Shown one piece after another: positions 1 to 64,000 of a DNA stretch of 64,000 nt. The notes beneath the pieces were generated by a model. That model was not told the origin of the DNA. It did not search any database and saw nothing but the letters and a program-made list of their open reading frames with translations. This stretch comes from Alphaproteobacteria bacterium. GTDB taxonomy: Bacteria > Pseudomonadota > Alphaproteobacteria > Rhodobacterales > Rhodobacteraceae. The translations under genes and the position numbers were made by a program. Position 1 is the stretch's first letter, and each line of letters starts with the position of its first letter. The stretch spans positions 1 to 64,000 of the forward strand of contig JAUHVK010000009.1 of assembly GCA_030425145.1 (NCBI GenBank), given 5' to 3'.

Positions 1-122
1 CGACGCAATCCTCGATGCAGGCTGCCAGGCCTGGAACAACCTGATCGCCCTCCCGGACGTCATCACGTCGATCGGATCAAGAGATTGGGTGAAAGTGGGT
101 CGATGATCGGAGCCCTTGGTAT
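1..122 (+). mobile_element. Right end of an IS630-family insertion sequence (partial)
   Basis: The window opens inside an insertion sequence. A transposase reading frame ends here and a decapitated TauE/SafE gene follows at once. IS630 elements insert at TA and duplicate it. The join is AT-rich with several TA steps near 120-126, so the exact end of the element lies somewhere in 107-124 and is an estimate. The left end is outside the window, so the inverted repeats cannot be compared. Confidence 0.7.
2..106 (+). CDS. IS630-family transposase, C-terminal fragment
   Basis: Frame 2 from the window edge reads DAILDAGCQAWNNLIALP, then TSIGSRDW and GR before TGA at 104-106. This is the typical last helix of IS630 DDE transposases (pattern ILDAxxxAWxxLI..P..I.SIG.R.W). 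Only 34 codons are inside the window, so the DDE catalytic residues cannot be checked. The family call is from remembered consensus, not a search. It was too short for the ORF track. Confidence 0.75.
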   Translation, partial: DAILDAGCQAWNNLIALPDVITSIGSRDWVKVGR

Positions 123-440
123 TATATCTCCCATGCCGGAGGTCCGCCCTTCCAAGCCTACGTGTTGCCGCAAAAACTGGATAAACTGGTTTATCTCGGG
201 ACGACGACGATCTTCTTCACTACCGTGAACCTGATCAAGGTGCCGCCCTTCATCCTTGCAGGTCAGATCACGTGGGAAAGCGCCGGACAGGCCGCTTGGC
301 TAGCTCCGTTTGCGCTGGCCGGAGCATGGAGCGGTTCCAAGATCGCCCGCGCCCTGCCGGATCACATCTTCTTCGTCCTGATCGAAATCGCCCTCGCGCT
401 GGTCACATTCAAACTGCTCTACGAAGTGCTGCTGGCCTGA
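123..440 (+). pseudogene. TauE/SafE family sulfite exporter, 5'-truncated by the IS
   Basis: The frame reads YISHAGGPPFQAYVLPQ, then LDKLVYLGTTTIFF. This is the conserved mid-protein HAGGPP motif and following membrane segment of TauE/SafE anion exporters. The family is usually about 250 residues with 7-9 membrane segments. Only about 105 C-terminal residues remain, and an in-frame TGA at 90-92 lies just upstream in the IS. The GTG at 162 used by the ORF track falls in the middle of a conserved block and is not a true start. The N-terminal half was displaced by the insertion, so the gene is presumed dead unless read from the IS. Confidence 0.85.
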
Positions 441-508
441 CTGTCTCCGGATTGACCTTCCCGCAACTCGCGGGCAGGTTAACGCTACAACCCTAACCCG
501 GAGAACCT

Positions 509-1423
509 ATGTCCCCGCTTCGCGGCATGGCGCTGAAACTCAGCGCGGTCTTGCTCTTCGTCTTCATGGCGGCCCTGATCAAAGCAAGTTCCGACGTGGT
601 GCCGCCGGGCGAAGCGGTATTCTTCCGGTCCTTCTTTGCAATCCCGGTCATTCTGAGTTGGCTCGCACTTCGGCGCGAACTGGCCACCGGTCTGCGAACC
701 CAAAACCCGTCGGGGCACTTCTGGCGCGGTCTCTTTGGCGTCAGCGCAATGGCCTGCGGCTTTGCCGCGCTCGGTCTCCTGCCGCTACCCGAAGTCACCG
801 TCCTTGGCTACGCGGCTCCCATTCTGACAGTGATCTTGGCCGCTATCCTTTTGGGCGAGAAAATCCGTCTGGTGCGTATGTCCGCCGTCATTATCGGCCT
901 TATCGGCGTGGTGATCGTTATGCTGCCTCAACTTGGCAACGAAGCGATGGGCACCGCCGCACGCTGGGGTGTGGCGCTGGTTCTGGCCTCCGCGGCTCTA
1001 CGGGCGCTGGCGCATGTCCATATCCGCAAGCTGGTACAGAACGAAACCACGTCATCGGTCGTGTTCTATTTTGCCGTCACAGCCTCGTGCCTGTCGCTCT
1101 TTACCATACCTTTCGGCTGGGTTGTTCCCGACCCCATCACCGCCAGCCAGTTGATCGGTGCGGGTCTGGTCGGCGGTGTCGCGCAGATCCTGCTCACGTC
1201 GTCCTACCGCCATGCCGAAGCCGCTGTGCTCGCTCCGTTCGACTACGCGTCGATCCTTTTTGCGCTGATCATCGGCTATACGATCTTCGACGAGATCCCC
1301 ACAATCCATACGCTAATCGGGTCGGTCGTCATCATCGGCGCAGGCGTTCTGATCATCTGGCGCGAACGTCAACTGGGCGTCAAACGTGGCCCGGCAAGGT
1401 CGAACCTCACGCCGCACGGTTGA
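509..1423 (+). CDS. DMT/EamA family transporter
   Basis: The protein has 304 residues and is almost entirely hydrophobic, with about ten membrane segments arranged as two EamA repeats (about residues 5-140 and 150-285). The first repeat ends in the typical APILTVILAAILLGEKI block. The C-terminus is basic (WRERQLGVKRGPARSN), as expected for a cytoplasmic tail. The family exports or imports small metabolites such as amino acids, nucleosides or sugars, and the substrate cannot be read from sequence. ATG 509 follows GGAGAACCT, a good ribosome site. It stands alone between the TauE remnant and accD. Confidence 0.9.
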   Translation: MSPLRGMALKLSAVLLFVFMAALIKASSDVVPPGEAVFFRSFFAIPVILSWLALRRELATGLRTQNPSGHFWRGLFGVSAMACGFAALGLLPLPEVTVLGYAAPILTVILAAILLGEKIRLVRMSAVIIGLIGVVIVMLPQLGNEAMGTAARWGVALVLASAALRALAHVHIRKLVQNETTSSVVFYFAVTASCLSLFTIPFGWVVPDPITASQLIGAGLVGGVAQILLTSSYRHAEAAVLAPFDYASILFALIIGYTIFDEIPTIHTLIGSVVIIGAGVLIIWRERQLGVKRGPARSNLTPHG

Positions 1424-1489
1424 TTGCATTTCTACGGAATGGGCCTTAGATCACACCCAACCAAGACAGGGTGACGGGAGCCGCACTGC

Positions 1490-2419
1490 ATGAACTGGAT
1501 CACCAACTACGTCCGACCCCGGATCAACTCGATTTTCTCGCGCCGCGAGATCCCCGAAAACCTCTGGGTCAAATGTGACGAATGCGGCACCATGTTGTTC
1601 CACCGCGAGATGTCGGACAACCTGAATGTCTGCTCCAATTGCGGTCATCACATGAACATCACCCCGCGCGACCGGTTCCGCGGCCTGTTCGACGGCGGCA
1701 TCTTCACCGAGATTGAGGTTCCTGAACCGCTGCCCGATCCGCTGCATTTCCGCGATCAGAAGAAATACCCCGATCGCATGAAGGCCGCCCAGAAGGCGAC
1801 CGGCGAGAAAGAGGCGATGCTCGTCGCCACTGGCGAGATTTGCCGCACGCCGATCGTTGCCGCTGCGCAGGATTTCAGCTTCATGGCTGGGTCGATGGGC
1901 ATGTATGTCGGCAACGCAATCATCGCCGCGGCCCAGAAAGCCGTCGAACTCCGCCGCCCGCTGGTGCTGTTCTCTGCCGCCGGTGGCGCACGGATGCAGG
2001 AAGGCATCCTCAGCCTGATGCAGATGCCCCGGACAACCGTCGCGGTTCAGATGCTGAAAGAGGCGAACCTGCCCTATATCGTCGTGCTGACGCACCCGAC
2101 GACCGGCGGTGTTACCGCGTCTTACGCCATGCTGGGCGACATCCAGATCGCCGAACCCGGCGCGCTGATCTGTTTCGCTGGCCCCCGCGTGATCGAACAG
2201 ACCATCCGCGAAAAGCTGCCCGAGGGCTTCCAACGCGCGGAATACCTGCTCGAACATGGTATGCTCGACCGCGTCACCGACCGCCGCAAGCTGCGCGAAG
2301 AACTGGTTCAGATCATCCGTATGCTCATGCACATGCCACCCCCTGTGTCTGGCGACCTCCCCGCGCCCAACCCTTCGGACGCCACGCCGGCAGAACCGGC
2401 CCCTGCCAGCAAGAAATGA
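1490..2419 (+). CDS. accD: Acetyl-CoA carboxylase carboxyltransferase subunit beta
   Basis: The protein has 309 residues, normal for AccD. It carries the N-terminal four-cysteine zinc ribbon (C29-x2-C32, C48-x2-C51: CDECG and CSNCGHH). The crotonase-like carboxyltransferase core follows, with [11 protein letters not shown] and [12 protein letters not shown]. It transfers the carboxyl group from biotin on AccB to acetyl-CoA, making malonyl-CoA for fatty acid synthesis, and works as an A2B2 tetramer with AccA. The tail after residue 285 is Pro/Ala-rich and probably disordered. The stop overlaps the folC start (ATGA), so the two are translationally coupled, the usual accD-folC pair. Confidence 0.98.
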
Positions 2420-3696
2420 TGAACTCACAAACCGGGTCGGACGTCATCCTTGATCGGATGATGTCCCTACATCCCAAGGTGATCGACCTCACTTTGGACC
2501 GCGTCTGGGCACTCTTGGCGGCGCTCGACCACCCCGAACTCAAACTGCCGCCGGTGATCCACATCGCCGGAACCAATGGCAAGGGATCAACTCAGGCGAT
2601 GATCCGCGCCGGGCTTGAGGCGGCGGGCAAGAACGTACACGCTTATACGTCTCCGCATCTGGCGCGCTTTCATGAACGCATCCGCCTTGCCGGGAAACTC
2701 ATCACCGAAGCTCATCTGAGCGAGGTTCTCGACGAGTGCTACCGCGCTAATGACGGCGCCAATATCACCTATTTCGAGATCACCACCTGCGCTGCGCTTC
2801 TGGCCTTTGCCCGTACGCCAGCCGACTACACTCTGCTTGAGGTTGGCCTCGGCGGACGGCTCGACGCCACCAATGTGATAGACACCCCCGCGCTGACAAT
2901 CATCACGCCCGTGTCGATGGACCACGAAGGTTTCCTCGGTGACACGCTGGCCAAGATCGCTGGCGAAAAGGCCGGGATCATCAAGCGCGGCGTGCCCTGT
3001 ATCGTCGGCCCGCAAGCTGATGAGGCGATGGATGTGATCGAAGCTCAGGCAACCCGCCTTGGCGCACCGCTTCTCGCCTATGGCCAGCACTGGCACGTGT
3101 CCGAAGAACGCGGGCGGCTGGTTTATCAAGACGATACTGGCCTGCTGGACCTTGACCTGCCCAACCTGCCCGGTCGGCATCAAATCCAGAACGCAGGCGC
3201 AGCGCTTGCCGCGCTCCGACACCTGAATATGCCCGAGGCATCCTTTGATGGTGCAGTGCAAAACGCCTACTGGCCTGCGCGGATGCAGCAACTCAAGGGG
3301 ACATCGCTCAACGACCTTGCGCCAGAGACCGACCTTTGGCTCGACGGCGGGCACAACCCGGCCGCAGGCGAGGCTCTGGCCGCGCACCTGCACGGCCTCC
3401 CCAAGCGCCCGACTTACCTGATCTGTGGCATGCTCAACACCAAGGACGTTCGTGGCTACCTGCGTCCGCTTGCAGGTGTGGCCGACAACCTGACCGCAAT
3501 CTCAATCCCCGGCGAGACCAACACGCTCAGCGCCGAGGAAACCGAAACCGCAGCCCGTGATGTCGGCTTGAATGCCGATCATGCCGACAGCGTGGAAAAT
3601 GCACTGCGCCTGATCGCGAAAACCGAACCCCGCGCACGGGTTCTGATTTGCGGATCTCTGTACCTCGCAGGCCATGTGTTGCGGCGGATTGGTTGA
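2416..3696 (+). CDS. folC: Bifunctional folylpolyglutamate synthase/dihydrofolate synthase
   Basis: The protein has 426 residues. The ATP-binding P-loop [11 protein letters not shown] lies at about residues 49-59, followed by [13 protein letters not shown], the Mur-ligase-like [15 protein letters not shown] block and DGGHNPAA in the C-terminal domain. It adds glutamate to dihydropteroate and then to folates, for retention and one-carbon use. The ORF track started it at 1840 inside accD. The real start is ATG 2416 (or 2419), overlapping the accD stop. No folP or folE is nearby. Confidence 0.97.
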
Positions 3697-3734
3697 CCCA
3701 AATTTCGGTTAGGTCACTTTATATTGACCCAAAT
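3693..3734 (+). repeat. Two direct copies of TTGACCCAAAT, 31 bp apart
   Basis: Identical 11-mers lie at 3693-3703 (starting at the end of folC) and 3724-3734. The 31-bp period is close to three helical turns. The second copy is also the -35 element of the promoter below. GGTCA at 3712-3716 makes an inverted partner to the second copy. This could be a regulator-binding array or chance. Confidence 0.5.
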
Positions 3735-3753
3735 GTATTGAACTGCCTATATG
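3724..3753 (+). promoter_or_regulatory. Sigma70-type promoter for the rhodanese/LysM pair
   Basis: TTGACC (3724-3729), an 18-bp spacer and TATATG (3748-3753) give a near-consensus promoter about 50 bp ahead of ATG 3804. This is consistent with folC ending at 3696 and a new transcript starting near 3760. Confidence 0.5.
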
Positions 3754-3803
3754 TTGCCTAAAAAAGAGCAGTGTCCGCGCAAGCGAGACGGATAGGTGGC
3801 GAC

Positions 3804-4388
3804 ATGGTAAGAGTACGGCGCGCTGTCATCGCGGCAGGGTTTGCCGCAGGCGGCCCGCTGATGGCGCAGTCTTCCGCGATTACGGAAGGCGCAACAGCCT
3901 ATGCGTTTACCATGAACGGCATCGAAATGACCGTCACCCGCAGCGGCCCGTCCTGCCCCTCATCCTGCATCCAACCGATGACCATCTCCGCAGGCGTCGA
4001 AACGCTGGGCGAACTTGAAGTGATCGGATTTCTTCAAACCGCCGTCAGCACCGGCGCGGGCCTCCTGGTCGACGTTCGGATGCCCGGCAGTTTTTCTTCG
4101 GGTTCAGTGCCCGGATCGGTCAACGTGCCGATGGCGACATTCCAACCTGACAACCCCTACCGCGCCGACCTTCTGTCGGCCTTGGGCGTCAGCAACCCTG
4201 AAACCGCACCCGATTTTGCAGGCGCGTTCAGCCTTGTAGTCTTTGGCAGCGGGCCGGATGACACCGCCGCCCGCGATGCGATCCAGCATCTTCTTGGCGC
4301 TGGATACCCACCCGGCAAAGTCAAGTACTACCGCGGCGGCGCATCCACCTGGAGCGCACTTGGTCTCAACATCTCGGTGGGACAATGA
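3804..4388 (+). CDS. Exported rhodanese-fold protein lacking the catalytic cysteine
   Basis: I chose ATG 3804 because TAGGTGG precedes it. The track's GTG 3771 adds residues before an obvious signal peptide (MVRVRRAVIAAGFAAGGPLMAQ). The mature part has a CPSSC motif near the N-terminus, then a rhodanese-like fold: DVRMPGSFSSGSVPGSVNVP, and near the end YYRGGASTWSALGL. In active rhodaneses a Cys-containing loop follows the strand LVVFGSG. Here the loop is GSGPDDTAARD with no Cys, so sulfurtransferase activity is unlikely. It is probably a periplasmic binding or structural domain. It overlaps the LysM gene by 4 bases, so the two are probably co-expressed. Confidence 0.8.
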   Translation: MVRVRRAVIAAGFAAGGPLMAQSSAITEGATAYAFTMNGIEMTVTRSGPSCPSSCIQPMTISAGVETLGELEVIGFLQTAVSTGAGLLVDVRMPGSFSSGSVPGSVNVPMATFQPDNPYRADLLSALGVSNPETAPDFAGAFSLVVFGSGPDDTAARDAIQHLLGAGYPPGKVKYYRGGASTWSALGLNISVGQ

Positions 4389-5026
4389 CACAGAGAGCGA
4401 ACAGCGCGGGCTACATTCGCATGGCTCTCATGGGTACAGCCTTCATCGCGTTGACGATCATCCTTATCGTGTTCCAGCCAGGTTCACCGCGCAACGCCCA
4501 AAGCAGCTTTGTCACCGAGACCCACAGCATCGTCACCCGTGTGACCGACCCGTTGACCAATGCGCCCGCAGTCAAAGCCCCCATCGTCGCCGCGCCCGAT
4601 CCGGCGCAGGTTCCTGCACCGAGGGTTGCAGTGACCGTCCAAGGTGACAGCCAACCATCCAACATGCGCGACATGACCTTCAGCGCGATTTCGAATTTGA
4701 AATCCGTTACCACCGGGGAAGCCCCCTCTCCGGGCCAGCCGGGCAGCCTCTTGCACAGTGTCGTGCAACGAAGCATCGCCAACACCTCGACGGGTCAGGT
4801 GACAACCCCACAGGTGACCGAGATTGAACCCGTCAGCACTCGCGCGCAGCGCTCCCCAATAGCGGGATCGTATTTCGTGCGTTCCGGTGACACCCTGCTC
4901 AGCATCTCCAAAGAGGTCTACGGCGATACCGCCATGTCGTCCGAAATCTTCCGGCAGAACGCGAATATCCTGACCAGCCCGGACAGTCTCAAGCCCGGAA
5001 TGGTGCTGAAAATGCCCACGCCATAG
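4385..5026 (+). CDS. LysM peptidoglycan-binding domain protein, membrane anchored
   Basis: The protein has 213 residues. One N-terminal membrane segment lies at about residues 12-31 (MALMGTAFIALTIILIVF). A low-complexity Pro/Ala/Thr linker follows, then a C-terminal LysM domain at about 163-211 (YFVRSGDTLLSISKEVYGD...LKPGMVLKMP). It is likely an inner-membrane protein reaching to peptidoglycan. It is translationally coupled to the exported rhodanese-fold protein, which suggests a joint envelope role. No enzymatic domain is visible. Confidence 0.85.
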   Translation: MTQRANSAGYIRMALMGTAFIALTIILIVFQPGSPRNAQSSFVTETHSIVTRVTDPLTNAPAVKAPIVAAPDPAQVPAPRVAVTVQGDSQPSNMRDMTFSAISNLKSVTTGEAPSPGQPGSLLHSVVQRSIANTSTGQVTTPQVTEIEPVSTRAQRSPIAGSYFVRSGDTLLSISKEVYGDTAMSSEIFRQNANILTSPDSLKPGMVLKMPTP

Positions 5027-5350
5027 CCCCCCTATATCTGCGCACTCCCGCTACAGTTGGAAAAAACCAATCACCGATCACCTAAATGTTGACCGGTGCG
5101 AATCACTATGGCACAACTGTGCCAGACTTCGTGAATTGCTTTCAAAGTGACCACGGAACGGGGGATTTTAACGGTGTTTTTGAGTACTCAGTTACGCGCG
5201 ACATTGGCTTTTCCGAGCCTTGGGGCGTTTGAGGACACCGCACGGAACGACCACCAATTCCTCGACGACCCCTCGGGCGTTCCCTCGCGCCACCATCGAC
5301 GTAAGGTATAGCAAGGACCTGAACACAGGCGAGAATTATCGAGCAGCCTT
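5027..5350. other. Gene-free stretch of about 320 bp, content unknown
   Basis: No convincing CDS is present. A 48-codon ATG frame at 5086-5232 has no ribosome site. The stretch ends in a strong plus-strand terminator, so either the LysM transcript has a very long 3' tail or an independent short RNA lies here. I compared it from memory with 6S RNA, SRP RNA, RNase P RNA and split tmRNA and could not fit it to any of them. Confidence 0.5.
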
Positions 5351-5377
5351 AGGGGTCCTTCGGGACCTCTTTTTTTG
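5351..5377 (+). terminator. Rho-independent terminator with UUCG tetraloop
   Basis: AGGGGTCC-TTCG-GGACCTCT forms an 8-bp stem with one G-U pair, followed by seven T. The orientation is plus, and zapE ends convergently at 5380. Confidence 0.9.
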
Positions 5378-5379
5378 CC

Positions 5380-6438
5380 TCAAACCTCGCCCCAGCCTTC
5401 AGCCTGCATCTCGCGCAGACGGCTCGCCGTACGTTCGAATTCAAAGGTCCCGGTCCCTTCGATATAGAGCATTTCAGGTTCCGAAGCGGCCGACACGATC
5501 AATCGCACCTTTGCCTCATAGAGCGCATCAATCAGCGTAACGAACCGCTTGGCCTCGTTGAAGTTGCTGCGGCTCAGACGCGGGATGTCCTCGACAATCA
5601 GAACCCGAACCGCATCCGCCAGCGCAAGGTAATCCGCCGGGCCCAGCATCCGCCCACAGAGGTCATAGAATTTCGCCCGCGCCACCCCATTGTGAAAGCG
5701 CGGCAGTTCGATCTGACGGCCTTGGACGTGTAAGGTCAGGCTGTCCTGCTCGCCCCCGGTGATCTCTTGCCATATGCGATTGATCTCGGCCTTGGCGGTG
5801 GCGTCGTTCGGAGTGAAATACACCTGCGACCCGGCCAGTCGGTCCTGCCGGTAGTCGGTCGGCGAGGCCAGTTCATGCACCACCATGCGCGTCTTGAGCA
5901 TGTCGATAAAGGGCAGGAAGATCTGACGGTTTAAACCATTCTCATAAAGATCGTCCGGTACCCGGTTCGACGTAGTGACCACCACCACGCCCGCAGCGAA
6001 CAGCTTTTCGAACAGCCGCCCAACGATCATCGCGTCCGTGATGTCGGTGATCTGCATCTCGTCAAAGGCCAGCAGACGCACGGAATCCGATACCAATTTC
6101 GCCACCGGTTTGATTGCGTCTTCGACACCATCCTGCCGGGCCTTGTGAATGGCGGCGTGAATTTCCTGCATGAAGGCATGGAAATGCACCCGGCGCGCCG
6201 GGACGGTCAGGCTCTCGACAAAGAGGTCCATGAGCATCGACTTGCCGCGCCCGACCCCACCCCAAAGGTAAAGCCCTTTTGGCGGTTCCGGCGCTTTGCG
6301 AAACAGGCCCTTCTTCACCGGCTCGGCCAGGGCTGCGCGGATGCGTTCGAACTCGGGCAGGGCCGCTTCCTGTGCGGGGTCGCGGGTCAGCGATCCATCG
6401 GCCACACGCGCGGCGTATATCTCGGGCAAGGTCGTCAT
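5380..6438 (-). CDS. zapE: Cell division protein ZapE (AFG1-family ATPase)
   Basis: The protein has 352 residues, typical for the family. Walker A GGVGRGKSM is at about 60-68, preceded by PPKGLYLWG. Walker B LLAFDEMQ is followed by TDITDAMIVGRL and VTTSNRVPDDLYENGL, the AFG1 sensor region. It is an ATPase that associates with the Z ring in gammaproteobacteria; mitochondrial AFG1 acts in protein quality control. The gene lies 41 bp downstream of DUF2794 on the same strand and may share its transcript. Confidence 0.95.
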   Translation of the reverse strand: MTTLPEIYAARVADGSLTRDPAQEAALPEFERIRAALAEPVKKGLFRKAPEPPKGLYLWGGVGRGKSMLMDLFVESLTVPARRVHFHAFMQEIHAAIHKARQDGVEDAIKPVAKLVSDSVRLLAFDEMQITDITDAMIVGRLFEKLFAAGVVVVTTSNRVPDDLYENGLNRQIFLPFIDMLKTRMVVHELASPTDYRQDRLAGSQVYFTPNDATAKAEINRIWQEITGGEQDSLTLHVQGRQIELPRFHNGVARAKFYDLCGRMLGPADYLALADAVRVLIVEDIPRLSRSNFNEAKRFVTLIDALYEAKVRLIVSAASEPEMLYIEGTGTFEFERTASRLREMQAEGWGEV

Positions 6439-6479
6439 GGCTGCCGATTACCGCGTCTGGCGGCAATTGTGGAGAGGTG

Positions 6480-6821
6480 TTATTCCACCGCGCGGATCAA
6501 TTTGCGTTCGAGCACCCGCAGCACGGTGCGCAGATCATGCCCGCGCTTGAGCACCTGCCCGTCCATCCCGATCACCGCATATTGCCCCTGCCGGTTGCGC
6601 AGCTTGGGATGCTTTTCGATCCGGTAAAGCGGATTTTCGGCAGTACGCCGGAAGACCGAAAACACGGCCATGTCCTTGAGCGTGGAAATCCCGTAGTCGC
6701 GCCATTCCCCGGCAGCCACCATACGCCCGTAGAGCGACAATATCACGTTGAGCTCCGTCCGGTGAAAAGCCACCTGCTCGGGCGCGGAAAGGGGCGTTGG
6801 GAACGGCGTGATACTGTTCAT
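6480..6821 (-). CDS. DUF2794 domain-containing protein
   Basis: The protein has 113 residues. The whole length matches my memory of the alphaproteobacterial DUF2794 family: VAFHRTELNVILSLYGRMVAAGEWRDYG, then FSVFRRTAENPLYRIEKHPKLRNRQGQYAV. It is soluble, with no signal or membrane segment, and its function is unknown. It is the first gene of a probable two-gene unit with zapE, reading away from the small protein at 7097. Confidence 0.9.
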   Translation of the reverse strand: MNSITPFPTPLSAPEQVAFHRTELNVILSLYGRMVAAGEWRDYGISTLKDMAVFSVFRRTAENPLYRIEKHPKLRNRQGQYAVIGMDGQVLKRGHDLRTVLRVLERKLIRAVE

Positions 6822-6955
6822 GTCTCATGATGTGGTCAGGCCGTGGTTTAAATCAAGCGTTTTGACGGGTGTCCCTGGCCGCCGTTGCAAATTCATCTGC
6901 GCAAAGTTCAATCCGTAGTGCAGGTTTCGCAGCGAAATGCTCCGTCGGCGCGGAT

Positions 6956-6984
6956 TTGATCGAAACCGGCAAAAGGTGTATGTT
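6956..6984 (+). promoter_or_regulatory. Sigma70-type promoter for the small protein at 7097
   Basis: TTGATC (6956-6961), a 17-bp spacer and TATGTT (6979-6984) predict a start near 6991 and a 5' leader of about 105 nt. The leader contains GGGCCC and GCCTGAAG segments that may pair, but I see no known riboswitch. Confidence 0.5.
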
Positions 6985-7096
6985 CGGGTTCCCTCGGCGA
7001 TGACCGGAGCGCAGGGCCCAAGGCCTGAAGACTCCGACGACAGGAAGGGTGAAGCCTTTTGCGCAGCGTATCGCTGAGGCAGCAAAGGAGGACCCC

Positions 7097-7279
7097 ATGG
7101 ATGCCATGAAAGCAAGCGAGATCGCACATGCGCTGTACCGTGCGCGCGGTGATCGGGCGGAGTATGAAGCCGCCCAGAGGGAGCAAGAGTTCACGTCGGC
7201 CGGCAACGAAGAGGAAGCGGAACACTGGCGGGCGATCCGGGGCAACATCCGCCGTCTGCGCGGTGCCAACGAAAGCTGA
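7097..7279 (+). CDS. Small hypothetical protein, 60 aa
   Basis: The track starts at GTG 7049, but AAAGGAGG at 7085-7092 places the ribosome on ATG 7097, an almost perfect Shine-Dalgarno sequence. The product (MDAMKASEIAHALYRARGDR...RLRGANES) is soluble, highly charged and probably two helices with an Ala/Glu-rich middle. I recognise no domain. The strong start signal and its own promoter argue that it is expressed, probably at high level. Confidence 0.7.
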   Translation: MDAMKASEIAHALYRARGDRAEYEAAQREQEFTSAGNEEEAEHWRAIRGNIRRLRGANES

Positions 7280-7309
7280 AGCGGTTGGATCGGTAGCTCT
7301 CTTGAGAAA

Positions 7310-7361
7310 GGTCCGGTTCGGACCAAATGTTTCGCGCGCGAAACAATAGGACCGGATCGGA
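7310..7361. repeat. Inverted-repeat cluster A (three dyads)
   Basis: GGTCCG-GTT-CGGACC (7310-7324), a perfect 18-bp palindrome TGTTTCGCG/CGCGAAACA (7328-7345), and GGACCGGATCGGACC (to 7362). The outer two also pair with each other, so the whole can fold as one long hairpin. It may terminate or protect the transcript of the 60-aa gene. Confidence 0.7.
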
Positions 7362-7396
7362 CCCTTTAACCCTTTGTTAATAAATTCACTTTCGGA

Positions 7397-7464
7397 CGTG
7401 AACGGGGTCTTTTCTTTAAAGAAAAGACCGAAATGCGTTGACGCATTTCACCCTGCCGTTCACG
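7397..7464. repeat. Inverted-repeat cluster B, cloverleaf-like
   Basis: Outer arms CGTGAACGG (7397-7405) and CCGTTCACG (7456-7464) enclose two perfect dyads. One is 24 bp with half-site GGTCTTTTCTTT (7406-7429). The other is GAAATGCGT-TG-ACGCATTTC (7430-7449). It overlaps the last codons of imuB and resembles repeated intergenic palindromes of Rhodobacterales. Confidence 0.75.
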
Positions 7465-9127
7465 CAAATGCCCCCTGACAGAACCAGCCCGAAGACTTCG
7501 ATGCGCCATGCGCATAGAAGAGCCAGAGGCGCAGACCGTCGGTGGTGATCACGTCCCAGTAATCGCGCTGGCCGCTGCGCCACGCAGGGTCATCGAGCCA
7601 CCATTCCGGCGCGATGCGTTCAGGGCCGCGCGTGCTGTGGACCCTGTGATCCTTGCCACGCCAGCGAAACACTTCGGGCAGACGCGGGACATCCGGCACC
7701 ATCACCGGCTCGGGCATCCACATCCGCAGCGGGCGCGGCTTGTTGCGGCGGGGCCAGTCCGTCACCGGGTCGGACCATGCGGCGGCCACGGTGACCCATG
7801 TCTTTTCCGGGATATGGCTGTCGGCAGGCTGCACACGGGTGATCGCCTCGACCCCGAGCCGGGTACCCAGCCGCCCGATCAGGCGGTCGAGCGATCCGGG
7901 TTTCGGACCCGCCATGCGCGCGCGCCCTGCCTCGGCGGCCTCCAGATGCCCGGCTGCGGTGCGCAGGTGGATGGGTTCGTGCAGCACCGCTTCGAGTCGC
8001 AGCATATCGATGCCGTACCCCGCATCCAGATCCTCGACCTTGAGCCGCAAGAGCGGGCGGATGTGATCGGGGTCATGTGACGGCTTGGCCATCGTGACAT
8101 TCATCCACTGCATCGTGCCATCGGCGCGGTATGCCTCGAAGCGGAGCGTGCGCGCGCCCCGCCCCTTGTTGCGCAGCGCATCGCAGAGCCGGGGCAGCAT
8201 CCGGTCGATGGCGGCCATCACGTCTTCTTCCAGCCCGATGGGATCGGGCAGGTTCATGCGGGTGGCAAAGCGGTCGGGTGGTGGGGCGGGGCTGACCGGT
8301 TCGGGCAATGCGCCCAGCGCCTGATCCAGTCGCGCCACCAACCCGCGCCCAAAGCGGCGGGCCAGCCCGGCGCGGGGTTGCTCGACCAGTTCTTTCACCC
8401 GGCGCAAGCCAAGGCGCGAGAGCTGCGCCATTGTGTGGCTTTCCAGACGCAGGGCGGCAATCGGCAGAGGTGCAAGCGCATCATAGGTTTTGCCCGGCGC
8501 CGCAATGCGGGCGCGCCCCTGCACCGGAGCCAGCGCCACCGCAGGGGCGGCACCGCCGCGTTCCCAGTGCCGCCGCTTGCCAGCACGGGAGCGGGTGGCG
8601 CGGGCTTCTTGGTCGATCGCGTCGCCGTTGCGATGGTGATCCCCGCCCTGCCCTCCACCAAAGCGGGCCAGCGCCCAAGCCCCGCCCAGCGTGTCGGCGA
8701 TGCCCAGTTGCACCGAGAGGCCCAGATCGGTGCAATCCTCTTCGACCTGCCGCGCCAGTTGTTCCTCACCGCCAAAGAGATGGGCGCAGCCGGTCAGATC
8801 GACGACCAGCGCGTCGGGCGCTTCGCGGGCGACCCAAGGCGAGAACTTGCCTGCCCAGCGGTGCAGCACCCCCAGAAACGCCGCCTCGGCATGGGGGTTC
8901 GACAGGCGCGTGAGCAGGTCAGCGCACATGGCATGGGCATCGCGCAGCGGCTGACCTTCGTAAAGCCCCGCCGCCTGCGCGAGCGGAGAGAGCGAGGCCA
9001 GCACCTGCGCCTGCCCCACATCGCGCACCACGGCAAAGGGTACTTCCCCCAAGTTGGGATCGCGCCGGATGTGGCGTTCGGCGGCCAGCCGGGGAAACCA
9101 GATGGACAGGATACGACGGTTGGGCAT
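7460..9127 (-). CDS. imuB: ImuB-type Y-family DNA polymerase homologue
   Basis: The protein has 555 residues. The N-terminus (RRILSIWFPRLAAERHIRR) and palm (DALVVDLTGCAHLFGGEEQLARQ) are typical of ImuB. So are the LRLESHTMAQLSRLGLRRVKEL helix-hairpin-helix part and the C-terminal RDYWDVITTDGLRLWLFY block. ImuB is regarded as catalytically inactive. It links ImuA and the DnaE2 polymerase to the sliding clamp in SOS mutagenesis. Neither imuA nor dnaE2 is adjacent, which is unusual. A LexA box sits 20 bp upstream of the start. ATG 9127 has only a weak ribosome site. The region around 8590-8700 (GGDHHRNGDAIDQEARATRSRAGKRRHWERGG) looks like a low-complexity insertion. Confidence 0.92.
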   Translation of the reverse strand: MPNRRILSIWFPRLAAERHIRRDPNLGEVPFAVVRDVGQAQVLASLSPLAQAAGLYEGQPLRDAHAMCADLLTRLSNPHAEAAFLGVLHRWAGKFSPWVAREAPDALVVDLTGCAHLFGGEEQLARQVEEDCTDLGLSVQLGIADTLGGAWALARFGGGQGGDHHRNGDAIDQEARATRSRAGKRRHWERGGAAPAVALAPVQGRARIAAPGKTYDALAPLPIAALRLESHTMAQLSRLGLRRVKELVEQPRAGLARRFGRGLVARLDQALGALPEPVSPAPPPDRFATRMNLPDPIGLEEDVMAAIDRMLPRLCDALRNKGRGARTLRFEAYRADGTMQWMNVTMAKPSHDPDHIRPLLRLKVEDLDAGYGIDMLRLEAVLHEPIHLRTAAGHLEAAEAGRARMAGPKPGSLDRLIGRLGTRLGVEAITRVQPADSHIPEKTWVTVAAAWSDPVTDWPRRNKPRPLRMWMPEPVMVPDVPRLPEVFRWRGKDHRVHSTRGPERIAPEWWLDDPAWRSGQRDYWDVITTDGLRLWLFYAHGASKSSGWFCQGAFA

Positions 9128-9146
9128 GAGACTCGGGGCAGCAGAT

Positions 9147-9161
9147 GTTCTCTTTTTGTTC
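9147..9161. promoter_or_regulatory. LexA (SOS) box upstream of imuB
   Basis: GTTCTCTTTTTGTTC matches GTTC-N7-GTTC exactly, the alphaproteobacterial LexA operator. It ends 20 bp before the imuB start. A TATATA that could serve as -10 (minus strand, about 9162-9167) abuts it, so LexA would block the promoter. Confidence 0.88.
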
Positions 9162-9231
9162 TATATATCCCTGCAGCCCGACGAGTCGAGATCGGAGTGC
9201 CCGTCCTCCAGTCAGTTCTGACGTCGCAGGG

Positions 9232-9498
9232 TCACCCGCAGTCGATCCGCACCACGGTGCCGCTGTCATCGAGGTAGAAATTCACCCGATCCAGCCGGTA
9301 ATCCTTGGTCATCGGATCGTTCGGACCCAAAATGCGATGCGGCTGCGAGAAGGCGATGCTTTCCAGCTGGGCACGTTGCAGCCCCATCAGGTGGGACATG
9401 TCTTCGGCACCGCAGGATTCGACCGGTTTTTTGGCGACCGTGACCTCCTGACAGGCAATGAGCGCCAGACACACGGCAAGGGCAGTATAAATTCGCAT
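9232..9498 (-). CDS. Peptidase inhibitor I78 family lipoprotein
   Basis: The protein has 88 residues. The signal peptide ends in a lipobox-like LIAC (residues 13-16), suggesting a lipoprotein. The mature region matches the I78 pattern: ESCGAEDMSHLMGLQ near the start, then RLDRVNFYLDDSGTVVRIDCG at the end with the two family cysteines. Members inhibit serine proteases in the periplasm. The family usually shows a PxT/RPG-type motif before RxDR. Here it is GPNDPMTKDYRLDR, somewhat divergent. It is same strand as imuB, with 104 bp between carrying the SOS promoter, so imuB need not depend on it. Confidence 0.85.
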   Translation of the reverse strand: MRIYTALAVCLALIACQEVTVAKKPVESCGAEDMSHLMGLQRAQLESIAFSQPHRILGPNDPMTKDYRLDRVNFYLDDSGTVVRIDCG

Positions 9499-9586
9499 AT
9501 AGAAACCTTTCCAATATCCAAGCCAATGCTTGCAAACCCCGCGCTTTCCCGCAAGGCTTGGCGAAAATCAGCGAGGGAGAGTCATC

Positions 9587-10699
9587 ATGCGCACACGCGC
9601 CGCCGTTGCCGTTCAAGCCGGCAAACCATTGGAAATCATGGATGTGAACCTCGACGGCCCGCGCGCCGGAGAGGTGCTGGTCGAAATCAAGGCGACCGGC
9701 ATTTGCCACACCGACGAATTCACCCTGTCCGGGGCCGACCCCGAGGGCATGTTCCCCGCGATTCTGGGCCACGAGGGGGCCGGGATTGTGGTTGAGGTTG
9801 GCGAAGGCGTGACAAGCCTCAAGCCCGGCGATCACGTGATCCCGCTTTACACGCCGGAATGCCGGGAGTGCGAATACTGCCTGCACCCCAAAACCAACCT
9901 CTGCCAGTCGATCCGCGAGACCCAGGGCAAGGGTGTGATGCCGGATGGCACCAGCCGCTTTTCGATGCTCGATGGCACGCCGATCCTGCATTACATGGGC
10001 TGCTCGACCTTTTCGAACCACACGGTTCTGCCCGAGATCGCGCTTGCGAAAATCCGCGAGGACGCACCCTTCGACAAGGTCTGTTACATCGGCTGCGGTG
10101 TGACCACGGGGATCGGCGCGGTGATCAACACCGCCAAGGTCGAGATCGGCAGCCGCGCCGTGGTTTTCGGACTGGGCGGGATTGGTCTGAACGTCATTCA
10201 GGGCCTGCGTCTGGCAGGCGCGGATCAGATCGTCGGCGTTGACCTGAACCCCGACAAGGTTGCGATGGCCGAGCGCTTTGGCATGACGCATTTCGTCAAC
10301 CCATCCGAAGTGGAAGGCGATCTGGTGCCGTATCTGGTGAACCTGACCAAAGGCGGCGCGGACTACACCTTTGACGCCACCGGCAACGTCAAGGTCATGC
10401 GCGACGCGCTGGAATGTGCGCATAAGGGTTGGGGTGAGAGCATCATCATCGGCGTGGCGCCTGCCGGTGCCGAGATTGCGACACGGCCATTCCAGCTTGT
10501 CACCGGGCGAACGTGGAAAGGCACAGCCTTTGGTGGTGCGCGCGGCCGGACGGATGTGCCGAAGATCGTGGATTGGTACATGGACGGGAAGATCGAGATC
10601 GACCCGATGATCACCCACACCATGCCACTGGACGACATCAACAAGGGGTTCGACCTGATGCATGCGGGTGAAAGCATCCGCTCGGTCGTGATCTACTGA
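9587..10699 (+). CDS. frmA: S-(hydroxymethyl)glutathione dehydrogenase / class III alcohol dehydrogenase
   Basis: I chose ATG 9587 because GAGGGAGA precedes it and MRTRAAVAV is the family N-terminus. The track's start at 9530 adds 19 non-homologous residues. The protein has 370 residues. Catalytic zinc region [15 protein letters not shown], structural zinc four-Cys loop ([16 protein letters not shown]), NAD site [12 protein letters not shown]. It oxidises the glutathione adduct of formaldehyde to S-formylglutathione, for detoxification or C1 oxidation. No S-formylglutathione hydrolase gene follows here; that step must be encoded elsewhere. Confidence 0.97.
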
Positions 10700-10705
10700 C
10701 ACTGC

Positions 10706-10732
10706 GCGCGGAGGGGCACCGCCCCTCCGCGC
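10706..10732. terminator. Strong hairpin after frmA
   Basis: A perfect 12-bp stem GCGCGGAGGGGC-ACC-GCCCCTCCGCGC begins 7 bases after the frmA stop. There is no T-run on either strand, so it is a terminator-like or RNA-stabilising hairpin between convergent frmA and the TetR gene. Confidence 0.6.
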
Positions 10733-10813
10733 AGGCACCGTCGCGGTGTAAGAGATTCCAGAGACGTGTCTGACACACACCCCTCTGTGGGGTGGTCGAA
10801 ATGCGGCTAGGCA

Positions 10814-11443
10814 TTAAGACTTGGCAGGTACACCGTAGCGGGCAAGGAAGGTCGTAACCGCACCATCGACCACGCGGTTAATCTCGTCTTCTGTCACGGA
10901 TGTGATGATGCCGAAGATCAGCTTGGGCCAGAGATCGGCTTTGCAAAGCTCGGCGAACTGGTCTGCTGCGAGGTTGAAGTCGTCGATCTGCAATTCGCCA
11001 CGTTTGACGGCCTTTTTCAGAAAATCGACCACCGCCGCGCGCAGGATCATCGGACCGGAATGGTAGAATTCCTGCCCCAGCATCGGGAACCTGTCGGCTT
11101 CAGCGACGCAGATGCGGAAGATACGCTGGCCCATGTCCGAGTAGATGAACCCCAGAAACTGCTGCGCCACGCAGGTCAGAACCTCGCGCGGAGGACGGGC
11201 GCTGTCGATGCGTTCAATCGAAATGCGCGCCTGCTCTTCGCATTGGCGGGTGGCGATCTCCATGAACAAGAGCCGCTTGTCCGGGAAGTAACTGTAGAGC
11301 GTCGCCTTGGACACGCCAGCGGCGCGGGCAATGTCATCAACGCTTGCGCCTTCAAACCCGTCACGCAGGAAGATTTCCCGCGCGCCAGCGACCACCTGGT
11401 CGAACTTGCGGCCTTTTCGGATCTGCGGCTGAGCGGTTGCCAT
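10814..11443 (-). CDS. TetR/AcrR family transcriptional regulator
   Basis: The protein has 209 residues. The N-terminal HTH at about 14-60 reads FDQVVAGAREIFLRDGFEGAS, then DDIARAAGVSKATLYSYFPDKRLLF, the classical TetR signature. The C-terminal ligand domain resembles the AefR-like group (AEADRFPMLGQEFYHSGP). The effector is unknown. An 18-bp dyad lies 28 bp upstream of its start, so autoregulation is likely. It is divergent from mbfA with about 137 bp between the starts and convergent with frmA. Either neighbour could be a target. Confidence 0.92.
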   Translation of the reverse strand: MATAQPQIRKGRKFDQVVAGAREIFLRDGFEGASVDDIARAAGVSKATLYSYFPDKRLLFMEIATRQCEEQARISIERIDSARPPREVLTCVAQQFLGFIYSDMGQRIFRICVAEADRFPMLGQEFYHSGPMILRAAVVDFLKKAVKRGELQIDDFNLAADQFAELCKADLWPKLIFGIITSVTEDEINRVVDGAVTTFLARYGVPAKS

Positions 11444-11470
11444 TCTCTTCCCTTATGTCGCTTTCAAAAG

Positions 11471-11488
11471 CTAAACAGATCGGTTTAG
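11471..11488. promoter_or_regulatory. Probable TetR operator dyad
   Basis: CTAAACAGATCGGTTTAG is a near-perfect palindrome (16 of 18 positions symmetric, GATC centre). It lies between the divergent TetR and mbfA genes, with the AAAC/GTTT arms typical of TetR-family operators. Confidence 0.7.
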
Positions 11489-11580
11489 TCTCGCAATAGG
11501 GATGTGTGGCACTTGTCGTCGCAAGCAACTTTACGACACGGAACATCGCGCAGCCCTGATAAGAACAAGGAACTGTATTT

Positions 11581-12555
11581 ATGCGATTTTCATTGAACCG
11601 CCGCCGCTTTTCCGACCTGTCCGAACAAGAGATCGTCGCGCTGGCGATTTCCTCGGAGGAAGATGATGCCCGCATCTACCGATCCTACGCCGAGCGGCTT
11701 CGCGCAGAATTTCCCGCTACGGCTGCAATCTTCGACGGGATGGCCGCCGAAGAGGATACACATCGCCAGCGGCTGGTCGATCTACACCGAAACAGGTTCG
11801 GGGATGTGATCCCGCTGATCCGGCGCGAGCACGTAGCTGGGTACTATGCGCGCCGGCCTGTATGGTTGGTCGAGAACCTCGGCATCGACCGTATCCGCGC
11901 AGAGGCGGAGGCGATGGAGCGGGACGCGGAACGGTTCTACCTCGCCGCAGCAAAGCGCACGAGCGATGCGGCCACGCGCAAGCTGTTGGGCGATCTGGCA
12001 GCGGCCGAAGCCGGCCACCAGAGTACAGCGGAGAAGTTGGAGCAGGAGCATCTGACGGAAGACTCGCGTAGCAGCGAAGAAGACAATGCCCGCCGGCAAT
12101 TCGTGCTGACCTGGGTGCAGCCGGGGCTGGCTGGGCTGATGGACGGGTCAGTTTCGACGCTGGCGCCGATCTTTGCCACCGCCTTTGCCACGCAGGACAC
12201 ATGGACCACCTTCCTTGTCGGCCTTGCCGCGTCGGTTGGTGCCGGGATTTCGATGGGCTTCACCGAAGCTGCGTCAGACGATGGTCAGTTGTCCGGGCGT
12301 GGGTCGCCTTGGAAGCGTGGATTTGCTTCGGGGATCATGACCACCATCGGCGGGCTGGGGCACGCCCTGCCCTATCTGATCCCGGATTTCTGGACCGCGA
12401 CCGTGACCGCCTTCATCGTGGTGTTCATTGAGCTTTGGGCAATTGCGTGGATCCAGAACAAGTATATGGACACGCCGTTCTTCCGTGCGGCCTTGCAGGT
12501 GGTTCTGGGAGGCGCGCTGGTGTTTGCTGCAGGTGTTCTGATCGGCAGCGGTTGA
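11581..12555 (+). CDS. mbfA: Membrane-bound ferritin MbfA (ferritin-like domain fused to VIT1-type transporter)
   Basis: The protein has 324 residues. An N-terminal ferritin-like domain (about 10-160) carries paired carboxylates: ISSEEDDARIYRSYAERL, MAAEEDTHRQRL, EAEAMERDAERFY and AAAEAGHQS. A C-terminal VIT1/CCC1-like membrane part (about 180-324) begins LTWVQPGLAGLMDGSVSTLAP. In Bradyrhizobium and Agrobacterium MbfA exports iron and protects against iron and peroxide stress, under Irr control. No Irr operator (TTTAGAA-N3-TTCTAAA) is visible upstream. The upstream dyad instead suggests control by the divergent TetR protein. ATG 11581 follows AAGGAAC. Confidence 0.93.
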   Translation: MRFSLNRRRFSDLSEQEIVALAISSEEDDARIYRSYAERLRAEFPATAAIFDGMAAEEDTHRQRLVDLHRNRFGDVIPLIRREHVAGYYARRPVWLVENLGIDRIRAEAEAMERDAERFYLAAAKRTSDAATRKLLGDLAAAEAGHQSTAEKLEQEHLTEDSRSSEEDNARRQFVLTWVQPGLAGLMDGSVSTLAPIFATAFATQDTWTTFLVGLAASVGAGISMGFTEAASDDGQLSGRGSPWKRGFASGIMTTIGGLGHALPYLIPDFWTATVTAFIVVFIELWAIAWIQNKYMDTPFFRAALQVVLGGALVFAAGVLIGSG

Positions 12556-12572
12556 CGTAAGGCTCAGCCAAC

Positions 12573-12598
12573 AAAAAACCCGGGCGCGAACGCCCGGG
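12573..12598 (-). terminator. Rho-independent terminator of amtB
   Basis: A perfect 8-bp stem CCCGGGCG-CGAA-CGCCCGGG (12579-12598) is followed on the minus strand by six T. It sits between mbfA and amtB, which converge. Confidence 0.88.
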
Positions 12599-12633
12599 CA
12601 GTTGGTCACGAAAGGCTGATAGGAAGGAGAAGA

Positions 12634-13944
12634 TCAGCCTTTGGAGAATTCGGGATAGGCCTCCATGCCCAGTTCAGCCATGTCGAGACCGTTGATCTCT
12701 TCCTCTTCGCTGACGCGGATGCCCACGGTGGCTTTCAGGATGAACCACAGGATCAGCGAGGCGACGAAGGTGAACACACCGTAAGCGACGATACCGGTCA
12801 GCTGGGTCATCAGGCTTGCTTCACCGTAGAAGATCACAGCGATGGTGCCCCAGATACCCGCGAAGAGGTGGACCGGGATGGCGCCGACAACGTCGTCGAT
12901 CTTGAGCTTGTCGAGGAACGGTACGGCGAAGACCACGATCACACCACCGACGGCACCGATCCAGAGCGAGCCGAAGAGTGTCGGAGCAAGCGGTTCTGCG
13001 GTGATCGACACCAGACCAGCCAGAGCGCCGTTGAGCACCATGGTGAGGTCGACCTTCTTGTACATCACCTGCGTCAGGATCAGAGCTGCGACAGCACCGG
13101 CGGCAGCGGCCATGTTGGTGTTGGCGAAGATGCGCGACACGTCGGAGACATCACCCACGGTGCCCATTGCGAGCTGCGAACCGCCGTTGAAACCGAACCA
13201 GCCGAGCCACAGGATGAATGTGCCGAGAGTTGCCAGCGCCAGGTTCGAGCCCGGGATCGGGTTCACACGGCCATCTTTGTACTTGCCGATACGCGGACCC
13301 AGCACAAGGACGCCAGCCAGGGCAGCCCAGCCACCGACAGAGTGCACAACGGTCGAACCGGCGAAGTCAGAGAAGCCCATAGCGGACAGCCAACCGCCAC
13401 CCCACTGCCAGGAGCCGGAGATCGGATACATGATGCCGGTCAGGACTACCACGAAGGCAAGGAACGGCCACAGCTTGATGCGCTCGGCCACGGCACCGGA
13501 CACGATCGACGCGGTTGCAGCAACGAACACCAGCTGGAAGAAGAAGTCGGAACCAACCGACGCGTAGTCGAGGGCTGCGTCAGCCGCCGCAACGCCGACC
13601 GGATCAAGAACGGTCTGGCCGCCGATGGCGAAGAAGCCGTTGAAATCGCCCGGATACATCGTGTTGAAGCCTACGAGCCAGTACATGATGGCAGCGATGG
13701 AGAAGAGCGCGATGTTCTTGGTCAACTGCATCGCCACGTTCTTGGAGCGGACAAGCCCCGCTTCCAGCATCGCAAAGCCAGCTGCCATGAAGAACACGAG
13801 GAAGCCTGCCATGAGGAACAGGAGTGTGGTGAAGATATACGGGCCAACCTCGTCCATTGTCGGCGCGGCGGCCTCTTGAGCCATGCCCATGACCGGCAGC
13901 GCAGCAAGCGCGGCAGCGGGCAGGAGTGTCTTGAGTAGTTTCAT
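12634..13944 (-). CDS. amtB: Ammonium transporter AmtB
   Basis: I chose ATG 13944 because it begins a clear signal peptide (MKLLKTLLPAAALAALPVMGMAQE). The track's 13971 start adds nine residues and overlaps the gap to glnK. The protein has 436 residues with about 11 membrane segments. Family blocks are GFAMLEAGLVRSKN, FNGGSQLAMG and GAIPVHLFAGIWG. It conducts ammonium across the inner membrane and is gated by GlnK. It lies 36 bp downstream of glnK in the classical glnK-amtB operon. Confidence 0.97.
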   Translation of the reverse strand: MKLLKTLLPAAALAALPVMGMAQEAAAPTMDEVGPYIFTTLLFLMAGFLVFFMAAGFAMLEAGLVRSKNVAMQLTKNIALFSIAAIMYWLVGFNTMYPGDFNGFFAIGGQTVLDPVGVAAADAALDYASVGSDFFFQLVFVAATASIVSGAVAERIKLWPFLAFVVVLTGIMYPISGSWQWGGGWLSAMGFSDFAGSTVVHSVGGWAALAGVLVLGPRIGKYKDGRVNPIPGSNLALATLGTFILWLGWFGFNGGSQLAMGTVGDVSDVSRIFANTNMAAAAGAVAALILTQVMYKKVDLTMVLNGALAGLVSITAEPLAPTLFGSLWIGAVGGVIVVFAVPFLDKLKIDDVVGAIPVHLFAGIWGTIAVIFYGEASLMTQLTGIVAYGVFTFVASLILWFILKATVGIRVSEEEEINGLDMAELGMEAYPEFSKG

Positions 13945-13980
13945 CTGTATGTGTCCCCTAATCTCTGTCACAGCGCCTGT

Positions 13981-14319
13981 TCAGAGCGCATCCCCATTGG
14001 TTTCGCCGGTACGCACGCGGATCGCCTGCTGCGCATCGAGCACGAAGATTTTGCCGTCACCGATCTTTCCGGTGCGGGCTGTCTTGGTGATGGTTTCGAT
14101 CACCTGATCGGCCATGTCGGCAGCAACCACGATTTCGAGTTTGATTTTCGGCACGAAGTTCACCGCGTATTCTGCACCACGGTAAATCTCTGTGTGGCCC
14201 GACTGAGAGCCGAACCCTTTGATCTCGGTTACCATCATTCCGCGAACGCCAATGTCTGTGAGCGCCTCGCGAACCTCTTCAAGCTTGAACGGCTTGATTG
14301 TCGCTATGATGAACTTCAC
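13981..14319 (-). CDS. glnK: P-II family nitrogen regulator GlnK
   Basis: GTG 14319 gives MKFIIATIKPFKLEEV, the invariant PII start, preceded by AAGGGA. The longer track frame (to 14436) is not conserved. The protein has 112 residues. The T-loop contains KGFGSQSGHTEIYRGAEY with the uridylylated Tyr51, and the C-terminal signature is TGKIGDGKIFV. It binds 2-oxoglutarate and ATP/ADP and blocks AmtB under nitrogen excess. It is probably controlled by the NtrBC system. Tandem TTGCACAA repeats lie 112-130 bp upstream. Confidence 0.97.
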   Translation of the reverse strand: MKFIIATIKPFKLEEVREALTDIGVRGMMVTEIKGFGSQSGHTEIYRGAEYAVNFVPKIKLEIVVAADMADQVIETITKTARTGKIGDGKIFVLDAQQAIRVRTGETNGDAL

Positions 14320-14430
14320 CTTGGTCCCTTTCCCTTGCAGGTCGATCTTGTTTGCATGCGCAGAAAACAGGCACGAAGCTTGCGAAGGGAAGGTTTCAGC
14401 CCATGGGCGGAGGGGATCCGGCGCATCAAG

Positions 14431-14449
14431 TTGCACAAATTTTGCACAA
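14431..14449. promoter_or_regulatory. Tandem TTGCACAA repeats upstream of glnK
   Basis: TTGCACAA occurs at 14431-14438 and 14442-14449, one helical turn (11 bp) apart, in an AT-rich stretch between divergent glnK and the PBP gene. TGCAC resembles an NtrC half-site. The assignment is an inference. Confidence 0.4.
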
Positions 14450-14570
14450 TTGAACTCTTTTGGTTATTTTTTAAGCAATCAAAAAACCATGCAGCCTAGT
14501 GTTGACCGGTCCACATCGACTGCGAAAGACACTAGATTAACAAAAAAGAGCAGCATCACAGGCGGGCGCC

Positions 14571-16733
14571 ATGACTGATTCACGACGCGGAAAGAACCGT
14601 CTGGTCGCGGACCGGCGATACCCCAAGACGCCACCGAAAGCATCGAAGCCTCGCAAAGCCGCCACAGCCAAGCGGTCACCGACGCGCGCCAAGGCCAAAC
14701 GCGGTGGGATCATCGGGTTCTTCACAGGGATCATAAGCTGGATACTGCGCTTTATCTTGCGCCTGTTCGTGCGTGCGGGGATCGTCGCCGCAATCATCGT
14801 GGCCGGATTTGTCGCCTACGAATACACCACGCTTCCGGATGTCTCCGATGCGCTGGACGGGCGGGCACGCGGATCGGTGCAGCTTTTGGACCGCGACGGC
14901 GTGGCCTTTGCGTGGCGCGGCGACCAGTTTGGCGGCGTGGTGACGACGGATACGGTATCGCCGCATCTCAAGAACGCCGTGATCGCCACCGAGGACCGGC
15001 GCTTTTACAGCCATTTCGGCATCTCACCGCGCGGCATTGCATCGGCGGTGCGGATCAACCTGTCGGAGGGGCGCGGGCCGCTGTCGGGGCATGGCGGGTC
15101 CACGATCACTCAACAGACGGCGAAACTTTTGTGTCTGGGGGTCACCTATGACCCGAACGATTGGAAGAATGAGGCGGAATATGTCGCCGATTGCCGTCGT
15201 GGATCGCTGTACCGCAAGGCCAAGGAAGCGGTCTACGCGCTTGCGATGGAGCTCAAGTATACCAAGGACGAGATCCTCTCGATCTACCTGAACCGCGCAT
15301 ACATGGGCGGTGGGGCCTACGGCGCGGCGGCGGCGTCGGACCGGTATTTCTCAAAACCAGCCTCGGCCCTGACACCGCAAGAAGGTGCAATGATCGCCGG
15401 CCTTCTGACCGCACCATCAAGCCTTGCGCCGACATCGAACCTCGAGCGGTCGCAGGCGCGAGCCGCAACCGTATTACGGCTGATGAACGAACAAGGCTAC
15501 CTTACCGACGCGGAAACACGCGCCGCACAGGCGAACCCCGCCACGCTGTCGGACAAGGCCAAAACCCAGACCGGTGGATACTTCGCGGACTGGGTCATGC
15601 AGTCGGGCCCAGATTTCTTTACCCGCGACACGACAGAAGACGTGGTGATTTCCACAACGCTGGACCAGCGCATCCAAGCGGCCGCGGAAGAGGCGATCAA
15701 GACCGTCTTTGCCAACAAGGTACGCGAAGGGTCCAAGGCGCAGGCGGCGATTGTCGTGATGTCGGCAGATGGTGCCGTGCGCGGCATGGTGGGTGGACGC
15801 CAAACCAACGTGTCCGGCGTCTTCAACCGCGCAACACAGGCCAAGCGGCAGACCGGATCGGCGTTCAAACCCTTTGTCTATGCCACCGCGCTTGAACTTG
15901 GATACAGCCCGTATGACCGCGTGCAGGATGAACCCTTCTGCATGAACATTCCCGGCTCCGGCCAGTGGTGCCCCGAGAACTATTCCGGCGATTATTTTGG
16001 GTCGGTGACTTTGACAGAAGCGCTGGCCAAGAGCCTCAACATCCCGGCGATAAAGATTTCCGAATCCGTGGGCCGAGATCTGGTGCGCAAAGTGTCCGAG
16101 GATTTCGGGATACAGAGTTCGCTTACCGACACCCCCGCACTGGCGCTTGGCGCGTCCGAGGCATCGCTGCTGGAAATGACCGGGGCCTATGCCGGTATTC
16201 TGAACGGTGGCTCGTCCGTGACGCCCTACGGCCTAAAGGAATTGCGGCTGGTTGGAGAAGATCAGCCATTGATGGGCACGGGTGGCGGCATTGGCGAACG
16301 GGTCATCACCGAGGATGCCGCGCGCCAATTGGTCTGGATGATGGAAAAGGTTGTCAGCCAAGGCACCGGTGGTCGTGCCAAGCTGGGGGACCGGCAGGTC
16401 GCTGGCAAGACAGGGACATCACAGGAAGCCCGCGATGCGTGGTTCATCGGCTTTACGGCGGATTACGTCACGGGCGTATGGATGGGCTATGATGACAACA
16501 CGCCGCTGGCCGGGGTGACCGGCAGCGGCCTGCCTGCCGAGATCTGGCACGAAGCGATGGTGCGCGTTCATGAAGGGTTGCCGGTGCGGCCACTGCCCAT
16601 GACCGAGCCAACCCCGCCGCGTCAGGTCGCGCAGCCGCAACCACAACCCTCCCAGCCACGGGGAAACCAAGGCGGAAGCGGGTTGGAAAACGCGATCAAC
16701 GACATCTTGCAGAGTATCTTCGGGCGAAACTGA
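14571..16733 (+). CDS. Class A penicillin-binding protein (PBP1A family)
   Basis: The protein has 720 residues. A basic cytoplasmic N-terminus (about 1-45) and a membrane segment (about 60-85) come first. Next is a GT51 glycosyltransferase domain with EDRRFYSHFGISPRG, GSTITQQTAK and ALELKYTKDEILSIYLNRAYMGGGAYG-type motifs. The transpeptidase domain has the active-site TGSAFKPFVYA, SxN (SLNIPAI) and KTGTS. It polymerises and cross-links peptidoglycan. The C-terminal tail is Pro/Gln/Gly-rich and probably disordered. The start is divergent from glnK. Confidence 0.95.
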   Translation: MTDSRRGKNRLVADRRYPKTPPKASKPRKAATAKRSPTRAKAKRGGIIGFFTGIISWILRFILRLFVRAGIVAAIIVAGFVAYEYTTLPDVSDALDGRARGSVQLLDRDGVAFAWRGDQFGGVVTTDTVSPHLKNAVIATEDRRFYSHFGISPRGIASAVRINLSEGRGPLSGHGGSTITQQTAKLLCLGVTYDPNDWKNEAEYVADCRRGSLYRKAKEAVYALAMELKYTKDEILSIYLNRAYMGGGAYGAAAASDRYFSKPASALTPQEGAMIAGLLTAPSSLAPTSNLERSQARAATVLRLMNEQGYLTDAETRAAQANPATLSDKAKTQTGGYFADWVMQSGPDFFTRDTTEDVVISTTLDQRIQAAAEEAIKTVFANKVREGSKAQAAIVVMSADGAVRGMVGGRQTNVSGVFNRATQAKRQTGSAFKPFVYATALELGYSPYDRVQDEPFCMNIPGSGQWCPENYSGDYFGSVTLTEALAKSLNIPAIKISESVGRDLVRKVSEDFGIQSSLTDTPALALGASEASLLEMTGAYAGILNGGSSVTPYGLKELRLVGEDQPLMGTGGGIGERVITEDAARQLVWMMEKVVSQGTGGRAKLGDRQVAGKTGTSQEARDAWFIGFTADYVTGVWMGYDDNTPLAGVTGSGLPAEIWHEAMVRVHEGLPVRPLPMTEPTPPRQVAQPQPQPSQPRGNQGGSGLENAINDILQSIFGRN

Positions 16734-16815
16734 CACCCATCGCAATCGTGGAAAATCCCTTCCCATTTGCGGCAGTGCGCAATAGCGTCCGCACAACCGA
16801 TAAAGGGGAGACACA

Positions 16816-17277
16816 ATGACAAACGCCATCGACGCCCGCCTTGCAGAACTTGGGCTGACCCTGCCAGACGCGCCTGCGCCTGCCGCGAATTACGTGCCCT
16901 TCGTTCAGACCGGCAAACAGGTTTACGTTTCGGGCCAGCTGCCCACCGGACCGGATGGGTTGATCAAAGGCAAACTTGGCGATGATCTCGACGCCGAAGC
17001 CGGCGCAGAAGCTGCAAAATACTGCGCTCTGGCGCTCCTGTCGCAGGCGCGCAAAGCCGCCGGCGGTGATCTGAGCCGGGTGCGTGTGGTCAAACTGGTG
17101 GGCTTCGTTAACTCGACCGCCGATTTCGGCGACCAGCCCAAGGTGGTGAACGGTGCGTCTGATCTGATGGTCAATGTGCTGGGGGACAATGGTCGTCACG
17201 CGCGCTCTGCTGTATCAGCGGCATCCTTGCCGTTTGGCGTCGCTGTCGAAGTCGAAGGGATTTTCGAACTGCTATGA
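16816..17277 (+). CDS. RidA family protein (YjgF/YER057c/UK114)
   Basis: The protein has 153 residues, the longer RidA subgroup. Core motifs are GKQVYVSGQLPTGPDG, then VVKLVGFVNSTADFGDQPKVVNGASDL and ARSAVSAASLPFGVAVEVEGIFE, which carries the conserved Arg of the RidA site. RidA proteins deaminate reactive enamine/imine intermediates. Subgroup activity varies. ATG follows AAAGGGGAG. The stop overlaps the GDPD start (ATGA). Confidence 0.93.
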   Translation: MTNAIDARLAELGLTLPDAPAPAANYVPFVQTGKQVYVSGQLPTGPDGLIKGKLGDDLDAEAGAEAAKYCALALLSQARKAAGGDLSRVRVVKLVGFVNSTADFGDQPKVVNGASDLMVNVLGDNGRHARSAVSAASLPFGVAVEVEGIFELL

Positions 17278-18029
17278 CCCGGCTGCCGTCCGCGTTCCTG
17301 ACCCGCCCGATTGCACATCGCGGCTTGCACAACAAAGCCGAAGGGGTGATCGAAAACAGCCCCTCGGCCTTTGCCGCCGCGATCGCGGCCGGGTATCCCA
17401 TTGAGCTTGACCTGCAACTGTCGCGCGATGGTGTACCGATGGTGTTTCACGACGAAACGCTTAACCGGCTAGCCAACGAGACAGGCGCCGTTCGGGCGCG
17501 GGATGCTGCGGAACTTGAGACAATCACTCTCAAGGGCGGTACCGACCGAATCCCGACGCTGGTGCGCATGTTGGAACAGGTCAACGGAGCCGTGCCGCTG
17601 TTGATCGAACTGAAGGACCAACATGGCGAAATGGGCGAAACCGATGGCGTTCTGGAACAGGCCGCGCTCGGAGTTCTAAAGAACTATGCAGGCCCGTTTG
17701 CGCTCATGTCGTTCAACCCAAGCATGGTCGCCAAGGTGGCAGAGCTATCGCCAGACACCCCCCGCGGGATCATCAGCAGTGCATGGCGCAAGATCGACGA
17801 GCCGCATGTGCCGGTGGATCGGCGGGCCGAATTGGCCGCCATTCCCGACTTTGAGGAGATCGGGGCGGATTTTCTCAGCCACGACCACACCAATCTGGAC
17901 GCGCCACGTGTGGAACAACTCAAGGCGCGAGGTGTGCCGATCCTGTGCTGGACGATCCGCAGCCCGGAGCAGGAACGCATGGCCCGAAAGGTTGCCGACA
18001 ACATCACGTTTGAAGGATACACGGCTTGA
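17274..18029 (+). CDS. Glycerophosphodiester phosphodiesterase
   Basis: The protein has 251 residues. The catalytic N-terminus (IAHRGLHNKAEGVIENS, then IELDLQLSRDGVPMVFHDETLNRL) has the conserved His-Arg, Glu-Asn and E-x-D residues of GDPD. There is no signal peptide, so it is cytoplasmic. It hydrolyses glycerophosphodiesters to glycerol-3-phosphate and an alcohol. It overlaps ridA by 4 bp; the next gene starts 48 bp downstream. Confidence 0.95.
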   Translation: MTRLPSAFLTRPIAHRGLHNKAEGVIENSPSAFAAAIAAGYPIELDLQLSRDGVPMVFHDETLNRLANETGAVRARDAAELETITLKGGTDRIPTLVRMLEQVNGAVPLLIELKDQHGEMGETDGVLEQAALGVLKNYAGPFALMSFNPSMVAKVAELSPDTPRGIISSAWRKIDEPHVPVDRRAELAAIPDFEEIGADFLSHDHTNLDAPRVEQLKARGVPILCWTIRSPEQERMARKVADNITFEGYTA

Positions 18030-18077
18030 TCTGCGCCTGATCAGACCCACGTAGCATCGCGTAACCAAGGAACGGAC

Positions 18078-19277
18078 ATGTCCGACCCAACCGACGCGCC
18101 CACAATTGCCATTTCGATGTACGGATCCCTGTCGCAGATTGCGGAAGAGGACTGGGATGCCTGCGCCTGCCCGGAAGTGGCAGATGGTGGGCGTGCCTAT
18201 GATCCGTTTACCACCCATCGTTGGCTGAAAGCGTTTGAAGGCAGTCGCTCGGTCGGGGCGGGGACTGGCTGGGATCCGCGCTACATGACCGCCGAGATGG
18301 ATGGTCAGGTCATCGCCTGCGCGCCGCTTTATGCGAAAAGCCACAGTCAGGGCGAATACATCTTTGATCACAACTGGGCCCATGCTTGGGAACGCGCGGG
18401 CGGGCGGTATTATCCGAAGCTTCAGATCGCAGTGCCCTTCACACCAGCCACTGGCCGCCGGTTCCTGACCCGCCCGGGTTTCGAGGTCGAAGGGATCAGC
18501 GCCTTGGTACAAGGTGCGGTGCAGGTAGCGTCCGAGAACGAGCTTTCCTCGCTTCACATCACCTTCTGCACCGAGGCCGAAGCGATTGCCGGAGAGCAGA
18601 TCGGGCTGTTGCGCCGACGCACGCAGCAATATCATTGGGAAAATCGGGGATATGCCGATTTCAGCGCGTTTCTGGCCGACCTGAGTTCGCGCAAGCGCAA
18701 GACGATCCGAAAGGAACGCGAGCGGGCGCAGGCGTTCGGTGGCACGATCCACCAGTTCACCGGAGATCAGATCCAGCCGGAACACTGGGATGCGTTCTGG
18801 ACGTTCTATCAGGACACCGGCGCGCGCAAATGGGGGACGCCGTATCTTACCCGAAAGTTCTTTGACATCGCGCAGGAACGGTTGCGCGACGACATCCTTC
18901 TGGTGATGGCCGAACGCGACGGTCGCTGGGTTGCCGGAGCGATGAACGTGATCGGGCGCGAAACGCTCTATGGCCGCTATTGGGGCTGTGTCGAGGACCA
19001 TCCCTGTCTGCATTTCGAACTCTGCTACTATCAGGCGATGGATTACGCGATTGCGCAGGGGATGCGCCGGGTCGAAGCCGGTGCGCAGGGTGAACACAAA
19101 CTGGCGCGCGGATATCTGCCGGTTTACACCCATTCGCTGCACTGGGTGGGCGACCCCGGTTTTTCCGACGCGATTGCACGTTATCTTCGGGCGGAAGCAG
19201 AGGCCGTTGACCAGGACATCGACGTTCTGACCAGCTATGGCCCCTTCCGCAAAGATACCATGGAGGATCACCAATGA
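18078..19277 (+). CDS. GNAT/FemAB-like N-acyltransferase (DUF482, peptidogalycan biosynthesis family)
   Basis: The protein has 399 residues. Family segments are [55 protein letters not shown], and near the C-terminus [21 protein letters not shown] plus [16 protein letters not shown]. The double GNAT fold resembles FemAB aminoacyl or acyl transferases. The true reaction is unknown. It is cytoplasmic. ATG 18078 has AAGGAA upstream. It overlaps phhB by 4 bp. Confidence 0.9.
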
Positions 19278-19564
19278 CCGAGAAACTTTCTGACACGGCG
19301 CGCAAGACTGTTCTTGGCCCGCTGCTCGACGCAGGTTGGTCCCTAGTCGATGGTAAAGACGCGATCACCAAGACTTACAAATTCAAAGATTTCACCGAGG
19401 CCTTTGGCTGGATGGCGCGTGCAGCGCTTTGGGCCGAGAAGTGGAACCATCATCCGGAATGGTCAAACGTCTACAACAAGGTCGAGGTCACACTGACGAC
19501 ACATGACGTTGACGGGCTGTCCAGTCTGGACGCCAAATTGGCTCGCAAACTGGATAATCTTTGA
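19274..19564 (+). CDS. phhB: 4a-hydroxytetrahydrobiopterin dehydratase (pterin-4a-carbinolamine dehydratase)
   Basis: The protein has 96 residues, full length for the family. The signature is complete: [18 protein letters not shown], then [17 protein letters not shown], with the active-site histidines. It dehydrates the carbinolamine formed by aromatic amino acid hydroxylases and can act in pterin recycling. No phenylalanine hydroxylase gene is in the window. It is last in the run from ridA, and a terminator follows. Confidence 0.96.
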
Positions 19565-19569
19565 CGTTG

Positions 19570-19612
19570 CAGCGCCGATTTGGCGCTGTGATCTGAAAAT
19601 TCACAGTTTTTT
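19570..19612 (+). terminator. Terminator after phhB
   Basis: Two overlapping hairpins: CAGCGCC-GATTT-GGCGCTG (19570-19588) and CTGTGA...TCACAG (19586-19606), the latter followed by six T. The two are mutually exclusive, and the second is the terminator form. Confidence 0.7.
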
Positions 19613-19674
19613 CCGTGCGCTCTTGGGCTGCGGTTTGGTAGCGTCACACGAGTTGTTTGTGTCCGTGTGGCTTT

Positions 19675-21414
19675 ATGTATCCGTCGACCAATGAACGCCT
19701 GACCCATCTTGTCTACGAAGCATCGCTGGACAATTCGCTTCTGCCCGAGTTGATCCTTGAATTGACCGAGCAGGTGCAGATGGCCGCCGATGGGCGCATG
19801 ATCGAGGCTGACCAACGCCACGATCTGAGCGATCTGATGATGCATTTCCGGCGGGCTATCGAAATCTCGGAAAAGATGGTGCGCTTGCAGGAACGCGAAT
19901 CCGATCTGGAAGCGGTGCTGGGCACGTTTGCCGTAGGGATCGCCTTGGTCGATGACAACGGCGCACCGATTGTTATCAATCGGGCGATGCAGGAAACCGG
20001 ACTGGCGCTAAACGCGCCAATCAAACTGCTGCCCGCGGGAAGTTCGGACAAGACGGCGGGCCAGGCGAAAACCCTTTCGCGCTGGGTGTCAGAGTCGAAC
20101 CGCCTGGAGAGTCCGCAATCGCTTATGACGCGGGACAGCGAGACCAACTATCTGCTGCTGCCGCGCCACGAGGCGATCCGCATGGGGTTCCCGGCCAAGG
20201 CGGCTGCGGTTCTGGTCGCGACCAACCCGAACACGGCGGACGGTCTGCGGGCGTTGGCCAGTGCCCATGATCTGACCCTGCGCGAACAAGCCCTTGTGCG
20301 CGGGTTGATGGAGACCAGCGATCTGCGAAAGGCCAGCGCGGCGATGGGGATCAGCTATGAATCAGGGCGCACCTATCTCAAGCGGGTGTTCGAAAAGACC
20401 GGCATTTCAAGTCAGGTTGACCTGATCAACACCATTGCGAAAAGCCCCCTGTCGATGTTCCGGGAGCGCGAGACTACGGATGCAGAGCGTTTTCAGGTAC
20501 GGCGGCTGCTGCGCTTGCCGGATGGGCGCATGCTCGAATACTTCATCCTCGGACCAGAGGACGGCAGACCTGTCGTGCTATTCGATGCGCTGTCGGGGTC
20601 ATCTATCGACCTGACAGGATTTCCGCGCCAGTACCTTGAGCATCTCGACCACTACGGTGTGCGGCTGATCATGCCTTGTCGGCCGGGCATCTATCGGTCG
20701 GATTTTAAGAAGATGGCCAGTCTGAGGGACTTTGCGCCCGATCTGGAATGTCTCTTCGATGACTTGGGCTATGAACAAGTCTCGCTGATGAGCTTTTCCT
20801 TCGGGTCGGGCATCGCGCTGGCCACGGCACATGAGATTCCAGAGCGGATAAGCAAAGTGCTGCTCTCATCCCCCAGCTATCCCGTTTACAAACATGAAAA
20901 CTGGCGCGAGCTGGACCAGTTCTACCACCTCTCTGCCGTGCTGGCGCAGCGCTGGCCGGCCATGTTCCGTCAACTGATCCCATTCCTTGTGCGGTCCATC
21001 ATCCAGAACGCGCCACGTTACATGGAACGCTATTGCAAAAGGACGCCAAGCGCCCACGACGTCGAATTGCTATCGCATCCGACCATCGGCATCCGGTCAT
21101 CAAAAATGCTCGAAGAACGGACCGCAGGCGGCGTCAACGGCATGGTCGAGGAAAACCTGCTCAATGCGCGCGGATGGGATTTCGACGTGCGGCACATTCT
21201 GGCCGAGGTCGAGATCTACCACGGGGCAGACGATAATGTCGCGCCTGCTCAGGGAGGTGAATTGCTGTCTCAGCATTTGCTTCATGCAAGCTTTACGCTG
21301 TTCGATGACAAGGGCCATTACCAACACATTTCAAGCTGGCCGTGGATGGTGGCCCGCGCAGCAGGACTGGACGTGGCACCTTATAACCGGACCTACTGCA
21401 TCCCAACTATCTGA
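19675..21414 (+). CDS. LuxR-type HTH regulator fused to an alpha/beta hydrolase
   Basis: I chose ATG 19675 (MYPSTNERLTHLVYEA); the track begins six codons earlier. Neither has a clear ribosome site. The protein has 579 residues in three parts. An N-terminal region (about 1-195) has a coiled segment and a PAS-like stretch (GTFAVGIALVDDNGAPIVINRAM). A LuxR-type HTH (about 200-260) contains LTLREQALVRGLMETSDLRK. The alpha/beta hydrolase part (about 275-579) has a nucleophile elbow SFSFGSG, an Asp in HGADDNVAP and a His in KGHYQH. The triad appears intact although the elbow's first Gly is Ser. The family is a regulator with a possible hydrolase or ligand-sensing domain, and its targets are unknown. 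Confidence 0.85.
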   Translation: MYPSTNERLTHLVYEASLDNSLLPELILELTEQVQMAADGRMIEADQRHDLSDLMMHFRRAIEISEKMVRLQERESDLEAVLGTFAVGIALVDDNGAPIVINRAMQETGLALNAPIKLLPAGSSDKTAGQAKTLSRWVSESNRLESPQSLMTRDSETNYLLLPRHEAIRMGFPAKAAAVLVATNPNTADGLRALASAHDLTLREQALVRGLMETSDLRKASAAMGISYESGRTYLKRVFEKTGISSQVDLINTIAKSPLSMFRERETTDAERFQVRRLLRLPDGRMLEYFILGPEDGRPVVLFDALSGSSIDLTGFPRQYLEHLDHYGVRLIMPCRPGIYRSDFKKMASLRDFAPDLECLFDDLGYEQVSLMSFSFGSGIALATAHEIPERISKVLLSSPSYPVYKHENWRELDQFYHLSAVLAQRWPAMFRQLIPFLVRSIIQNAPRYMERYCKRTPSAHDVELLSHPTIGIRSSKMLEERTAGGVNGMVEENLLNARGWDFDVRHILAEVEIYHGADDNVAPAQGGELLSQHLLHASFTLFDDKGHYQHISSWPWMVARAAGLDVAPYNRTYCIPTI

Positions 21415-21441
21415 CCTGCGATCACGCGCGTCATCACTTTG

Positions 21442-21455
21442 TCCCCAATTGGGGA
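21442..21455. repeat. Perfect 14-bp palindrome downstream of the LuxR-hydrolase gene
   Basis: TCCCCAATTGGGGA followed by TTTTG, 28 bp after the stop codon. It could be a short weak terminator or an operator for the gene at 21535. Confidence 0.45.
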
Positions 21456-21534
21456 TTTTGCGACATTCCGGCATTCCGTAGAGTCACCTTACTGAGCCTT
21501 TTCAGTGCCAAATTATTTTAAATAAGTCTTTGTA

Positions 21535-22191
21535 ATGCCAAATATTTTAACCAAGGTCGCCGCCTATGAGCGCTTGGCGCGAGAGCGTCAAATGGTATCG
21601 CTTATTGATCGGGACATCATAGCTTTAGGCGGCGACTTTATCCCTCTGAGATCCGATTGGGTCTCGCTTTACTATGACACTGCACACAAGATCGTATCCG
21701 ACGATGGCGGCCAATATGCCTACCGGGCGATCACCACATGAGGCGAATTGCTGTGGCTCGTGTTTTCAACCGGCAAGTCGCGCGGTTATCACTCCGAGGC
21801 GGCCTGCCCGTTTGACGCTTTTGAAGAAGCCAGGGCCGCGCTGGACCAACGCCGCGCGATCAAGTCACGCTGGAATGACGTCACATCCCTTGCCCGCAAC
21901 CTGCGGCAAGGGCGAATGCGGTTCGATATCCTGATTGAGGATTCCCTGACTTCGCCCCTGTGCTCAATGGGAACGCGGCATTTCCTACGCACGGTTGGGC
22001 TTGCCGGGATTACCCGGATCTCCGGGTTCAAGCTGGCGTGGCTGATGCTGCTGGAGCCGCAACTTGGCTTCGTGATCCATCAGGCAGCATTGCGCGAAGG
22101 TGTCTTGAACGCCGATGGCGCCGCGCAAACTGTCTCCGGCAAGACCAAACCCGTGAGAGTTCAGCCGAACCCGGCAGTACAGGTCAGTTGA
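21535..22191 (+). pseudogene. Conserved-hypothetical ORF interrupted by one in-frame TGA
   Basis: Two track ORFs (21535-21741 and 21748-22191) are in the same frame and separated only by TGA at 21739-21741. Read through, they give one protein of about 218 residues: MPNILTKVAAYERLARERQ...YRAITT, then the stop, then GELLWLVFSTGKSRGYHSEA and a longer C-terminal part ending in NPAVQVS. The second half has no ATG/GTG start near the stop. The simplest reading is a nonsense mutation, for example CGA or TGG to TGA. Recoding is possible, but I see no selenocysteine element. I recognise no named domain. An imperfect direct repeat (TGCCAAAT..TTTTAA, about 30 bp apart) spans the start codon. Confidence 0.65.
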
Positions 22192-22267
22192 CCACAGAGC
22201 GTTCGGGTGAGGAGCCAGATCGTTTTCTGCTTTTCCTTGCCCGAGCGCTTCGCCTAACCTGCCCGCA

Positions 22268-23215
22268 ATGCTGGGTTATATCGTCAAACGACTGATCTCA
22301 CTTGCCATAAGCCTGATTGTGGCCTCGGTGGTTATTTTCGTCGTGGTCGAGATCGCACCTGGCGATCCAGCGAGCTTCATGCTGGGTATCAACGCGCAGC
22401 CGGATACGGTCGCCGCCTTGCGCACCGAGCTGGGACTGGATCAATCAAAGTTCGACCGCTACCTGAGCTGGGTCGGTGGGATGCTGACCGGAGATTTCGG
22501 CACGTCCTACACTTATCGGACGCCGGTGGCGCAGATGATCGTGGACCGGATGTGGGTGTCCCTTCCGCTTGCGCTTTTTGCCCTGACACTGTCGACCTTG
22601 ATTGCCTTTCCAGCGGGTATCTTCGCCGCTGCGCGCCGGGGTGGTCCGGGCGATCTGGCGGTAACGGGCGCGACCCAGTTGGGCGTCGCCATCCCGAATT
22701 TCTGGTTCGCAATGATGCTCGTGTTGATCTTTGCGATCCAGTTACGCTGGTTCAGCGCCGGTGGCTTTCCCGGTTGGGAGAAAGGTTTTTGGGGTGGGAT
22801 GAAGGCCCTGACCTTGCCCGCGATCGCCTTAGCACTGCCGCAGGCGGCGATCCTGACCCGCGTGATGCGGTCTTCGCTGCTCGACATTCTGGGCGAGGAC
22901 TTCATGCGCACTGCCCGCGCCAAGGGGCTGTCGGCGCGTCAGGCGCTCTGGCGGCACGGGCTGCGTAACGCTTTGATCCCCGTGCTGACGATCATCGGCC
23001 TGCAATTCGCCTTTCTGCTGGCCGGTGCAATCATCATCGAGCAGGTGTTCTTTCTGCCGGGCCTTGGGCGGCTGATCTTTCAGGCCATCACCCAGCGCGA
23101 CCTGATTGTGGTTGAGTCGGTGGTGATGCTCCTTGTCTTCGCTGTGATCATGGTGAACTTCCTCGTTGATCTGGCCTATGCGGCCGTCGATCCGCGCCTG
23201 AGGACACGGGTATGA
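22268..23215 (+). CDS. ABC transporter permease, peptide/nickel type (DppB-like)
   Basis: The protein has 315 residues and six membrane segments. It has the DppB start (MLGYIVKRLISLAISLIVAS) and the EAA loop region (FMRTARAKGLSARQALWRHGLRNALIPV). Family proteins form the first half of a peptide, nickel or glutathione importer channel. It is first in a tight operon, its stop overlapping the next start by 4 bp. No substrate-binding gene precedes it. The ORF upstream is the TGA-interrupted one. Confidence 0.95.
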   Translation: MLGYIVKRLISLAISLIVASVVIFVVVEIAPGDPASFMLGINAQPDTVAALRTELGLDQSKFDRYLSWVGGMLTGDFGTSYTYRTPVAQMIVDRMWVSLPLALFALTLSTLIAFPAGIFAAARRGGPGDLAVTGATQLGVAIPNFWFAMMLVLIFAIQLRWFSAGGFPGWEKGFWGGMKALTLPAIALALPQAAILTRVMRSSLLDILGEDFMRTARAKGLSARQALWRHGLRNALIPVLTIIGLQFAFLLAGAIIIEQVFFLPGLGRLIFQAITQRDLIVVESVVMLLVFAVIMVNFLVDLAYAAVDPRLRTRV

Positions 23216-24027
23216 GCCGCAATCTGATCCTTGGCGGTTTGCTCACCAGCGTGTTCGTGGTTGCAGCACTGCTTTCGTTTGTCTGGACCCCGGACAGCGT
23301 CGAGGCAATGAACATCACCAACCGCCTGAAGCCGCCCAGCGCGAACAACCTACTGGGCACCGATCACTTCGGGCGGGACATTTTGTCGATGCTGATGGTC
23401 GGCGCGCGCACGTCGATCGCCGTTGCTTTGGTCGCGGTCGGTATCGGCATGGGCCTTGGTGTGCCCCTGGGTCTCGCCGCCGCCGCACGGCGCGGTGGGA
23501 TGCTGGACGAGGTCATCATGCGGATGAACGACCTGATCTTCGCCTTCCCGTCGCTGGTCATCGCAATCCTGATCACGGCCGTCTTTGGCCCTTCTGCCAC
23601 CAACGCGATCATCGCCATCGGCATCTTCAACATCCCGGTCTTTGCCCGCATCACGCGCGGCGCGGCGCTCAGCCTGTGGAAGCGCGAATTCATCATGGCC
23701 GCGCAGGTGTCCGGAAAGACCCGTACCCGGATCAGTGTGGAGCATATCCTGCCAAACGTGGCGAACCTGCTGATCGTGCAGGGGACGATACAGTTCAGCC
23801 TCGGCATTTTGGCCGAAGCAGGCCTGAGCTACGTGGGCCTTGGAGCACAGCCGCCGATCCCAAGCTGGGGGCGGATGCTGGCAGATGCGCAAACGATGGT
23901 GTCCCTTGCCCCGCATGTGGCGCTGATCCCCGGCCTGACGATTGTGGCGATGGTGCTGGGGCTGAACCTGCTGGGCGACGGGCTGCGCGATGCGCTCGAT
24001 CCGCGCCTCAAGGTGGTCCGCGCATGA
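23212..24027 (+). CDS. ABC transporter permease, peptide/nickel type (DppC-like)
   Basis: The protein has 271 residues. An N-terminal membrane helix is followed by NNLLGTDHFGRDILSMLMVGARTS, the DppC hallmark, and the EAA-type loop REFIMAAQVSGKTRTRISVEHILPN. It pairs with the DppB-like permease. It overlaps both neighbours by 4 bp (ATGA), so expression should be stoichiometric. Confidence 0.95.
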   Translation: MSRNLILGGLLTSVFVVAALLSFVWTPDSVEAMNITNRLKPPSANNLLGTDHFGRDILSMLMVGARTSIAVALVAVGIGMGLGVPLGLAAAARRGGMLDEVIMRMNDLIFAFPSLVIAILITAVFGPSATNAIIAIGIFNIPVFARITRGAALSLWKREFIMAAQVSGKTRTRISVEHILPNVANLLIVQGTIQFSLGILAEAGLSYVGLGAQPPIPSWGRMLADAQTMVSLAPHVALIPGLTIVAMVLGLNLLGDGLRDALDPRLKVVRA

Positions 24028-25640
24028 GCCTTTTGAGTATCGAAACCCTCTCGCTTGCAATCCACGGCACGCCGATCCTCAAGGGGATTTCGCTGGAGAT
24101 TGCCGAAGGTGAGATTACAGCGCTCACCGGTGAAAGCGGCTCCGGCAAATCCATGACTGCCTTCGCGACAATGGGCCTATTGCCGAAAGGGGTGACAACT
24201 ACGGGGGCTATCACCTTTGATGGTGAAAACCTGCTTTCCCTGCCCGAACCGCAGATGTGCGACCTGCGCGGGCGTGAGATCGGCATGGTGTTTCAGGAGC
24301 CCATGACCGCGCTGAACCCGGTGCAGACCATCGGCGCGCAGGTGATGGAGACTATTCTGATCCATAAAGCAATGGCGCCGGACCGAGCAGAAAAGCGCGC
24401 CCGCGAGGTGCTCGGCCGCGTTGGCCTGCCGCCTGACCGTTTCCCGTTGTCCCGCTACCCGCATGAGCTTAGCGGCGGCCAGAGACAACGCGTCATCATC
24501 GCCATGGCCATTGCCCTCCGCCCCCGGCTTCTCATTGCGGACGAGCCGACAACGGCGCTGGATGTGACCACACAGGCGCAAATCCTTGATCTGCTCAAGC
24601 GGCTGGTCAAAGAAGACGGCATGGCGCTGATGATGATCACCCATGACCTCGCTGTGGTCAGCGACATGGCGCACACGCTGAACGTCATGCGCCAAGGGGA
24701 GATTGTGGAAGCCGGGCCGACCTCCGAAGTCCTGCGCGAAATGCGTCATCCCTACACGCGGCAACTCTTCGAGGCATCGCGCCATCAGGCCGACCTCGGC
24801 GCAGCCAGAGCCGCCGCGCCGCTGCTCTCGGTCCGGAACGTCAGCCGCGACTATCCTCTCCCACGCACATCGCTCTTCGGTGCCCGCCCGATGTTCCAGG
24901 CCGTCAAGAACGTCAGCTTCGACATAAAGCGCGGCGAACGTGTGGGACTTGTCGGCGAATCCGGATGTGGAAAATCCACCCTCACCCGCGCCATCCTCGG
25001 GCTGGAGCCAACGCAAGGTGGCCAGATCACGCTCGACGGTGATCCGGTCTGGCAGGACGGCCATGCGAACCTGACCGTGCGCCGCAAGATGCAGGTGGTG
25101 TTTCAAGACCCCTATGGCAGCTTCAACCCCCGCCACCGGGTGGCGCGCCTGATCACTGAACCGTTCCACCTGCTGCCCGATCCGCCCAAGGGCGCGGCAC
25201 GTGATACAGCCATTGCCAAAGCGCTGAGCGCCGTAGGTCTCAAGCCCGAAGATGCCGACAGGCACATCCACGCCTTTTCCGGTGGCCAACGCCAACGTAT
25301 CGCCATTGCCCGCGCGCTGATCATCAAACCCGACCTGATTGTCTTCGACGAAGCAGTCTCGGCACTCGATGTGCGGGTGCGGGCGCAAATCCTCGACCTG
25401 ATGGCAGACCTCAGCCGCGCCTATGGCCTGACTTACCTCTTTATCAGCCACGATCTAAGCGTGGTGCGGTCCATCACCGACCGCGTGATGGTCATGCGTG
25501 CAGGCGAAATTGTCGAGGACCGAGCTACGGCCGAGATCTATGCCGCGCCCGACCATCCCTACACCCGCGAGTTGATGAACGCCGCACCGCAACTGCCCGA
25601 CTTTCCGGAGGCCCAAGATGCTCCCCACCCTGCCCTTTGA
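24024..25640 (+). CDS. ABC transporter ATP-binding protein, two fused NBDs (DppD-DppF type)
   Basis: The true start is ATG 24024 (MSLLSIETLSLA), overlapping the permease stop. The track start 23676 lies inside the permease gene. The protein has 538 residues. NBD1 has Walker A GESGSGKSM, signature LSGGQRQRVIIAMA and Walker B LLIADEPTTALD. NBD2 has Walker A GESGCGKST, signature FSGGQRQRIAIARA and Walker B LIVFDEAVSALD. In NBD2 the usual DEPTS is DEAVS. Both sites look competent. The fused layout is typical of roseobacter peptide importers. The C-terminus overlaps the next gene by 23 bp. Confidence 0.95.
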   Translation: MSLLSIETLSLAIHGTPILKGISLEIAEGEITALTGESGSGKSMTAFATMGLLPKGVTTTGAITFDGENLLSLPEPQMCDLRGREIGMVFQEPMTALNPVQTIGAQVMETILIHKAMAPDRAEKRAREVLGRVGLPPDRFPLSRYPHELSGGQRQRVIIAMAIALRPRLLIADEPTTALDVTTQAQILDLLKRLVKEDGMALMMITHDLAVVSDMAHTLNVMRQGEIVEAGPTSEVLREMRHPYTRQLFEASRHQADLGAARAAAPLLSVRNVSRDYPLPRTSLFGARPMFQAVKNVSFDIKRGERVGLVGESGCGKSTLTRAILGLEPTQGGQITLDGDPVWQDGHANLTVRRKMQVVFQDPYGSFNPRHRVARLITEPFHLLPDPPKGAARDTAIAKALSAVGLKPEDADRHIHAFSGGQRQRIAIARALIIKPDLIVFDEAVSALDVRVRAQILDLMADLSRAYGLTYLFISHDLSVVRSITDRVMVMRAGEIVEDRATAEIYAAPDHPYTRELMNAAPQLPDFPEAQDAPHPAL

Positions 25641-27063
25641 CCCCAGCCACATCCTGATCGGCGGCACATGGCGAGGAAACAAGGACACCCTGCCGCTGAT
25701 CAACCCCTCGGACGGCAGCACCCTGTGCCAGATTGCCCGCAGCACCGAGGCCGACGTGAATGCCGCCGTCGCATCAGCGCAGGACGCCTTGGACGGCGAT
25801 TGGGGCCGGATGAGCGCGATGGAACGTGGACGCTGCCTGACCCGGTTGGGCAAGTTGGTTCTGGATCACACCGACCTGCTGACGACGCTGGAAACGCTCG
25901 ACGTAGGCAAACCCGTTACGCAAGCCCGCGCAGACGCGATCGCTCTGGCACGCTACTGTGAATTCTACGGGGGGGCGGCGGACAAGGTACATGGCACAAC
26001 AATCCCATATCTCGACGGCTACACCGTCTACACCCTGCGCGAACCGCATGGGGTAACGGGGCATATCGTGCCATGGAACTACCCGATGCAGATCATAGGG
26101 CGGTCCGTCGGCGCGGCCCTCGCGATGGGCAATGCCTGCGTTCTGAAACCCGCGGAGGATGCCTGTCTGACGGCATTAATGTTTGCGCATCTGGCAAAGG
26201 AAGCCGGCTTTCCAGATGGAGCACTGAACGTGGTTCCCGGTCTCGGGTCAGAGGCTGGCGCGGCGCTGGCCCGTCACCCCGGTGTCCAACATCTGAGCTT
26301 CACCGGCTCAGTGCAGACCGGGCGCGTGATCCAGACACTGGCCGCCGAGAACGTCGTGCCCGTTACGTTGGAACTCGGGGGCAAGTCCCCGCAGATCGTG
26401 TTCGACGATGCCGACATCGATGCATCCCTGCCCTTCCTCGTCAACGCGGGTCTCCAGAACGCGGGCCAGACCTGCTCGGCCGCCTCGCGTATCCTGATCC
26501 AGCGCAGCGTCTATGACAGGGTCGCAGACCGCATGGCAGTTGCCTACCGCACCAAAACCATCGGCCCCGCCAGCAGTGACCCCGATATTGGCCCGCTGAT
26601 CTCATTGAAACAGAAAACCCGTTTGGAGACTCTGCTCGAAGCCGCCCACGACCTAAACTGTATTGCCGAAACCCCTATGCCCGACGAGCTGCCGCCAGAG
26701 GGTGCCTATGTCCAACCCAGGCTCTACGGACCCGTATCCCGCGATCATCCACTGGCCCAGGACGAACTTTTTGGCCCCGTACAGGTTCTGATCCCCTTCG
26801 ACACCGAGGAGGACGCGATCCGGATTGCCAACGGGACGATCTATGGGCTTGTCGCAGGTGTCTGGACCCGTGATGGCGCGCGCCAGATGCGGCTGGCCAA
26901 AGCGCTGAAAACCGGGCAGGTTTTCCTCAACAATTATGGAGCGGGCGGCGGGGTCGAACTGCCGTTTGGCGGGATCGGCAAATCAGGACATGGCCGCGAA
27001 AAAGGGTTCGAAGCGCTTTATGGCTTCTCAACCCTGAAAACCGTCGCCGCGAAACACGGGTAG
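25618..27063 (+). CDS. Aldehyde dehydrogenase (NAD(P)+)
   Basis: The protein has 481 residues. The family core is present: NAD-binding GHIVPWNYPMQIIGRSVGAAL, SFTGSVQTGR, general base in VTLELGGKSPQIV, and nucleophile Cys in NAGQTCSAASR. It is related to betaine- and aminobutyraldehyde-type dehydrogenases, but the substrate is not assignable. It starts 23 bp inside the ATPase gene with GGAGG just upstream. With the SDR downstream, it suggests oxidation of the imported compound or its alcohol/aldehyde product. Confidence 0.93.
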   Translation: MLPTLPFDPSHILIGGTWRGNKDTLPLINPSDGSTLCQIARSTEADVNAAVASAQDALDGDWGRMSAMERGRCLTRLGKLVLDHTDLLTTLETLDVGKPVTQARADAIALARYCEFYGGAADKVHGTTIPYLDGYTVYTLREPHGVTGHIVPWNYPMQIIGRSVGAALAMGNACVLKPAEDACLTALMFAHLAKEAGFPDGALNVVPGLGSEAGAALARHPGVQHLSFTGSVQTGRVIQTLAAENVVPVTLELGGKSPQIVFDDADIDASLPFLVNAGLQNAGQTCSAASRILIQRSVYDRVADRMAVAYRTKTIGPASSDPDIGPLISLKQKTRLETLLEAAHDLNCIAETPMPDELPPEGAYVQPRLYGPVSRDHPLAQDELFGPVQVLIPFDTEEDAIRIANGTIYGLVAGVWTRDGARQMRLAKALKTGQVFLNNYGAGGGVELPFGGIGKSGHGREKGFEALYGFSTLKTVAAKHG

Positions 27064-27075
27064 GGGAGGAATGCC

Positions 27076-27816
27076 ATGAGGCTCAAGAACAAGACCGCCA
27101 TCGTGACCGGGGCCGCATCCGGCTTTGGCGCAGGCATCGCTCGCAAATTCGCTGCCGAAGGGGCAACGGTCATGGTGGTTGATCTGAACACTGACGCCGC
27201 ACAAACCATTGCAACCGAGATCAGCGGCCACGCTCACACCGCCGATGTGTCAAACGGCGATCAGGTCGCCGACATGATCGAAACCGCGATCAAGACGATG
27301 GGTCATGTCGACATCATGGTGAACAATGCCGGTGTGACTCATCTGCCCGGTCCGCTCGAAGACATCACAGAAGAGGATTTCGACCGTGTCTTTGCCGTGA
27401 ACTGCAAATCCGTCTATCTGAGCGCCCGCAGTCTGGTGCCGCATTTCAAACACCGTGGCTCCGGAAACATCCTCAACATCGCCTCCACCGCCGGAGTGTC
27501 CCCGCGCCCGCGCCTGAACTGGTACAATGCCTCCAAAGGCTGGATGATCACCGCCACGCGCACCATGGCTGTCGAACTTGCGCCCGACGGCATCCGCGTC
27601 AACGCGCTCAACCCGGTGGCGGGGGAAACCCCGCTCCTCAAAAGCTTCATGGGCGAGGACACCCCCGAGATGCGCGCGAAATTCCTCTCGACCATCCCGC
27701 TGGGCCGCTTCTCTCAGCCCGAAGACCTTGGCAATGCCGCCGCTTTCCTCTGCTCGGACGAGGCCAGCATGATCACCGGCGTCTGCATGGAAGTCGACGG
27801 AGGCCGCTGCATATGA
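27076..27816 (+). CDS. SDR family oxidoreductase
   Basis: The protein has 246 residues, classical SDR. Cofactor motif TGAASGFGAGIA, then NNAG, catalytic Ser in NIASTAGVS and YxxxK as YNASK. The C-terminal GVCMEVDGGRCI is typical of the FabG-like group. An Asp after the second strand (MVVDLNTD) predicts preference for NAD(H). It is 12 bp after the ALDH gene and in the same operon. The substrate is unknown. Confidence 0.94.
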   Translation: MRLKNKTAIVTGAASGFGAGIARKFAAEGATVMVVDLNTDAAQTIATEISGHAHTADVSNGDQVADMIETAIKTMGHVDIMVNNAGVTHLPGPLEDITEEDFDRVFAVNCKSVYLSARSLVPHFKHRGSGNILNIASTAGVSPRPRLNWYNASKGWMITATRTMAVELAPDGIRVNALNPVAGETPLLKSFMGEDTPEMRAKFLSTIPLGRFSQPEDLGNAAAFLCSDEASMITGVCMEVDGGRCI

Positions 27817-27824
27817 CCCGGTCT

Positions 27825-27874
27825 TCTCTGTTTCAAAAATACCTCGGGGAGTGTGAGGGGCTGGCCCCTCACTC
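27825..27874 (+). repeat. Intergenic palindromic repeat, copy 1
   Basis: A lead TTCTCTG, then AAAAATACCTCGGGG and a hairpin GTGAGGGGC..GCCCCTCAC. The same lead and a different hairpin occur after the M20 gene at 59905. It follows the SDR stop by a few bases. Confidence 0.7.
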
Positions 27875-27901
27875 GGACGTTCCCAATGGTGGAGCGCCGA
27901 A

Positions 27902-28909
27902 ATGACACCCGGCCCGCGCAATCTGATCACCGACGTTGCCGGTCTGGCCGTCGGCAATGCAGAGGACGACAGCCTCAAATCCGGCACCACCGTACTGCTG
28001 TCAGAAGACGGCCCCATGACCACCAGCTACGCCGTGATGGGCGGCGCGCCGGGGACACGGGACACTGATCTGCTGGAACCCGACAAGACCGTGCCGGGGG
28101 TTGATGCCATCGTTCTGTCCGGAGGGTCAGCATTTGGTCTGGCCGCCGCGCAGGGCGTGATGGACGCACTGGCCGAACAGGGGCGCGGGTTTCAGGTTCA
28201 TTCGGCCCGTGTGCCGATTGTTCCGGCGGCGATCATCTTCGATCTTCTGAACAATGGGCAAAAAGGCTGGGCAGCGAACCCTTATCCGGCGCTCGGGCGG
28301 CGGGCGCTCAATGAAACGCGCCATGACTTCGCACTCGGCACAGCAGGTGCTGGAACCGGTGCAACCGATGCCCAGCACAAGGGAGGACTGGGGTCCGCCT
28401 CGATGATCTTACCAGATGGCACCACCATCGGCGCGCTGGTTGTGGTGAACGCATTGGGAAGTGCGACAACGCCAAGCGGGAAGCACTTTTGGGCCGCGCC
28501 CTTCGAGATCGGTGGTGAGTATGGAGGGCTGGGGCCTGATCCGACTGCCAATCTCCAAGACCTTCCACCCAGCCGCAAAACTGCGGCGATGGCGCAACAT
28601 GGCAATACGACCATCGGTATCGTCGCAACGGATGCGACTTTGGACAAGGCAGCGTGCAAACGGTTGGCCACGGCAGCGCATGACGGATTTGCACGGGCGC
28701 TGGTGCCGTCGCACACGCCCTATGACGGCGATCTGATCTTTGCTTCCAGCACCGCACGACGCGGCCCGCCATCAGACGCGGTGATGCCTTTGCTTGGGCA
28801 CTACGCCGCGACCTGCATGGCGCGCGCCATTGCACGGGCAATATGGGAGGCGACACCCAGCGCCGATGACGCTCTACCGACCTTCCGGCAGGAGCTGGGG
28901 AAAAACTGA
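27902..28909 (+). CDS. P1 family peptidase (DmpA-like, Ntn-fold aminopeptidase/esterase)
   Basis: The protein has 335 residues. It has the N-terminal family block NLITDVAGLAVGNAED and SGGSAFGLAAAQGVMDAL. The self-cleavage site is KGGLGSASM, where Ser becomes the new N-terminal nucleophile, and the C-terminal subunit has LIFASSTARRG. DmpA-type enzymes release N-terminal residues, including D-amino acids or beta-peptides. There is no signal peptide, so it is cytoplasmic and suited to process an imported peptide or amide. It is last in the run from 22268, after an 85-bp gap carrying repeat copy 1. Confidence 0.93.
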   Translation: MTPGPRNLITDVAGLAVGNAEDDSLKSGTTVLLSEDGPMTTSYAVMGGAPGTRDTDLLEPDKTVPGVDAIVLSGGSAFGLAAAQGVMDALAEQGRGFQVHSARVPIVPAAIIFDLLNNGQKGWAANPYPALGRRALNETRHDFALGTAGAGTGATDAQHKGGLGSASMILPDGTTIGALVVVNALGSATTPSGKHFWAAPFEIGGEYGGLGPDPTANLQDLPPSRKTAAMAQHGNTTIGIVATDATLDKAACKRLATAAHDGFARALVPSHTPYDGDLIFASSTARRGPPSDAVMPLLGHYAATCMARAIARAIWEATPSADDALPTFRQELGKN

Positions 28910-28943
28910 TCGATCAGTTCTTCAAACTCCGCCATTGGAGTTT
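28904..28943. terminator. Two dyads between convergent P1 peptidase and SseB genes
   Basis: A perfect 16-bp palindrome AACTGATC/GATCAGTT (28904-28919) overlaps the peptidase stop. A hairpin AAACTCC-GCCATT-GGAGTTT (28924-28943) ends 3 bp before the sseB-like stop. It is possibly a bidirectional terminator, without a clear T-run. Confidence 0.45.
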
Positions 28944-28945
28944 GC

Positions 28946-29737
28946 TCACCGCAGTATCGGCGGTTTTTCAGGATCGCTCCCCGGCGCCAACCGCTCAACA
29001 CGCGCGGGCGCTTCGGGTTCCGGCAGGTCAAAGCGCAAACCGACCCGCGCCAACTGCGCCGTCACCGGATCGCTGTCCCGCAGGAACACCACGTCCAGCG
29101 CTGCAGCTTCCAAGCCTGAGAATACGAGCGCCTCCTGTATCGCCCGCGCCAGCGCGCCCTCGGCACCGGGGACAGCGCCGGTAAACCCGATGAGATGGCC
29201 ACGCACGCCGCTGTCATATACCACCTCGGCCAGATAGCCGCGCCGGGCCAGACCGGTTGCCGTACGCAGCTTGGCGTCGATCGCTTCGAGCAACCCTTCT
29301 GGCAAAGCCCCCGGTGCGCGCAGTTCTTCCGGACGCGCTTCTGCCTCGGATGGACCTTGCGCCACGGTTTCTGCCAGCCAATCCACCGCCTCGGCGGGCA
29401 ACAGGATCGACGACGGCGCAACTTCGGGGTTCAGCGCAATGCCAATCCCCTGCCCGGCCAGCATCCCGACAATCGACCGCCCGGACAAAGCCGCATAGGG
29501 CACCACCCGGCCCGCAAAAGCGCCCAGACGATCCTCGGTATCGAACACCAGAACAAAGCGTGCATCGCCCAAATCGAATAGCTCAGGTTCCGCCTGATTC
29601 CCCTCGGCCTCGCGGGCCAGCATCAGGAACAGTTCGGCTTCGGCCAAACGGTCGTAGAACCGCAAGCGCAGCGCGTCCGCATCGGGAGCTGCTTCCATCG
29701 CCGCATGGGCGTGATCCAACGGGGTTTGCAAACTCAT
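28946..29737 (-). CDS. SseB family protein
   Basis: I chose ATG 29737 (MSLQTPLDHAHAAMEAAPD), which overlaps the stop of the UDG-like gene. The track frame to 30001 runs through that gene. The protein has 263 residues. N-terminal SseB-like domain (about 15-135): FYDRLAEAELFLMLAREA, then FDTEDRLGAFAG and YAALSGRSIVGMLAGQGIGIALNP. A second SseB C-terminal-type domain follows. It is cytoplasmic. SseB relatives are linked to serine sensitivity in E. coli; the role here is unknown. Confidence 0.9.
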   Translation of the reverse strand: MSLQTPLDHAHAAMEAAPDADALRLRFYDRLAEAELFLMLAREAEGNQAEPELFDLGDARFVLVFDTEDRLGAFAGRVVPYAALSGRSIVGMLAGQGIGIALNPEVAPSSILLPAEAVDWLAETVAQGPSEAEARPEELRAPGALPEGLLEAIDAKLRTATGLARRGYLAEVVYDSGVRGHLIGFTGAVPGAEGALARAIQEALVFSGLEAAALDVVFLRDSDPVTAQLARVGLRFDLPEPEAPARVERLAPGSDPEKPPILR

Positions 29738-30315
29738 GCCATCACCTCTTGCACCCGGGCGCGCAGGGCTGGCAGCACCTCGGCCTCGAACCACGGGTTT
29801 TTCTTGATCCATGCCGTATTGCGCCAGCTTGGATGCGGCAAGGGCAGAACCGACGGCCAATGGTCGCGCCATGCGCGAACAGTTTCTGTCACACCTGCCT
29901 TGGTCCCAAGGTGGTATCTGTGCGCATAGCCCCCGACCACCAGCTTCAGTGGCACATTTCCAACATGGTCCAGCACCTCCCTGTGCCACGTCTGGCGGCA
30001 AATCGCAGGTGGCGGCAGGTCTGAGCCAGCCGCATCATAGCCGGGAAAGCAGAAGCCCATCGGGACAATCGCGACACGGCTTTTGTCATAGAACTCCGTA
30101 CGGTCCAGCCCCAGCCAGTCACGCAAGCGGTCGCCCGACGGGTCGTTGAATGGCGTACGGCTGTTGTGTGCCCGCATCCCAGGCGCCTGCGAACAGATCA
30201 GCAGCCGTGCCCCCGGTCGGAACCAGACCACGGGCTTCGGCCTGTGACGGGTTGCGGTGGCGGCGAAACGGTCGGCGCACAATGTGCAGTTGGAAAGGCG
30301 GTCCTGAACGGTCAT
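29734..30315 (-). CDS. Uracil-DNA glycosylase superfamily protein
   Basis: The protein has 193 residues. A Cys-containing N-terminus (SNCTLCADRFAATATRH) precedes LLICSQAPGMRAHNSRTPFNDPSG (motif A region). VAIVPMGFCFPG follows, and the C-terminal motif is LPLPHPSWRNTAWIKKNPWFE. This resembles the UDG-like group sometimes annotated as uracil-DNA glycosylase family; whether it excises uracil is unproven. It is 25 bp downstream of the YkuD gene and overlaps SseB by 4 bp. Confidence 0.85.
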   Translation of the reverse strand: MTVQDRLSNCTLCADRFAATATRHRPKPVVWFRPGARLLICSQAPGMRAHNSRTPFNDPSGDRLRDWLGLDRTEFYDKSRVAIVPMGFCFPGYDAAGSDLPPPAICRQTWHREVLDHVGNVPLKLVVGGYAHRYHLGTKAGVTETVRAWRDHWPSVLPLPHPSWRNTAWIKKNPWFEAEVLPALRARVQEVMA

Positions 30316-30340
30316 GCGTCCAGATGTAATGCGCGGCGCC

Positions 30341-30847
30341 TCAGGTCAATGAAGCGGGCACGATCAGCCGGGTTTCACAACGGATCAGGCCCACGATCCG
30401 GCGCAGATGGTCCGGTCGGAACGCAACACAGCCTTCGGTCGGATAACCGGGGCGACGCCAGCGGTGCAGGAAAATCGCCGATCCCCGACCCTTTTCGGCG
30501 CGCGGCCAGTTCCAGTCGGTCAGCAAAACCAGATCATAGAGCGGATCAGCCCGGCGCAGGGTTTCGTGGCTATAGGGATATGGCGCGCGAACCATGAGGT
30601 TGTAATCCTCGTGGTTTGGGTCATCCGACCAAAGATCGCCGGGCCGAATGGGTAGCGCCCAATCGGTTGGGCGTGCCATCCGATCGGGACGGTAAAGAAG
30701 GCCAACGATGCGATGCACTCCGACTGGGGTCGCGCCATCGCCTTCGCGTTTGTCGGCTCGGATGCCCGCTTTGCCGATGGTGCAGGGCCACATGCGACCC
30801 ATAAAGCGCAGGCCTTGACGGGTCAGAACCATGTCCTGCGGCGTCAC
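30341..30847 (-). CDS. YkuD-type L,D-transpeptidase family protein
   Basis: The protein has 168 residues. The catalytic motif is HRWRRPGYPTEGCVAF, with the expected His and Cys (H-x6-G-x-P-T-E-G-C). GKAGIRADKREGDGATPVG at the N-terminus is the usual substrate-loop block. There is no signal peptide, which is odd for a peptidoglycan enzyme, but this short family often lacks one. It overlaps the ribA stop by 4 bp. Confidence 0.9.
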   Translation of the reverse strand: MTPQDMVLTRQGLRFMGRMWPCTIGKAGIRADKREGDGATPVGVHRIVGLLYRPDRMARPTDWALPIRPGDLWSDDPNHEDYNLMVRAPYPYSHETLRRADPLYDLVLLTDWNWPRAEKGRGSAIFLHRWRRPGYPTEGCVAFRPDHLRRIVGLIRCETRLIVPASLT

Positions 30848-31932
30848 AGAAGATGCCCCGACTTGCGCGCTTTGGTGGCGAGATACTCCGTGTTGTGTGG
30901 ATTCTCACCGACTTTCAGCGGCACCCGTTCAGTAACCGTGATGCCCTGTTTCTCCATCATCGCAATCTTGGCCGGATTGTTCGTCATCAGGCGAACCGAC
31001 CCGAACCCCAATTTCCGCAGCAGCTCCGCGCCGATGCGGAAATCCCGCTCGTCATCTTCAAAGCCCAGCCTGTGATTGGCCTCGACCGTGTCGAATCCCT
31101 GATCCTGCAAGGCATAAGCGCGCATCTTGTTGGCTAGGCCAATCCCGCGCCCTTCCTGATTGAGGTAGAGCAGTACGCCTTCCCCCTCACTGCCCATCGC
31201 CGCGAGCGCGCCGTTCAATTGCGGACCACAGTCACATTTGAGGCTGCCCAGCAGGTCACCTGTAAAGCAGGCGGAATGCAATCGGGCGAGGACCGGCTTC
31301 GCCCGATCCGGGCGGCCGATTTCAATGACATAGTGCTCTTCGGAACCATCTTCGGGGCGGAACACATGCAGACGCGCATTCTGAGCCGCGCGCAGGGGAA
31401 CACGCGCGGACACCACGCTGTCAAACACAGCAGACGCACCCAAGCGAGGGGCAGCGACCACTGGGTCGATCAAAGTCAGATCATGCTCGGCGGCAAATGC
31501 CTTGGCGTCGGGCACTTCAGTCGCAATGACCGCAGGAAGAAGACGCGCCGTCTTGGTCAAGGAGACCGCGAGGCGGTGCAAAGTGGGATCGCCGCAGCGT
31601 CGCGTGACCAATGGGCCTTTCATCGGATGCGAGAGATCGTCGGCGGGGTCGGCAACGGCCTGGACCCAGCGCAGGTTGGCGTCGTCAGGCAAAGCAACAC
31701 GCGCGACATCGCTATCGTAGGCCCGCGCCTTGAGTGTGGCCGCACGTCGACCTGTCAGCACGAGATCGACATCCTCACCCAGCGCGATCACGTCCTTCAA
31801 CCGCTCGGCGGTCAGAGACTCCACTGCCAGCACCAAAAGACCCGCTTTCGTGCCAACGACAATCGGCACGCCCATGCGCAGATCCGCCCGCGCCCGGGCC
31901 AGAAGATCAGTGATGTCAGGTGCCAGTGCCAT
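30844..31932 (-). CDS. ribA: GTP cyclohydrolase II with N-terminal extension
   Basis: I chose ATG 31932 (MALAPDITDLLARARAD), with AGGA five bases upstream. The track's start is a TTG 18 bp earlier. The protein has 362 residues. The C-terminal ~195 residues are the GCH2 catalytic domain: zinc cysteines in ARLHSACFTGDLLGSLKCDCG, LYLNQEGRGIGLANKMRAY and LMTNNPAKIAMM. The N-terminal ~165 residues form a separate domain common in alphaproteobacterial RibA. It makes the first riboflavin intermediate from GTP. It is first of four overlapping minus genes, divergent from cenR. Confidence 0.95.
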   Translation of the reverse strand: MALAPDITDLLARARADLRMGVPIVVGTKAGLLVLAVESLTAERLKDVIALGEDVDLVLTGRRAATLKARAYDSDVARVALPDDANLRWVQAVADPADDLSHPMKGPLVTRRCGDPTLHRLAVSLTKTARLLPAVIATEVPDAKAFAAEHDLTLIDPVVAAPRLGASAVFDSVVSARVPLRAAQNARLHVFRPEDGSEEHYVIEIGRPDRAKPVLARLHSACFTGDLLGSLKCDCGPQLNGALAAMGSEGEGVLLYLNQEGRGIGLANKMRAYALQDQGFDTVEANHRLGFEDDERDFRIGAELLRKLGFGSVRLMTNNPAKIAMMEKQGITVTERVPLKVGENPHNTEYLATKARKSGHLL

Positions 31933-32091
31933 GAGGTCCTGCTTGTTCAACGGAAGCCGTTTGCAACAAATGGCTCCGATTTATGTAACATTTGACCTCT
32001 GCATACACGAGGCCGTGAAACAGTTGCAGCAATTCTTGTTGGGGTGCAACGTCTGGCCCATGTGTCTTGAAAGCGACGGAGAGGCAACACG

Positions 32092-32778
32092 ATGGCACAG
32101 CTCAAGAATATCCTTCTGGTCGATGACGATGACGATCTTCGCGAGGCTTTGGCCGAGCAACTGGTGATGACCGAAGATTTTGAAGTGTTCGAAGCCGATT
32201 GCGGTACCGCCGCGATGGGTCGGATCAAGGAACAGCTTTACGACCTGATCATTCTGGACGTCGGTCTGCCCGACACGGATGGTCGCGAATTGTGCCGCCT
32301 TATGCGCAAGCAGGGCGTAAAAGCTCCGGTCCTCATGCTCACCGGTCACGATTCCGATGCAGATACGATCCTTGGCCTTGATGCCGGGGCGAACGATTAC
32401 GTCACCAAACCGTTCAAGTTCCCGGTGCTTCTGGCCCGCATTCGCGCACAGCTGCGCCAACATGAACAATCCGAAGACGCTGTTTTTACGCTTGGGCCGT
32501 ACACGTTCAAGCCGTCGATGAAGCTCTTGATGACGGAAGACGACAAGAAAATCCGGCTGACCGAGAAAGAGACCAATATTCTGAAGTTTCTGTACCGCTC
32601 GACCGATGGTGTCGTTGCCCGCGATACGCTCCTGCACGAGGTTTGGGGCTACAATGCGGGTGTCACGACGCACACCCTCGAAACCCATATTTACCGTCTG
32701 CGACAAAAAATTGAACCAGACCCCTCCAACGCGCGTTTGCTGGTTACAGAGTCCGGCGGATATCGGCTCGTATCTTAG
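32092..32778 (+). CDS. cenR: OmpR-family response regulator, CenR-like
   Basis: The protein has 228 residues. The receiver (about 5-118) has the acidic pocket DDDDD, the phospho-acceptor in IILDVGLPDTDG and Lys in YVTKPFKFP. The winged-helix output (about 130-226) has RLTEKETNILKFLYRS, then EVWGYNAGVTTHTLETHIYRLRQKIEPDP. The length and wording closely match my memory of CenR of Caulobacter and Rhodobacter, an essential regulator of envelope and cell shape. The CenK kinase is not adjacent, as in Caulobacter. The name is by recall; another close OmpR paralogue is possible. Confidence 0.8.
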   Translation: MAQLKNILLVDDDDDLREALAEQLVMTEDFEVFEADCGTAAMGRIKEQLYDLIILDVGLPDTDGRELCRLMRKQGVKAPVLMLTGHDSDADTILGLDAGANDYVTKPFKFPVLLARIRAQLRQHEQSEDAVFTLGPYTFKPSMKLLMTEDDKKIRLTEKETNILKFLYRSTDGVVARDTLLHEVWGYNAGVTTHTLETHIYRLRQKIEPDPSNARLLVTESGGYRLVS

Positions 32779-32792
32779 GACCTTAGTCTATT

Positions 32793-32806
32793 TTGATTCA
32801 GATCAA
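32793..32806. promoter_or_regulatory. FnrL-type box (perfect)
   Basis: TTGATTCAGATCAA is an exact TTGAT-N4-ATCAA dyad, the FNR/FnrL consensus. It lies 15 bp after the cenR stop. Its centre (32799.5) is about 41 bp upstream of the predicted start near 32841, the class II activator position. TTTTAT at 32827-32832 fits a -10. Confidence 0.82.
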
Positions 32807-32840
32807 AGAAGCATGAGGAGCACATCTTTTATCTGGGCCT

Positions 32841-32922
32841 CAACGGTTCCCGTCGCATATGCGGGTTATCATATGCACCTCCCTGTTGGACCTGGCCCCG
32901 GAAGTTTCCGGGGTCTTTTTTT
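32841..32922 (+). ncRNA. Candidate FnrL-activated small RNA
   Basis: This is a predicted ~80-nt transcript between an FNR-dependent promoter and a strong terminator. It has an internal hairpin region around CCCGTCGCATATGCGGG and a likely unpaired CACCTCCCTG, which resembles an anti-Shine-Dalgarno seed. A reading frame crosses it (MRSTSFIWAS.. from 32812) but has no ribosome site and begins upstream of the predicted start. The FnrL-activated sRNA PcrZ in R. sphaeroides is a precedent; homology to it is not claimed. Confidence 0.6.
32896..32922 (+). terminator. Rho-independent terminator of the candidate sRNA
   Basis: Stem CCCCGGA-AGTT-TCCGGGG followed by TC and seven T. It is about 118 bp after cenR and would also end read-through from cenR. 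Confidence 0.9.
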
Positions 32923-33015
32923 GATGGATGCGGATATCGCTCACCGACACCTCAATGCCGAAGTCTCAACGTGTTTCGGCGTTCCCTGATACCCTGCATG
33001 GCATCTAGCCCGCGT

Positions 33016-33047
33016 AAAAAAAGCGCCCCGTAAAGAGGCGCTTTTCT
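33016..33047 (-). terminator. Terminator of pnp
   Basis: Stem GCGCC..GGCGC flanked by A and T runs. On the minus strand a run of seven T follows, about 25-55 bp after the pnp stop. The hairpin has a short T-run on the plus strand too, so it may be bidirectional. Confidence 0.85.
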
Positions 33048-33070
33048 TTAGTTGATTTGAAGAGTGTGAA

Positions 33071-35212
33071 TTACTCCGCGTCCTCAGCCTTTTTCTCGGG
33101 GGCCAGCTCTTCGCCGGTTTCCTGATCGACCATCTTCATGGCAAGGCGCACCTTGCCACGGTCGTCAAAGCCCAGAAGCTTCACGTAGACTTCCTGACCT
33201 TCCTTGAGCACATCCGACGGATGGTTCAGGCGGCGGTTTTCGATCTGGGACACGTGGACGAGGCCATCGCGCTTGCCAAAGAAGTTCACGAAGGCGCCGA
33301 AATCGACGATCTTCACGACCTTGCCCTTGTAGATCTGGCCCTCTTCCGGCTCTGCCACGATCGAATAGATCATGTCATAGGCCTTCTTGATGGCTTCGCC
33401 GTTCGGGCTGGCGATCTTGATGATGCCGTCATCATTGATGTCGACCTTGGCACCGGAAACTTCCACGATCTCGCGGATGACCTTACCGCCCGAGCCGATC
33501 ACTTCGCGGATCTTGTCGGTCGGGATCTGCATGGTCTCGATACGCGGCGCGTGGATCGAGAACTCGGCAGCGCCGGTCAGTGCTTTGTTCATCTCACCGA
33601 GGATATGCATCCGGCCATCTTTCGCCTGCGCGAGGGCCTTCTTCATGATCTCAGGTGTGATGCCCGCAACCTTGATGTCCATCTGCAGCGAGGTGATGCC
33701 GTTCTCGGTCCCTGCCACTTTGAAGTCCATGTCGCCAAGGTGGTCTTCGTCACCGAGGATGTCGGTCAGAACCGCGTAAGAGCCGTCCTCTTCGAGGATC
33801 AGGCCCATGGCCACACCGGCCACAGCGGATTTGAGCGGCACACCGGCGTCCATCATGGACAGGGAGCCACCGCAAACCGACGCCATCGAGGACGAACCGT
33901 TGGATTCGGTGATCTCGGAAACGACGCGGATGGTGTAGGGGAAATCGGTTGCCGCCGGCAGAACCGCCTGAAGCGCGCGCCATGCCAGTTTGCCGTGGCC
34001 GATTTCACGGCGACCCGGCGAACCTACGCGGCCCACTTCACCAACCGAGTACGGCGGGAAGTTGTAGTGCAGCATGAAGTTGGAGCGGAAGTTTCCGTGC
34101 AGTGCGTCAATGATCTGCTCATCGTCGCCGGTGCCGAGTGTTGTCACGACCAAGCCCTGCGTTTCACCACGGGTGAAAAGTGCAGAACCGTGCGTGCGCG
34201 GAAGAAGGCCTGTTTCGCAGACGATGTCGCGCACTTTATCCAGCGCACGGCCGTCGATCCGCTTGCCTGTCTTGACGACATCGCCACGCAGAACCGATGC
34301 TTCGAGCTTTTTCAGCGCGGAGCCGAGGTTGGCATCTTCAAGCTGCTCTTCGCTCAGCGCTTCCATGATCACTGCCTTGGCGTCTGCGACAGCGGCAGTA
34401 CGTTCCTGCTTGTCGGTGATCGCATAGGCTGCGCGGATCTTGTCTTCGCCTGCGGCTTTCACGGCCTCGTAGAGGTCCGAGTAATCCGGCGGCTGGAAGT
34501 CGAACGGCTCTTTCGCGCACTCTTCGGCCAGCGAGATGATGAGGTCGATCACCGGCTGGATCTGTTCGTGCGCAAATGTCACGGCGCCCAGCATCTCGTC
34601 TTCGGTCAGCTCGTAAGCTTCCGATTCCACCATCATCACGGCGTCTTTGGTGCCGGCGACAACCAGATCGAGGCGCTGCTCGGGGTTGTTGCGCAGCTGA
34701 TCCATATCCTCGACCTCGGGGTTGAGGATGTATTCGCCGTCGACATAACCCACGCGGCAGCCCGCGATCGGACCCATGAACGGCGCGCCGGAAATGGTCA
34801 AAGCTGCAGAAGCCGCGATCATCGCCACGATGTCGGGATCGTTGACGAGGTCGTGCGACAGAACGGTGCACATCACCAGAACTTCATTCTTGAAGCCCGG
34901 CACAAAGAGCGGGCGGATCGGACGGTCGATCAGGCGCGCGGTCAGCGTCTCTTTCTCGGTCGGACGCGCCTCGCGCTTGAAGAAGCCACCCGGCACTTTG
35001 CCCGCAGCGTAGTATTTTTCCTGGTAATGGACGGTCAGCGGAAAGAAATCCTGACCGGGTTTCGGCTGCTTGGCAAACGTCACGTTGGCCATAACCGAGG
35101 TTTCGCCGAGGGTGGCAATCACGCTGCCATCGGCTTGGCGGGCAACCTTGCCCGTTTCCAGTGTGAGCGTTTCTTCGCCCCACTGCATGCTTTTCGTCGA
35201 AATGTTGAACAT
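33071..35212 (-). CDS. pnp: Polyribonucleotide nucleotidyltransferase (PNPase)
   Basis: I chose ATG 35212 ([16 protein letters not shown]); the adjacent ATG 35215 is equally possible and AGGA lies upstream. The track adds 36 non-homologous residues. The protein has 713 residues: two RNase PH domains ([29 protein letters not shown] and [20 protein letters not shown]), a KH domain ([18 protein letters not shown]) and an S1 domain ([18 protein letters not shown]). It degrades RNA 3' to 5' using phosphate and is part of the degradosome. The C-terminal tail is acidic (EKKAEDAE). Confidence 0.98.
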
Positions 35213-35422
35213 CATCGTATCCTGTATGGGAGCACTCCCGGCCCTCCGGGTCTCCCGTTTGAATGGCGGCCCCATTGCCGCCGACCCCTTCATCCATGTC
35301 ATGCGCCGGGGTCGAAGCGTCACGTCTCAGATGAGGGGGCTGTACAGGTTTTTTGTCCCCATGGAAAGCACCTTAGGCAAAGGTGCCGTTTGGTTGCGGC
35401 GCCGATGGCAACGGGCCTAGCC

Positions 35423-36055
35423 TTACGGATCGACTTTGCGTTGATGCGGGAAATCACCCGCGGCGATGTAAGCCTCCTCCTCATGGGTGTTGGGCCGTCC
35501 AAGGATCGGGTTTCGATGCGGGTGACGGCCGAAGCGGCGAATGTTTTCGGTGACCCGATTGTGTTGGTCCCAGATCAATTCCTTGGCAGGGGCCAAATAC
35601 TCGGGCAGCCCATTGCACACCTTGTCCAGTTGCGGATGCAGCGCATCCATGCGCTCCAGATGTTCGGGCCCTTCGCAATGAGTGACCGCGATAATGCAGA
35701 ACATCTGCTCCCAAGGCTTCAACTCGTCGAAGTCGCCATTTTTCATCCCTTCAAGCGAAAGGCGCGTCGCCTTGAGATCCTGCGCAAAGGCTGCGGGAGT
35801 GTCGCGCCACAGGGATCTGGGGAATTGGTCGAGAGCGATGATCAGCGCCAAACGACCACGTGCGGTTTCCGCCCAATCGTCCAGTTCGCCCTTGGCAGCA
35901 GCCGTGGTGAGCGCCCCGAACTGTTCGATGATTGCGGCGTCCATCCCGCCTTGCATCCGTTCGTTCCAGAACGCGCCGTGGCTGTCCATAGCGTTTTCAT
36001 GACCCGTGTCAGGGAACCAAAAATCCAGAACGTCTTCGATGGCATAGCTGGTCAT
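35423..36055 (-). CDS. DUF924 family protein
   Basis: I chose ATG 36055 (MTSYAIEDVLDFWFPDTG), the family start. The track frame adds a 40-residue upstream tail. The protein has 210 residues with family motifs DVLDFWFPD, LALIIALDQFPRSLWRDTPAAFAQD and HCEGPEHLERM, then FGRHPHRNPILGRPNTHEE. It is an all-helical, TPR-like soluble protein of unknown biochemical role, common in proteobacteria. It lies between rpsO and pnp. Confidence 0.92.
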   Translation of the reverse strand: MTSYAIEDVLDFWFPDTGHENAMDSHGAFWNERMQGGMDAAIIEQFGALTTAAAKGELDDWAETARGRLALIIALDQFPRSLWRDTPAAFAQDLKATRLSLEGMKNGDFDELKPWEQMFCIIAVTHCEGPEHLERMDALHPQLDKVCNGLPEYLAPAKELIWDQHNRVTENIRRFGRHPHRNPILGRPNTHEEEAYIAAGDFPHQRKVDP

Positions 36056-36175
36056 GGGCGGGCCCTTTGATGAAGCGGATGCTGCGTCACTATACATAGG
36101 GATCGCGGGTATACCACCAAAGGAGAATAGCGAGGCCGCAAAGTGACTGAACTTCCAAGCCAAGCATCCTGACAA

Positions 36176-36203
36176 GAAAAAAGGGCCCGAAAACCGGACC
36201 CTT
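36176..36203 (-). terminator. Terminator of rpsO
   Basis: Arms AAGGGCCCG and CGGACCCTT (one mismatch) with loop AAAAC. The minus strand has a run of T after the stem, about 25 bp past the rpsO stop. Confidence 0.8.
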
Positions 36204-36225
36204 CCTCGACAACCTGCTGGCAGGT

Positions 36226-36495
36226 TTAGCGACGGATACCCAAGCGCTGGATCAGGTTCTGATACCGCTCTTCGTCCTTGGCTTTGGTGTAGTCGAGCAG
36301 CTTACGACGCTGCGCAACCAGCTTGAGCAGACCACGACGAGAATGGTTGTCTTTCTTGTGGGTCTTGAAGTGCTCGGTCAGCGTGGAAATGCGGCTGGTC
36401 AGAATGGCAACCTGAACTTCGGGGGAACCAGTGTCGCCCTCTTTGGTTGCGAATTCCTTGATCAGACGGTTCTTTTCTTCAACTGTGATCGACAT
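36226..36495 (-). CDS. rpsO: 30S ribosomal protein S15
   Basis: The protein has 89 residues, exact length for S15. Motifs: [19 protein letters not shown], then [23 protein letters not shown] and [23 protein letters not shown]. It binds 16S rRNA early in 30S assembly. GAAAGGAG precedes ATG. In many bacteria it is next to pnp; here DUF924 and a terminator lie between. Confidence 0.99.
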
Positions 36496-36690
36496 CGGGG
36501 TCTCCTTTCGAAGGTTTGAGTGAATGGCGCAAGCCGGGATGTCGTCCAGCAGGGCCCATGGAGAATCTCCGCACGGTGTGCGGATGCGGGCGTATAGGCG
36601 ATATTCAATGCATTGGAAAGGCTTTTGAGCGCGCCAGAATATGGTGACGCAATCACGTCCGCCTCTCCCTCCGGCGTTTGTGTGTTCAGG

Positions 36691-37245
36691 TCACCGCCCC
36701 GGATACCGCTCGGTTTGATGCCACAATGCAGGTTCAGTTGCGAAAGACACGTAGAGGGGATGCCGCGGATGACCGGCTTTGGTCAAACCCAGATGGTGCA
36801 TCGGCGTTCCGATTTTCCTCGCTATTTCAAGAGCGCGTCCCTGATAATCCCCATGCACCCCCCAGGCTGCGACGGTCATCCCCGCAAGATCTGACCAATG
36901 CTGCAAAAGGGCATCGTTCAGTTCTCCAATAGGCGCTTTGGCTTTTTTCAGGTCCTGCGGACGGGTTGCACGAAAGGCAAAGAGATTGGCCACCATGACA
37001 CCGCCAAACCCCATGCTGCGCGCTCGGGTTTCGCAGCGGGCGACGGTTGGGTCATTGCGGTGTTCATCCGCCGTCGACGGATTCAGCATGATGAACAGAA
37101 GCGCGGGTTTGCTGTCGTCCCAAACCCGCGAAAGTCCGTATCGATACCTGTCACAACGCGAATACCAAACCTGCGACAGGCCATCATCCGAAGCGTTGGA
37201 TCGATAAACCAACGCCGCATGGAGCTCTGCCGGAAGATCAGTCAC
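36691..37245 (-). CDS. DUF1643 domain-containing protein
   Basis: The protein has 184 residues. Family blocks: [33 protein letters not shown], the [27 protein letters not shown] segment, and [13 protein letters not shown] and HPRHPLYVS. It is soluble and of unknown function. It overlaps the truB stop by 4 bp, so it is co-transcribed with truB. Confidence 0.92.
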
Positions 37246-38150
37246 GCCGTGACGAACACACGGGAGGGATGGACCTCTCCCGATTTGTAGCGCCCGACGG
37301 CAATTGGCGTACCATCACAGGACACCCAGCACTCATCCCCGTAGTCGACACCGGATGCGACCACCATCGCGGGGTTGCCGTTGCGCAGTTTGACCGCCGC
37401 TTCTTGCGTACATGTCAGCTCCGGCAGGTCGGCCAATCCTTCTTCGAGCGGCCTGAGATAAGTGTCCAATTCCGGGGTCCGTGCCAACTCGTCGATCTGT
37501 TCGAGCGTCAACCCGTCCTCAGCATCAAACGGACCAGACCAAACGCGCCGCAGTCGCAGGACGTGGCCCAGACATCCCAAAGCTTCACCAAGATCCCGTG
37601 CAATGGAGCGCACATAGCCCCCTTTGCCGCAGACAAGCATCAACGTGGCGTGGTCTGGATCGGGGCGCTCCAGAAGGGTCAGTTCATCGACAAAGAGCGG
37701 CCGCGCCGCGATGTCCATATCTTCGCCATCACGCGCGCGTTTGTAGGCGCGTTCGCCATCAATCATCACCGCCGAGAATTGTGGGGGCACCTGCATGATG
37801 TCGCCGACGAACTGGTGCAAGGCCTCCTTAATCTCAGCATCGCTGGGGCGAAGCTCGGAGGTCGCGAAGACATCGCCTTCGGCGTCATCCGTACGGGTCG
37901 CTTGCCCGAACCGTACAGTGAACTCGTACGCTTTGAGAGCATCGGTGATATACGGCACCGTTTTAGTCGCCTCCCCCAAGGCAACCGCCAGAACACCTGT
38001 GGCTTCGGGATCGAGCGTGCCGGCATGACCCGCCTTCTTGGCATCAAAGGCCCAGCGGACCTTGTTCACCACAGCGGTCGAAGTCAGACCTGCGGGTTTG
38101 TCTACAACCAACCAACCCGAAATATCGCGCCCCTTGCGTTTGCGTCCCAT
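37242..38150 (-). CDS. truB: tRNA pseudouridine(55) synthase TruB
   Basis: The protein has 302 residues. The catalytic Asp lies in [22 protein letters not shown]. Also present are [41 protein letters not shown] and [16 protein letters not shown], all TruB hallmarks. It makes pseudouridine 55 in the T-loop of tRNAs. It is followed by DUF1643 with a 4-bp overlap. Confidence 0.98.
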
Positions 38151-38223
38151 TCTGCCTCTCGCATCCTTGAAAGACAGGCGAGGTATCGCAGGGGATTGAG
38201 GCTGTCAATTCGGCAAGGGGTCT

Positions 38224-38406
38224 TCAGTCGATCTCGCGCGCCTCGTCGATGAGCATGATCGGAATCCCGTCCCTGATCGGATAGGCGAGATGTGCGGAAT
38301 GGCTGATCAGCTCTTGCCGTGCGGCGTCGTATTCCAGCCGTCCCTGCGTTTGCGGGCAGACCAGAGCTTCCAGCATCTTACGATCGAAGGCCGGTGTTTC
38401 GCTCAT
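38224..38406 (-). CDS. Trm112 family protein
   Basis: The protein has 60 residues. The pattern [18 protein letters not shown]...[19 protein letters not shown] is the whole Trm112/YcaR fold. It keeps one Cys of the zinc knuckle (LVCPQT). It is probably a small partner or stabiliser of a methyltransferase or LpxK-type enzyme. It overlaps the LON-domain gene by 4 bp. Confidence 0.92.
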
Positions 38407-39047
38407 TGTAGAATGTCCTCGGACTGTCCGCCGCGCAGGGCGTATTCAATCAGGGTCACGAGGGTTTCGCGACGTGTCGATAGAGATGGCGCCTCCAAGA
38501 GCGCCTGTTTTTCTTCCGGTTCGAAATCCAGCAGCATGGACAGGGAATTGATCAAGAGCTCGTTGTCCGCGTCCTTGAGTGTTGCCCAATCCGCAGACAG
38601 GTCACGCGCAGCGAAATAGCGATCCAGAAGATCAAGGAAACCTTCTCGATCAAACCCGCCATCATGCTCGGGTCCGCCTTGATCCCGGCCGAACCCATCC
38701 CAATTCACTTCGAAACGGCGGTACGGCGTGAAGCCTTCGATTTCGTCACCAAGACGGAACCGAGAGATTCCAGACAGGGTGATCATGTAGCGGCCATCCT
38801 CAGTCTCGGAAAACTGTGTCACACGCCCGGCGCATCCGATGCGATGCAGCGCGTCTTTATCACCGTTCGGGCGGGCGTTCGGTTGCACCATGCCGATCAA
38901 TCTCGACGGCGTTTTTAAAGCGTCTTCAAGCATTTGCAGGTAGCGCGGCTCAAACAGGTGAAGCGGCAACCTCGCCCGGGGCAGCAGCAACGCCCCCGGC
39001 AACGGGAATACAGGGACGGCCCCCGGCAGTTCAGTCATTCGAGTCAT
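38403..39047 (-). CDS. LON peptidase substrate-binding domain protein
   Basis: The protein has 214 residues. It has the N-terminal domain of Lon without ATPase or protease: [59 protein letters not shown], and a C-terminal helical part. The function is unknown; it may bind unfolded peptides. It lies between the thioredoxin-TPR gene and trm112 on the same strand, an order common in Rhodobacterales. Confidence 0.93.
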
Positions 39048-39074
39048 GTATTAAGACGTAGTCTGACCACTCGA

Positions 39075-39998
39075 TCAGGCAAATATCATCGAGCTCAATT
39101 TCCGACGACCGTTCAATGCAACCGGATCATTCGGCTTCAGCGCATCGAAGATGATCATCAGTTGCGCCTTGGCAGCACCCTCGTTCCACTCACGGTCGCG
39201 CCGGAACAGCTCGAGCAGATGGTCAACTGCCCCTTGACCGTCACCATTCGCATAAAGCGCCTGAGCCAGATCGTAGCGCGCCTGATGAATGTCAGGATTA
39301 GCCTCAACGGCGGCCTGCAACTCGGCCACGGGGCCGGAATCGTTTGCCTGCTTGGCCAGCTCCAATTGGGCGCGGGCAGCTTCCAGTTCGGGCTTGCCCG
39401 AAATCTCGGCCGGGGCTCCGTTCAGAATGGCCTCAGCTTGCTCAAGATCATCGGCGGCTATCGCGCAGCGCACGAGGCCGGCATAGGCACGGGCATGCAA
39501 CGGGTCTTCTTCGAGGATCGCCGCGAAGGTCTGCATCGCATCCGCTGCTGCGCCCGCCTCGAGCATTTCTTCGGCTGCCTCCACGGCATCGTCTAGACCA
39601 CCGCTTGCATCACCGCCTGCGGCTTTGACGACGCGCTCGACAAACGCCTTGATCTCTGAGGCCGGTTGCGCACCTTGAAACATGTCGATCGGCCGCCCTT
39701 TGACGAAAGCGACAACCGTGGGGATCGACTGGATCGGCAAGCCTTGCTGCGCCAGTGCATGTACCAGACCTTGCGCCTCGTCCACGTTCACTTTGGCCAT
39801 CTTGACCGCACCGCGCGCGCCGGTGACTTCGGCTTCGAGCATCGGTCCGAGCGTCTTGCAGGGACCGCACCAAGGAGCCCAGAAATCGACGATGACGGGT
39901 GTTTCCATGCTGCCATCGACCACTTCGGCCATGAACGCATCCTGCGACACGTCCTTGATCAGATCAGCCGCTGCGGGGCCTTTTCCAAGTTCGATCAT
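39075..39998 (-). CDS. Thioredoxin-TPR co-chaperone (YbbN-like)
   Basis: The protein has 307 residues. The thioredoxin domain (about 12-120) has an intact CGPC site (VDFWAPWCGPCKTLGPML). E. coli YbbN/CnoX has lost one of these cysteines, so this one could still be a redox enzyme. A helical TPR-like domain follows (about 130-305), ending LNGRRKLSSMIFA. In Caulobacter and E. coli the family protects folding clients and hands them to GroEL. It is upstream of the LON-domain gene by 27 bp. Confidence 0.93.
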   Translation of the reverse strand: MIELGKGPAAADLIKDVSQDAFMAEVVDGSMETPVIVDFWAPWCGPCKTLGPMLEAEVTGARGAVKMAKVNVDEAQGLVHALAQQGLPIQSIPTVVAFVKGRPIDMFQGAQPASEIKAFVERVVKAAGGDASGGLDDAVEAAEEMLEAGAAADAMQTFAAILEEDPLHARAYAGLVRCAIAADDLEQAEAILNGAPAEISGKPELEAARAQLELAKQANDSGPVAELQAAVEANPDIHQARYDLAQALYANGDGQGAVDHLLELFRRDREWNEGAAKAQLMIIFDALKPNDPVALNGRRKLSSMIFA

Positions 39999-40068
39999 CT
40001 GCGTCTCCTGTCGCGGTTATCGTCCGGTCACGGCGTAGATGGCGCACCAAACCCCGTCTTGCAAGGGG

Positions 40069-40872
40069 TTAGCCATGGATGATCTCAGCAATGATGCTTG
40101 CAACGTCTTCCGGATGCGTGATCGGGACCATGTGCCCGGCCTCGTCCACGACCCTGTCGATGGCATTGGGGATACGCCGGGACAGAGTTGCGTGAATGGC
40201 CTCTATAACGGGTTCCGATTTGGCGCCCCGGATCAACCGCGTCGGACAGCGGATCGCCTCCAGACGACCTGCCACCAACAGACCATTGGCGTCGTCGACC
40301 AGACAGGGTTCCGTTTCTGCGATGAAGGGCATTTGCGTGCAAAATCCTGTCCGTTCCTTTTCGCTCAGAGTTTCCCAAGGGCGGCCGTCCCCCCAGATAC
40401 CGATGAAATCGGCGGCGGCAGCGGCCCAGTCTTCCTGATCCAAAGCAGCGCCAAAGCCTTGCGAGGTCTCGATGTAGCGGTCGAACACCGCCATGTCGCT
40501 CTCTCGCGCTGCTGCAAACAGAACGGGTTCGATGAGCGTCAGGCTTTGGACCTTGTCCGGTTCTTCCATCGCCAGTCGCAGCGCCACGGTGGCGCCGAAA
40601 CTGTGGCCGATCACATGGCCACCGGCGCCAAGGCAGTCTTTGGCTATCGCCGAGACCTGATCGTGCAGGTCAGACCGTCGATCCCAAAGCGCACTGCGCC
40701 CATGGCCCGGCATATCCGGCGCGAGCATTGACAGCTCGGACGACAAACGCAGTGCGAGAGGCGTCCAGACCTTCGAGTGGGCCAATGCGCAATGCAGCAG
40801 GACGGCGGGTTTGGAGCCTTCCCCAAACCTACGGGTGAAGACGGGAAAACCGCCCTTCATTTCGTCAAGCAT
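40069..40872 (-). CDS. Alpha/beta fold hydrolase
   Basis: The protein has 267 residues. HCALAHSKVWTPLALRLS, LAPDMPGHGRSALWDRR, nucleophile elbow VIGHSFGATVALRLA, and a C-terminal His in EAGHMVPITHPEDVA. The lid region is short. The substrate is not assignable. The start overlaps the stop of the HCCA isomerase gene by one base, so they share an mRNA. Confidence 0.92.
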   Translation of the reverse strand: MLDEMKGGFPVFTRRFGEGSKPAVLLHCALAHSKVWTPLALRLSSELSMLAPDMPGHGRSALWDRRSDLHDQVSAIAKDCLGAGGHVIGHSFGATVALRLAMEEPDKVQSLTLIEPVLFAAARESDMAVFDRYIETSQGFGAALDQEDWAAAAADFIGIWGDGRPWETLSEKERTGFCTQMPFIAETEPCLVDDANGLLVAGRLEAIRCPTRLIRGAKSEPVIEAIHATLSRRIPNAIDRVVDEAGHMVPITHPEDVASIIAEIIHG

Positions 40873-41471
40873 CAGATCTTGCCAGACAGATGCAGGTCCA
40901 AATCCTCGATCCGGTCCTGCCCCCAGAACCGCTGATCCGCGTCTGTGATGTAGAACGGCGCACCGAACACACCGCGCGATGCGGCCTCTTCGAGATTGGC
41001 AGCATAGGTTTCAGCACCGCTCAGCAATCCGCTGTCGGCCAATGCCGGATCGAACCCGGCTGCTTCGAGCGTCGCGCGAACCACGTCATCCTGAGCGATG
41101 TCTTTGTCTTCGGCCCAGACGGCACGCAGGAAGCCGTGCACCAACGCGCCCAGATCACCGCCCCCGGCATTCTGTGCCGCGATGATTGCATAGGAGGACG
41201 GCGCGCCGTTCGTTGGCCAGAACGACGGTTGCAGGTTAATGGGCATGCCCAGTTTTTTGGATTGGCGTGTCAGTTCCTGTGCGCGCAACTGCTGACGGCT
41301 TGGATGCCTTTCCTTTGGCGGCGTCCCCCCGGTCCTTCCAAACAGCGCGACGACATCCATCGGTTTATAAGTTATGGTTGCGCCATTTTTAGCGGCCACA
41401 TCCTCCATTCGCGTACCCGCAAGATATGCGTACGGCGAAAGTGTTGAGAAAAAGTAATCAATGTGGGCCAT
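40872..41471 (-). CDS. 2-hydroxychromene-2-carboxylate isomerase family (DsbA-like)
   Basis: I chose ATG 41471 (MAHIDYFFSTLSPYAYLAG), the family start; the track adds 15 residues. The protein has 199 residues. IDYFFSTLSPYAYLAG carries the Ser that replaces the DsbA Cys for glutathione. C-terminal motifs are GVFGAPFYITDADQRFWGQDRIEDL. It acts in aromatic degradation or as a glutathione-dependent isomerase. It is coupled to the alpha/beta hydrolase. Confidence 0.92.
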   Translation of the reverse strand: MAHIDYFFSTLSPYAYLAGTRMEDVAAKNGATITYKPMDVVALFGRTGGTPPKERHPSRQQLRAQELTRQSKKLGMPINLQPSFWPTNGAPSSYAIIAAQNAGGGDLGALVHGFLRAVWAEDKDIAQDDVVRATLEAAGFDPALADSGLLSGAETYAANLEEAASRGVFGAPFYITDADQRFWGQDRIEDLDLHLSGKI

Positions 41472-41576
41472 ATGGTCCCTCCGGGCGTCAGTTGCTTTGC
41501 GCGACGGTAGGCCCATGCTAAGGCGAGCGCAACGTCACGAATCTGTCATAACTGACCGCTTACGGAGCCTGCCGCC

Positions 41577-42587
41577 ATGCCCAGCATTGATGAACCGAAA
41601 CTGATCTCCGGCAATGGGAACATGCCACTGGCCAAGGCGATTGCGCGCCGAATGACCATGTATCGCGGTATGAGCGTTGGTCTGGTCGATGCGCGGGTCG
41701 AACGGTTCAATGACCAAGAGATTTTCGTTGAGGTCTACGAGAACGTGCGCGGTGAGGACATGTTCATCATCCAGCCCACGTCGAACCCGGCAAACGACAA
41801 CCTAATGGAACTGCTCATCATGTCCGACGCGCTGCGCCGCTCGTCCGCGTCGCGCATTACAGCCGTGATCCCCTATTTCGGCTATGCGCGTCAGGATCGC
41901 CGCGCCAAAGCCCGGACACCGATCAGCGCCAAGCTGGTGGCGAACATGATCGTCGAGGCCGGGATCGAGCGGGTTCTCACGATGGATCTGCACGCGGCGC
42001 AGATTCAGGGCTTCTTCGACATTCCAGTGGACAACCTTTACGCATCGCCGATTTTTGCGTTGGACATCCTGGAGCAGTTCAAGGGCGACACGTCGGACGT
42101 GATGGTCGTGTCCCCCGACGTGGGCGGCGTGGCCCGCGCCCGCGAATTGGCCAAGCGGATCAATGCCCCCCTGTCAATCGTCGACAAGCGCCGTGAAAAG
42201 CCGGGCGAAGTCGCGGAAATGACGGTTATCGGTGATGTGACCGGCAAGAAATGTATCATCGTAGACGACATCTGCGACACCGCTGGCACATTGTGCAAAG
42301 CCGCCGAAGTTCTGATGGAACACGGGGCGACCGAGGTGCATTCGTACATCACGCACGGCGTCCTGTCCGGCCCCGCGGTCGAGCGCATCACGAACTCGGT
42401 GATGAAATCGCTGGTGATCACCGACTCCATCCAAGCCACCGATGCCGTGGCCAAAGCCAAGAACATCCGCATTGTGCCTACCGCTCCGATGTTCGCTCAG
42501 GCAATCCTTAACATCTGGAACGGTACGTCCGTGTCGTCGCTGTTCGAAACAGAGACACTGGGTCCAATCTATGAAGGCATCCTCTAA
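41577..42587 (+). CDS. prs: Ribose-phosphate diphosphokinase
   Basis: The protein has 336 residues. Family blocks: [41 protein letters not shown], and the PRPP site [18 protein letters not shown]. It makes PRPP from ribose-5-phosphate and ATP for nucleotide, His and Trp synthesis. It stands alone, divergent from the isomerase gene, with a strong terminator after it. Confidence 0.98.
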
Positions 42588-42620
42588 TCCGGGTCGCCGT
42601 CACAAAACCGAAAGAACGCA

Positions 42621-42647
42621 AAAGCCGGGCAATTTGCCCGGCTTTTT
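42621..42647 (+). terminator. Terminator of prs
   Basis: A perfect 10-bp stem AAAGCCGGGC-AATTT-GCCCGGCTTT merging into six T. A textbook terminator, 33 bp after the prs stop. Confidence 0.95.
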
Positions 42648-42683
42648 TCTGTCTGCAGAGTTACTGTAACGTAGCCTGAAATT

Positions 42684-43034
42684 TCAGGCGACATCCCAAT
42701 CGTCGTCATTAGCCACTTCGCCCATCGCAATCCAAGACATCCTGACGCGAGCAACTTTCGTGTCTTTCCACGTTCTGAACACGGCATCGAATCCAGCTTC
42801 AGATACCTTCTCGGCCGCCAAATCCGCACGGACATTGTGGGCACTGTCCATGTCCCAAAGCGTCAACGACACATGCACCATCGGCGGCGCAGCGAATTCC
42901 TGATCGAACGCAATCCATTGGCGGCGAACGCGTGCGCCCTCCCCCGTCCACATCTCGCCGCCTTTCTCGAAATCCGAGAACAGATCAACCGACCCTTGGG
43001 CGATCCCGATACGAGTGCTTTTTATGATTTGCAT
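42684..43034 (-). CDS. H-type lectin domain protein
   Basis: The protein has 116 residues. GEGARVRRQWIAFDQEFAAPPMVHVSLTLWDMD, then VFRTWKDTKVARVRMSWIAMGE match the H-type lectin fold (Helix pomatia agglutinin type), which binds GalNAc in snails. Bacterial relatives are unstudied. There is no signal peptide. It lies just after the F1 operon terminator on the same strand. Confidence 0.85.
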   Translation of the reverse strand: MQIIKSTRIGIAQGSVDLFSDFEKGGEMWTGEGARVRRQWIAFDQEFAAPPMVHVSLTLWDMDSAHNVRADLAAEKVSEAGFDAVFRTWKDTKVARVRMSWIAMGEVANDDDWDVA

Positions 43035-43089
43035 GTATCCAACTCGTGAAGTCTTGTCGTTTTACAGCAAGGCAAACGTGCGCAATACG

Positions 43090-43120
43090 AAAAAAGCCCC
43101 GCGCAATGGCAGGGCTTTTA
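43090..43120 (-). terminator. Terminator of the atpHAGDC operon
   Basis: Arms AAAAGCCC (43092-43099) and GGGCTTTT (43112-43119), loop about 12 nt. The minus strand runs into six T, 20-50 bp after the atpC stop. Confidence 0.85.
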
Positions 43121-43139
43121 TCTCGAATCGAGTGCGTTG

Positions 43140-43574
43140 TCAGAGTGACGGCTGCTTCGGGGACAGACCGATGTGGGTGCCCACGGCGACCATGTCTGCC
43201 AACAGCTTGGCCGCGTCATCAACCGGACCAGGCTCGTTCTTGAACGTTTCCTTGGTCTGCTTGTAAGCCGCGTGCGCCTCATCAACCATCGCCTCGTAGG
43301 CCGCCTGATCGACATCGGCTTTCGGAACTGCACGTTCCGCCAGAACCGAAAGACCTTCGCCAAGCTCGGCAAAGCCACCGGTCACGACGAATTCCTCGGT
43401 GCCCTTCTCGGTCTCGACCTTGAGCACACCGGGGCGCAGCGTCGTGATGAGCGGCGCGTGGTTCGGCATGGCTGTCATGTCACCATCCGCACCCGGGATC
43501 TGCACAGATTTGACCTGCGCCGACATCAGGCTGCGCTCGGGGCTGACCAGATCGAATTGCATGGTCTCTGCCAT
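43140..43574 (-). CDS. atpC: F1 ATP synthase subunit epsilon
   Basis: The protein has 144 residues. N-terminal beta sandwich: [43 protein letters not shown]. The helical hairpin is [16 protein letters not shown]. It couples F1 to the c-ring with gamma and can inhibit ATP hydrolysis. It is last in the operon, 63 bp after atpD. Confidence 0.97.
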
Positions 43575-43637
43575 GTGTGATCTCCTTTTGGGTGTCGTCC
43601 CCGCGAAAGGTTCCGCGAGGACTTATGAACGCCCGGT

Positions 43638-45960
<2,323 letters not shown>

Positions 45961-45972
45961 TGCCTCGTCTCC

Positions 45973-47511
45973 TTACGAGAAGTCGGCGGCGTATTCGTCC
46001 AGCGCGGCCTTGATCTTGTCGGCCAGCTCGTCTTTCACCTTACGGTCGTTGTTGGTGATGTCGTCGAGCAGCGCTTGATGCTTGCCGCGCAGGTGTGCGA
46101 GCATACCAGCTTCGAAACGGCCCACATCGGACACAGCAACCTTATCGAGGTAGCCATTGGTGCCGGCGAAGATGACGCAGACGATTTCCGCGTTGGTCAG
46201 CGGCGAGTACTGCGGCTGCTTCATGAGCTCGGTCAGACGTGCACCACGGTTCAGCAGCTGCTGAGTCGATGCGTCGAGGTCGGAACCGAACTGGGCAAAG
46301 GCCGCCATTTCGCGGTACTGAGCGAGCGACAGTTTCACCGGACCTGCAACCGAGGACATCGCCTTGGTCTGAGCCGACGAACCCACACGAGAAACCGACA
46401 GACCGGTGTTCACGGCCGGGCGGATACCCTGGTAGAAGAGTTCCGTTTCAAGAAAGATCTGACCGTCGGTGATCGAGATCACGTTTGTCGGAATAAACGC
46501 CGAAACGTCACCACCCTGGGTTTCGATGATCGGCAGAGCCGTCAGCGAGCCCGAGCCATTGTCTTCGTTCAGCTTTGCCGAACGCTCGAGCAGGCGCGAG
46601 TGGAGGTAGAAAACGTCACCCGGATACGCTTCGCGGCCCGGCGGACGACGCAGCAGCAGGGACATCTGACGATAAGCAACGGCCTGCTTGGACAGGTCAT
46701 CGTAGATGATCAGAGCGTGGCGACCGTTGTCGCGGAAGTGCTCAGCCATCGAAGTCGCAGCGTAGGGTGCGAGGAACTGCATCGGCGCCGGGTCGGACGC
46801 GGTTGCAGCCACGACGATCGAGTACTCGATCGCGCCGCTCTCTTCGAGCTTCTTCACCAGCTGCGCAACGGTGGAGCGCTTCTGGCCGACGGCGACGTAG
46901 ATGCAGTAGAGCTTCTTGCTCTCATCATCGCCAGCAGCGTCGTTGTAGGATTTCTGATTCAGGATCGCGTCCAGAGCAACGGCAGTTTTACCTGTCTGAC
47001 GGTCACCGATGATGAGCTCACGCTGGCCACGGCCAATCGGGATCATCGAGTCAACGGCCTTGAGGCCAGTCGCCATCGGCTCGTGAACCGACTTACGCGG
47101 GATGATGCCCGGAGCCTTCACGTCCGCAATGGAGCGGTTCTTAGTTTTGATCGGGCCTTTGCCGTCGATCGGGTTGCCCAGACCGTCAACAACGCGGCCC
47201 AACAGCTCGTCGCCCACCGGAACGTCCACGATGGCGTTGGTGCGCTTAACGGTGTCGCCTTCTTTAATGTCACGGTCCGAACCGAAGATAACGATACCGA
47301 CGTTGTCGGCTTCGAGGTTCAGCGCCATGCCGCGAATTCCACCCGGGAATTCGACCATTTCACCGGCCTGAATGTTGTCGAGGCCGTAAACGCGCGCGAT
47401 ACCGTCACCAACGGACAGGACGCGGCCCACCTCGGTGACTTCGGCGTCCTGCCCGAAGTTCTTGATCTGCTCCTTTAGGATCGCAGAAATCTCGGCTGCT
47501 TGGATACCCAT
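45973..47511 (-). CDS. atpA: F1 ATP synthase subunit alpha
   Basis: The protein has 512 residues. P-loop [15 protein letters not shown], arginine finger region [21 protein letters not shown]. It is the non-catalytic nucleotide subunit. Its start abuts the atpH stop directly. Confidence 0.99.
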
Positions 47512-48078
47512 TTATCCGACCTCTTTCATAGCATTTTGCAGGGAGTTGAGCTTGGAGCGGATCGACGTGTCGATCATCTTCGAGCCCACTTTAACGACAA
47601 GACCGCCGATGAGGGATTCATCAACGGTCGCATTGATCTTAACATCTTTGCCAATCTTCGCCTTAAGCGTGCTGGCAAGTTCTTTCGATTGCGCGGCGGT
47701 CAGCTTGACTGCCGACACGACGTCAGCTGTCACTTCGCCTTTTTCTTCTGCGATCTGGTCGCGCAGACGGTTGATCATCTGCGGCAGAACAAACAGGCGG
47801 CGCTTGGACGCCATAAGAGCCAGCACGTTTTGCATGGTCTTGGTCAGACCCATCTTCGCTGCAACGGCGGTGATCGCATTGGATTGCGCGTCACGGCTGT
47901 AAACCGGCGAATGGATCAGGTCAGTCAGCTCTTGGCTGCTGGCAAGTGCGGCCGACAGATCGTCGAGATTCGCTTCGAGCTTGTTGAGCTCTTTACCCTC
48001 TTTGGCGAGGTCGAAGACCGCCGTGGCATAGCGTTCTGCGATGCCAGAGGAAATGGATGCTGATTCAGACACGTCCAC
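47512..48078 (-). CDS. atpH: F1 ATP synthase subunit delta
   Basis: The protein has 188 residues. It has the helical N-domain ([20 protein letters not shown]) and C-domain ([29 protein letters not shown]). It joins F1 to the peripheral stalk. It is the first gene of the operon; the F0 genes are elsewhere. Confidence 0.97.
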
Positions 48079-48422
48079 CCTTCCGCTATTCTGCCTCCGA
48101 TCCCCCGAATTACCGGTGGTCAGAGGCGTTTTCAGTTTGGCAAATGCCGCATGGCATAGAAATCAGCGCGGATGTAGCAGAGGCTTCCTCAGCCCGCAAC
48201 ACGGTATGGTGATTTTGAAATCACCCACATTCTCTTTACTTACAACAACTTAGCCACAAGTGCGACCTATTGCGCGCAAGAAATCTGCATCTTTTCCGAG
48301 CGCATTGGTCGTGTTTGGCGATTCCTGTTAGCGCAAAGCGTCCAATCCAAGTACAAAACCGAGATGCGTTCTGGACCGATCTTGCACGAGAAGTGCGCAG
48401 AGCGCGAACGCGCTGCTGCGTC
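48079..48422. other. 344-bp intergenic region upstream of atpH, with an 18-bp palindrome
   Basis: No supported gene is present. The minus ORF at 48236-48502 overlaps the methyltransferase stop and has Arg/Ser-rich random content. A dyad GGTGATTT-TG-AAATCACC at 48208-48225 lies about 130 bp upstream of the atpH start. The atp promoter must be in this region, but I could not pick a clear -35/-10. Confidence 0.6.
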
Positions 48423-49202
48423 TCAACGGATGACCTCGACGCCACGGGCCTGGACACGCGCGCGGGCCGGCTTGGACGCAGGCTTTGGAACAAGATTGCC
48501 AAGGGGGCTCAGAACGCGGCTTTCTGCCTTGGTTCCGCGCGGCGTCGGATTTGTCTTGGTCGCTTCGACCATCAGGATACCGCCTGCGATCAGAGCAGAA
48601 ACGCTGCGGCCCATCTGTTCCCAGAACCGCCCGGTCTTCATCCAGAACCGCCGTGTCGAAGGCGGCTGGTAGAGAACAGCCGTGTGCCGGAGCGGTTCGA
48701 AATTATGCGCCTTCAGTTGCGCCTCTAGCTGGCCCATCGAATAAGGCCGCCCGTATCCGAACGGCGTCGCATCCGACCTTGCCCAGAGGCCTGACCGGTT
48801 CGGCACGATGAATAGTGCCTTTCCCCCCGGTCCAAGCACCCGCCAGCACTCATCCAGAACGGCGGTTGGACGTTCGGATGTTTCGAGACCATGCATAAGG
48901 ATCAACTTGTCGAAGCGGCCATTCTCAATGGGCCACAGTGTTTCCTCGCAGAGCACCGAAACATTCGGCATCCCGGCGGGCCACGGCATCACACCCTGTT
49001 GAGAGGGCATCAAAGCAACCACACGACGGGCATCGCCGAGGTACGGTCGCAGAAGCGGAACCGCGAAACCGAACCCGCCAACAGATTGCTGTTTCGCTTC
49101 GGGCCAAAAGCTGGCGACCTGATCCCGAACCACGCGTTGCGCCACGCGACCGATCGCACTGCGATAGTAGAAGCTGTGCAACCGCTGCACGTCGAGATGC
49201 AT
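48423..49202 (-). CDS. Class I SAM-dependent methyltransferase
   Basis: The protein has 259 residues. N-terminal [22 protein letters not shown] and a degenerate motif I ([14 protein letters not shown]). The mid-protein block reads [47 protein letters not shown], typical of small-molecule methyltransferases. The C-terminal ~60 residues are basic and Pro-rich. The substrate is unknown. It is divergent from gloB by about 60 bp. Confidence 0.88.
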
Positions 49203-49264
49203 TTGGGTCTCCGAACATTTTGGCCTAGTTTGCCGTAAGTGTACTTACCACGGAAAGAAACGCC

Positions 49265-50032
49265 ATGCCCCTTGAACTCGTCACCCTGCCCGCGCTCTCG
49301 GACAATTACACCTACCTTCTCCATGACGCTGACAGCGGTGCAACGGCGTGTATCGACGTGCCGGAGGCGCAACCCATTCTGGATGCGCTGCAGTCACGCG
49401 GATGGACCCTGACGGAGATCTGGCTCACCCACCATCACCACGATCACATCGGTGGTGTGGAAGACCTGCTCAAATTTTGTGACGCCAAAGTTGCAGGCGC
49501 AAAAGCCGACCGACATAGGCTCCCCCCCCTGAACCGGGAAGTGGCCGATGGTGACCGGTTTGAATTCGGTGGCGAATTTATCGACGTTCTGGACGTGTCC
49601 GGGCATACGGTTGGGCATGTCGCGTTTGTCGCGGCAGAATCCGGTTATGCCTTTACCGCGGACAGCCTGATGGCGCTTGGCTGTGGCCGGTTGTTCGAAG
49701 GGACCGCCGAGCAGATGTGGGACAGCTTGCAAAAGCTCGCGGCGCTCGACCCCGAAACGCTGATCTGTTCCGGGCATGAATACACACAGGCCAATGCGCG
49801 TTTTGCAATCACCATTGATCCTGACAATGCCGACTTGAAAGCCCGGATCGAGCGCATAAATTCAATGCGTGAACGTAACGAACCAACGGTTCCCTGCAAG
49901 CTTTCTGCCGAAGTGGCAACGAACCCCTTCCTTCGTGCTGCTGACCCCGCAATCCAAGCCCGTTTGGACATGATCGGCGCTGCGCCGGTTGACGTATTTG
50001 CCGAAATTCGAGCCCGAAAGGATCGCTTCTGA
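49265..50032 (+). CDS. gloB: Hydroxyacylglutathione hydrolase (glyoxalase II)
   Basis: The protein has 255 residues. The binuclear metal motif is THHHHDHIGG, with later ligands in HTVGHVAF, FTADSLMALGCGR and CSGHEYTQAN. It hydrolyses S-lactoylglutathione to lactate and glutathione in methylglyoxal detoxification. ATG follows GGAAAGAAACGCC. clpA starts about 157 bp downstream. Confidence 0.97.
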   Translation: MPLELVTLPALSDNYTYLLHDADSGATACIDVPEAQPILDALQSRGWTLTEIWLTHHHHDHIGGVEDLLKFCDAKVAGAKADRHRLPPLNREVADGDRFEFGGEFIDVLDVSGHTVGHVAFVAAESGYAFTADSLMALGCGRLFEGTAEQMWDSLQKLAALDPETLICSGHEYTQANARFAITIDPDNADLKARIERINSMRERNEPTVPCKLSAEVATNPFLRAADPAIQARLDMIGAAPVDVFAEIRARKDRF

Positions 50033-50189
50033 GGCAATTTCACAAGAACGTGTGAGCAATCGCACTCAAGTACCCTGTCAAGACAAAGAAAAAACTTGAA
50101 GGTTTGTAGGTAACGACCACAGTTTAAGATTAAGATGACAGTTGTATCGTAGCGTGCGGCACAACAAACAAAAGAAGGAGCACTCAACC

Positions 50190-52510
<2,321 letters not shown>

Positions 52511-52514
<4 letters not shown>

Positions 52515-53464
52515 TCCGCAGTCTGATCGCTATACTCATCGCGTCCGCCACACACGCTGTGGCGGACGTTTCCTTTTTGGGGATGCCGCTTGACTGCGTG
52601 TTGGGCAAAACCTGCGTCATCGAAGACTACCCGGATATTGACCCAACAGAGGCCGCCTCAGACTACCGTTGTGGACTCAAGACGCGCGATGGGCACAGTG
52701 GAACGGATTTCGCACTTCTCAGCTTTGAACAAATGAACGAGGGCGTCCGCGTGATCGCCGCCGCCGATGGACGGGTCGAGGCAATTCGCAACACGCGCCC
52801 CGATCAACCCTATGTGCCGGGTACTGCCCTGAACGGAGAGGAATGCGGCAACGCGGTTCGGATCAATCACGGCAACGGGTATCAATCCGTCTATTGCCAC
52901 ATGAAACTGGGCTCAGTGCGCGTTACTCCCGGGCAGCGCGTTGTCCGGGGACAGTTGCTGGGTGAGGTGGGCTTGAGCGGCCTGACCAACTACCCGCATC
53001 TGCACCTGACAATCACCCAAAGCGCTGACATCGTCGATCCCTTTGCCCCCGGTCAAACCAACGCGTGTAGTGAGACTCGGGAAAGTCTGTGGATCGAGCC
53101 GCCGCGCTACACGGATGCCGGTCTCTTTACCGTCGGTGTCTCTGACGCCGTACCGGACTTCGGCAACGTGAAATCCGGCACCGCCCGACGCACCACGCTA
53201 TCTACGACTGATGCGATGGTGCTTTATGCCTATGCCTTTCATGGTGACGCCCATGACAGCATCGCATTGACCATGTTCGGACCCGAAGGCGAGGTTTTCA
53301 GCCACACGGCTGTGCTGGATCAGGATCAAGCACAACTGATGCGCGCCTATGGCAAACGCGCGCCCAGCGAAGGTTGGGTCAAGGGAGAGTATCGCGGATA
53401 CGTGCGACTTCTGCGCGGACGCACGGTTCTGGCCGTCCGTCATGCGGATGTACTCGTGGAATAG
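52511..53464 (+). CDS. M23 family peptidoglycan DD-metallopeptidase
   Basis: I chose GTG 52511, overlapping the clpA stop by 4 bp. It begins a signal peptide (VIRSLIAILIASATHAVADV); the track extends into clpA in another frame. The protein has 317 residues. Zinc-site motifs: GHSGTDFALLS (first His and Asp) and NYPHLHLTITQ (HxH); CHMKLGSVRVTPGQRV is the usual M23 strand. It is periplasmic, an endopeptidase of peptidoglycan cross-links. The C-terminal ~130 residues are an extra beta-rich domain. It converges on the motor gene with a 3-bp gap. Confidence 0.92.
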
Positions 53465-53467
53465 CGG

Positions 53468-55732
53468 TTACTGCTCGGTCAGCTTCAACTCGATACGTCG
53501 GTTCTGCGCCCGCGCCTCGGGTGTGTCGTCTGTATTGACCGGCTGGTATTCCCCGAAACCGTTAGCTGACAGGCGGCTGGGCGGAATACCCAATTCCTCG
53601 ATCATGTAGCGCACCACCGACAAAGCGCGCGCCTGCGACAGTTCCCAGTTGTCGGCATAAAGTCCAAGCCCTGACAGCGGAACATTATCGGTGTGACCGT
53701 CAACCCGGATGATCCAATTGATCCCTGCTGGAATATCCTGAGCCACGTCCCTCAGGATCGCAGCCACATTCGCCACTTGCGCGCGGCCTTCGTCGGACAA
53801 TGATGCCTGCGCGGACGGGAACAGGACTTCGGAAGAAAAGACGAACCGGTCCCCTTCGATCCTGACACCTTCGCGGTTGCCCAAAACCTCCCGCAACCGG
53901 CCAAAGAATTCGGAGCGATACTGTTCCAGATCCTGGTTCTCGCCAGCCAGACGCTGCTTCTCTTCTTCAAGCCGTTTCCGCTCTTCCTCAAGCCGAATCC
54001 GCTCCGCCTCTTCCAACTGACGTCGACGCCGCTCTTCCGCGGCAACCCGCGCCAACGCCGTGTTCAATTCGCTTCCCAGGCTTTCGAGCTGGATCTGTGC
54101 TTCCATGTCCCGTGCTTCGGCCTCGTCCAGAAGGGCCTGCAATGATGACAGTTGTCGGCGCAACGCACTTACCTGCTGGTTCAGCAACTCGGTCTGACGC
54201 TGTGCCTCAGTCGCGCGCTGGGTTTCCGTGTCCAGACGGTCCCGCGCCTGCTCCAACAAGAGCTGGCGCTGCTCGGCCTCGCTCAGGCGATCCTGAAGAG
54301 AGGCTTCGGCGGCAACTTGTGCTGCCAGTGCTGCCGCCAACTGATTGCGTGTCTCTTCCAATGTCGCTTCCGTGGATGTCTGTTGCGCCAGCGCGGCGGC
54401 AAGGCGTTGTTCGAGCGATTGTTCGCTCTCCGTCCGCGCCGCTGCATTCGCCTGCGCCTCTGCCAATGCCTGCCGCAGAGCCTCTATCGTCGCCTGCATC
54501 TCAGCGTTTGTTTCTTCCGACCCACTTATCTCTTCTGACAAGGCCACGTTCTCAGCGCGCAGTTCTTCAAGTCGCTCTTCCAAAGCGTTGGCTTCGGCAA
54601 CCCGGATCAAGGCTTGAGACAGACGCGCCTCAAGCGAGGACAGCGTCGTCTGATCCAGTTGCGCTGTCTCAAGCTCCCGCTCGAGAGTTGCAATGCGGTT
54701 CGCCTGTGCCGCCAACTCTGCCCGCAAACCCGCTTCGGTTTCGTCACCTGCCGCCTGAGCCGCGTCGAGTTCAGCTTGCAGGGACGCTAACCGTTCTTCG
54801 CTGTCGGCCAATGCCGCGTCCAATCGCGACTGCAATGCCTCTTGCGCCTCGCGCCCTTCCAACAAGGCCGCAGCAAGGCGCGCGTTCAGGTCTTCTTCCG
54901 CCTCGCGCGCAGCCGCCAAGAGCGTCAGCGTTTCCTCGGCGCGGGCACGCTGTTCTTCCAAGGCCATGGTCATGGCCGTCAGTTCCGCATCCGCATCCTC
55001 CAAACGGGCACGCAAAGCTTCGGCAGCCGCAGCCTCTGCCAGTTTTGCCGCTTCCTCTTCGCTCAAGGCGCTTTCAAGGTCGGCCACCTGAGCAGTCAAA
55101 GAACCAACCTGCTCAGTCGTCTCGGCATTCTCTGCCCGCAAATCCGCCACCAAAGCTTCAAGCGCCTCACGGCGGGCCGCAGCGAGACGCGCTGCCTCGA
55201 CCTGTTCGTCGATCTCTCTCCGTGCCGTTGCCAGCGCGAGGTTCAACGCCTCCTGTTCCGTCAGAAGCTGTTCCCGCACTTCTGTCAGTTCGGCCACCTG
55301 ACCCAAGGCGCTGTCCCGCTCTGACAAAAGCCCGGCCACCTGGTCTTCGAACGATGCGATCCGCGCATCCGCCGCTTCCAACGCTGCTGCCTGCCGGTCG
55401 CGCGCAGCCGAGAGTGAGGCGATGATTGCTTCCTGCTCGCTCAACCGCGCCTGCGTGTCGTCCAGCGTTGCATTCAAGGCACCTAACTGGTTCGTCAGCG
55501 ACGTCGTACGTTGCTGCTCCAAGCCCAGCGCACGCGCGAGTTCCGCGATCTCGGAAGACAGCGAATTCAGTTCGTTTTCCTGTCCGGTGATTGTGTCGCG
55601 CAGCACCGCTTGCACCACCATAAAGATGGTCAACACGAACATCAGCACCAGCAACAGCCCGGTCATCGCATCGACAAAGCCGGGCCAGATCGAAGCCTGG
55701 AACCGGGCTCCGGTACGGCGTGACAGGGCCAC
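53468..55732 (-). CDS. MotB/OmpA-like protein with very long periplasmic coiled coil
   Basis: The protein has 754 residues with a GTG start; GAGGG in the upstream gene end is the ribosome site. It has a short cytoplasmic N-terminus and one membrane helix at about 17-42 (WPGFVDAMTGLLLVLMFVLTIFMVV), containing Asp21, the expected ion-path residue of MotB/TolR/ExbD-type proteins. Residues about 45-605 are an almost uninterrupted Ala/Glu/Leu/Gln/Arg coiled coil. The C-terminal ~145 residues are an OmpA-like domain with VDGHTDNVPLSG and RALSVVRYMIEELGIPPSRL. Typical MotB is 250-350 residues. It is 3 bp downstream of its MotA/TolQ-like partner. Confidence 0.92.
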   Translation of the reverse strand: MALSRRTGARFQASIWPGFVDAMTGLLLVLMFVLTIFMVVQAVLRDTITGQENELNSLSSEIAELARALGLEQQRTTSLTNQLGALNATLDDTQARLSEQEAIIASLSAARDRQAAALEAADARIASFEDQVAGLLSERDSALGQVAELTEVREQLLTEQEALNLALATARREIDEQVEAARLAAARREALEALVADLRAENAETTEQVGSLTAQVADLESALSEEEAAKLAEAAAAEALRARLEDADAELTAMTMALEEQRARAEETLTLLAAAREAEEDLNARLAAALLEGREAQEALQSRLDAALADSEERLASLQAELDAAQAAGDETEAGLRAELAAQANRIATLERELETAQLDQTTLSSLEARLSQALIRVAEANALEERLEELRAENVALSEEISGSEETNAEMQATIEALRQALAEAQANAAARTESEQSLEQRLAAALAQQTSTEATLEETRNQLAAALAAQVAAEASLQDRLSEAEQRQLLLEQARDRLDTETQRATEAQRQTELLNQQVSALRRQLSSLQALLDEAEARDMEAQIQLESLGSELNTALARVAAEERRRRQLEEAERIRLEEERKRLEEEKQRLAGENQDLEQYRSEFFGRLREVLGNREGVRIEGDRFVFSSEVLFPSAQASLSDEGRAQVANVAAILRDVAQDIPAGINWIIRVDGHTDNVPLSGLGLYADNWELSQARALSVVRYMIEELGIPPSRLSANGFGEYQPVNTDDTPEARAQNRRIELKLTEQ

Positions 55733-55735
55733 GGC

Positions 55736-56926
55736 TTAACCCTCGCCCTTTTCGGCCTTACGCCCCGAGTTGCGCGCCATACGATCAAGCGCGCGGGCAA
55801 TCGCGTTCAGATCGGTGCGCAGTTCAGCCATCGTCTCCTGACGCCCTGCTGCCACCTCTTCGAGAATCCGCAGCATTTGCACGTCAATTGACCGCAGCCG
55901 CATGCGGCTTTCCGCATCCAGACCTTCATTCTCGGACTTGTGCGACAGAACGTCGATCAATCGGTCCTGACTGTCCGCGATCCGGGCAAAGGCCGTGGCA
56001 CTGGGGGCTGTGGCCTCCATCCGTTCGGTCATACGTTCCATCGTATCGCTTAGCTGTCCTAGTCGGTATTCGACCTCGGACCGCCCCTCTTCGGACCGAG
56101 CGAACAGCAATTGAAGCCCTTCCATCTGCTCGACCATCTGGTCGAGGATGACGCCAGCCATGCCCATGTCACCGCCGCCCTCACCGTCCCCGCTGGAAAA
56201 GCCCAGCTTGGTGATGGAACTCAGCCATTCTTCCAATTCACGGTAAAATCGGTTCTGACCGTGACCGGCGAAAAGCTCAAGCAGTCCGACAACCAGCGAT
56301 CCAGCCAAGCCCAAGAGTGACGAAGCAAACGCAACGCCCATCCCCGACAATTGGCTGTCGAGCCCATTCATCAGTCGGGCAAAAACGTCGACCCCGGTCT
56401 CACCATCCTGAGGCGCAAGACCCCGGATCGTGTCTACCAACGCAGGCACCGTCGTCGCCAAGCCATAGAATGTACCAAGCAGACCAAGGAAGATCAGAAG
56501 ATTGACGATGTAGCGCGTGATCTCCCGCGCTTCGTCGATGCGGGTCGCCACTGAATCGAGGATCGACCGCGTCGAAGTGGTGTTGATCTGCATCCGTTTG
56601 CCGCGCGACCGCAGCAGCGTGGCCAAAGGTGCGAGCAACAGCGGCGCTTTACTCTGAAACCCACCTTCCCGTTCCCGTGCGAAATGCTCGATCCAACGCA
56701 CCGACTGGATCAGTTGCCAGACCTGCCAAAAACAGGCCAACACTCCGAGCACGAACACAAACCCGATGAACCCGTTCAGATAGGGATTGGCTTCGAACAC
56801 GGGCAGAACCCGCGGCAAGGCCAGAAAACCGCCAAAACCGGTTAGCCCCAAAACAAGGAGCATCATCAGCACCTGACGGACAGGCTGGGAAAACTGTGGC
56901 TCGGCCTCGAGGTCCGGCTGATCCAT
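55736..56926 (-). CDS. MotA/TolQ/ExbB-like membrane protein, motor partner
   Basis: The protein has 396 residues. Four membrane segments lie at about 19-41, 50-73, 139-161 and 193-220, with a cytoplasmic loop (about 74-138) and a cytoplasmic C-terminal tail of about 175 residues that looks helical or coiled (MVEQMEGLQLLF...RSEVEYRLGQLSDTMERM). TM3 GLLGTFYGLATTV and TM4 GMGVAFASSLLGLAGSLVVG are the pore-lining helices of MotA/ExbB/TolQ, with the polar T and S residues. With the MotB-like partner it should form a 5:2 ion-driven motor. It is not near flagellar, tol or exb genes. Confidence 0.9.
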   Translation of the reverse strand: MDQPDLEAEPQFSQPVRQVLMMLLVLGLTGFGGFLALPRVLPVFEANPYLNGFIGFVFVLGVLACFWQVWQLIQSVRWIEHFAREREGGFQSKAPLLLAPLATLLRSRGKRMQINTTSTRSILDSVATRIDEAREITRYIVNLLIFLGLLGTFYGLATTVPALVDTIRGLAPQDGETGVDVFARLMNGLDSQLSGMGVAFASSLLGLAGSLVVGLLELFAGHGQNRFYRELEEWLSSITKLGFSSGDGEGGGDMGMAGVILDQMVEQMEGLQLLFARSEEGRSEVEYRLGQLSDTMERMTERMEATAPSATAFARIADSQDRLIDVLSHKSENEGLDAESRMRLRSIDVQMLRILEEVAAGRQETMAELRTDLNAIARALDRMARNSGRKAEKGEG

Positions 56927-56998
56927 TCGGACAGTTCCTGACGCGTTTTTTGTTCTTCGCGCCCAACTCTAGGCGGTTCGCGCCCAATCGCCAAGCAG

Positions 56999-57529
56999 TT
57001 AAGCGATCAACTCCCGTACACGCGCACAGAGCCAGTCCAACTCAGCATCCGGAATGCCCAACTCAGCCAAATGTGCCGCCGTATTGAACAGGTATTCGCT
57101 GTTCGGGCCGCGCCCGCCAACCGCCATTGCAATGATCTGCGCCTGCTCTTCCAACTCCAGACACCCGCAATACTGCACATGGTCCGGGTCAATCACATAA
57201 GTGACGGCAGTCACAGCGCGACCATCCGCGAGAGAGAGCGGAAGAAGCTTTTCCAGATAAGCCGACGACACCAGTTCACGTTCCCGCAAATAGGCCATTG
57301 TGGCGTCGTATTCCGCCTCGTGCATCTGCATTGCCAGGCCATCGCAAAAGCTCCCCGGATGCTCATCCAGTGCAAGCACCAGACCCGGGTCTTCCTCGGT
57401 TCCACGATGGTGGATCGACCGCATACAGAAACTGCGCGCATAGCCATCCAGCCGGGCATGCGCGGTTTCAACTGGCGCAAAGCCGGGATTCCACAAAAGC
57501 GATCCGTATCCGAATACCCAAAGCGTCAT
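56999..57529 (-). CDS. chaC: Gamma-glutamylcyclotransferase (ChaC family)
   Basis: I chose ATG 57529 (MTLWVFGYGSLLWNPGF), the family start after AGGACC; the track adds 55 residues. The protein has 176 residues. It has YGSLLWNPGF, then YARSFCMRSIHHRGTEEDPG, LREREL with the catalytic Glu, and GPNSEYLFNTAAHL. It cleaves glutathione to 5-oxoproline and Cys-Gly. It is divergent from the DUF2125 gene by about 68 bp. Confidence 0.95.
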   Translation of the reverse strand: MTLWVFGYGSLLWNPGFAPVETAHARLDGYARSFCMRSIHHRGTEEDPGLVLALDEHPGSFCDGLAMQMHEAEYDATMAYLRERELVSSAYLEKLLPLSLADGRAVTAVTYVIDPDHVQYCGCLELEEQAQIIAMAVGGRGPNSEYLFNTAAHLAELGIPDAELDWLCARVRELIA

Positions 57530-57597
57530 GATGCTGGTCCTGCCTTTCCCCGCGCGATAAACACCAAAGGCGCGGCAGACAAAAGGGGGTGCGGGGC

Positions 57598-58575
57598 GTG
57601 AAACGACTTCTATCGGTGATCGCCTTGGCCAGTCTGGCCTATAGCGGATGGTGGTTCTACGCCGCCAACACCCTGCGCAGCGACATTGAGTCATGGTTCG
57701 CCGCCCAACAGGCCGCGGGCCTTAAAGCAAGCTTTGCCGACCTGACCGTGCGGGGCTTTCCCAACCGGACAGACGCGACCCTCACCGACCTGATCCTAAC
57801 CTCTGAAGACGGTCGTTTCGGCTGGCGCGCGCCGTTCCTGCAAATCCTCGGGCTGAGCTATAAACAGGGCCACGTGATCGTGGCATGGCCTGACATGCAA
57901 ACTCTGACGACCCCGGAGGGCGACATTGCCGTCACTTCCGACGGACTGCGCGCAAGCGTGATCCACGCCGACAACGCGGTGCTGCGCAGCAATCTCGAAG
58001 CCACGGTTCTGAATTTCACCGGGCCAAAACGAACGCTGGCCTTGGCCGACGTCAACGCCGCCCTGCAAAAGATCGAAACCACCTACAGCACCTACCGCGT
58101 TGCTCTCTCGGCAGGCAGCGCGGCCGTTCCGTCTTCGGACATCGCGCCTTCGGTTGGGCCCGAGTCACTGGCCAGCCTCCGCGCGGAAATCGATGTGAGT
58201 TTCGAGCAACCGCTGACCTTCGACACGCTGGCTGCCCAACCGCTGCGCCCAACTGCCATCGCTCTTCACCGCTCAGAACTCGCCTATGGCTCCGTCACCT
58301 TCAAATTCACGGGAGATGCCACGCTCGACGATCAGGGCCGTGCGACCGGAAAAGTCAGCATCACCGCCGAAAACTGGCGAGATGCCCTCGAAACCGCCCG
58401 CGCATCCGGTGACCTGCCCCCAGTTCTGGCGGATGGGCTGATCGACCTGCTCACTCTGCTCGCCAGCTTCGGAGCTTCGCGCGATGCGCTTGATGTGACG
58501 CTCGGCCTCGACAAGGGCGCAGTGCTGTTTGGACCGCTTCCCATAGGATCGCTTCCGCCACTCATGTCGCGCTGA
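57598..58575 (+). CDS. DUF2125 domain-containing protein
   Basis: Two GTG starts are possible (57589, 57598). GTG 57598 leaves a better ribosome site (GGGGG) and gives MKRLLSVIALASLAYSGWWFYAA, a signal-anchor helix. The protein has about 325 residues. The rest is beta-rich and periplasmic, with family segments FADLTVRGFPNRTDATLTDL, then FAADNAVL-type and GDATLDDQGRATGKVSITAEN. It is an alphaproteobacterial envelope family of unknown role. Confidence 0.88.
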   Translation: MKRLLSVIALASLAYSGWWFYAANTLRSDIESWFAAQQAAGLKASFADLTVRGFPNRTDATLTDLILTSEDGRFGWRAPFLQILGLSYKQGHVIVAWPDMQTLTTPEGDIAVTSDGLRASVIHADNAVLRSNLEATVLNFTGPKRTLALADVNAALQKIETTYSTYRVALSAGSAAVPSSDIAPSVGPESLASLRAEIDVSFEQPLTFDTLAAQPLRPTAIALHRSELAYGSVTFKFTGDATLDDQGRATGKVSITAENWRDALETARASGDLPPVLADGLIDLLTLLASFGASRDALDVTLGLDKGAVLFGPLPIGSLPPLMSR

Positions 58576-58629
58576 GCCTTGCCAAGCCCGCACTGCGCCG
58601 CAACACTGGGGGCAAAGACGAGGTGACAG

Positions 58630-59904
58630 ATGGCAGACGGGCTTTTCCAACGGATCGACAACGCGCGCGATGACCTGATCGCATTGACGCAGGAACTGAT
58701 CCGCATTCCGACGCTCAACCCACCCGGTGAGAACTACGCCGCAATCTGTGACCTGCTCGACAGCCGCTTGTCCCAGGCCGGGTTCGAAACCACCTGGGTC
58801 CGCGCAGAAGGAGCTCCTGGAGACAGTGAGCGCTATCCCCGTTGGAACCTGGTCGCGCGACACGAAGGCTCGCGCCCCGGCGATTGCGTACACTTCAACT
58901 CCCACACCGATGTGGTCGAAGTCGGCCACGGCTGGACCCGCGACCCGTTTGGCGGCGCGGTCGAAGACGACAGGATCTATGGTCGTGGCGCCTGCGATAT
59001 GAAAGGCGGCCTCGCGGCGTCGATCATAGCCGCCGAAGCCTTCATCGCCGAACACCCCGACTATGCCGGCGCCATCGAAATCAGCGGCACTGCTGACGAG
59101 GAATCCGGCGGCTATGGCGGTGTGGCCTATCTGGCCGAACAGGGCTGGTTCGACCCGAAACGCGTTCAGCACGTCATCATCCCCGAACCGCTGAACAAGG
59201 ACCGCATCTGCCTTGGCCACCGGGGTGGATGGTGGGCCGAGATCGAAACCAAGGGCGAAATCGCCCATGGTTCCATGCCGTTTCTCGGTGACTGCGCCGT
59301 GCGCCACATGGGTGCCGTTCTGCAGGCTTTTGAGGAAACCCTCTACCCGGCCATGGCCTCCCGCTGGACCGAAATGCCAGTCGTCCCCGAAGGCGCACGC
59401 CAATCCACGATGAACATCAATTCCATCCACGGCGGCCAGCCGGAGCAAGCCAGCGACTATACCGGTCTGCCCGCCCATTGCGTGCCCGACAGTTGCCGCA
59501 TCGTGATCGACCGCCGCTTTCTGATGGAGGAACCCGTCGAAGCCGTCCGGCAGGAGGTGATCGACCTGCTCGAGGACCTCAAATCGCGGCGCGAAAACTT
59601 CGATTACGAAATCCGCGAACTCAACCGCGTCATCCCGTCGATGACCGACAAGGCAGCCCCTGTCGTCACAACGGTACATGAGGCAATCCGTAATGTGCTG
59701 GGCCAGGACCCCACCTATGTCGCTTCACCCGGCAGTTATGACCAGAAGCATATCGACCGTATCGGCAAGCTGAAGAACTGCATCGCCTATGGTCCAGGTG
59801 TTCTGGAACTGGCGCACAAACCGGATGAATGGGTCGGCATCACCGATATGCTCGACAGCGCCAAGGTCATGGCCCGCAGCCTCGAGTCCCTGCTGCTGCC
59901 ATGA
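58630..59904 (+). CDS. M20 family acetylornithine deacetylase/succinyl-diaminopimelate desuccinylase homologue
   Basis: The protein has 424 residues. Metal and catalytic motifs: HFNSHTDVVEVGHGWTRDPFGG, GRGACDMKGGLAASI, and DEESGGYG with the general base. The dimerisation domain is in 190-300. It is longer than ArgE or DapE. The family includes deacylases for various N-acyl amino acids, and the substrate is unassigned. It is 54 bp after DUF2125. Copy 2 of the palindromic repeat follows. Confidence 0.9.
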   Translation: MADGLFQRIDNARDDLIALTQELIRIPTLNPPGENYAAICDLLDSRLSQAGFETTWVRAEGAPGDSERYPRWNLVARHEGSRPGDCVHFNSHTDVVEVGHGWTRDPFGGAVEDDRIYGRGACDMKGGLAASIIAAEAFIAEHPDYAGAIEISGTADEESGGYGGVAYLAEQGWFDPKRVQHVIIPEPLNKDRICLGHRGGWWAEIETKGEIAHGSMPFLGDCAVRHMGAVLQAFEETLYPAMASRWTEMPVVPEGARQSTMNINSIHGGQPEQASDYTGLPAHCVPDSCRIVIDRRFLMEEPVEAVRQEVIDLLEDLKSRRENFDYEIRELNRVIPSMTDKAAPVVTTVHEAIRNVLGQDPTYVASPGSYDQKHIDRIGKLKNCIAYGPGVLELAHKPDEWVGITDMLDSAKVMARSLESLLLP

Positions 59905-59949
59905 TTTTCTCTGGTTAAAAATACTTCGGGGTTTGGGGCAGCGCCCCAA
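59905..59949 (+). repeat. Intergenic palindromic repeat, copy 2
   Basis: TTCTCTG, then AAAAATACTTCGGGG and hairpin TTGGGGC-AGC-GCCCCAA, directly after the M20 stop. The lead is the same as copy 1 at 27825; the hairpin sequence differs. Confidence 0.75.
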
Positions 59950-59950
59950 C

Positions 59951-59993
59951 CGTTTCCGTCAACGGAAACGGGATCTTGCGTCGACGCAGGATC
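59951..59993. repeat. Two further dyads before the panC stop
   Basis: CGTTTCCGT-CA-ACGGAAACG (59951-59970) and a GATC-bounded dyad with core TGCGTCGACGCA (59972-59993). With repeat copy 2 there are three hairpins in about 90 bp between convergent genes. They resemble the dyads in cluster B at 7397-7464. Confidence 0.7.
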
Positions 59994-59999
59994 GCCCTC

Positions 60000-60842
60000 T
60001 CACACCGCGATATTGTCGATCAACCGCACCCCGGCCAGCCACGCCGCCGCAAAAAGCCGCGACGGTACGTCGGACCGCTCCAGTAGCGCCAAACCGTCCG
60101 CCGCGCGCAACTCGAGGTAATCCACTCCGGTGAACCCGGCGGTCTGCAGCCGCGCCAAGGCATCCGGAAGGACATCCGACATCACCGCCCCACCGCGCAA
60201 GGCCTCCGCCATATCGTCCATCACCTTGTTCAGAACCGGCGCATAGATCCGCGCGCGATCCGAAAGCAGCAGGTTGCGCGACGACATCGCCAGCCCATCC
60301 TCTTCGCGGATCGTCGGGCAGCCGATCACCTCGATCGGAATGTCGAGGTCCGCCGCCATCCGGGTGACCACCTGCAATTGCTGGTAGTCTTTCTCTCCGA
60401 AAAACGCCTTGTCTGCCTGCGTCTGAAGGAACAGCTTGGCCACCACCGTAGCCACCCCTTCGAAATGCCCGGGCCGCGTCGTGCCGCAAAGACAATTGGT
60501 GAGTCCTGTCACCGAAACAGTTGTCGCAAAGCCCTCGGGATACATCTGGTCGCCATCCGGCACCCAGATCGCATCCACGTCGAACCGTTCCAGCTTGCGC
60601 GCATCCGCCTCTTCGGTGCGGGGGTAATTGGCCAGATCCTCGGGATTGTTGAATTGCTTCGGGTTGACGAAGATCGTCACAATCACCCGGTCACAGACGG
60701 CCTTGGCTGCGGCGACAAGGCTTAGATGCCCGTCATGCAGCGCGCCCATGGTCGGGACGACACCGACGACTTCGCCCGCCCGTTTCCACGGCGTCACCTT
60801 TTTGCGCAGCAGCGCCTTGTCCCGCACGATCGGAGCAATCAC
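60000..60842 (-). CDS. panC: Pantoate-beta-alanine ligase
   Basis: The protein has 280 residues. [16 protein letters not shown] is the HxGH adenylation motif. [24 protein letters not shown] and [17 protein letters not shown] (KMSKS-like) are typical. It joins pantoate and beta-alanine to make pantothenate. It overlaps panB by 4 bp, so it is coupled. Confidence 0.98.
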
Positions 60843-61672
60843 GATTTCGCCTCCGGCGCGGCGTCTGCAAACACATGCTCATCTGCAGGAAAGGCCCGTG
60901 TTCGCACCTCTTCGGCATAGGCCCCTATTGCAGCCTCGGCCTGTTCGCCCAGAGTGGTATAGCGTTTGACGAATTTGGGTTTGAACTTGGTGAAGAGCCC
61001 CAGCATGTCATCGACCACCAGCACCTGCCCATCGCATCCCGCCGACGCGCCGATGCCGATGGTCGGGATCGACACCTCTGCCGTGATCTTGTCTGCCAGC
61101 GTCTGCGGCACCTTCTCCAACACAACTGCAAAGGCCCCTGCCGCAGCAACCGCCTGCGCATCCGCCAGCAACCGCGTGCCAGCCGTGCCGCGCCCCTGAA
61201 CCTTGTAACCCCCAAGCGTGTTGATCGACTGCGGCGTCAGACCGATATGCGCCATCACCGGGATACCGCGGGCCACCAGAAACGCGATGGTTTCGGCCAT
61301 GCCCTGCCCACCTTCCAGCTTCACGGCACCCGCGCCGGTTTCCGCCATGATCCGCGCCGCGTTCCGAAAAGCCTGCTGCGGGCTTTCTTCGTAGGATCCG
61401 AACGGCATGTCGACGACCATCATCGCACGCTGCAGGCCACGTTTCACCGCCTGCCCATGCAAAATCATCATCTCCAAGGTGACACCCAGCGTCGACGGGA
61501 GACCGTGCAGCACCATGCCGACACTGTCACCGACCAGCACAAAGTCACAATGCGCATCCATCAACTCGGCCATCGGCGTGGTATAGGCTGTCAGACTGAC
61601 GATGGGTGTCCCGCCTTTGCGCGCCCGGATATCGTCGGGCAAGGGGGCAGTCTTTCGGGCGGTGGCGCTCAT
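60839..61672 (-). CDS. panB: 3-methyl-2-oxobutanoate hydroxymethyltransferase
   Basis: The protein has 277 residues. [16 protein letters not shown] holds the magnesium ligand Asp, then [24 protein letters not shown] and [22 protein letters not shown]. It makes ketopantoate, the first step of pantothenate synthesis. It is followed by panC with a 4-bp overlap. It is divergent from the SBP gene. Confidence 0.98.
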
Positions 61673-61808
61673 GTGGCGTCTCCTCTGGGGTCATTTCTGC
61701 GCGCGCATCTAGCAGGCGCGGCCAACGTCCGCACTGCGCAAATTGCAGCATGTGCTTGATTGCAGGACGATTCGCGCGGACAGTGAGCACAACAACAGGA
61801 GGGACACC

Positions 61809-63284
61809 ATGACACATCACTTCCTTCGGGGCGTTGCCCTTGCGGCGCTTCTGTCGGCGCCTGCGATGGCGCAGCAGACCGATCTCACCATTGCACTGCA
61901 ACTCGAACCACCACATCTCGACCCGACGAGTGCGGCCGCCGGGGCGATTGACTCCGTGCTTTACTCCAACGTCTTCGAAGGGCTGACGCGCTTCATGTCG
62001 GACGGGTCCGTGGTGGCCGGTCTCGCCGAAAGCTGGGAGATCAGCGACGACGGCACGACCTACACGTTCAAGCTGCGCGATGGCGTGACGTTCCACGATG
62101 GCACCACAATGGATGCCGAGGACGTCAAATTCACCCTCGACCGCGCCCGCGCCGAAGACAGCGCCAATGCACAGAAGGCTCTCTTTGCCGGGATTTCCGA
62201 GGTCACTGTGGTCGACCCGGCAACGGTCGAGGTAAAACTCTCTGCACCGGACGGCAATTTTCTGTTCAACATGGCTTGGGGCGATGCGGTGATCGTGGCC
62301 CCCGAGAGCATCGAGAACATCAAACAGACCCCTATCGGCACTGGACCCTTCAAGTTTGATACCTGGGTGCAGGGCGATCGGATCGAAATCAGCCGCAATG
62401 CCGCGTACTGGGGCGACGCTCCGGCACTCGAAGCGGCGACCTTCAAATTCATCTCAGACCCCACCGCAGCCTTTGCCGCGATGATGGCGCAGGACATCGA
62501 CGCGTTCGCGGGCTTCCCGGCGCCTGAAAACCTGCCTCAGTTCGAGGCCGATCCTCGTTTTCAGGTTCTCGTCGGCTCAACCGAAGGCGAAACGATCCTG
62601 AGCACGAACAACAAGATGCCGCCTCTGGATGACGTGCGCGTGCGTGAGGCCATCGCCCACGCTATCGACCGTCAGGCAATCATCGACGGGGCAATGTTCG
62701 GACTGGGCACCCCGATCGGCACCCATTTCGCGCCGCACAATCCCGACTACGTCGATCTGACCGCAAAATCGAACTACGACCCAGAGAAAGCGAAGGCGCT
62801 ATTGGCCGAAGCCGGTTTTGCGGATGGCTTTACCACTACTCTGAAACTGCCCCCGCCCTCCTACGCCCGGCGCGGAGGTGAGATCATCGCGGCGCAGTTG
62901 CGCGCAGTTGGGATCGAGACTGAGATTACCAATCTCGAATGGGCGCAATGGCTGGAAGAGGTGTTCCGTGGCAAGGACTTCGGCCTGACCATCGTCAGCC
63001 ATACCGAACCGTTCGACATCGGCATCTATGCGCGTCCGGATTACTATTTCCAGTATGACAATCCGGCGTTCCAGGAGTTGATGAGCACCCTTGGCGCCAC
63101 GAGCGACCCCGCTGCGCGGTCGGACCTGCTCGCACAGGCCCAAACCATGATCGCGGACGATTACGTCAACGGCTATCTTTTCCAACTGGCCTTCCCGACA
63201 GTTGCGGATGCACGGATCAAGGGTCTTTGGCAGAACGCGCCGACACAGGCCACGGACCTGACCGGTGTAAGCTGGTCGGAGTAA
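61809..63284 (+). CDS. Peptide-type ABC transporter substrate-binding protein (family 5)
   Basis: I chose ATG 61809 with AGGAGG upstream; it starts the signal peptide MTHHFLRGVALAALLSAPAMAQQ. The protein has 491 residues with family-5 motifs: LQLEPPHLDPTSAA, VVAGLAESWEISDDGTTYTFKLRDGVTFHDGT, and AYWGDAP. It is periplasmic and delivers peptides or related compounds. No permease or ATPase genes follow it here; the nearest importer in the window is the one at 22268, which lacks its own binding protein. Confidence 0.93.
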   Translation: MTHHFLRGVALAALLSAPAMAQQTDLTIALQLEPPHLDPTSAAAGAIDSVLYSNVFEGLTRFMSDGSVVAGLAESWEISDDGTTYTFKLRDGVTFHDGTTMDAEDVKFTLDRARAEDSANAQKALFAGISEVTVVDPATVEVKLSAPDGNFLFNMAWGDAVIVAPESIENIKQTPIGTGPFKFDTWVQGDRIEISRNAAYWGDAPALEAATFKFISDPTAAFAAMMAQDIDAFAGFPAPENLPQFEADPRFQVLVGSTEGETILSTNNKMPPLDDVRVREAIAHAIDRQAIIDGAMFGLGTPIGTHFAPHNPDYVDLTAKSNYDPEKAKALLAEAGFADGFTTTLKLPPPSYARRGGEIIAAQLRAVGIETEITNLEWAQWLEEVFRGKDFGLTIVSHTEPFDIGIYARPDYYFQYDNPAFQELMSTLGATSDPAARSDLLAQAQTMIADDYVNGYLFQLAFPTVADARIKGLWQNAPTQATDLTGVSWSE

Positions 63285-63299
63285 GTCGCTTTACGAGTT

Positions 63300-63337
63300 C
63301 TGGCACGGATGCGGGCATTGCACCGCATCCGTGCCAG
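63300..63337 (+). terminator. Long hairpin after the substrate-binding protein gene
   Basis: A perfect 15-bp stem CTGGCACGGATGCGG / CCGCATCCGTGCCAG with loop GCATTGCA, 16 bp after the stop. CTTTCC follows, without a good T-run. It is probably a terminator or mRNA stabiliser. Confidence 0.75.
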
Positions 63338-63503
63338 CTTTCCAAGAGACTTTGGAATTAAGACTTTTTACGTTCTGAAAGACCCGCTTCCGGACATTTC
63401 TTAGCAGTTCTCCAAAACTCCGGGCTTGTAAGGGGCGACAAAGAGCGTCAGCTCAACGTAAGACCAGATTGCCAATCGCATGAGTCCAACATAGGGTCAT
63501 GCA

Positions 63504-64000
63504 ATGCCCATCCCCGTCGAAAACTTCTTTCTCAAACCGGACTCGAAGGGCACCCTTCAGGCGCGCATCCAGCAGATGGTCGCCGAAGGCATCCTGTCCG
63601 GGCGGTTTCACCGGGGTGAAAAGCTGCCCTCAAGCCGGAAACTGGCGCATCACCTCGGCGTCAGCCGGATTACCGTCACACTCGCCTATACCGAGCTTCT
63701 GGCCAACGACTACCTCACATCGCGCGGCCGCTCCGGCTATTATGTGTCGAACGACGCGCCCGAGCCGCCGCAATTCGAAAACACCCCACGCAAAGAGGAT
63801 GCCGTCGATTGGTCCCGTGCGATCGGCCAGAAATTCACCGGCGCGGTGACGCTCGTCAAACCACAGGACTGGGCACAGTACCGTTATCCGTTCCTCTACG
63901 GCCAGACCGACCCGCAGCTCTTCGATCATGCAAACTGGCGGCTCTGCGCATTGCAGGCTTTAGGGGCGAAGGATTTTGCCGCGCTGACCCGGGATTACTT
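63504..64000 (+). CDS. MocR/PdxR-type GntR regulator with aminotransferase domain (5' part)
   Basis: ATG 63504 starts a frame open to the window edge, so it is absent from the ORF track. The N-terminal winged helix (about 15-80) is GntR type: LQARIQQMVAEGILSGRFHRGEKLPSSRKLAHHLGVSRITVTLAYTELLANDYL. YYVSNDAPEPP is the linker and KPQDWAQYRYPFLYGQTDPQLFDH begins the PLP aminotransferase-like domain. MocR proteins sense PLP or amino compounds. About 166 codons are present. It may regulate the SBP gene just upstream. Confidence 0.9.
   Translation, partial: MPIPVENFFLKPDSKGTLQARIQQMVAEGILSGRFHRGEKLPSSRKLAHHLGVSRITVTLAYTELLANDYLTSRGRSGYYVSNDAPEPPQFENTPRKEDAVDWSRAIGQKFTGAVTLVKPQDWAQYRYPFLYGQTDPQLFDHANWRLCALQALGAKDFAALTRDY

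Follow-up and report, generated by a model that had tools for sequence, protein, structure and literature searches.

What does an alpha/beta hydrolase domain do when it is joined to a LuxR-type transcription regulator? This question is raised by a gene at 19675..21414 (+ strand) of the window, by which we mean the whole 64,000-nucleotide stretch of DNA analyzed here. From an ATG start the gene encodes a marine bacterial protein of 579 aa with the domain order PAS, LuxR-type helix-turn-helix (HTH), alpha/beta hydrolase; an in-frame TTG is found at 19657, before the ATG at 19675. An initial annotation made from the sequence had described a LuxR-HTH protein with a hydrolase fused to it, had seen in this a reversal of the usual LuxR layout, and had proposed that the enzyme domain degrades or senses a signal ester or lactone. 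It had overlooked the PAS domain.

Domain architecture of the window protein

We modeled the window protein as a monomer with AlphaFold2, using 86 sequences of the family (mean pLDDT 88, pTM 0.84). The model contains N-terminal helices, a PAS-like domain, an HTH bundle at residues 187-260 and a complete alpha/beta hydrolase at 276-565. The N-terminal helical region (residues 5-73; 19687..19893, + strand; model helices 5-18, 20-38 and 49-73) is 54-72% identical to that of relatives from other genera. The PAS-like domain that follows it (residues about 76-184; 19900..20226, + strand) is recognized by its order of strands and helices in the models of both the window protein and a homolog, L010, and a few relatives give PAS, PAS_4 or PAS_8 matches. 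It is the least conserved domain, with an entropy of 3.0 bits among 135 homologs compared with 2.15 for the HTH, and an identity between genera of 35-40% compared with 53-59% for the hydrolase.

The LuxR/GerE-type HTH (residues 196-262; 20260..20460, + strand) is assigned from Pfam GerE, near-invariant residues and the model helices. The window protein's own GerE match, at residues 200-251, is sub-threshold (12.5 bits, against a cut-off of 23.5). A relative of the same layout that is 52% identical scores 31.6 bits in the same place, the relatives L041, L043 and L097 score above the cut-off, and at E<0.001 GerE recognizes 38 of 55 family members. The model places helices at 187-198, 202-214, 217-223, 228-242 and 247-260, mostly with pLDDT above 90, and residues L200, E204, R232 and K241 are near-invariant among the 135 homologs. 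Because relatives score above the cut-off and the model shows the helices, we regard the predicted HTH as real despite its own sub-threshold score, and the same two observations rule out a chance HTH. The presence of a LuxR-HTH and a full alpha/beta hydrolase in one polypeptide is thereby confirmed by Pfam, by the GerE matches of relatives and by the model.

We then asked if the layout is indeed reversed. A family profile aligns over residues ~10-260 with L019, a standalone PAS-LuxR regulator of 379 aa (probability 99, E 9e-18). Standalone alphaproteobacterial PAS-LuxR proteins such as L019 share the PAS domain and HTH with the window protein, but they end at the HTH, which in L019 forms the C-terminal end of the protein, and L019 has no hydrolase. 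Since the N-terminal ~260 residues match a standalone regulator of this kind, the idea of a reversed LuxR layout is untenable: the PAS-HTH half stands in normal order. The mid-chain position of the HTH and the C-terminal position of the hydrolase were thus described correctly, while the reversal was not, and the alignment identifies the window protein as an ordinary PAS-LuxR regulator with a hydrolase appended behind its HTH. A quorum-sensing LuxR protein is ruled out because the acyl-homoserine-lactone-binding Pfam family Autoind_bind has no match in the window protein or in family members; the N-terminal half is PAS-like. PADLOC gave no defence-system match for the window protein.

The hydrolase domain and its predicted active site

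The hydrolase domain (residues 276-565; 20500..21369, + strand) is identified by Pfam, Foldseek and phmmer. Pfam Abhydrolase_1 matches residues 299-552 above its cut-off (E 4e-11), the top Foldseek match in the PDB is the hydrolase 9wlv from Microlunatus sagamiharensis (TM-score 0.85 on the target, E 5e-16), and phmmer aligns the window protein with 9wlv at 2e-18, bringing Ser375, Asp520 and His548 onto the Ser, Asp and His motifs of that enzyme. The predicted nucleophile, Ser375 (SFSFGSG; 20797..20799, + strand), sits in a nucleophile elbow directly after strand 369-374 and aligns with GWSGGG of 9wlv. The predicted acid, Asp520 (GADDNVAP; 21232..21234, + strand), comes just after strand 511-517, and the predicted base, His548 (KGHYQH; 21316..21318, + strand), just after strand 538-543. 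Judged from strand and elbow positions and from the alignment, the predicted triad is canonically placed; the three motifs had been picked out by the initial annotation, and the structure model does not displace them. In fold and triad positions 9wlv and related esterases and depolymerases match the window protein, but they are single-domain proteins that lack PAS and HTH domains.

A different picture emerges at the oxyanion site. The alignment places Asp304 (FDALSG; 20584..20586, + strand) where an HG oxyanion motif usually has His, so that the window protein has Asp-Ala in place of His-Gly and no HG-type motif. Family-wide, His is the commonest residue at the aligned site. The motif FDA(L/M)[SA]G occurs in 16 of the 17 sequences that keep the triad among the 135 surveyed below, and its combination with the triad is invariant in the clade of the window protein. 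This suggests that the clade has an unusual active site, for which hydrolysis should therefore not be assumed.

Catalytic-site states across the family

To survey the triad we used 135 distinct full-length family sequences. Ser-Asp-His is kept in 17 of these, another 8 have Asp at the nucleophile site together with a His, and the remaining 110 are degenerate. All 17 triad-keepers hold all three residues down to about 23-30% identity to the window protein, and retention at such low identity is, on the evidence of these alignments, more than chance. The residue aligned with Ser375 is Gly in 52 sequences, Met in 16 and Leu in 13, and the site is free to vary, its entropy rank being 152 of 290. 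His548 is replaced by Gln in 81/135 homologs, and Asp520 is kept as Asp in 122/135.

The degenerate sites are themselves ordered. Among 44 sequences with Gly and Gln at the Ser and His sites, Gly375 and Gln548 are both 100% invariant, with conservation ranks of 7 and 12 out of 279; this group was chosen by those two letters, yet it covers most of one large clade. Another group of 26 sequences, with Met or Leu at the Ser site, likewise pairs these residues with Gln at the His site. Because Gly375 and Gln548 are invariant in 44 sequences, we read the predicted dead site as a non-catalytic pocket under selection, rather than as a product of decay. Misalignment was rejected as a source of the degenerate triads, as a Ser and a His are possible within 5-6 residues of the sites in only 4 of the 110 sequences. 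GxSxG is found anywhere in the hydrolase domain of 12 of the 110, in several cases misplaced. The degenerate homolog L010 models as a full hydrolase (pLDDT 89) and has the same top PDB match, 9wlv.

These observations bear on two alternative roles for the domain. First, it could be a ligand-free structural or dimerization module in which the pocket residues serve fold stability. The freedom of the catalytic residues to change and the retention of the fold in degenerate members would both fit, but the invariance of Gln548 and Gly375 in 44 sequences, and of Ser and His in the other clade, is site-specific and not what a generic fold constraint would produce, and we hold such a module to be very improbable. 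Second, the hydrolase could be an effector enzyme, for example for signal or toxin breakdown, that takes no part in sensing, with the HTH merely autoregulating its expression. The enzyme-like matches of the domain are to 3-oxoadipate enol-lactonase, esterases and dehalogenases, and the window clade keeps the triad; however, that clade has Asp-Ala in place of the usual HG motif, and the family is mostly non-catalytic, yet its two domains stay joined. We therefore consider an effector enzyme quite unlikely.

Two smaller sets of sequences have other states. Asp at the nucleophile position with the His retained (L042, L095, L104, L112, L152, L162, L164 and L165) recalls haloalkane dehalogenase or epoxide hydrolase catalysis, and these eight proteins are possibly Asp-nucleophile enzymes. 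The protein WP_011536845.1 of Ruegeria sp. TM1040 is a variant of the Asp-nucleophile type. In L044, L100, L114 and L118 the GxSxG is perfect, but the catalytic His is changed to Glu or Asp.

Phylogeny of the triad

In a tree of the 135 sequences, the triad-keepers lie in one region with a few losses among them (L040, L115/L117 and L147). The 14-row clade that includes the window protein is uniform for the triad, and L040, L115 and L147, which have no triad, are its close sisters. We also generated an enlarged tree of 151 rows, in which the added loci come mostly from outside the taxonomic family of the window. It contains a strongly supported split, with all 22 triad-keepers in one part and 0 in the other, and requires at least 5 changes of triad state. 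The direction of change is likely loss of catalysis, as read from a quick, unrooted tree with long branches. The window protein belongs to the minority subfamily that retains the predicted triad.

Distribution and annotation of the family

Close orthologs of 82-93% identity belong to the same genus, which named records identify as Marivita; a protein of the window type is present in Marivita cryptomonadis CL-SK44. A Litoreibacter MAG encodes an ortholog of 67% identity, and a Maritalea myrionectae plasmid carries a copy that is 30% identical. Far from being a one-off, the domain order recurs as full-length copies in no fewer than 91 of the 397 genomes drawn from the taxonomic family of the window, almost all of different genera (the 91 come from a manual count of the table). 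In a class-wide draw of 385 genomes, few matches span PAS, HTH and hydrolase. A phylum-wide draw revealed the same architecture beyond the class, notably in one small-genome family (f188) and in genome G1125.

NCBI is inconsistent in labeling the members, using "alpha/beta hydrolase" for some and "LuxR C-terminal-related transcriptional regulator" for others, and neither NCBIfam nor Pfam has a model that covers the entire PAS-HTH-hydrolase architecture. In searches of open-access papers, some of which were narrow searches, we found no characterized homolog and no description of the fusion. The PAS-HTH-hydrolase family is widespread and apparently unnamed. Another combination occurs in the same genus, where L028 (1090-2490) encodes a protein of 466 aa in which, by eye, an alpha/beta hydrolase appears to come after an N-terminal winged-helix DNA-binding domain.

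A proposed ligand-sensing role for the hydrolase domain

We lean towards a reading in which these proteins are one-component regulators and the hydrolase-fold domain works mainly in ligand sensing, with catalysis optional. The window protein would be a cytoplasmic transcription regulator in which a PAS-LuxR core is joined to a C-terminal ligand sensor. A small molecule would enter the hydrolase pocket, where in the window subfamily Ser375-Asp520-His548 may give slow or covalent turnover, and the bound state would shift the arrangement of hydrolase, PAS and HTH in a dimer, altering DNA binding. The larger sister subfamily would have its pocket fixed as non-catalytic (Gly, Met or Leu for Ser, Gln for His), and because the pocket is fixed in that form the job shared by the family would be recognition, not catalysis. 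Ligand binding, allostery, dimerization, DNA binding and the direction of control are what we infer for this regulator, as is the dispensability of catalysis family-wide; in the window clade, its conserved residues indicate that catalysis is probably used.

Several lines of evidence support a sensor. Key HTH residues hardly vary, whereas the catalytic Ser is free to change; 110/135 sequences have no triad, and the Gly/Gln pocket is invariant and the degenerate fold intact. Triad-keepers group together, and the large subfamily has none. The domain order is repeated in at least 91/397 family genomes and in other Pseudomonadota, and a standalone PAS-LuxR regulator can be aligned with the first 260 residues. 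There is also a precedent in RsbQ, a hydrolase that signals via a PAS domain (PMC3183031). Against a pure sensor, the invariance of the triad in 17/17 members of the window subfamily suggests that catalysis matters there, and against the hydrolase as the sensor, the PAS domain could be the actual one. Of the two activities in the initially proposed sense-or-degrade switch, sensing is therefore the better supported; signal degradation fails as a family-wide function because 110/135 homologs lack the triad, and nothing in the analysis points to a lactone or an ester in particular. If the hydrolase is the sensor, then Roseobacter-type marine bacteria hold a widespread class of regulators in which enzyme and pseudo-enzyme forms of one pocket occur within a single family, and the step from enzyme to receptor could be tested via paralogs that differ at the catalytic site.

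The alpha/beta hydrolase fold serves as a small-molecule receptor in the plant hormone receptors KAI2/D14 (DAD2) and GID1. Catalysis is kept in KAI2/D14 and lost in GID1, and all of these receptors act by recruiting partner proteins and have no DNA-binding domain. We liken the window family to them by its use of the fold, not by sequence kinship. A more specific version of the sensor hypothesis, plausible but tentative, is that these LuxR-HTH regulators use the hydrolase as a non-catalytic (Gly/Gln) receptor, with the window clade as a catalytic enzyme-receptor version resembling KAI2/D14. If true, bacteria would have a counterpart of plant hormone reception in which a single family includes both enzyme and pseudo-enzyme states.

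The other system that, by analogy, appears nearest to the window regulator is RsbQ-RsbP of the Bacillus subtilis general stress response, in which a hydrolase signals through a PAS domain and the catalytic triad of RsbQ is required (PMC3183031). RsbP-PAS domains are defined as a class with nine class residues, and the outputs listed for RsbQ-PAS systems are PPM phosphatase, histidine kinase and diguanylate cyclase, a list without an HTH (PMC3183031). Like RsbQ-RsbP, the window protein couples an alpha/beta hydrolase to a PAS domain that controls an output domain; unlike that system, in which the hydrolase is a separate protein, it has hydrolase, PAS and HTH in one chain, and most members of its family lack the triad that RsbQ requires. 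The likeness raises the alternative that the window protein is a fused RsbQ-RsbP, with a true enzyme and, in the same chain, a PAS domain that senses the enzyme's product or its removal of substrate. The intact triad, invariant in 17/17 sequences of the window's clade, the PAS-like fold in the models of both the window protein and L010, and the dependence of RsbQ on its triad in acting via the RsbP PAS domain (PMC3183031) would agree with this. However, such a mechanism is inapplicable to the 110 degenerate members and to the sisters L040, L115 and L147, and no part of the protein is less conserved than the PAS domain, so we think it rather unlikely.

Genomic context and an upstream repeat

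The regulator gene is flanked by housekeeping genes, a FemAB-like gene (18078-19277) and a pterin-4a-carbinolamine dehydratase gene (19274-19564), and genes that by sequence encode a peptide-type ABC transporter begin at 22268. No separate hydrolase gene was seen adjoining the regulator in the window, and no neighbor gene common to the whole regulator family was found. Directly downstream lies a linked gene of ~200 aa with no Pfam family (21535..22191, + strand). In the window it has an in-frame TGA at 21739-21741, where intact orthologs have an Arg codon. Its ortholog follows the regulator, with an intact frame, in the examined loci of the same genus and also in the Litoreibacter MAG; there the remaining neighbors differ, and this gene is the only one that stays linked. 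A homolog in L185 is located about 4.4 kb upstream of the regulator homolog; overall the linked gene is rare (5/101 family genomes).

An inverted repeat, CTGTGATCTGAAAATTCACAG (CTGTGA-N9-TCACAG), is found at 19586-19606, about 69 bases before the ATG, with an expectation of 0.01 per window. Its right half, TTCACAGTTTTTTC, with a T-run after it, is all that is kept in most loci of the same genus. We do not claim the repeat as an operator because other loci of the same genus do not keep it whole.

Five Gly/Gln members (L192, L193, L194, L195 and L203) share a chromosomal region with ORFs that by eye resemble recN and lpxC, which indicates a core copy inherited vertically and only that. L184 (5888-6199) and L186 (5910-6272), which represent two genera, each encode a small hydrophobic protein of 103-120 aa with no Pfam family directly downstream of the triad-keeping homolog.

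Follow-up and report, generated by a model that had tools for sequence, protein, structure and literature searches.

The RNA encoded directly 3′ of cenR is SorX (Rfam RF02784), a known sRNA family, and this identity is secure. The element as a whole is quite probably the Marivita orthologue of this Hfq-type 3′-UTR sRNA, equipped with its own class II FnrL-type promoter in the cenR 3′ UTR. The family is known; the unexpected element is the apparently well-conserved promoter ahead of it, which is strongly supported by comparison between genomes and is putative as to its activity, its regulator, and its physiological sense. The literature treats SorX as an oxidative-stress sRNA processed from a 3′ UTR. 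The window analyzed here is the whole 64,000-nucleotide stretch of DNA, and its relevant features are listed below.

32092..32778, + strand: cenR, OmpR-family response regulator (Response_reg and Trans_reg_C domains), orthologue of R. sphaeroides RSP_0847
32793..32806, no strand assigned: FNR/FnrL-type box TTGATTCAGATCAA in the cenR 3′ UTR (sequence, shuffles, conservation)
32827..32832, + strand: −10-like element TTTTAT, 20 nt past the box (TTTA kept at such spacing across genera, the spacer not)
32839..32842, + strand: predicted start region, placing the box centre near −41.5 relative to 32841 (class II FNR geometry)
32848..32921, + strand: SorX sRNA, Rfam RF02784 (covariance model match)
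32876..32889, + strand: single-stranded core CACCUCCCUGUUGG, putative pairing region (predicted fold, conservation)
32894..32922, + strand: intrinsic terminator, GC-rich hairpin followed by T7
33071..35323, − strand: pnp, polyribonucleotide nucleotidyltransferase, convergent to cenR (TIGR03591, 1027 bits, cut-off 525)

The covariance match to RF02784 is full length (model positions 1–73), scores 66.7 bits (E 4e-14; gathering score 46.6), and is the sole above-threshold Rfam match in the 64-kb window. The RNA follows the end of cenR at 32778, and the encoded CenR is 83% identical to the one encoded by G094, the genome taken as R. sphaeroides 2.4.1. A sequence-only reading had described an sRNA directly after cenR with an exposed sequence, a strong terminator, and no supported ORF, and each of these points is borne out. 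The exposed CACCTCCCTG lies at 32876–32885, and the terminator hairpin and T run end at 32922. Stem 1 is paired in 98–102 of 102 sequences, and its compensatory types are numerous. A coding reading of the stretch was rejected because no frame is conserved: across 17 Marivita species, the sequence from box to SorX varies and contains single-base indels.

The window RNA agrees with SorX of R. sphaeroides (RSs2461) in sequence, in its two-hairpin structure, in the core CCUCCCUGUUGGA, in the terminator, and in its place after cenR (RSP_0847, which is CenR; PMC9275681). The CCUCCCUGUUGGA stretch is invariant in the Marivita alignment and is also common to SorY (RF02651), which shares the CCUCCCUGUUGGAC core with window SorX and matches at 34.3 bits, below its gathering score of 111. 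SorY differs in its 5′ hairpin, has its own promoter (PMC6238624), and does not lie at cenR. Three weaker matches to the SorX model occur elsewhere in the same genome as the window (G000:C50:64362-64435, C36:93427-93512, and C84:14135-14206) and are probably other CCUCCCUGUUGGA-type sRNAs.

The palindrome TTGAT-N4-ATCAA at 32793–32806, noted in the sequence-only reading, is indeed perfect, and the -10-like TTTTAT lies 20 bp past it as described. A perfect box arises in 0.065% of dinucleotide-preserving shuffles of the window UTR. The whole 4.9-Mb genome holds 14 perfect boxes and none of the reversed pattern, and several of these are at FnrL-type genes, with names assigned by sequence inspection: hemN/fnrL, ccoN-like, cox2-like, and a narK-like gene adjoining a Crp/Fnr-family gene. 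At locus L135 (G000:C105:22048), a gene resembling cytochrome c oxidase subunit II is preceded by a perfect FNR box with a SorX-like downstream sequence (ATCAAAGAAAGC...GCTTCTTTAAC). Between the cenR stop and the box, at 32779–32788, the window also contains GACCTTAGTC, a near-palindrome of the GACC-NN-GGTC type; it is retained in 15 of 17 Marivita species, is present also in L084, and is possibly a second regulator site.

The box recurs widely ahead of SorX. Among 102 cenR-linked SorX loci, comprising the highest-scoring SorX matches together with all of the genus, 44 carry TTGA-N6-TCAA in the UTR, while 200 dinucleotide shuffles give a mean of 0.17 and a maximum of 1. In a draw free of this selection, 84 of 390 genomes, from 32 of 139 genera, contain the box followed after 58–88 nt by CCTCCCTGTTGGA, and none contains the reversed pattern; a few of the matches are not SorX, e.g., G024, G115, and a second site each in G135 and G339. 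Named genomes, which share species with the unnamed set and so serve as a check rather than a fully independent sample, contain at least 119 stretches with the same box, spacing, and TTTA; among the matches listed, 111 of 119 are cenR-linked. Within Marivita, the box is kept in 16 of 17 species, the remaining one having TTGATTTGGATCAT, and conservation reaches 96% in the box and 85% in the -10, against 63–68% in the sequences from box to -10 and from -10 to SorX. More than half of SorX loci, including that of R. sphaeroides, are without a perfect box, which counts against the promoter model. Mapped onto a 102-row CenR tree, whose rows were picked partly by SorX score and whose branch support is moderate, the box distribution needs at least 18 changes versus 33.9 for shuffled labels; the box is phylogenetically clustered yet has been gained or lost many times.

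The position of the box ties it to SorX. In 29 loci, one of them from Marivita and the rest from other genera, the box ends 64–82 nt from the SorX core (SD 4.8), whereas its distance to the cenR stop is 2–78 nt (SD 22). The corresponding SDs in the named set, among the matches listed, are 4.7 and 23.5, the former distance being restricted to 58–88 nt by the search pattern itself. Even in long UTRs (136–159 nt), the box adjoins SorX. Since its distance is fixed to SorX and variable to the cenR stop, the box belongs to SorX. The palindromic box could in principle drive the opposite strand, giving an antisense transcript into the end of cenR; because its distance from the cenR stop is not conserved and the conserved -10-like element lies on the SorX side, this reading is hardly credible.

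A class II FNR promoter has its dyad at about −41.5 and its -10 about 22 nt past the box. A TTTA 20–22 nt past the box stands out from variable surroundings, and in 42 of 44 loci the best -10 match falls 19–23 nt past it (search range 14–29 nt, ties broken towards 21). The class II geometry proposed from the window sequence thus recurs, box and spacing together, ahead of SorX in about 30 genera. When +1 is set 35 nt past the box, the predicted start in most non-Marivita loci coincides with the SorX 5′ end; in the window it lies about 6 nt upstream of SorX (calculated from the distances above and the Rfam start). A class II FnrL promoter with such a start, level with the mature 5′ end or slightly before it, would therefore yield nearly mature SorX directly.

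The published model for R. sphaeroides derives SorX from cleavage alone: a cenR co-transcript initiated at an RpoHI/II promoter (PMC3320616) is cut by RNase E (PMC8625941, PMC6238624). Were the window SorX made only in this way from cenR read-through, the box would be incidental or serve another purpose, e.g., as a roadblock to read-through. UTRs of 34–61 nt (e.g., L110, L113, L115, L116, L119, and L121) are consistent with such an origin, in that they have no room for the box and lack it, so that SorX can do without a promoter of its own; these lineages probably depend on cenR transcription for SorX. A chance box, however, would not keep a constant distance to SorX, together with a matched -10, across about 30 genera, and a roadblock requires neither a -10 nor fixed spacing to the RNA 5′ end. 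Cleavage as the only source is therefore improbable for the window. The proposal of an FnrL-type sRNA unit after cenR is supported, with a correction: the RNA itself had already been described, and its published origin is not a separate unit but a cenR co-transcript processed by RNase E.

As to the regulator, the genome encodes FnrL (P0002; NF045989, 461.6 bits versus a cut-off of 300) with the N-terminal cysteine cluster CSECPIRHRAVCARC, and one perfect box is common to fnrL and hemN. It also encodes at least six Crp-family HTH proteins, so the activator is not fixable from sequence. The promoter could be real and respond to another Crp/Fnr-family activator of the Dnr/NnrR or CrpK type, the signal then being NO or redox rather than oxygen. 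This is rather unlikely: one perfect box does adjoin another Crp/Fnr-type gene (L127), but the SorX box is exactly TTGAT-N4-ATCAA, as at hemN/fnrL, and FnrL itself has been located at SorX in R. sphaeroides. There, ChIP-seq placed an FnrL site in the presumed RSs2461 promoter region, with an effect that the authors could not test (PMC4263372). The passages on SorX consulted in later papers do not take up this site. No sRNA or ompR/cenR target of FnrL was found in the main text of the FnrL papers on R. capsulatus and D. shibae, nor a link to SorX in the main text of the R. pomeroyi sRNA paper. The Paracoccus denitrificans sRNA paper reports sRNAs that share context with R. sphaeroides sRNAs, and none of them could be tied to SorX.

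With FnrL as the preferred activator, a drop in oxygen would lead FnrL (4Fe-4S) to bind 32793–32806 and recruit RNA polymerase at the -10 (32827–32832). Transcription would begin at about 32841, within a few nucleotides of the RNase E-generated 5′ end known from R. sphaeroides, and stop at 32922, giving nearly mature SorX of about 80 nt that needs no processing; cenR read-through and cleavage would still supply SorX as well. The exposed CACCUCCCUG would then pair with purine-rich translation starts and lower target expression. An active promoter, FnrL as its activator, and the role of the RNA in Marivita are all inferred here. In R. sphaeroides, SorX represses potA (PMC9438474); PotA-class ATPases number at least four above cut-off in each genome.

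The R. sphaeroides locus differs from the window, which has a perfect FNR box and a -10. Genome G094 is taken as R. sphaeroides 2.4.1 on the basis of its SorX position, which matches the published 2,598,224, and of its PufL, which is 100% identical to the query sequence. It has (L067, C4 about 2598148–2598182) only the degenerate TTGCGTGAGATCAA, overlapping the cenR stop, with TATAAA after 22 nt; its near relative G263 (PufL 95% identical) has the same TTGCGTGAGATCAA (L019). This degenerate box may be the site behind the FnrL ChIP-seq peak. The start predicted from it, at about 2,598,197, is some 15 nt off the reported pre-SorX 5′ end at 2,598,182 (PMC6238624). Impaired RNase E enriches that end, as the authors report for the SorY primary end (PMC6238624), so pre-SorX could be a primary transcript and its 5′ end may be a transcription start rather than a processing site. 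Singlet oxygen induces R. sphaeroides SorX (PMC8625941, PMC3320616), an oxygen condition opposite to the FnrL model that counts against it.

Two other sRNAs invite comparison. Enterobacterial FnrS, which is FNR-activated, resembles window SorX as a short terminated RNA directly 3′ of an FNR site, with low-oxygen induction expected; FnrS is free-standing, whereas SorX is 3′-UTR-encoded, their sequences are unrelated, and the Rfam scans gave no FnrS match. PcrZ of R. sphaeroides is under FnrL (and PrrA/AppA) control (PMC8307010), a likeness to the control proposed for SorX; it is a different RNA with its own locus and photosynthesis targets and was not found in the window. A broader reading, tentative and put at somewhat less than an even chance, is that SorX is the low-oxygen sRNA of Rhodobacterales, corresponding to FnrS, that its FnrL promoter, either ancestral or gained repeatedly, makes it without processing, and that the RNase E/RpoH route of R. 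sphaeroides is derived or parallel. An FnrL-type promoter conserved just ahead of the mature 5′ end in about 30 genera would make SorX also, or mainly, a low-oxygen RNA and would link the oxygen sensor FnrL to Hfq-type control. One sRNA would have two origins, primary transcription and 3′-UTR processing, that differ between lineages, and the ChIP-seq peak left open in 2014 would be accounted for.

At four further sites (G135:C1:289637, G339:C1:666441, L180, and L237), TTGA-N6-TCAA precedes another RNA, which shares the CCTCCCTGTTGGA core and has a GGTGATG...CATCATC hairpin; these may reflect chance or a second regulated sRNA.
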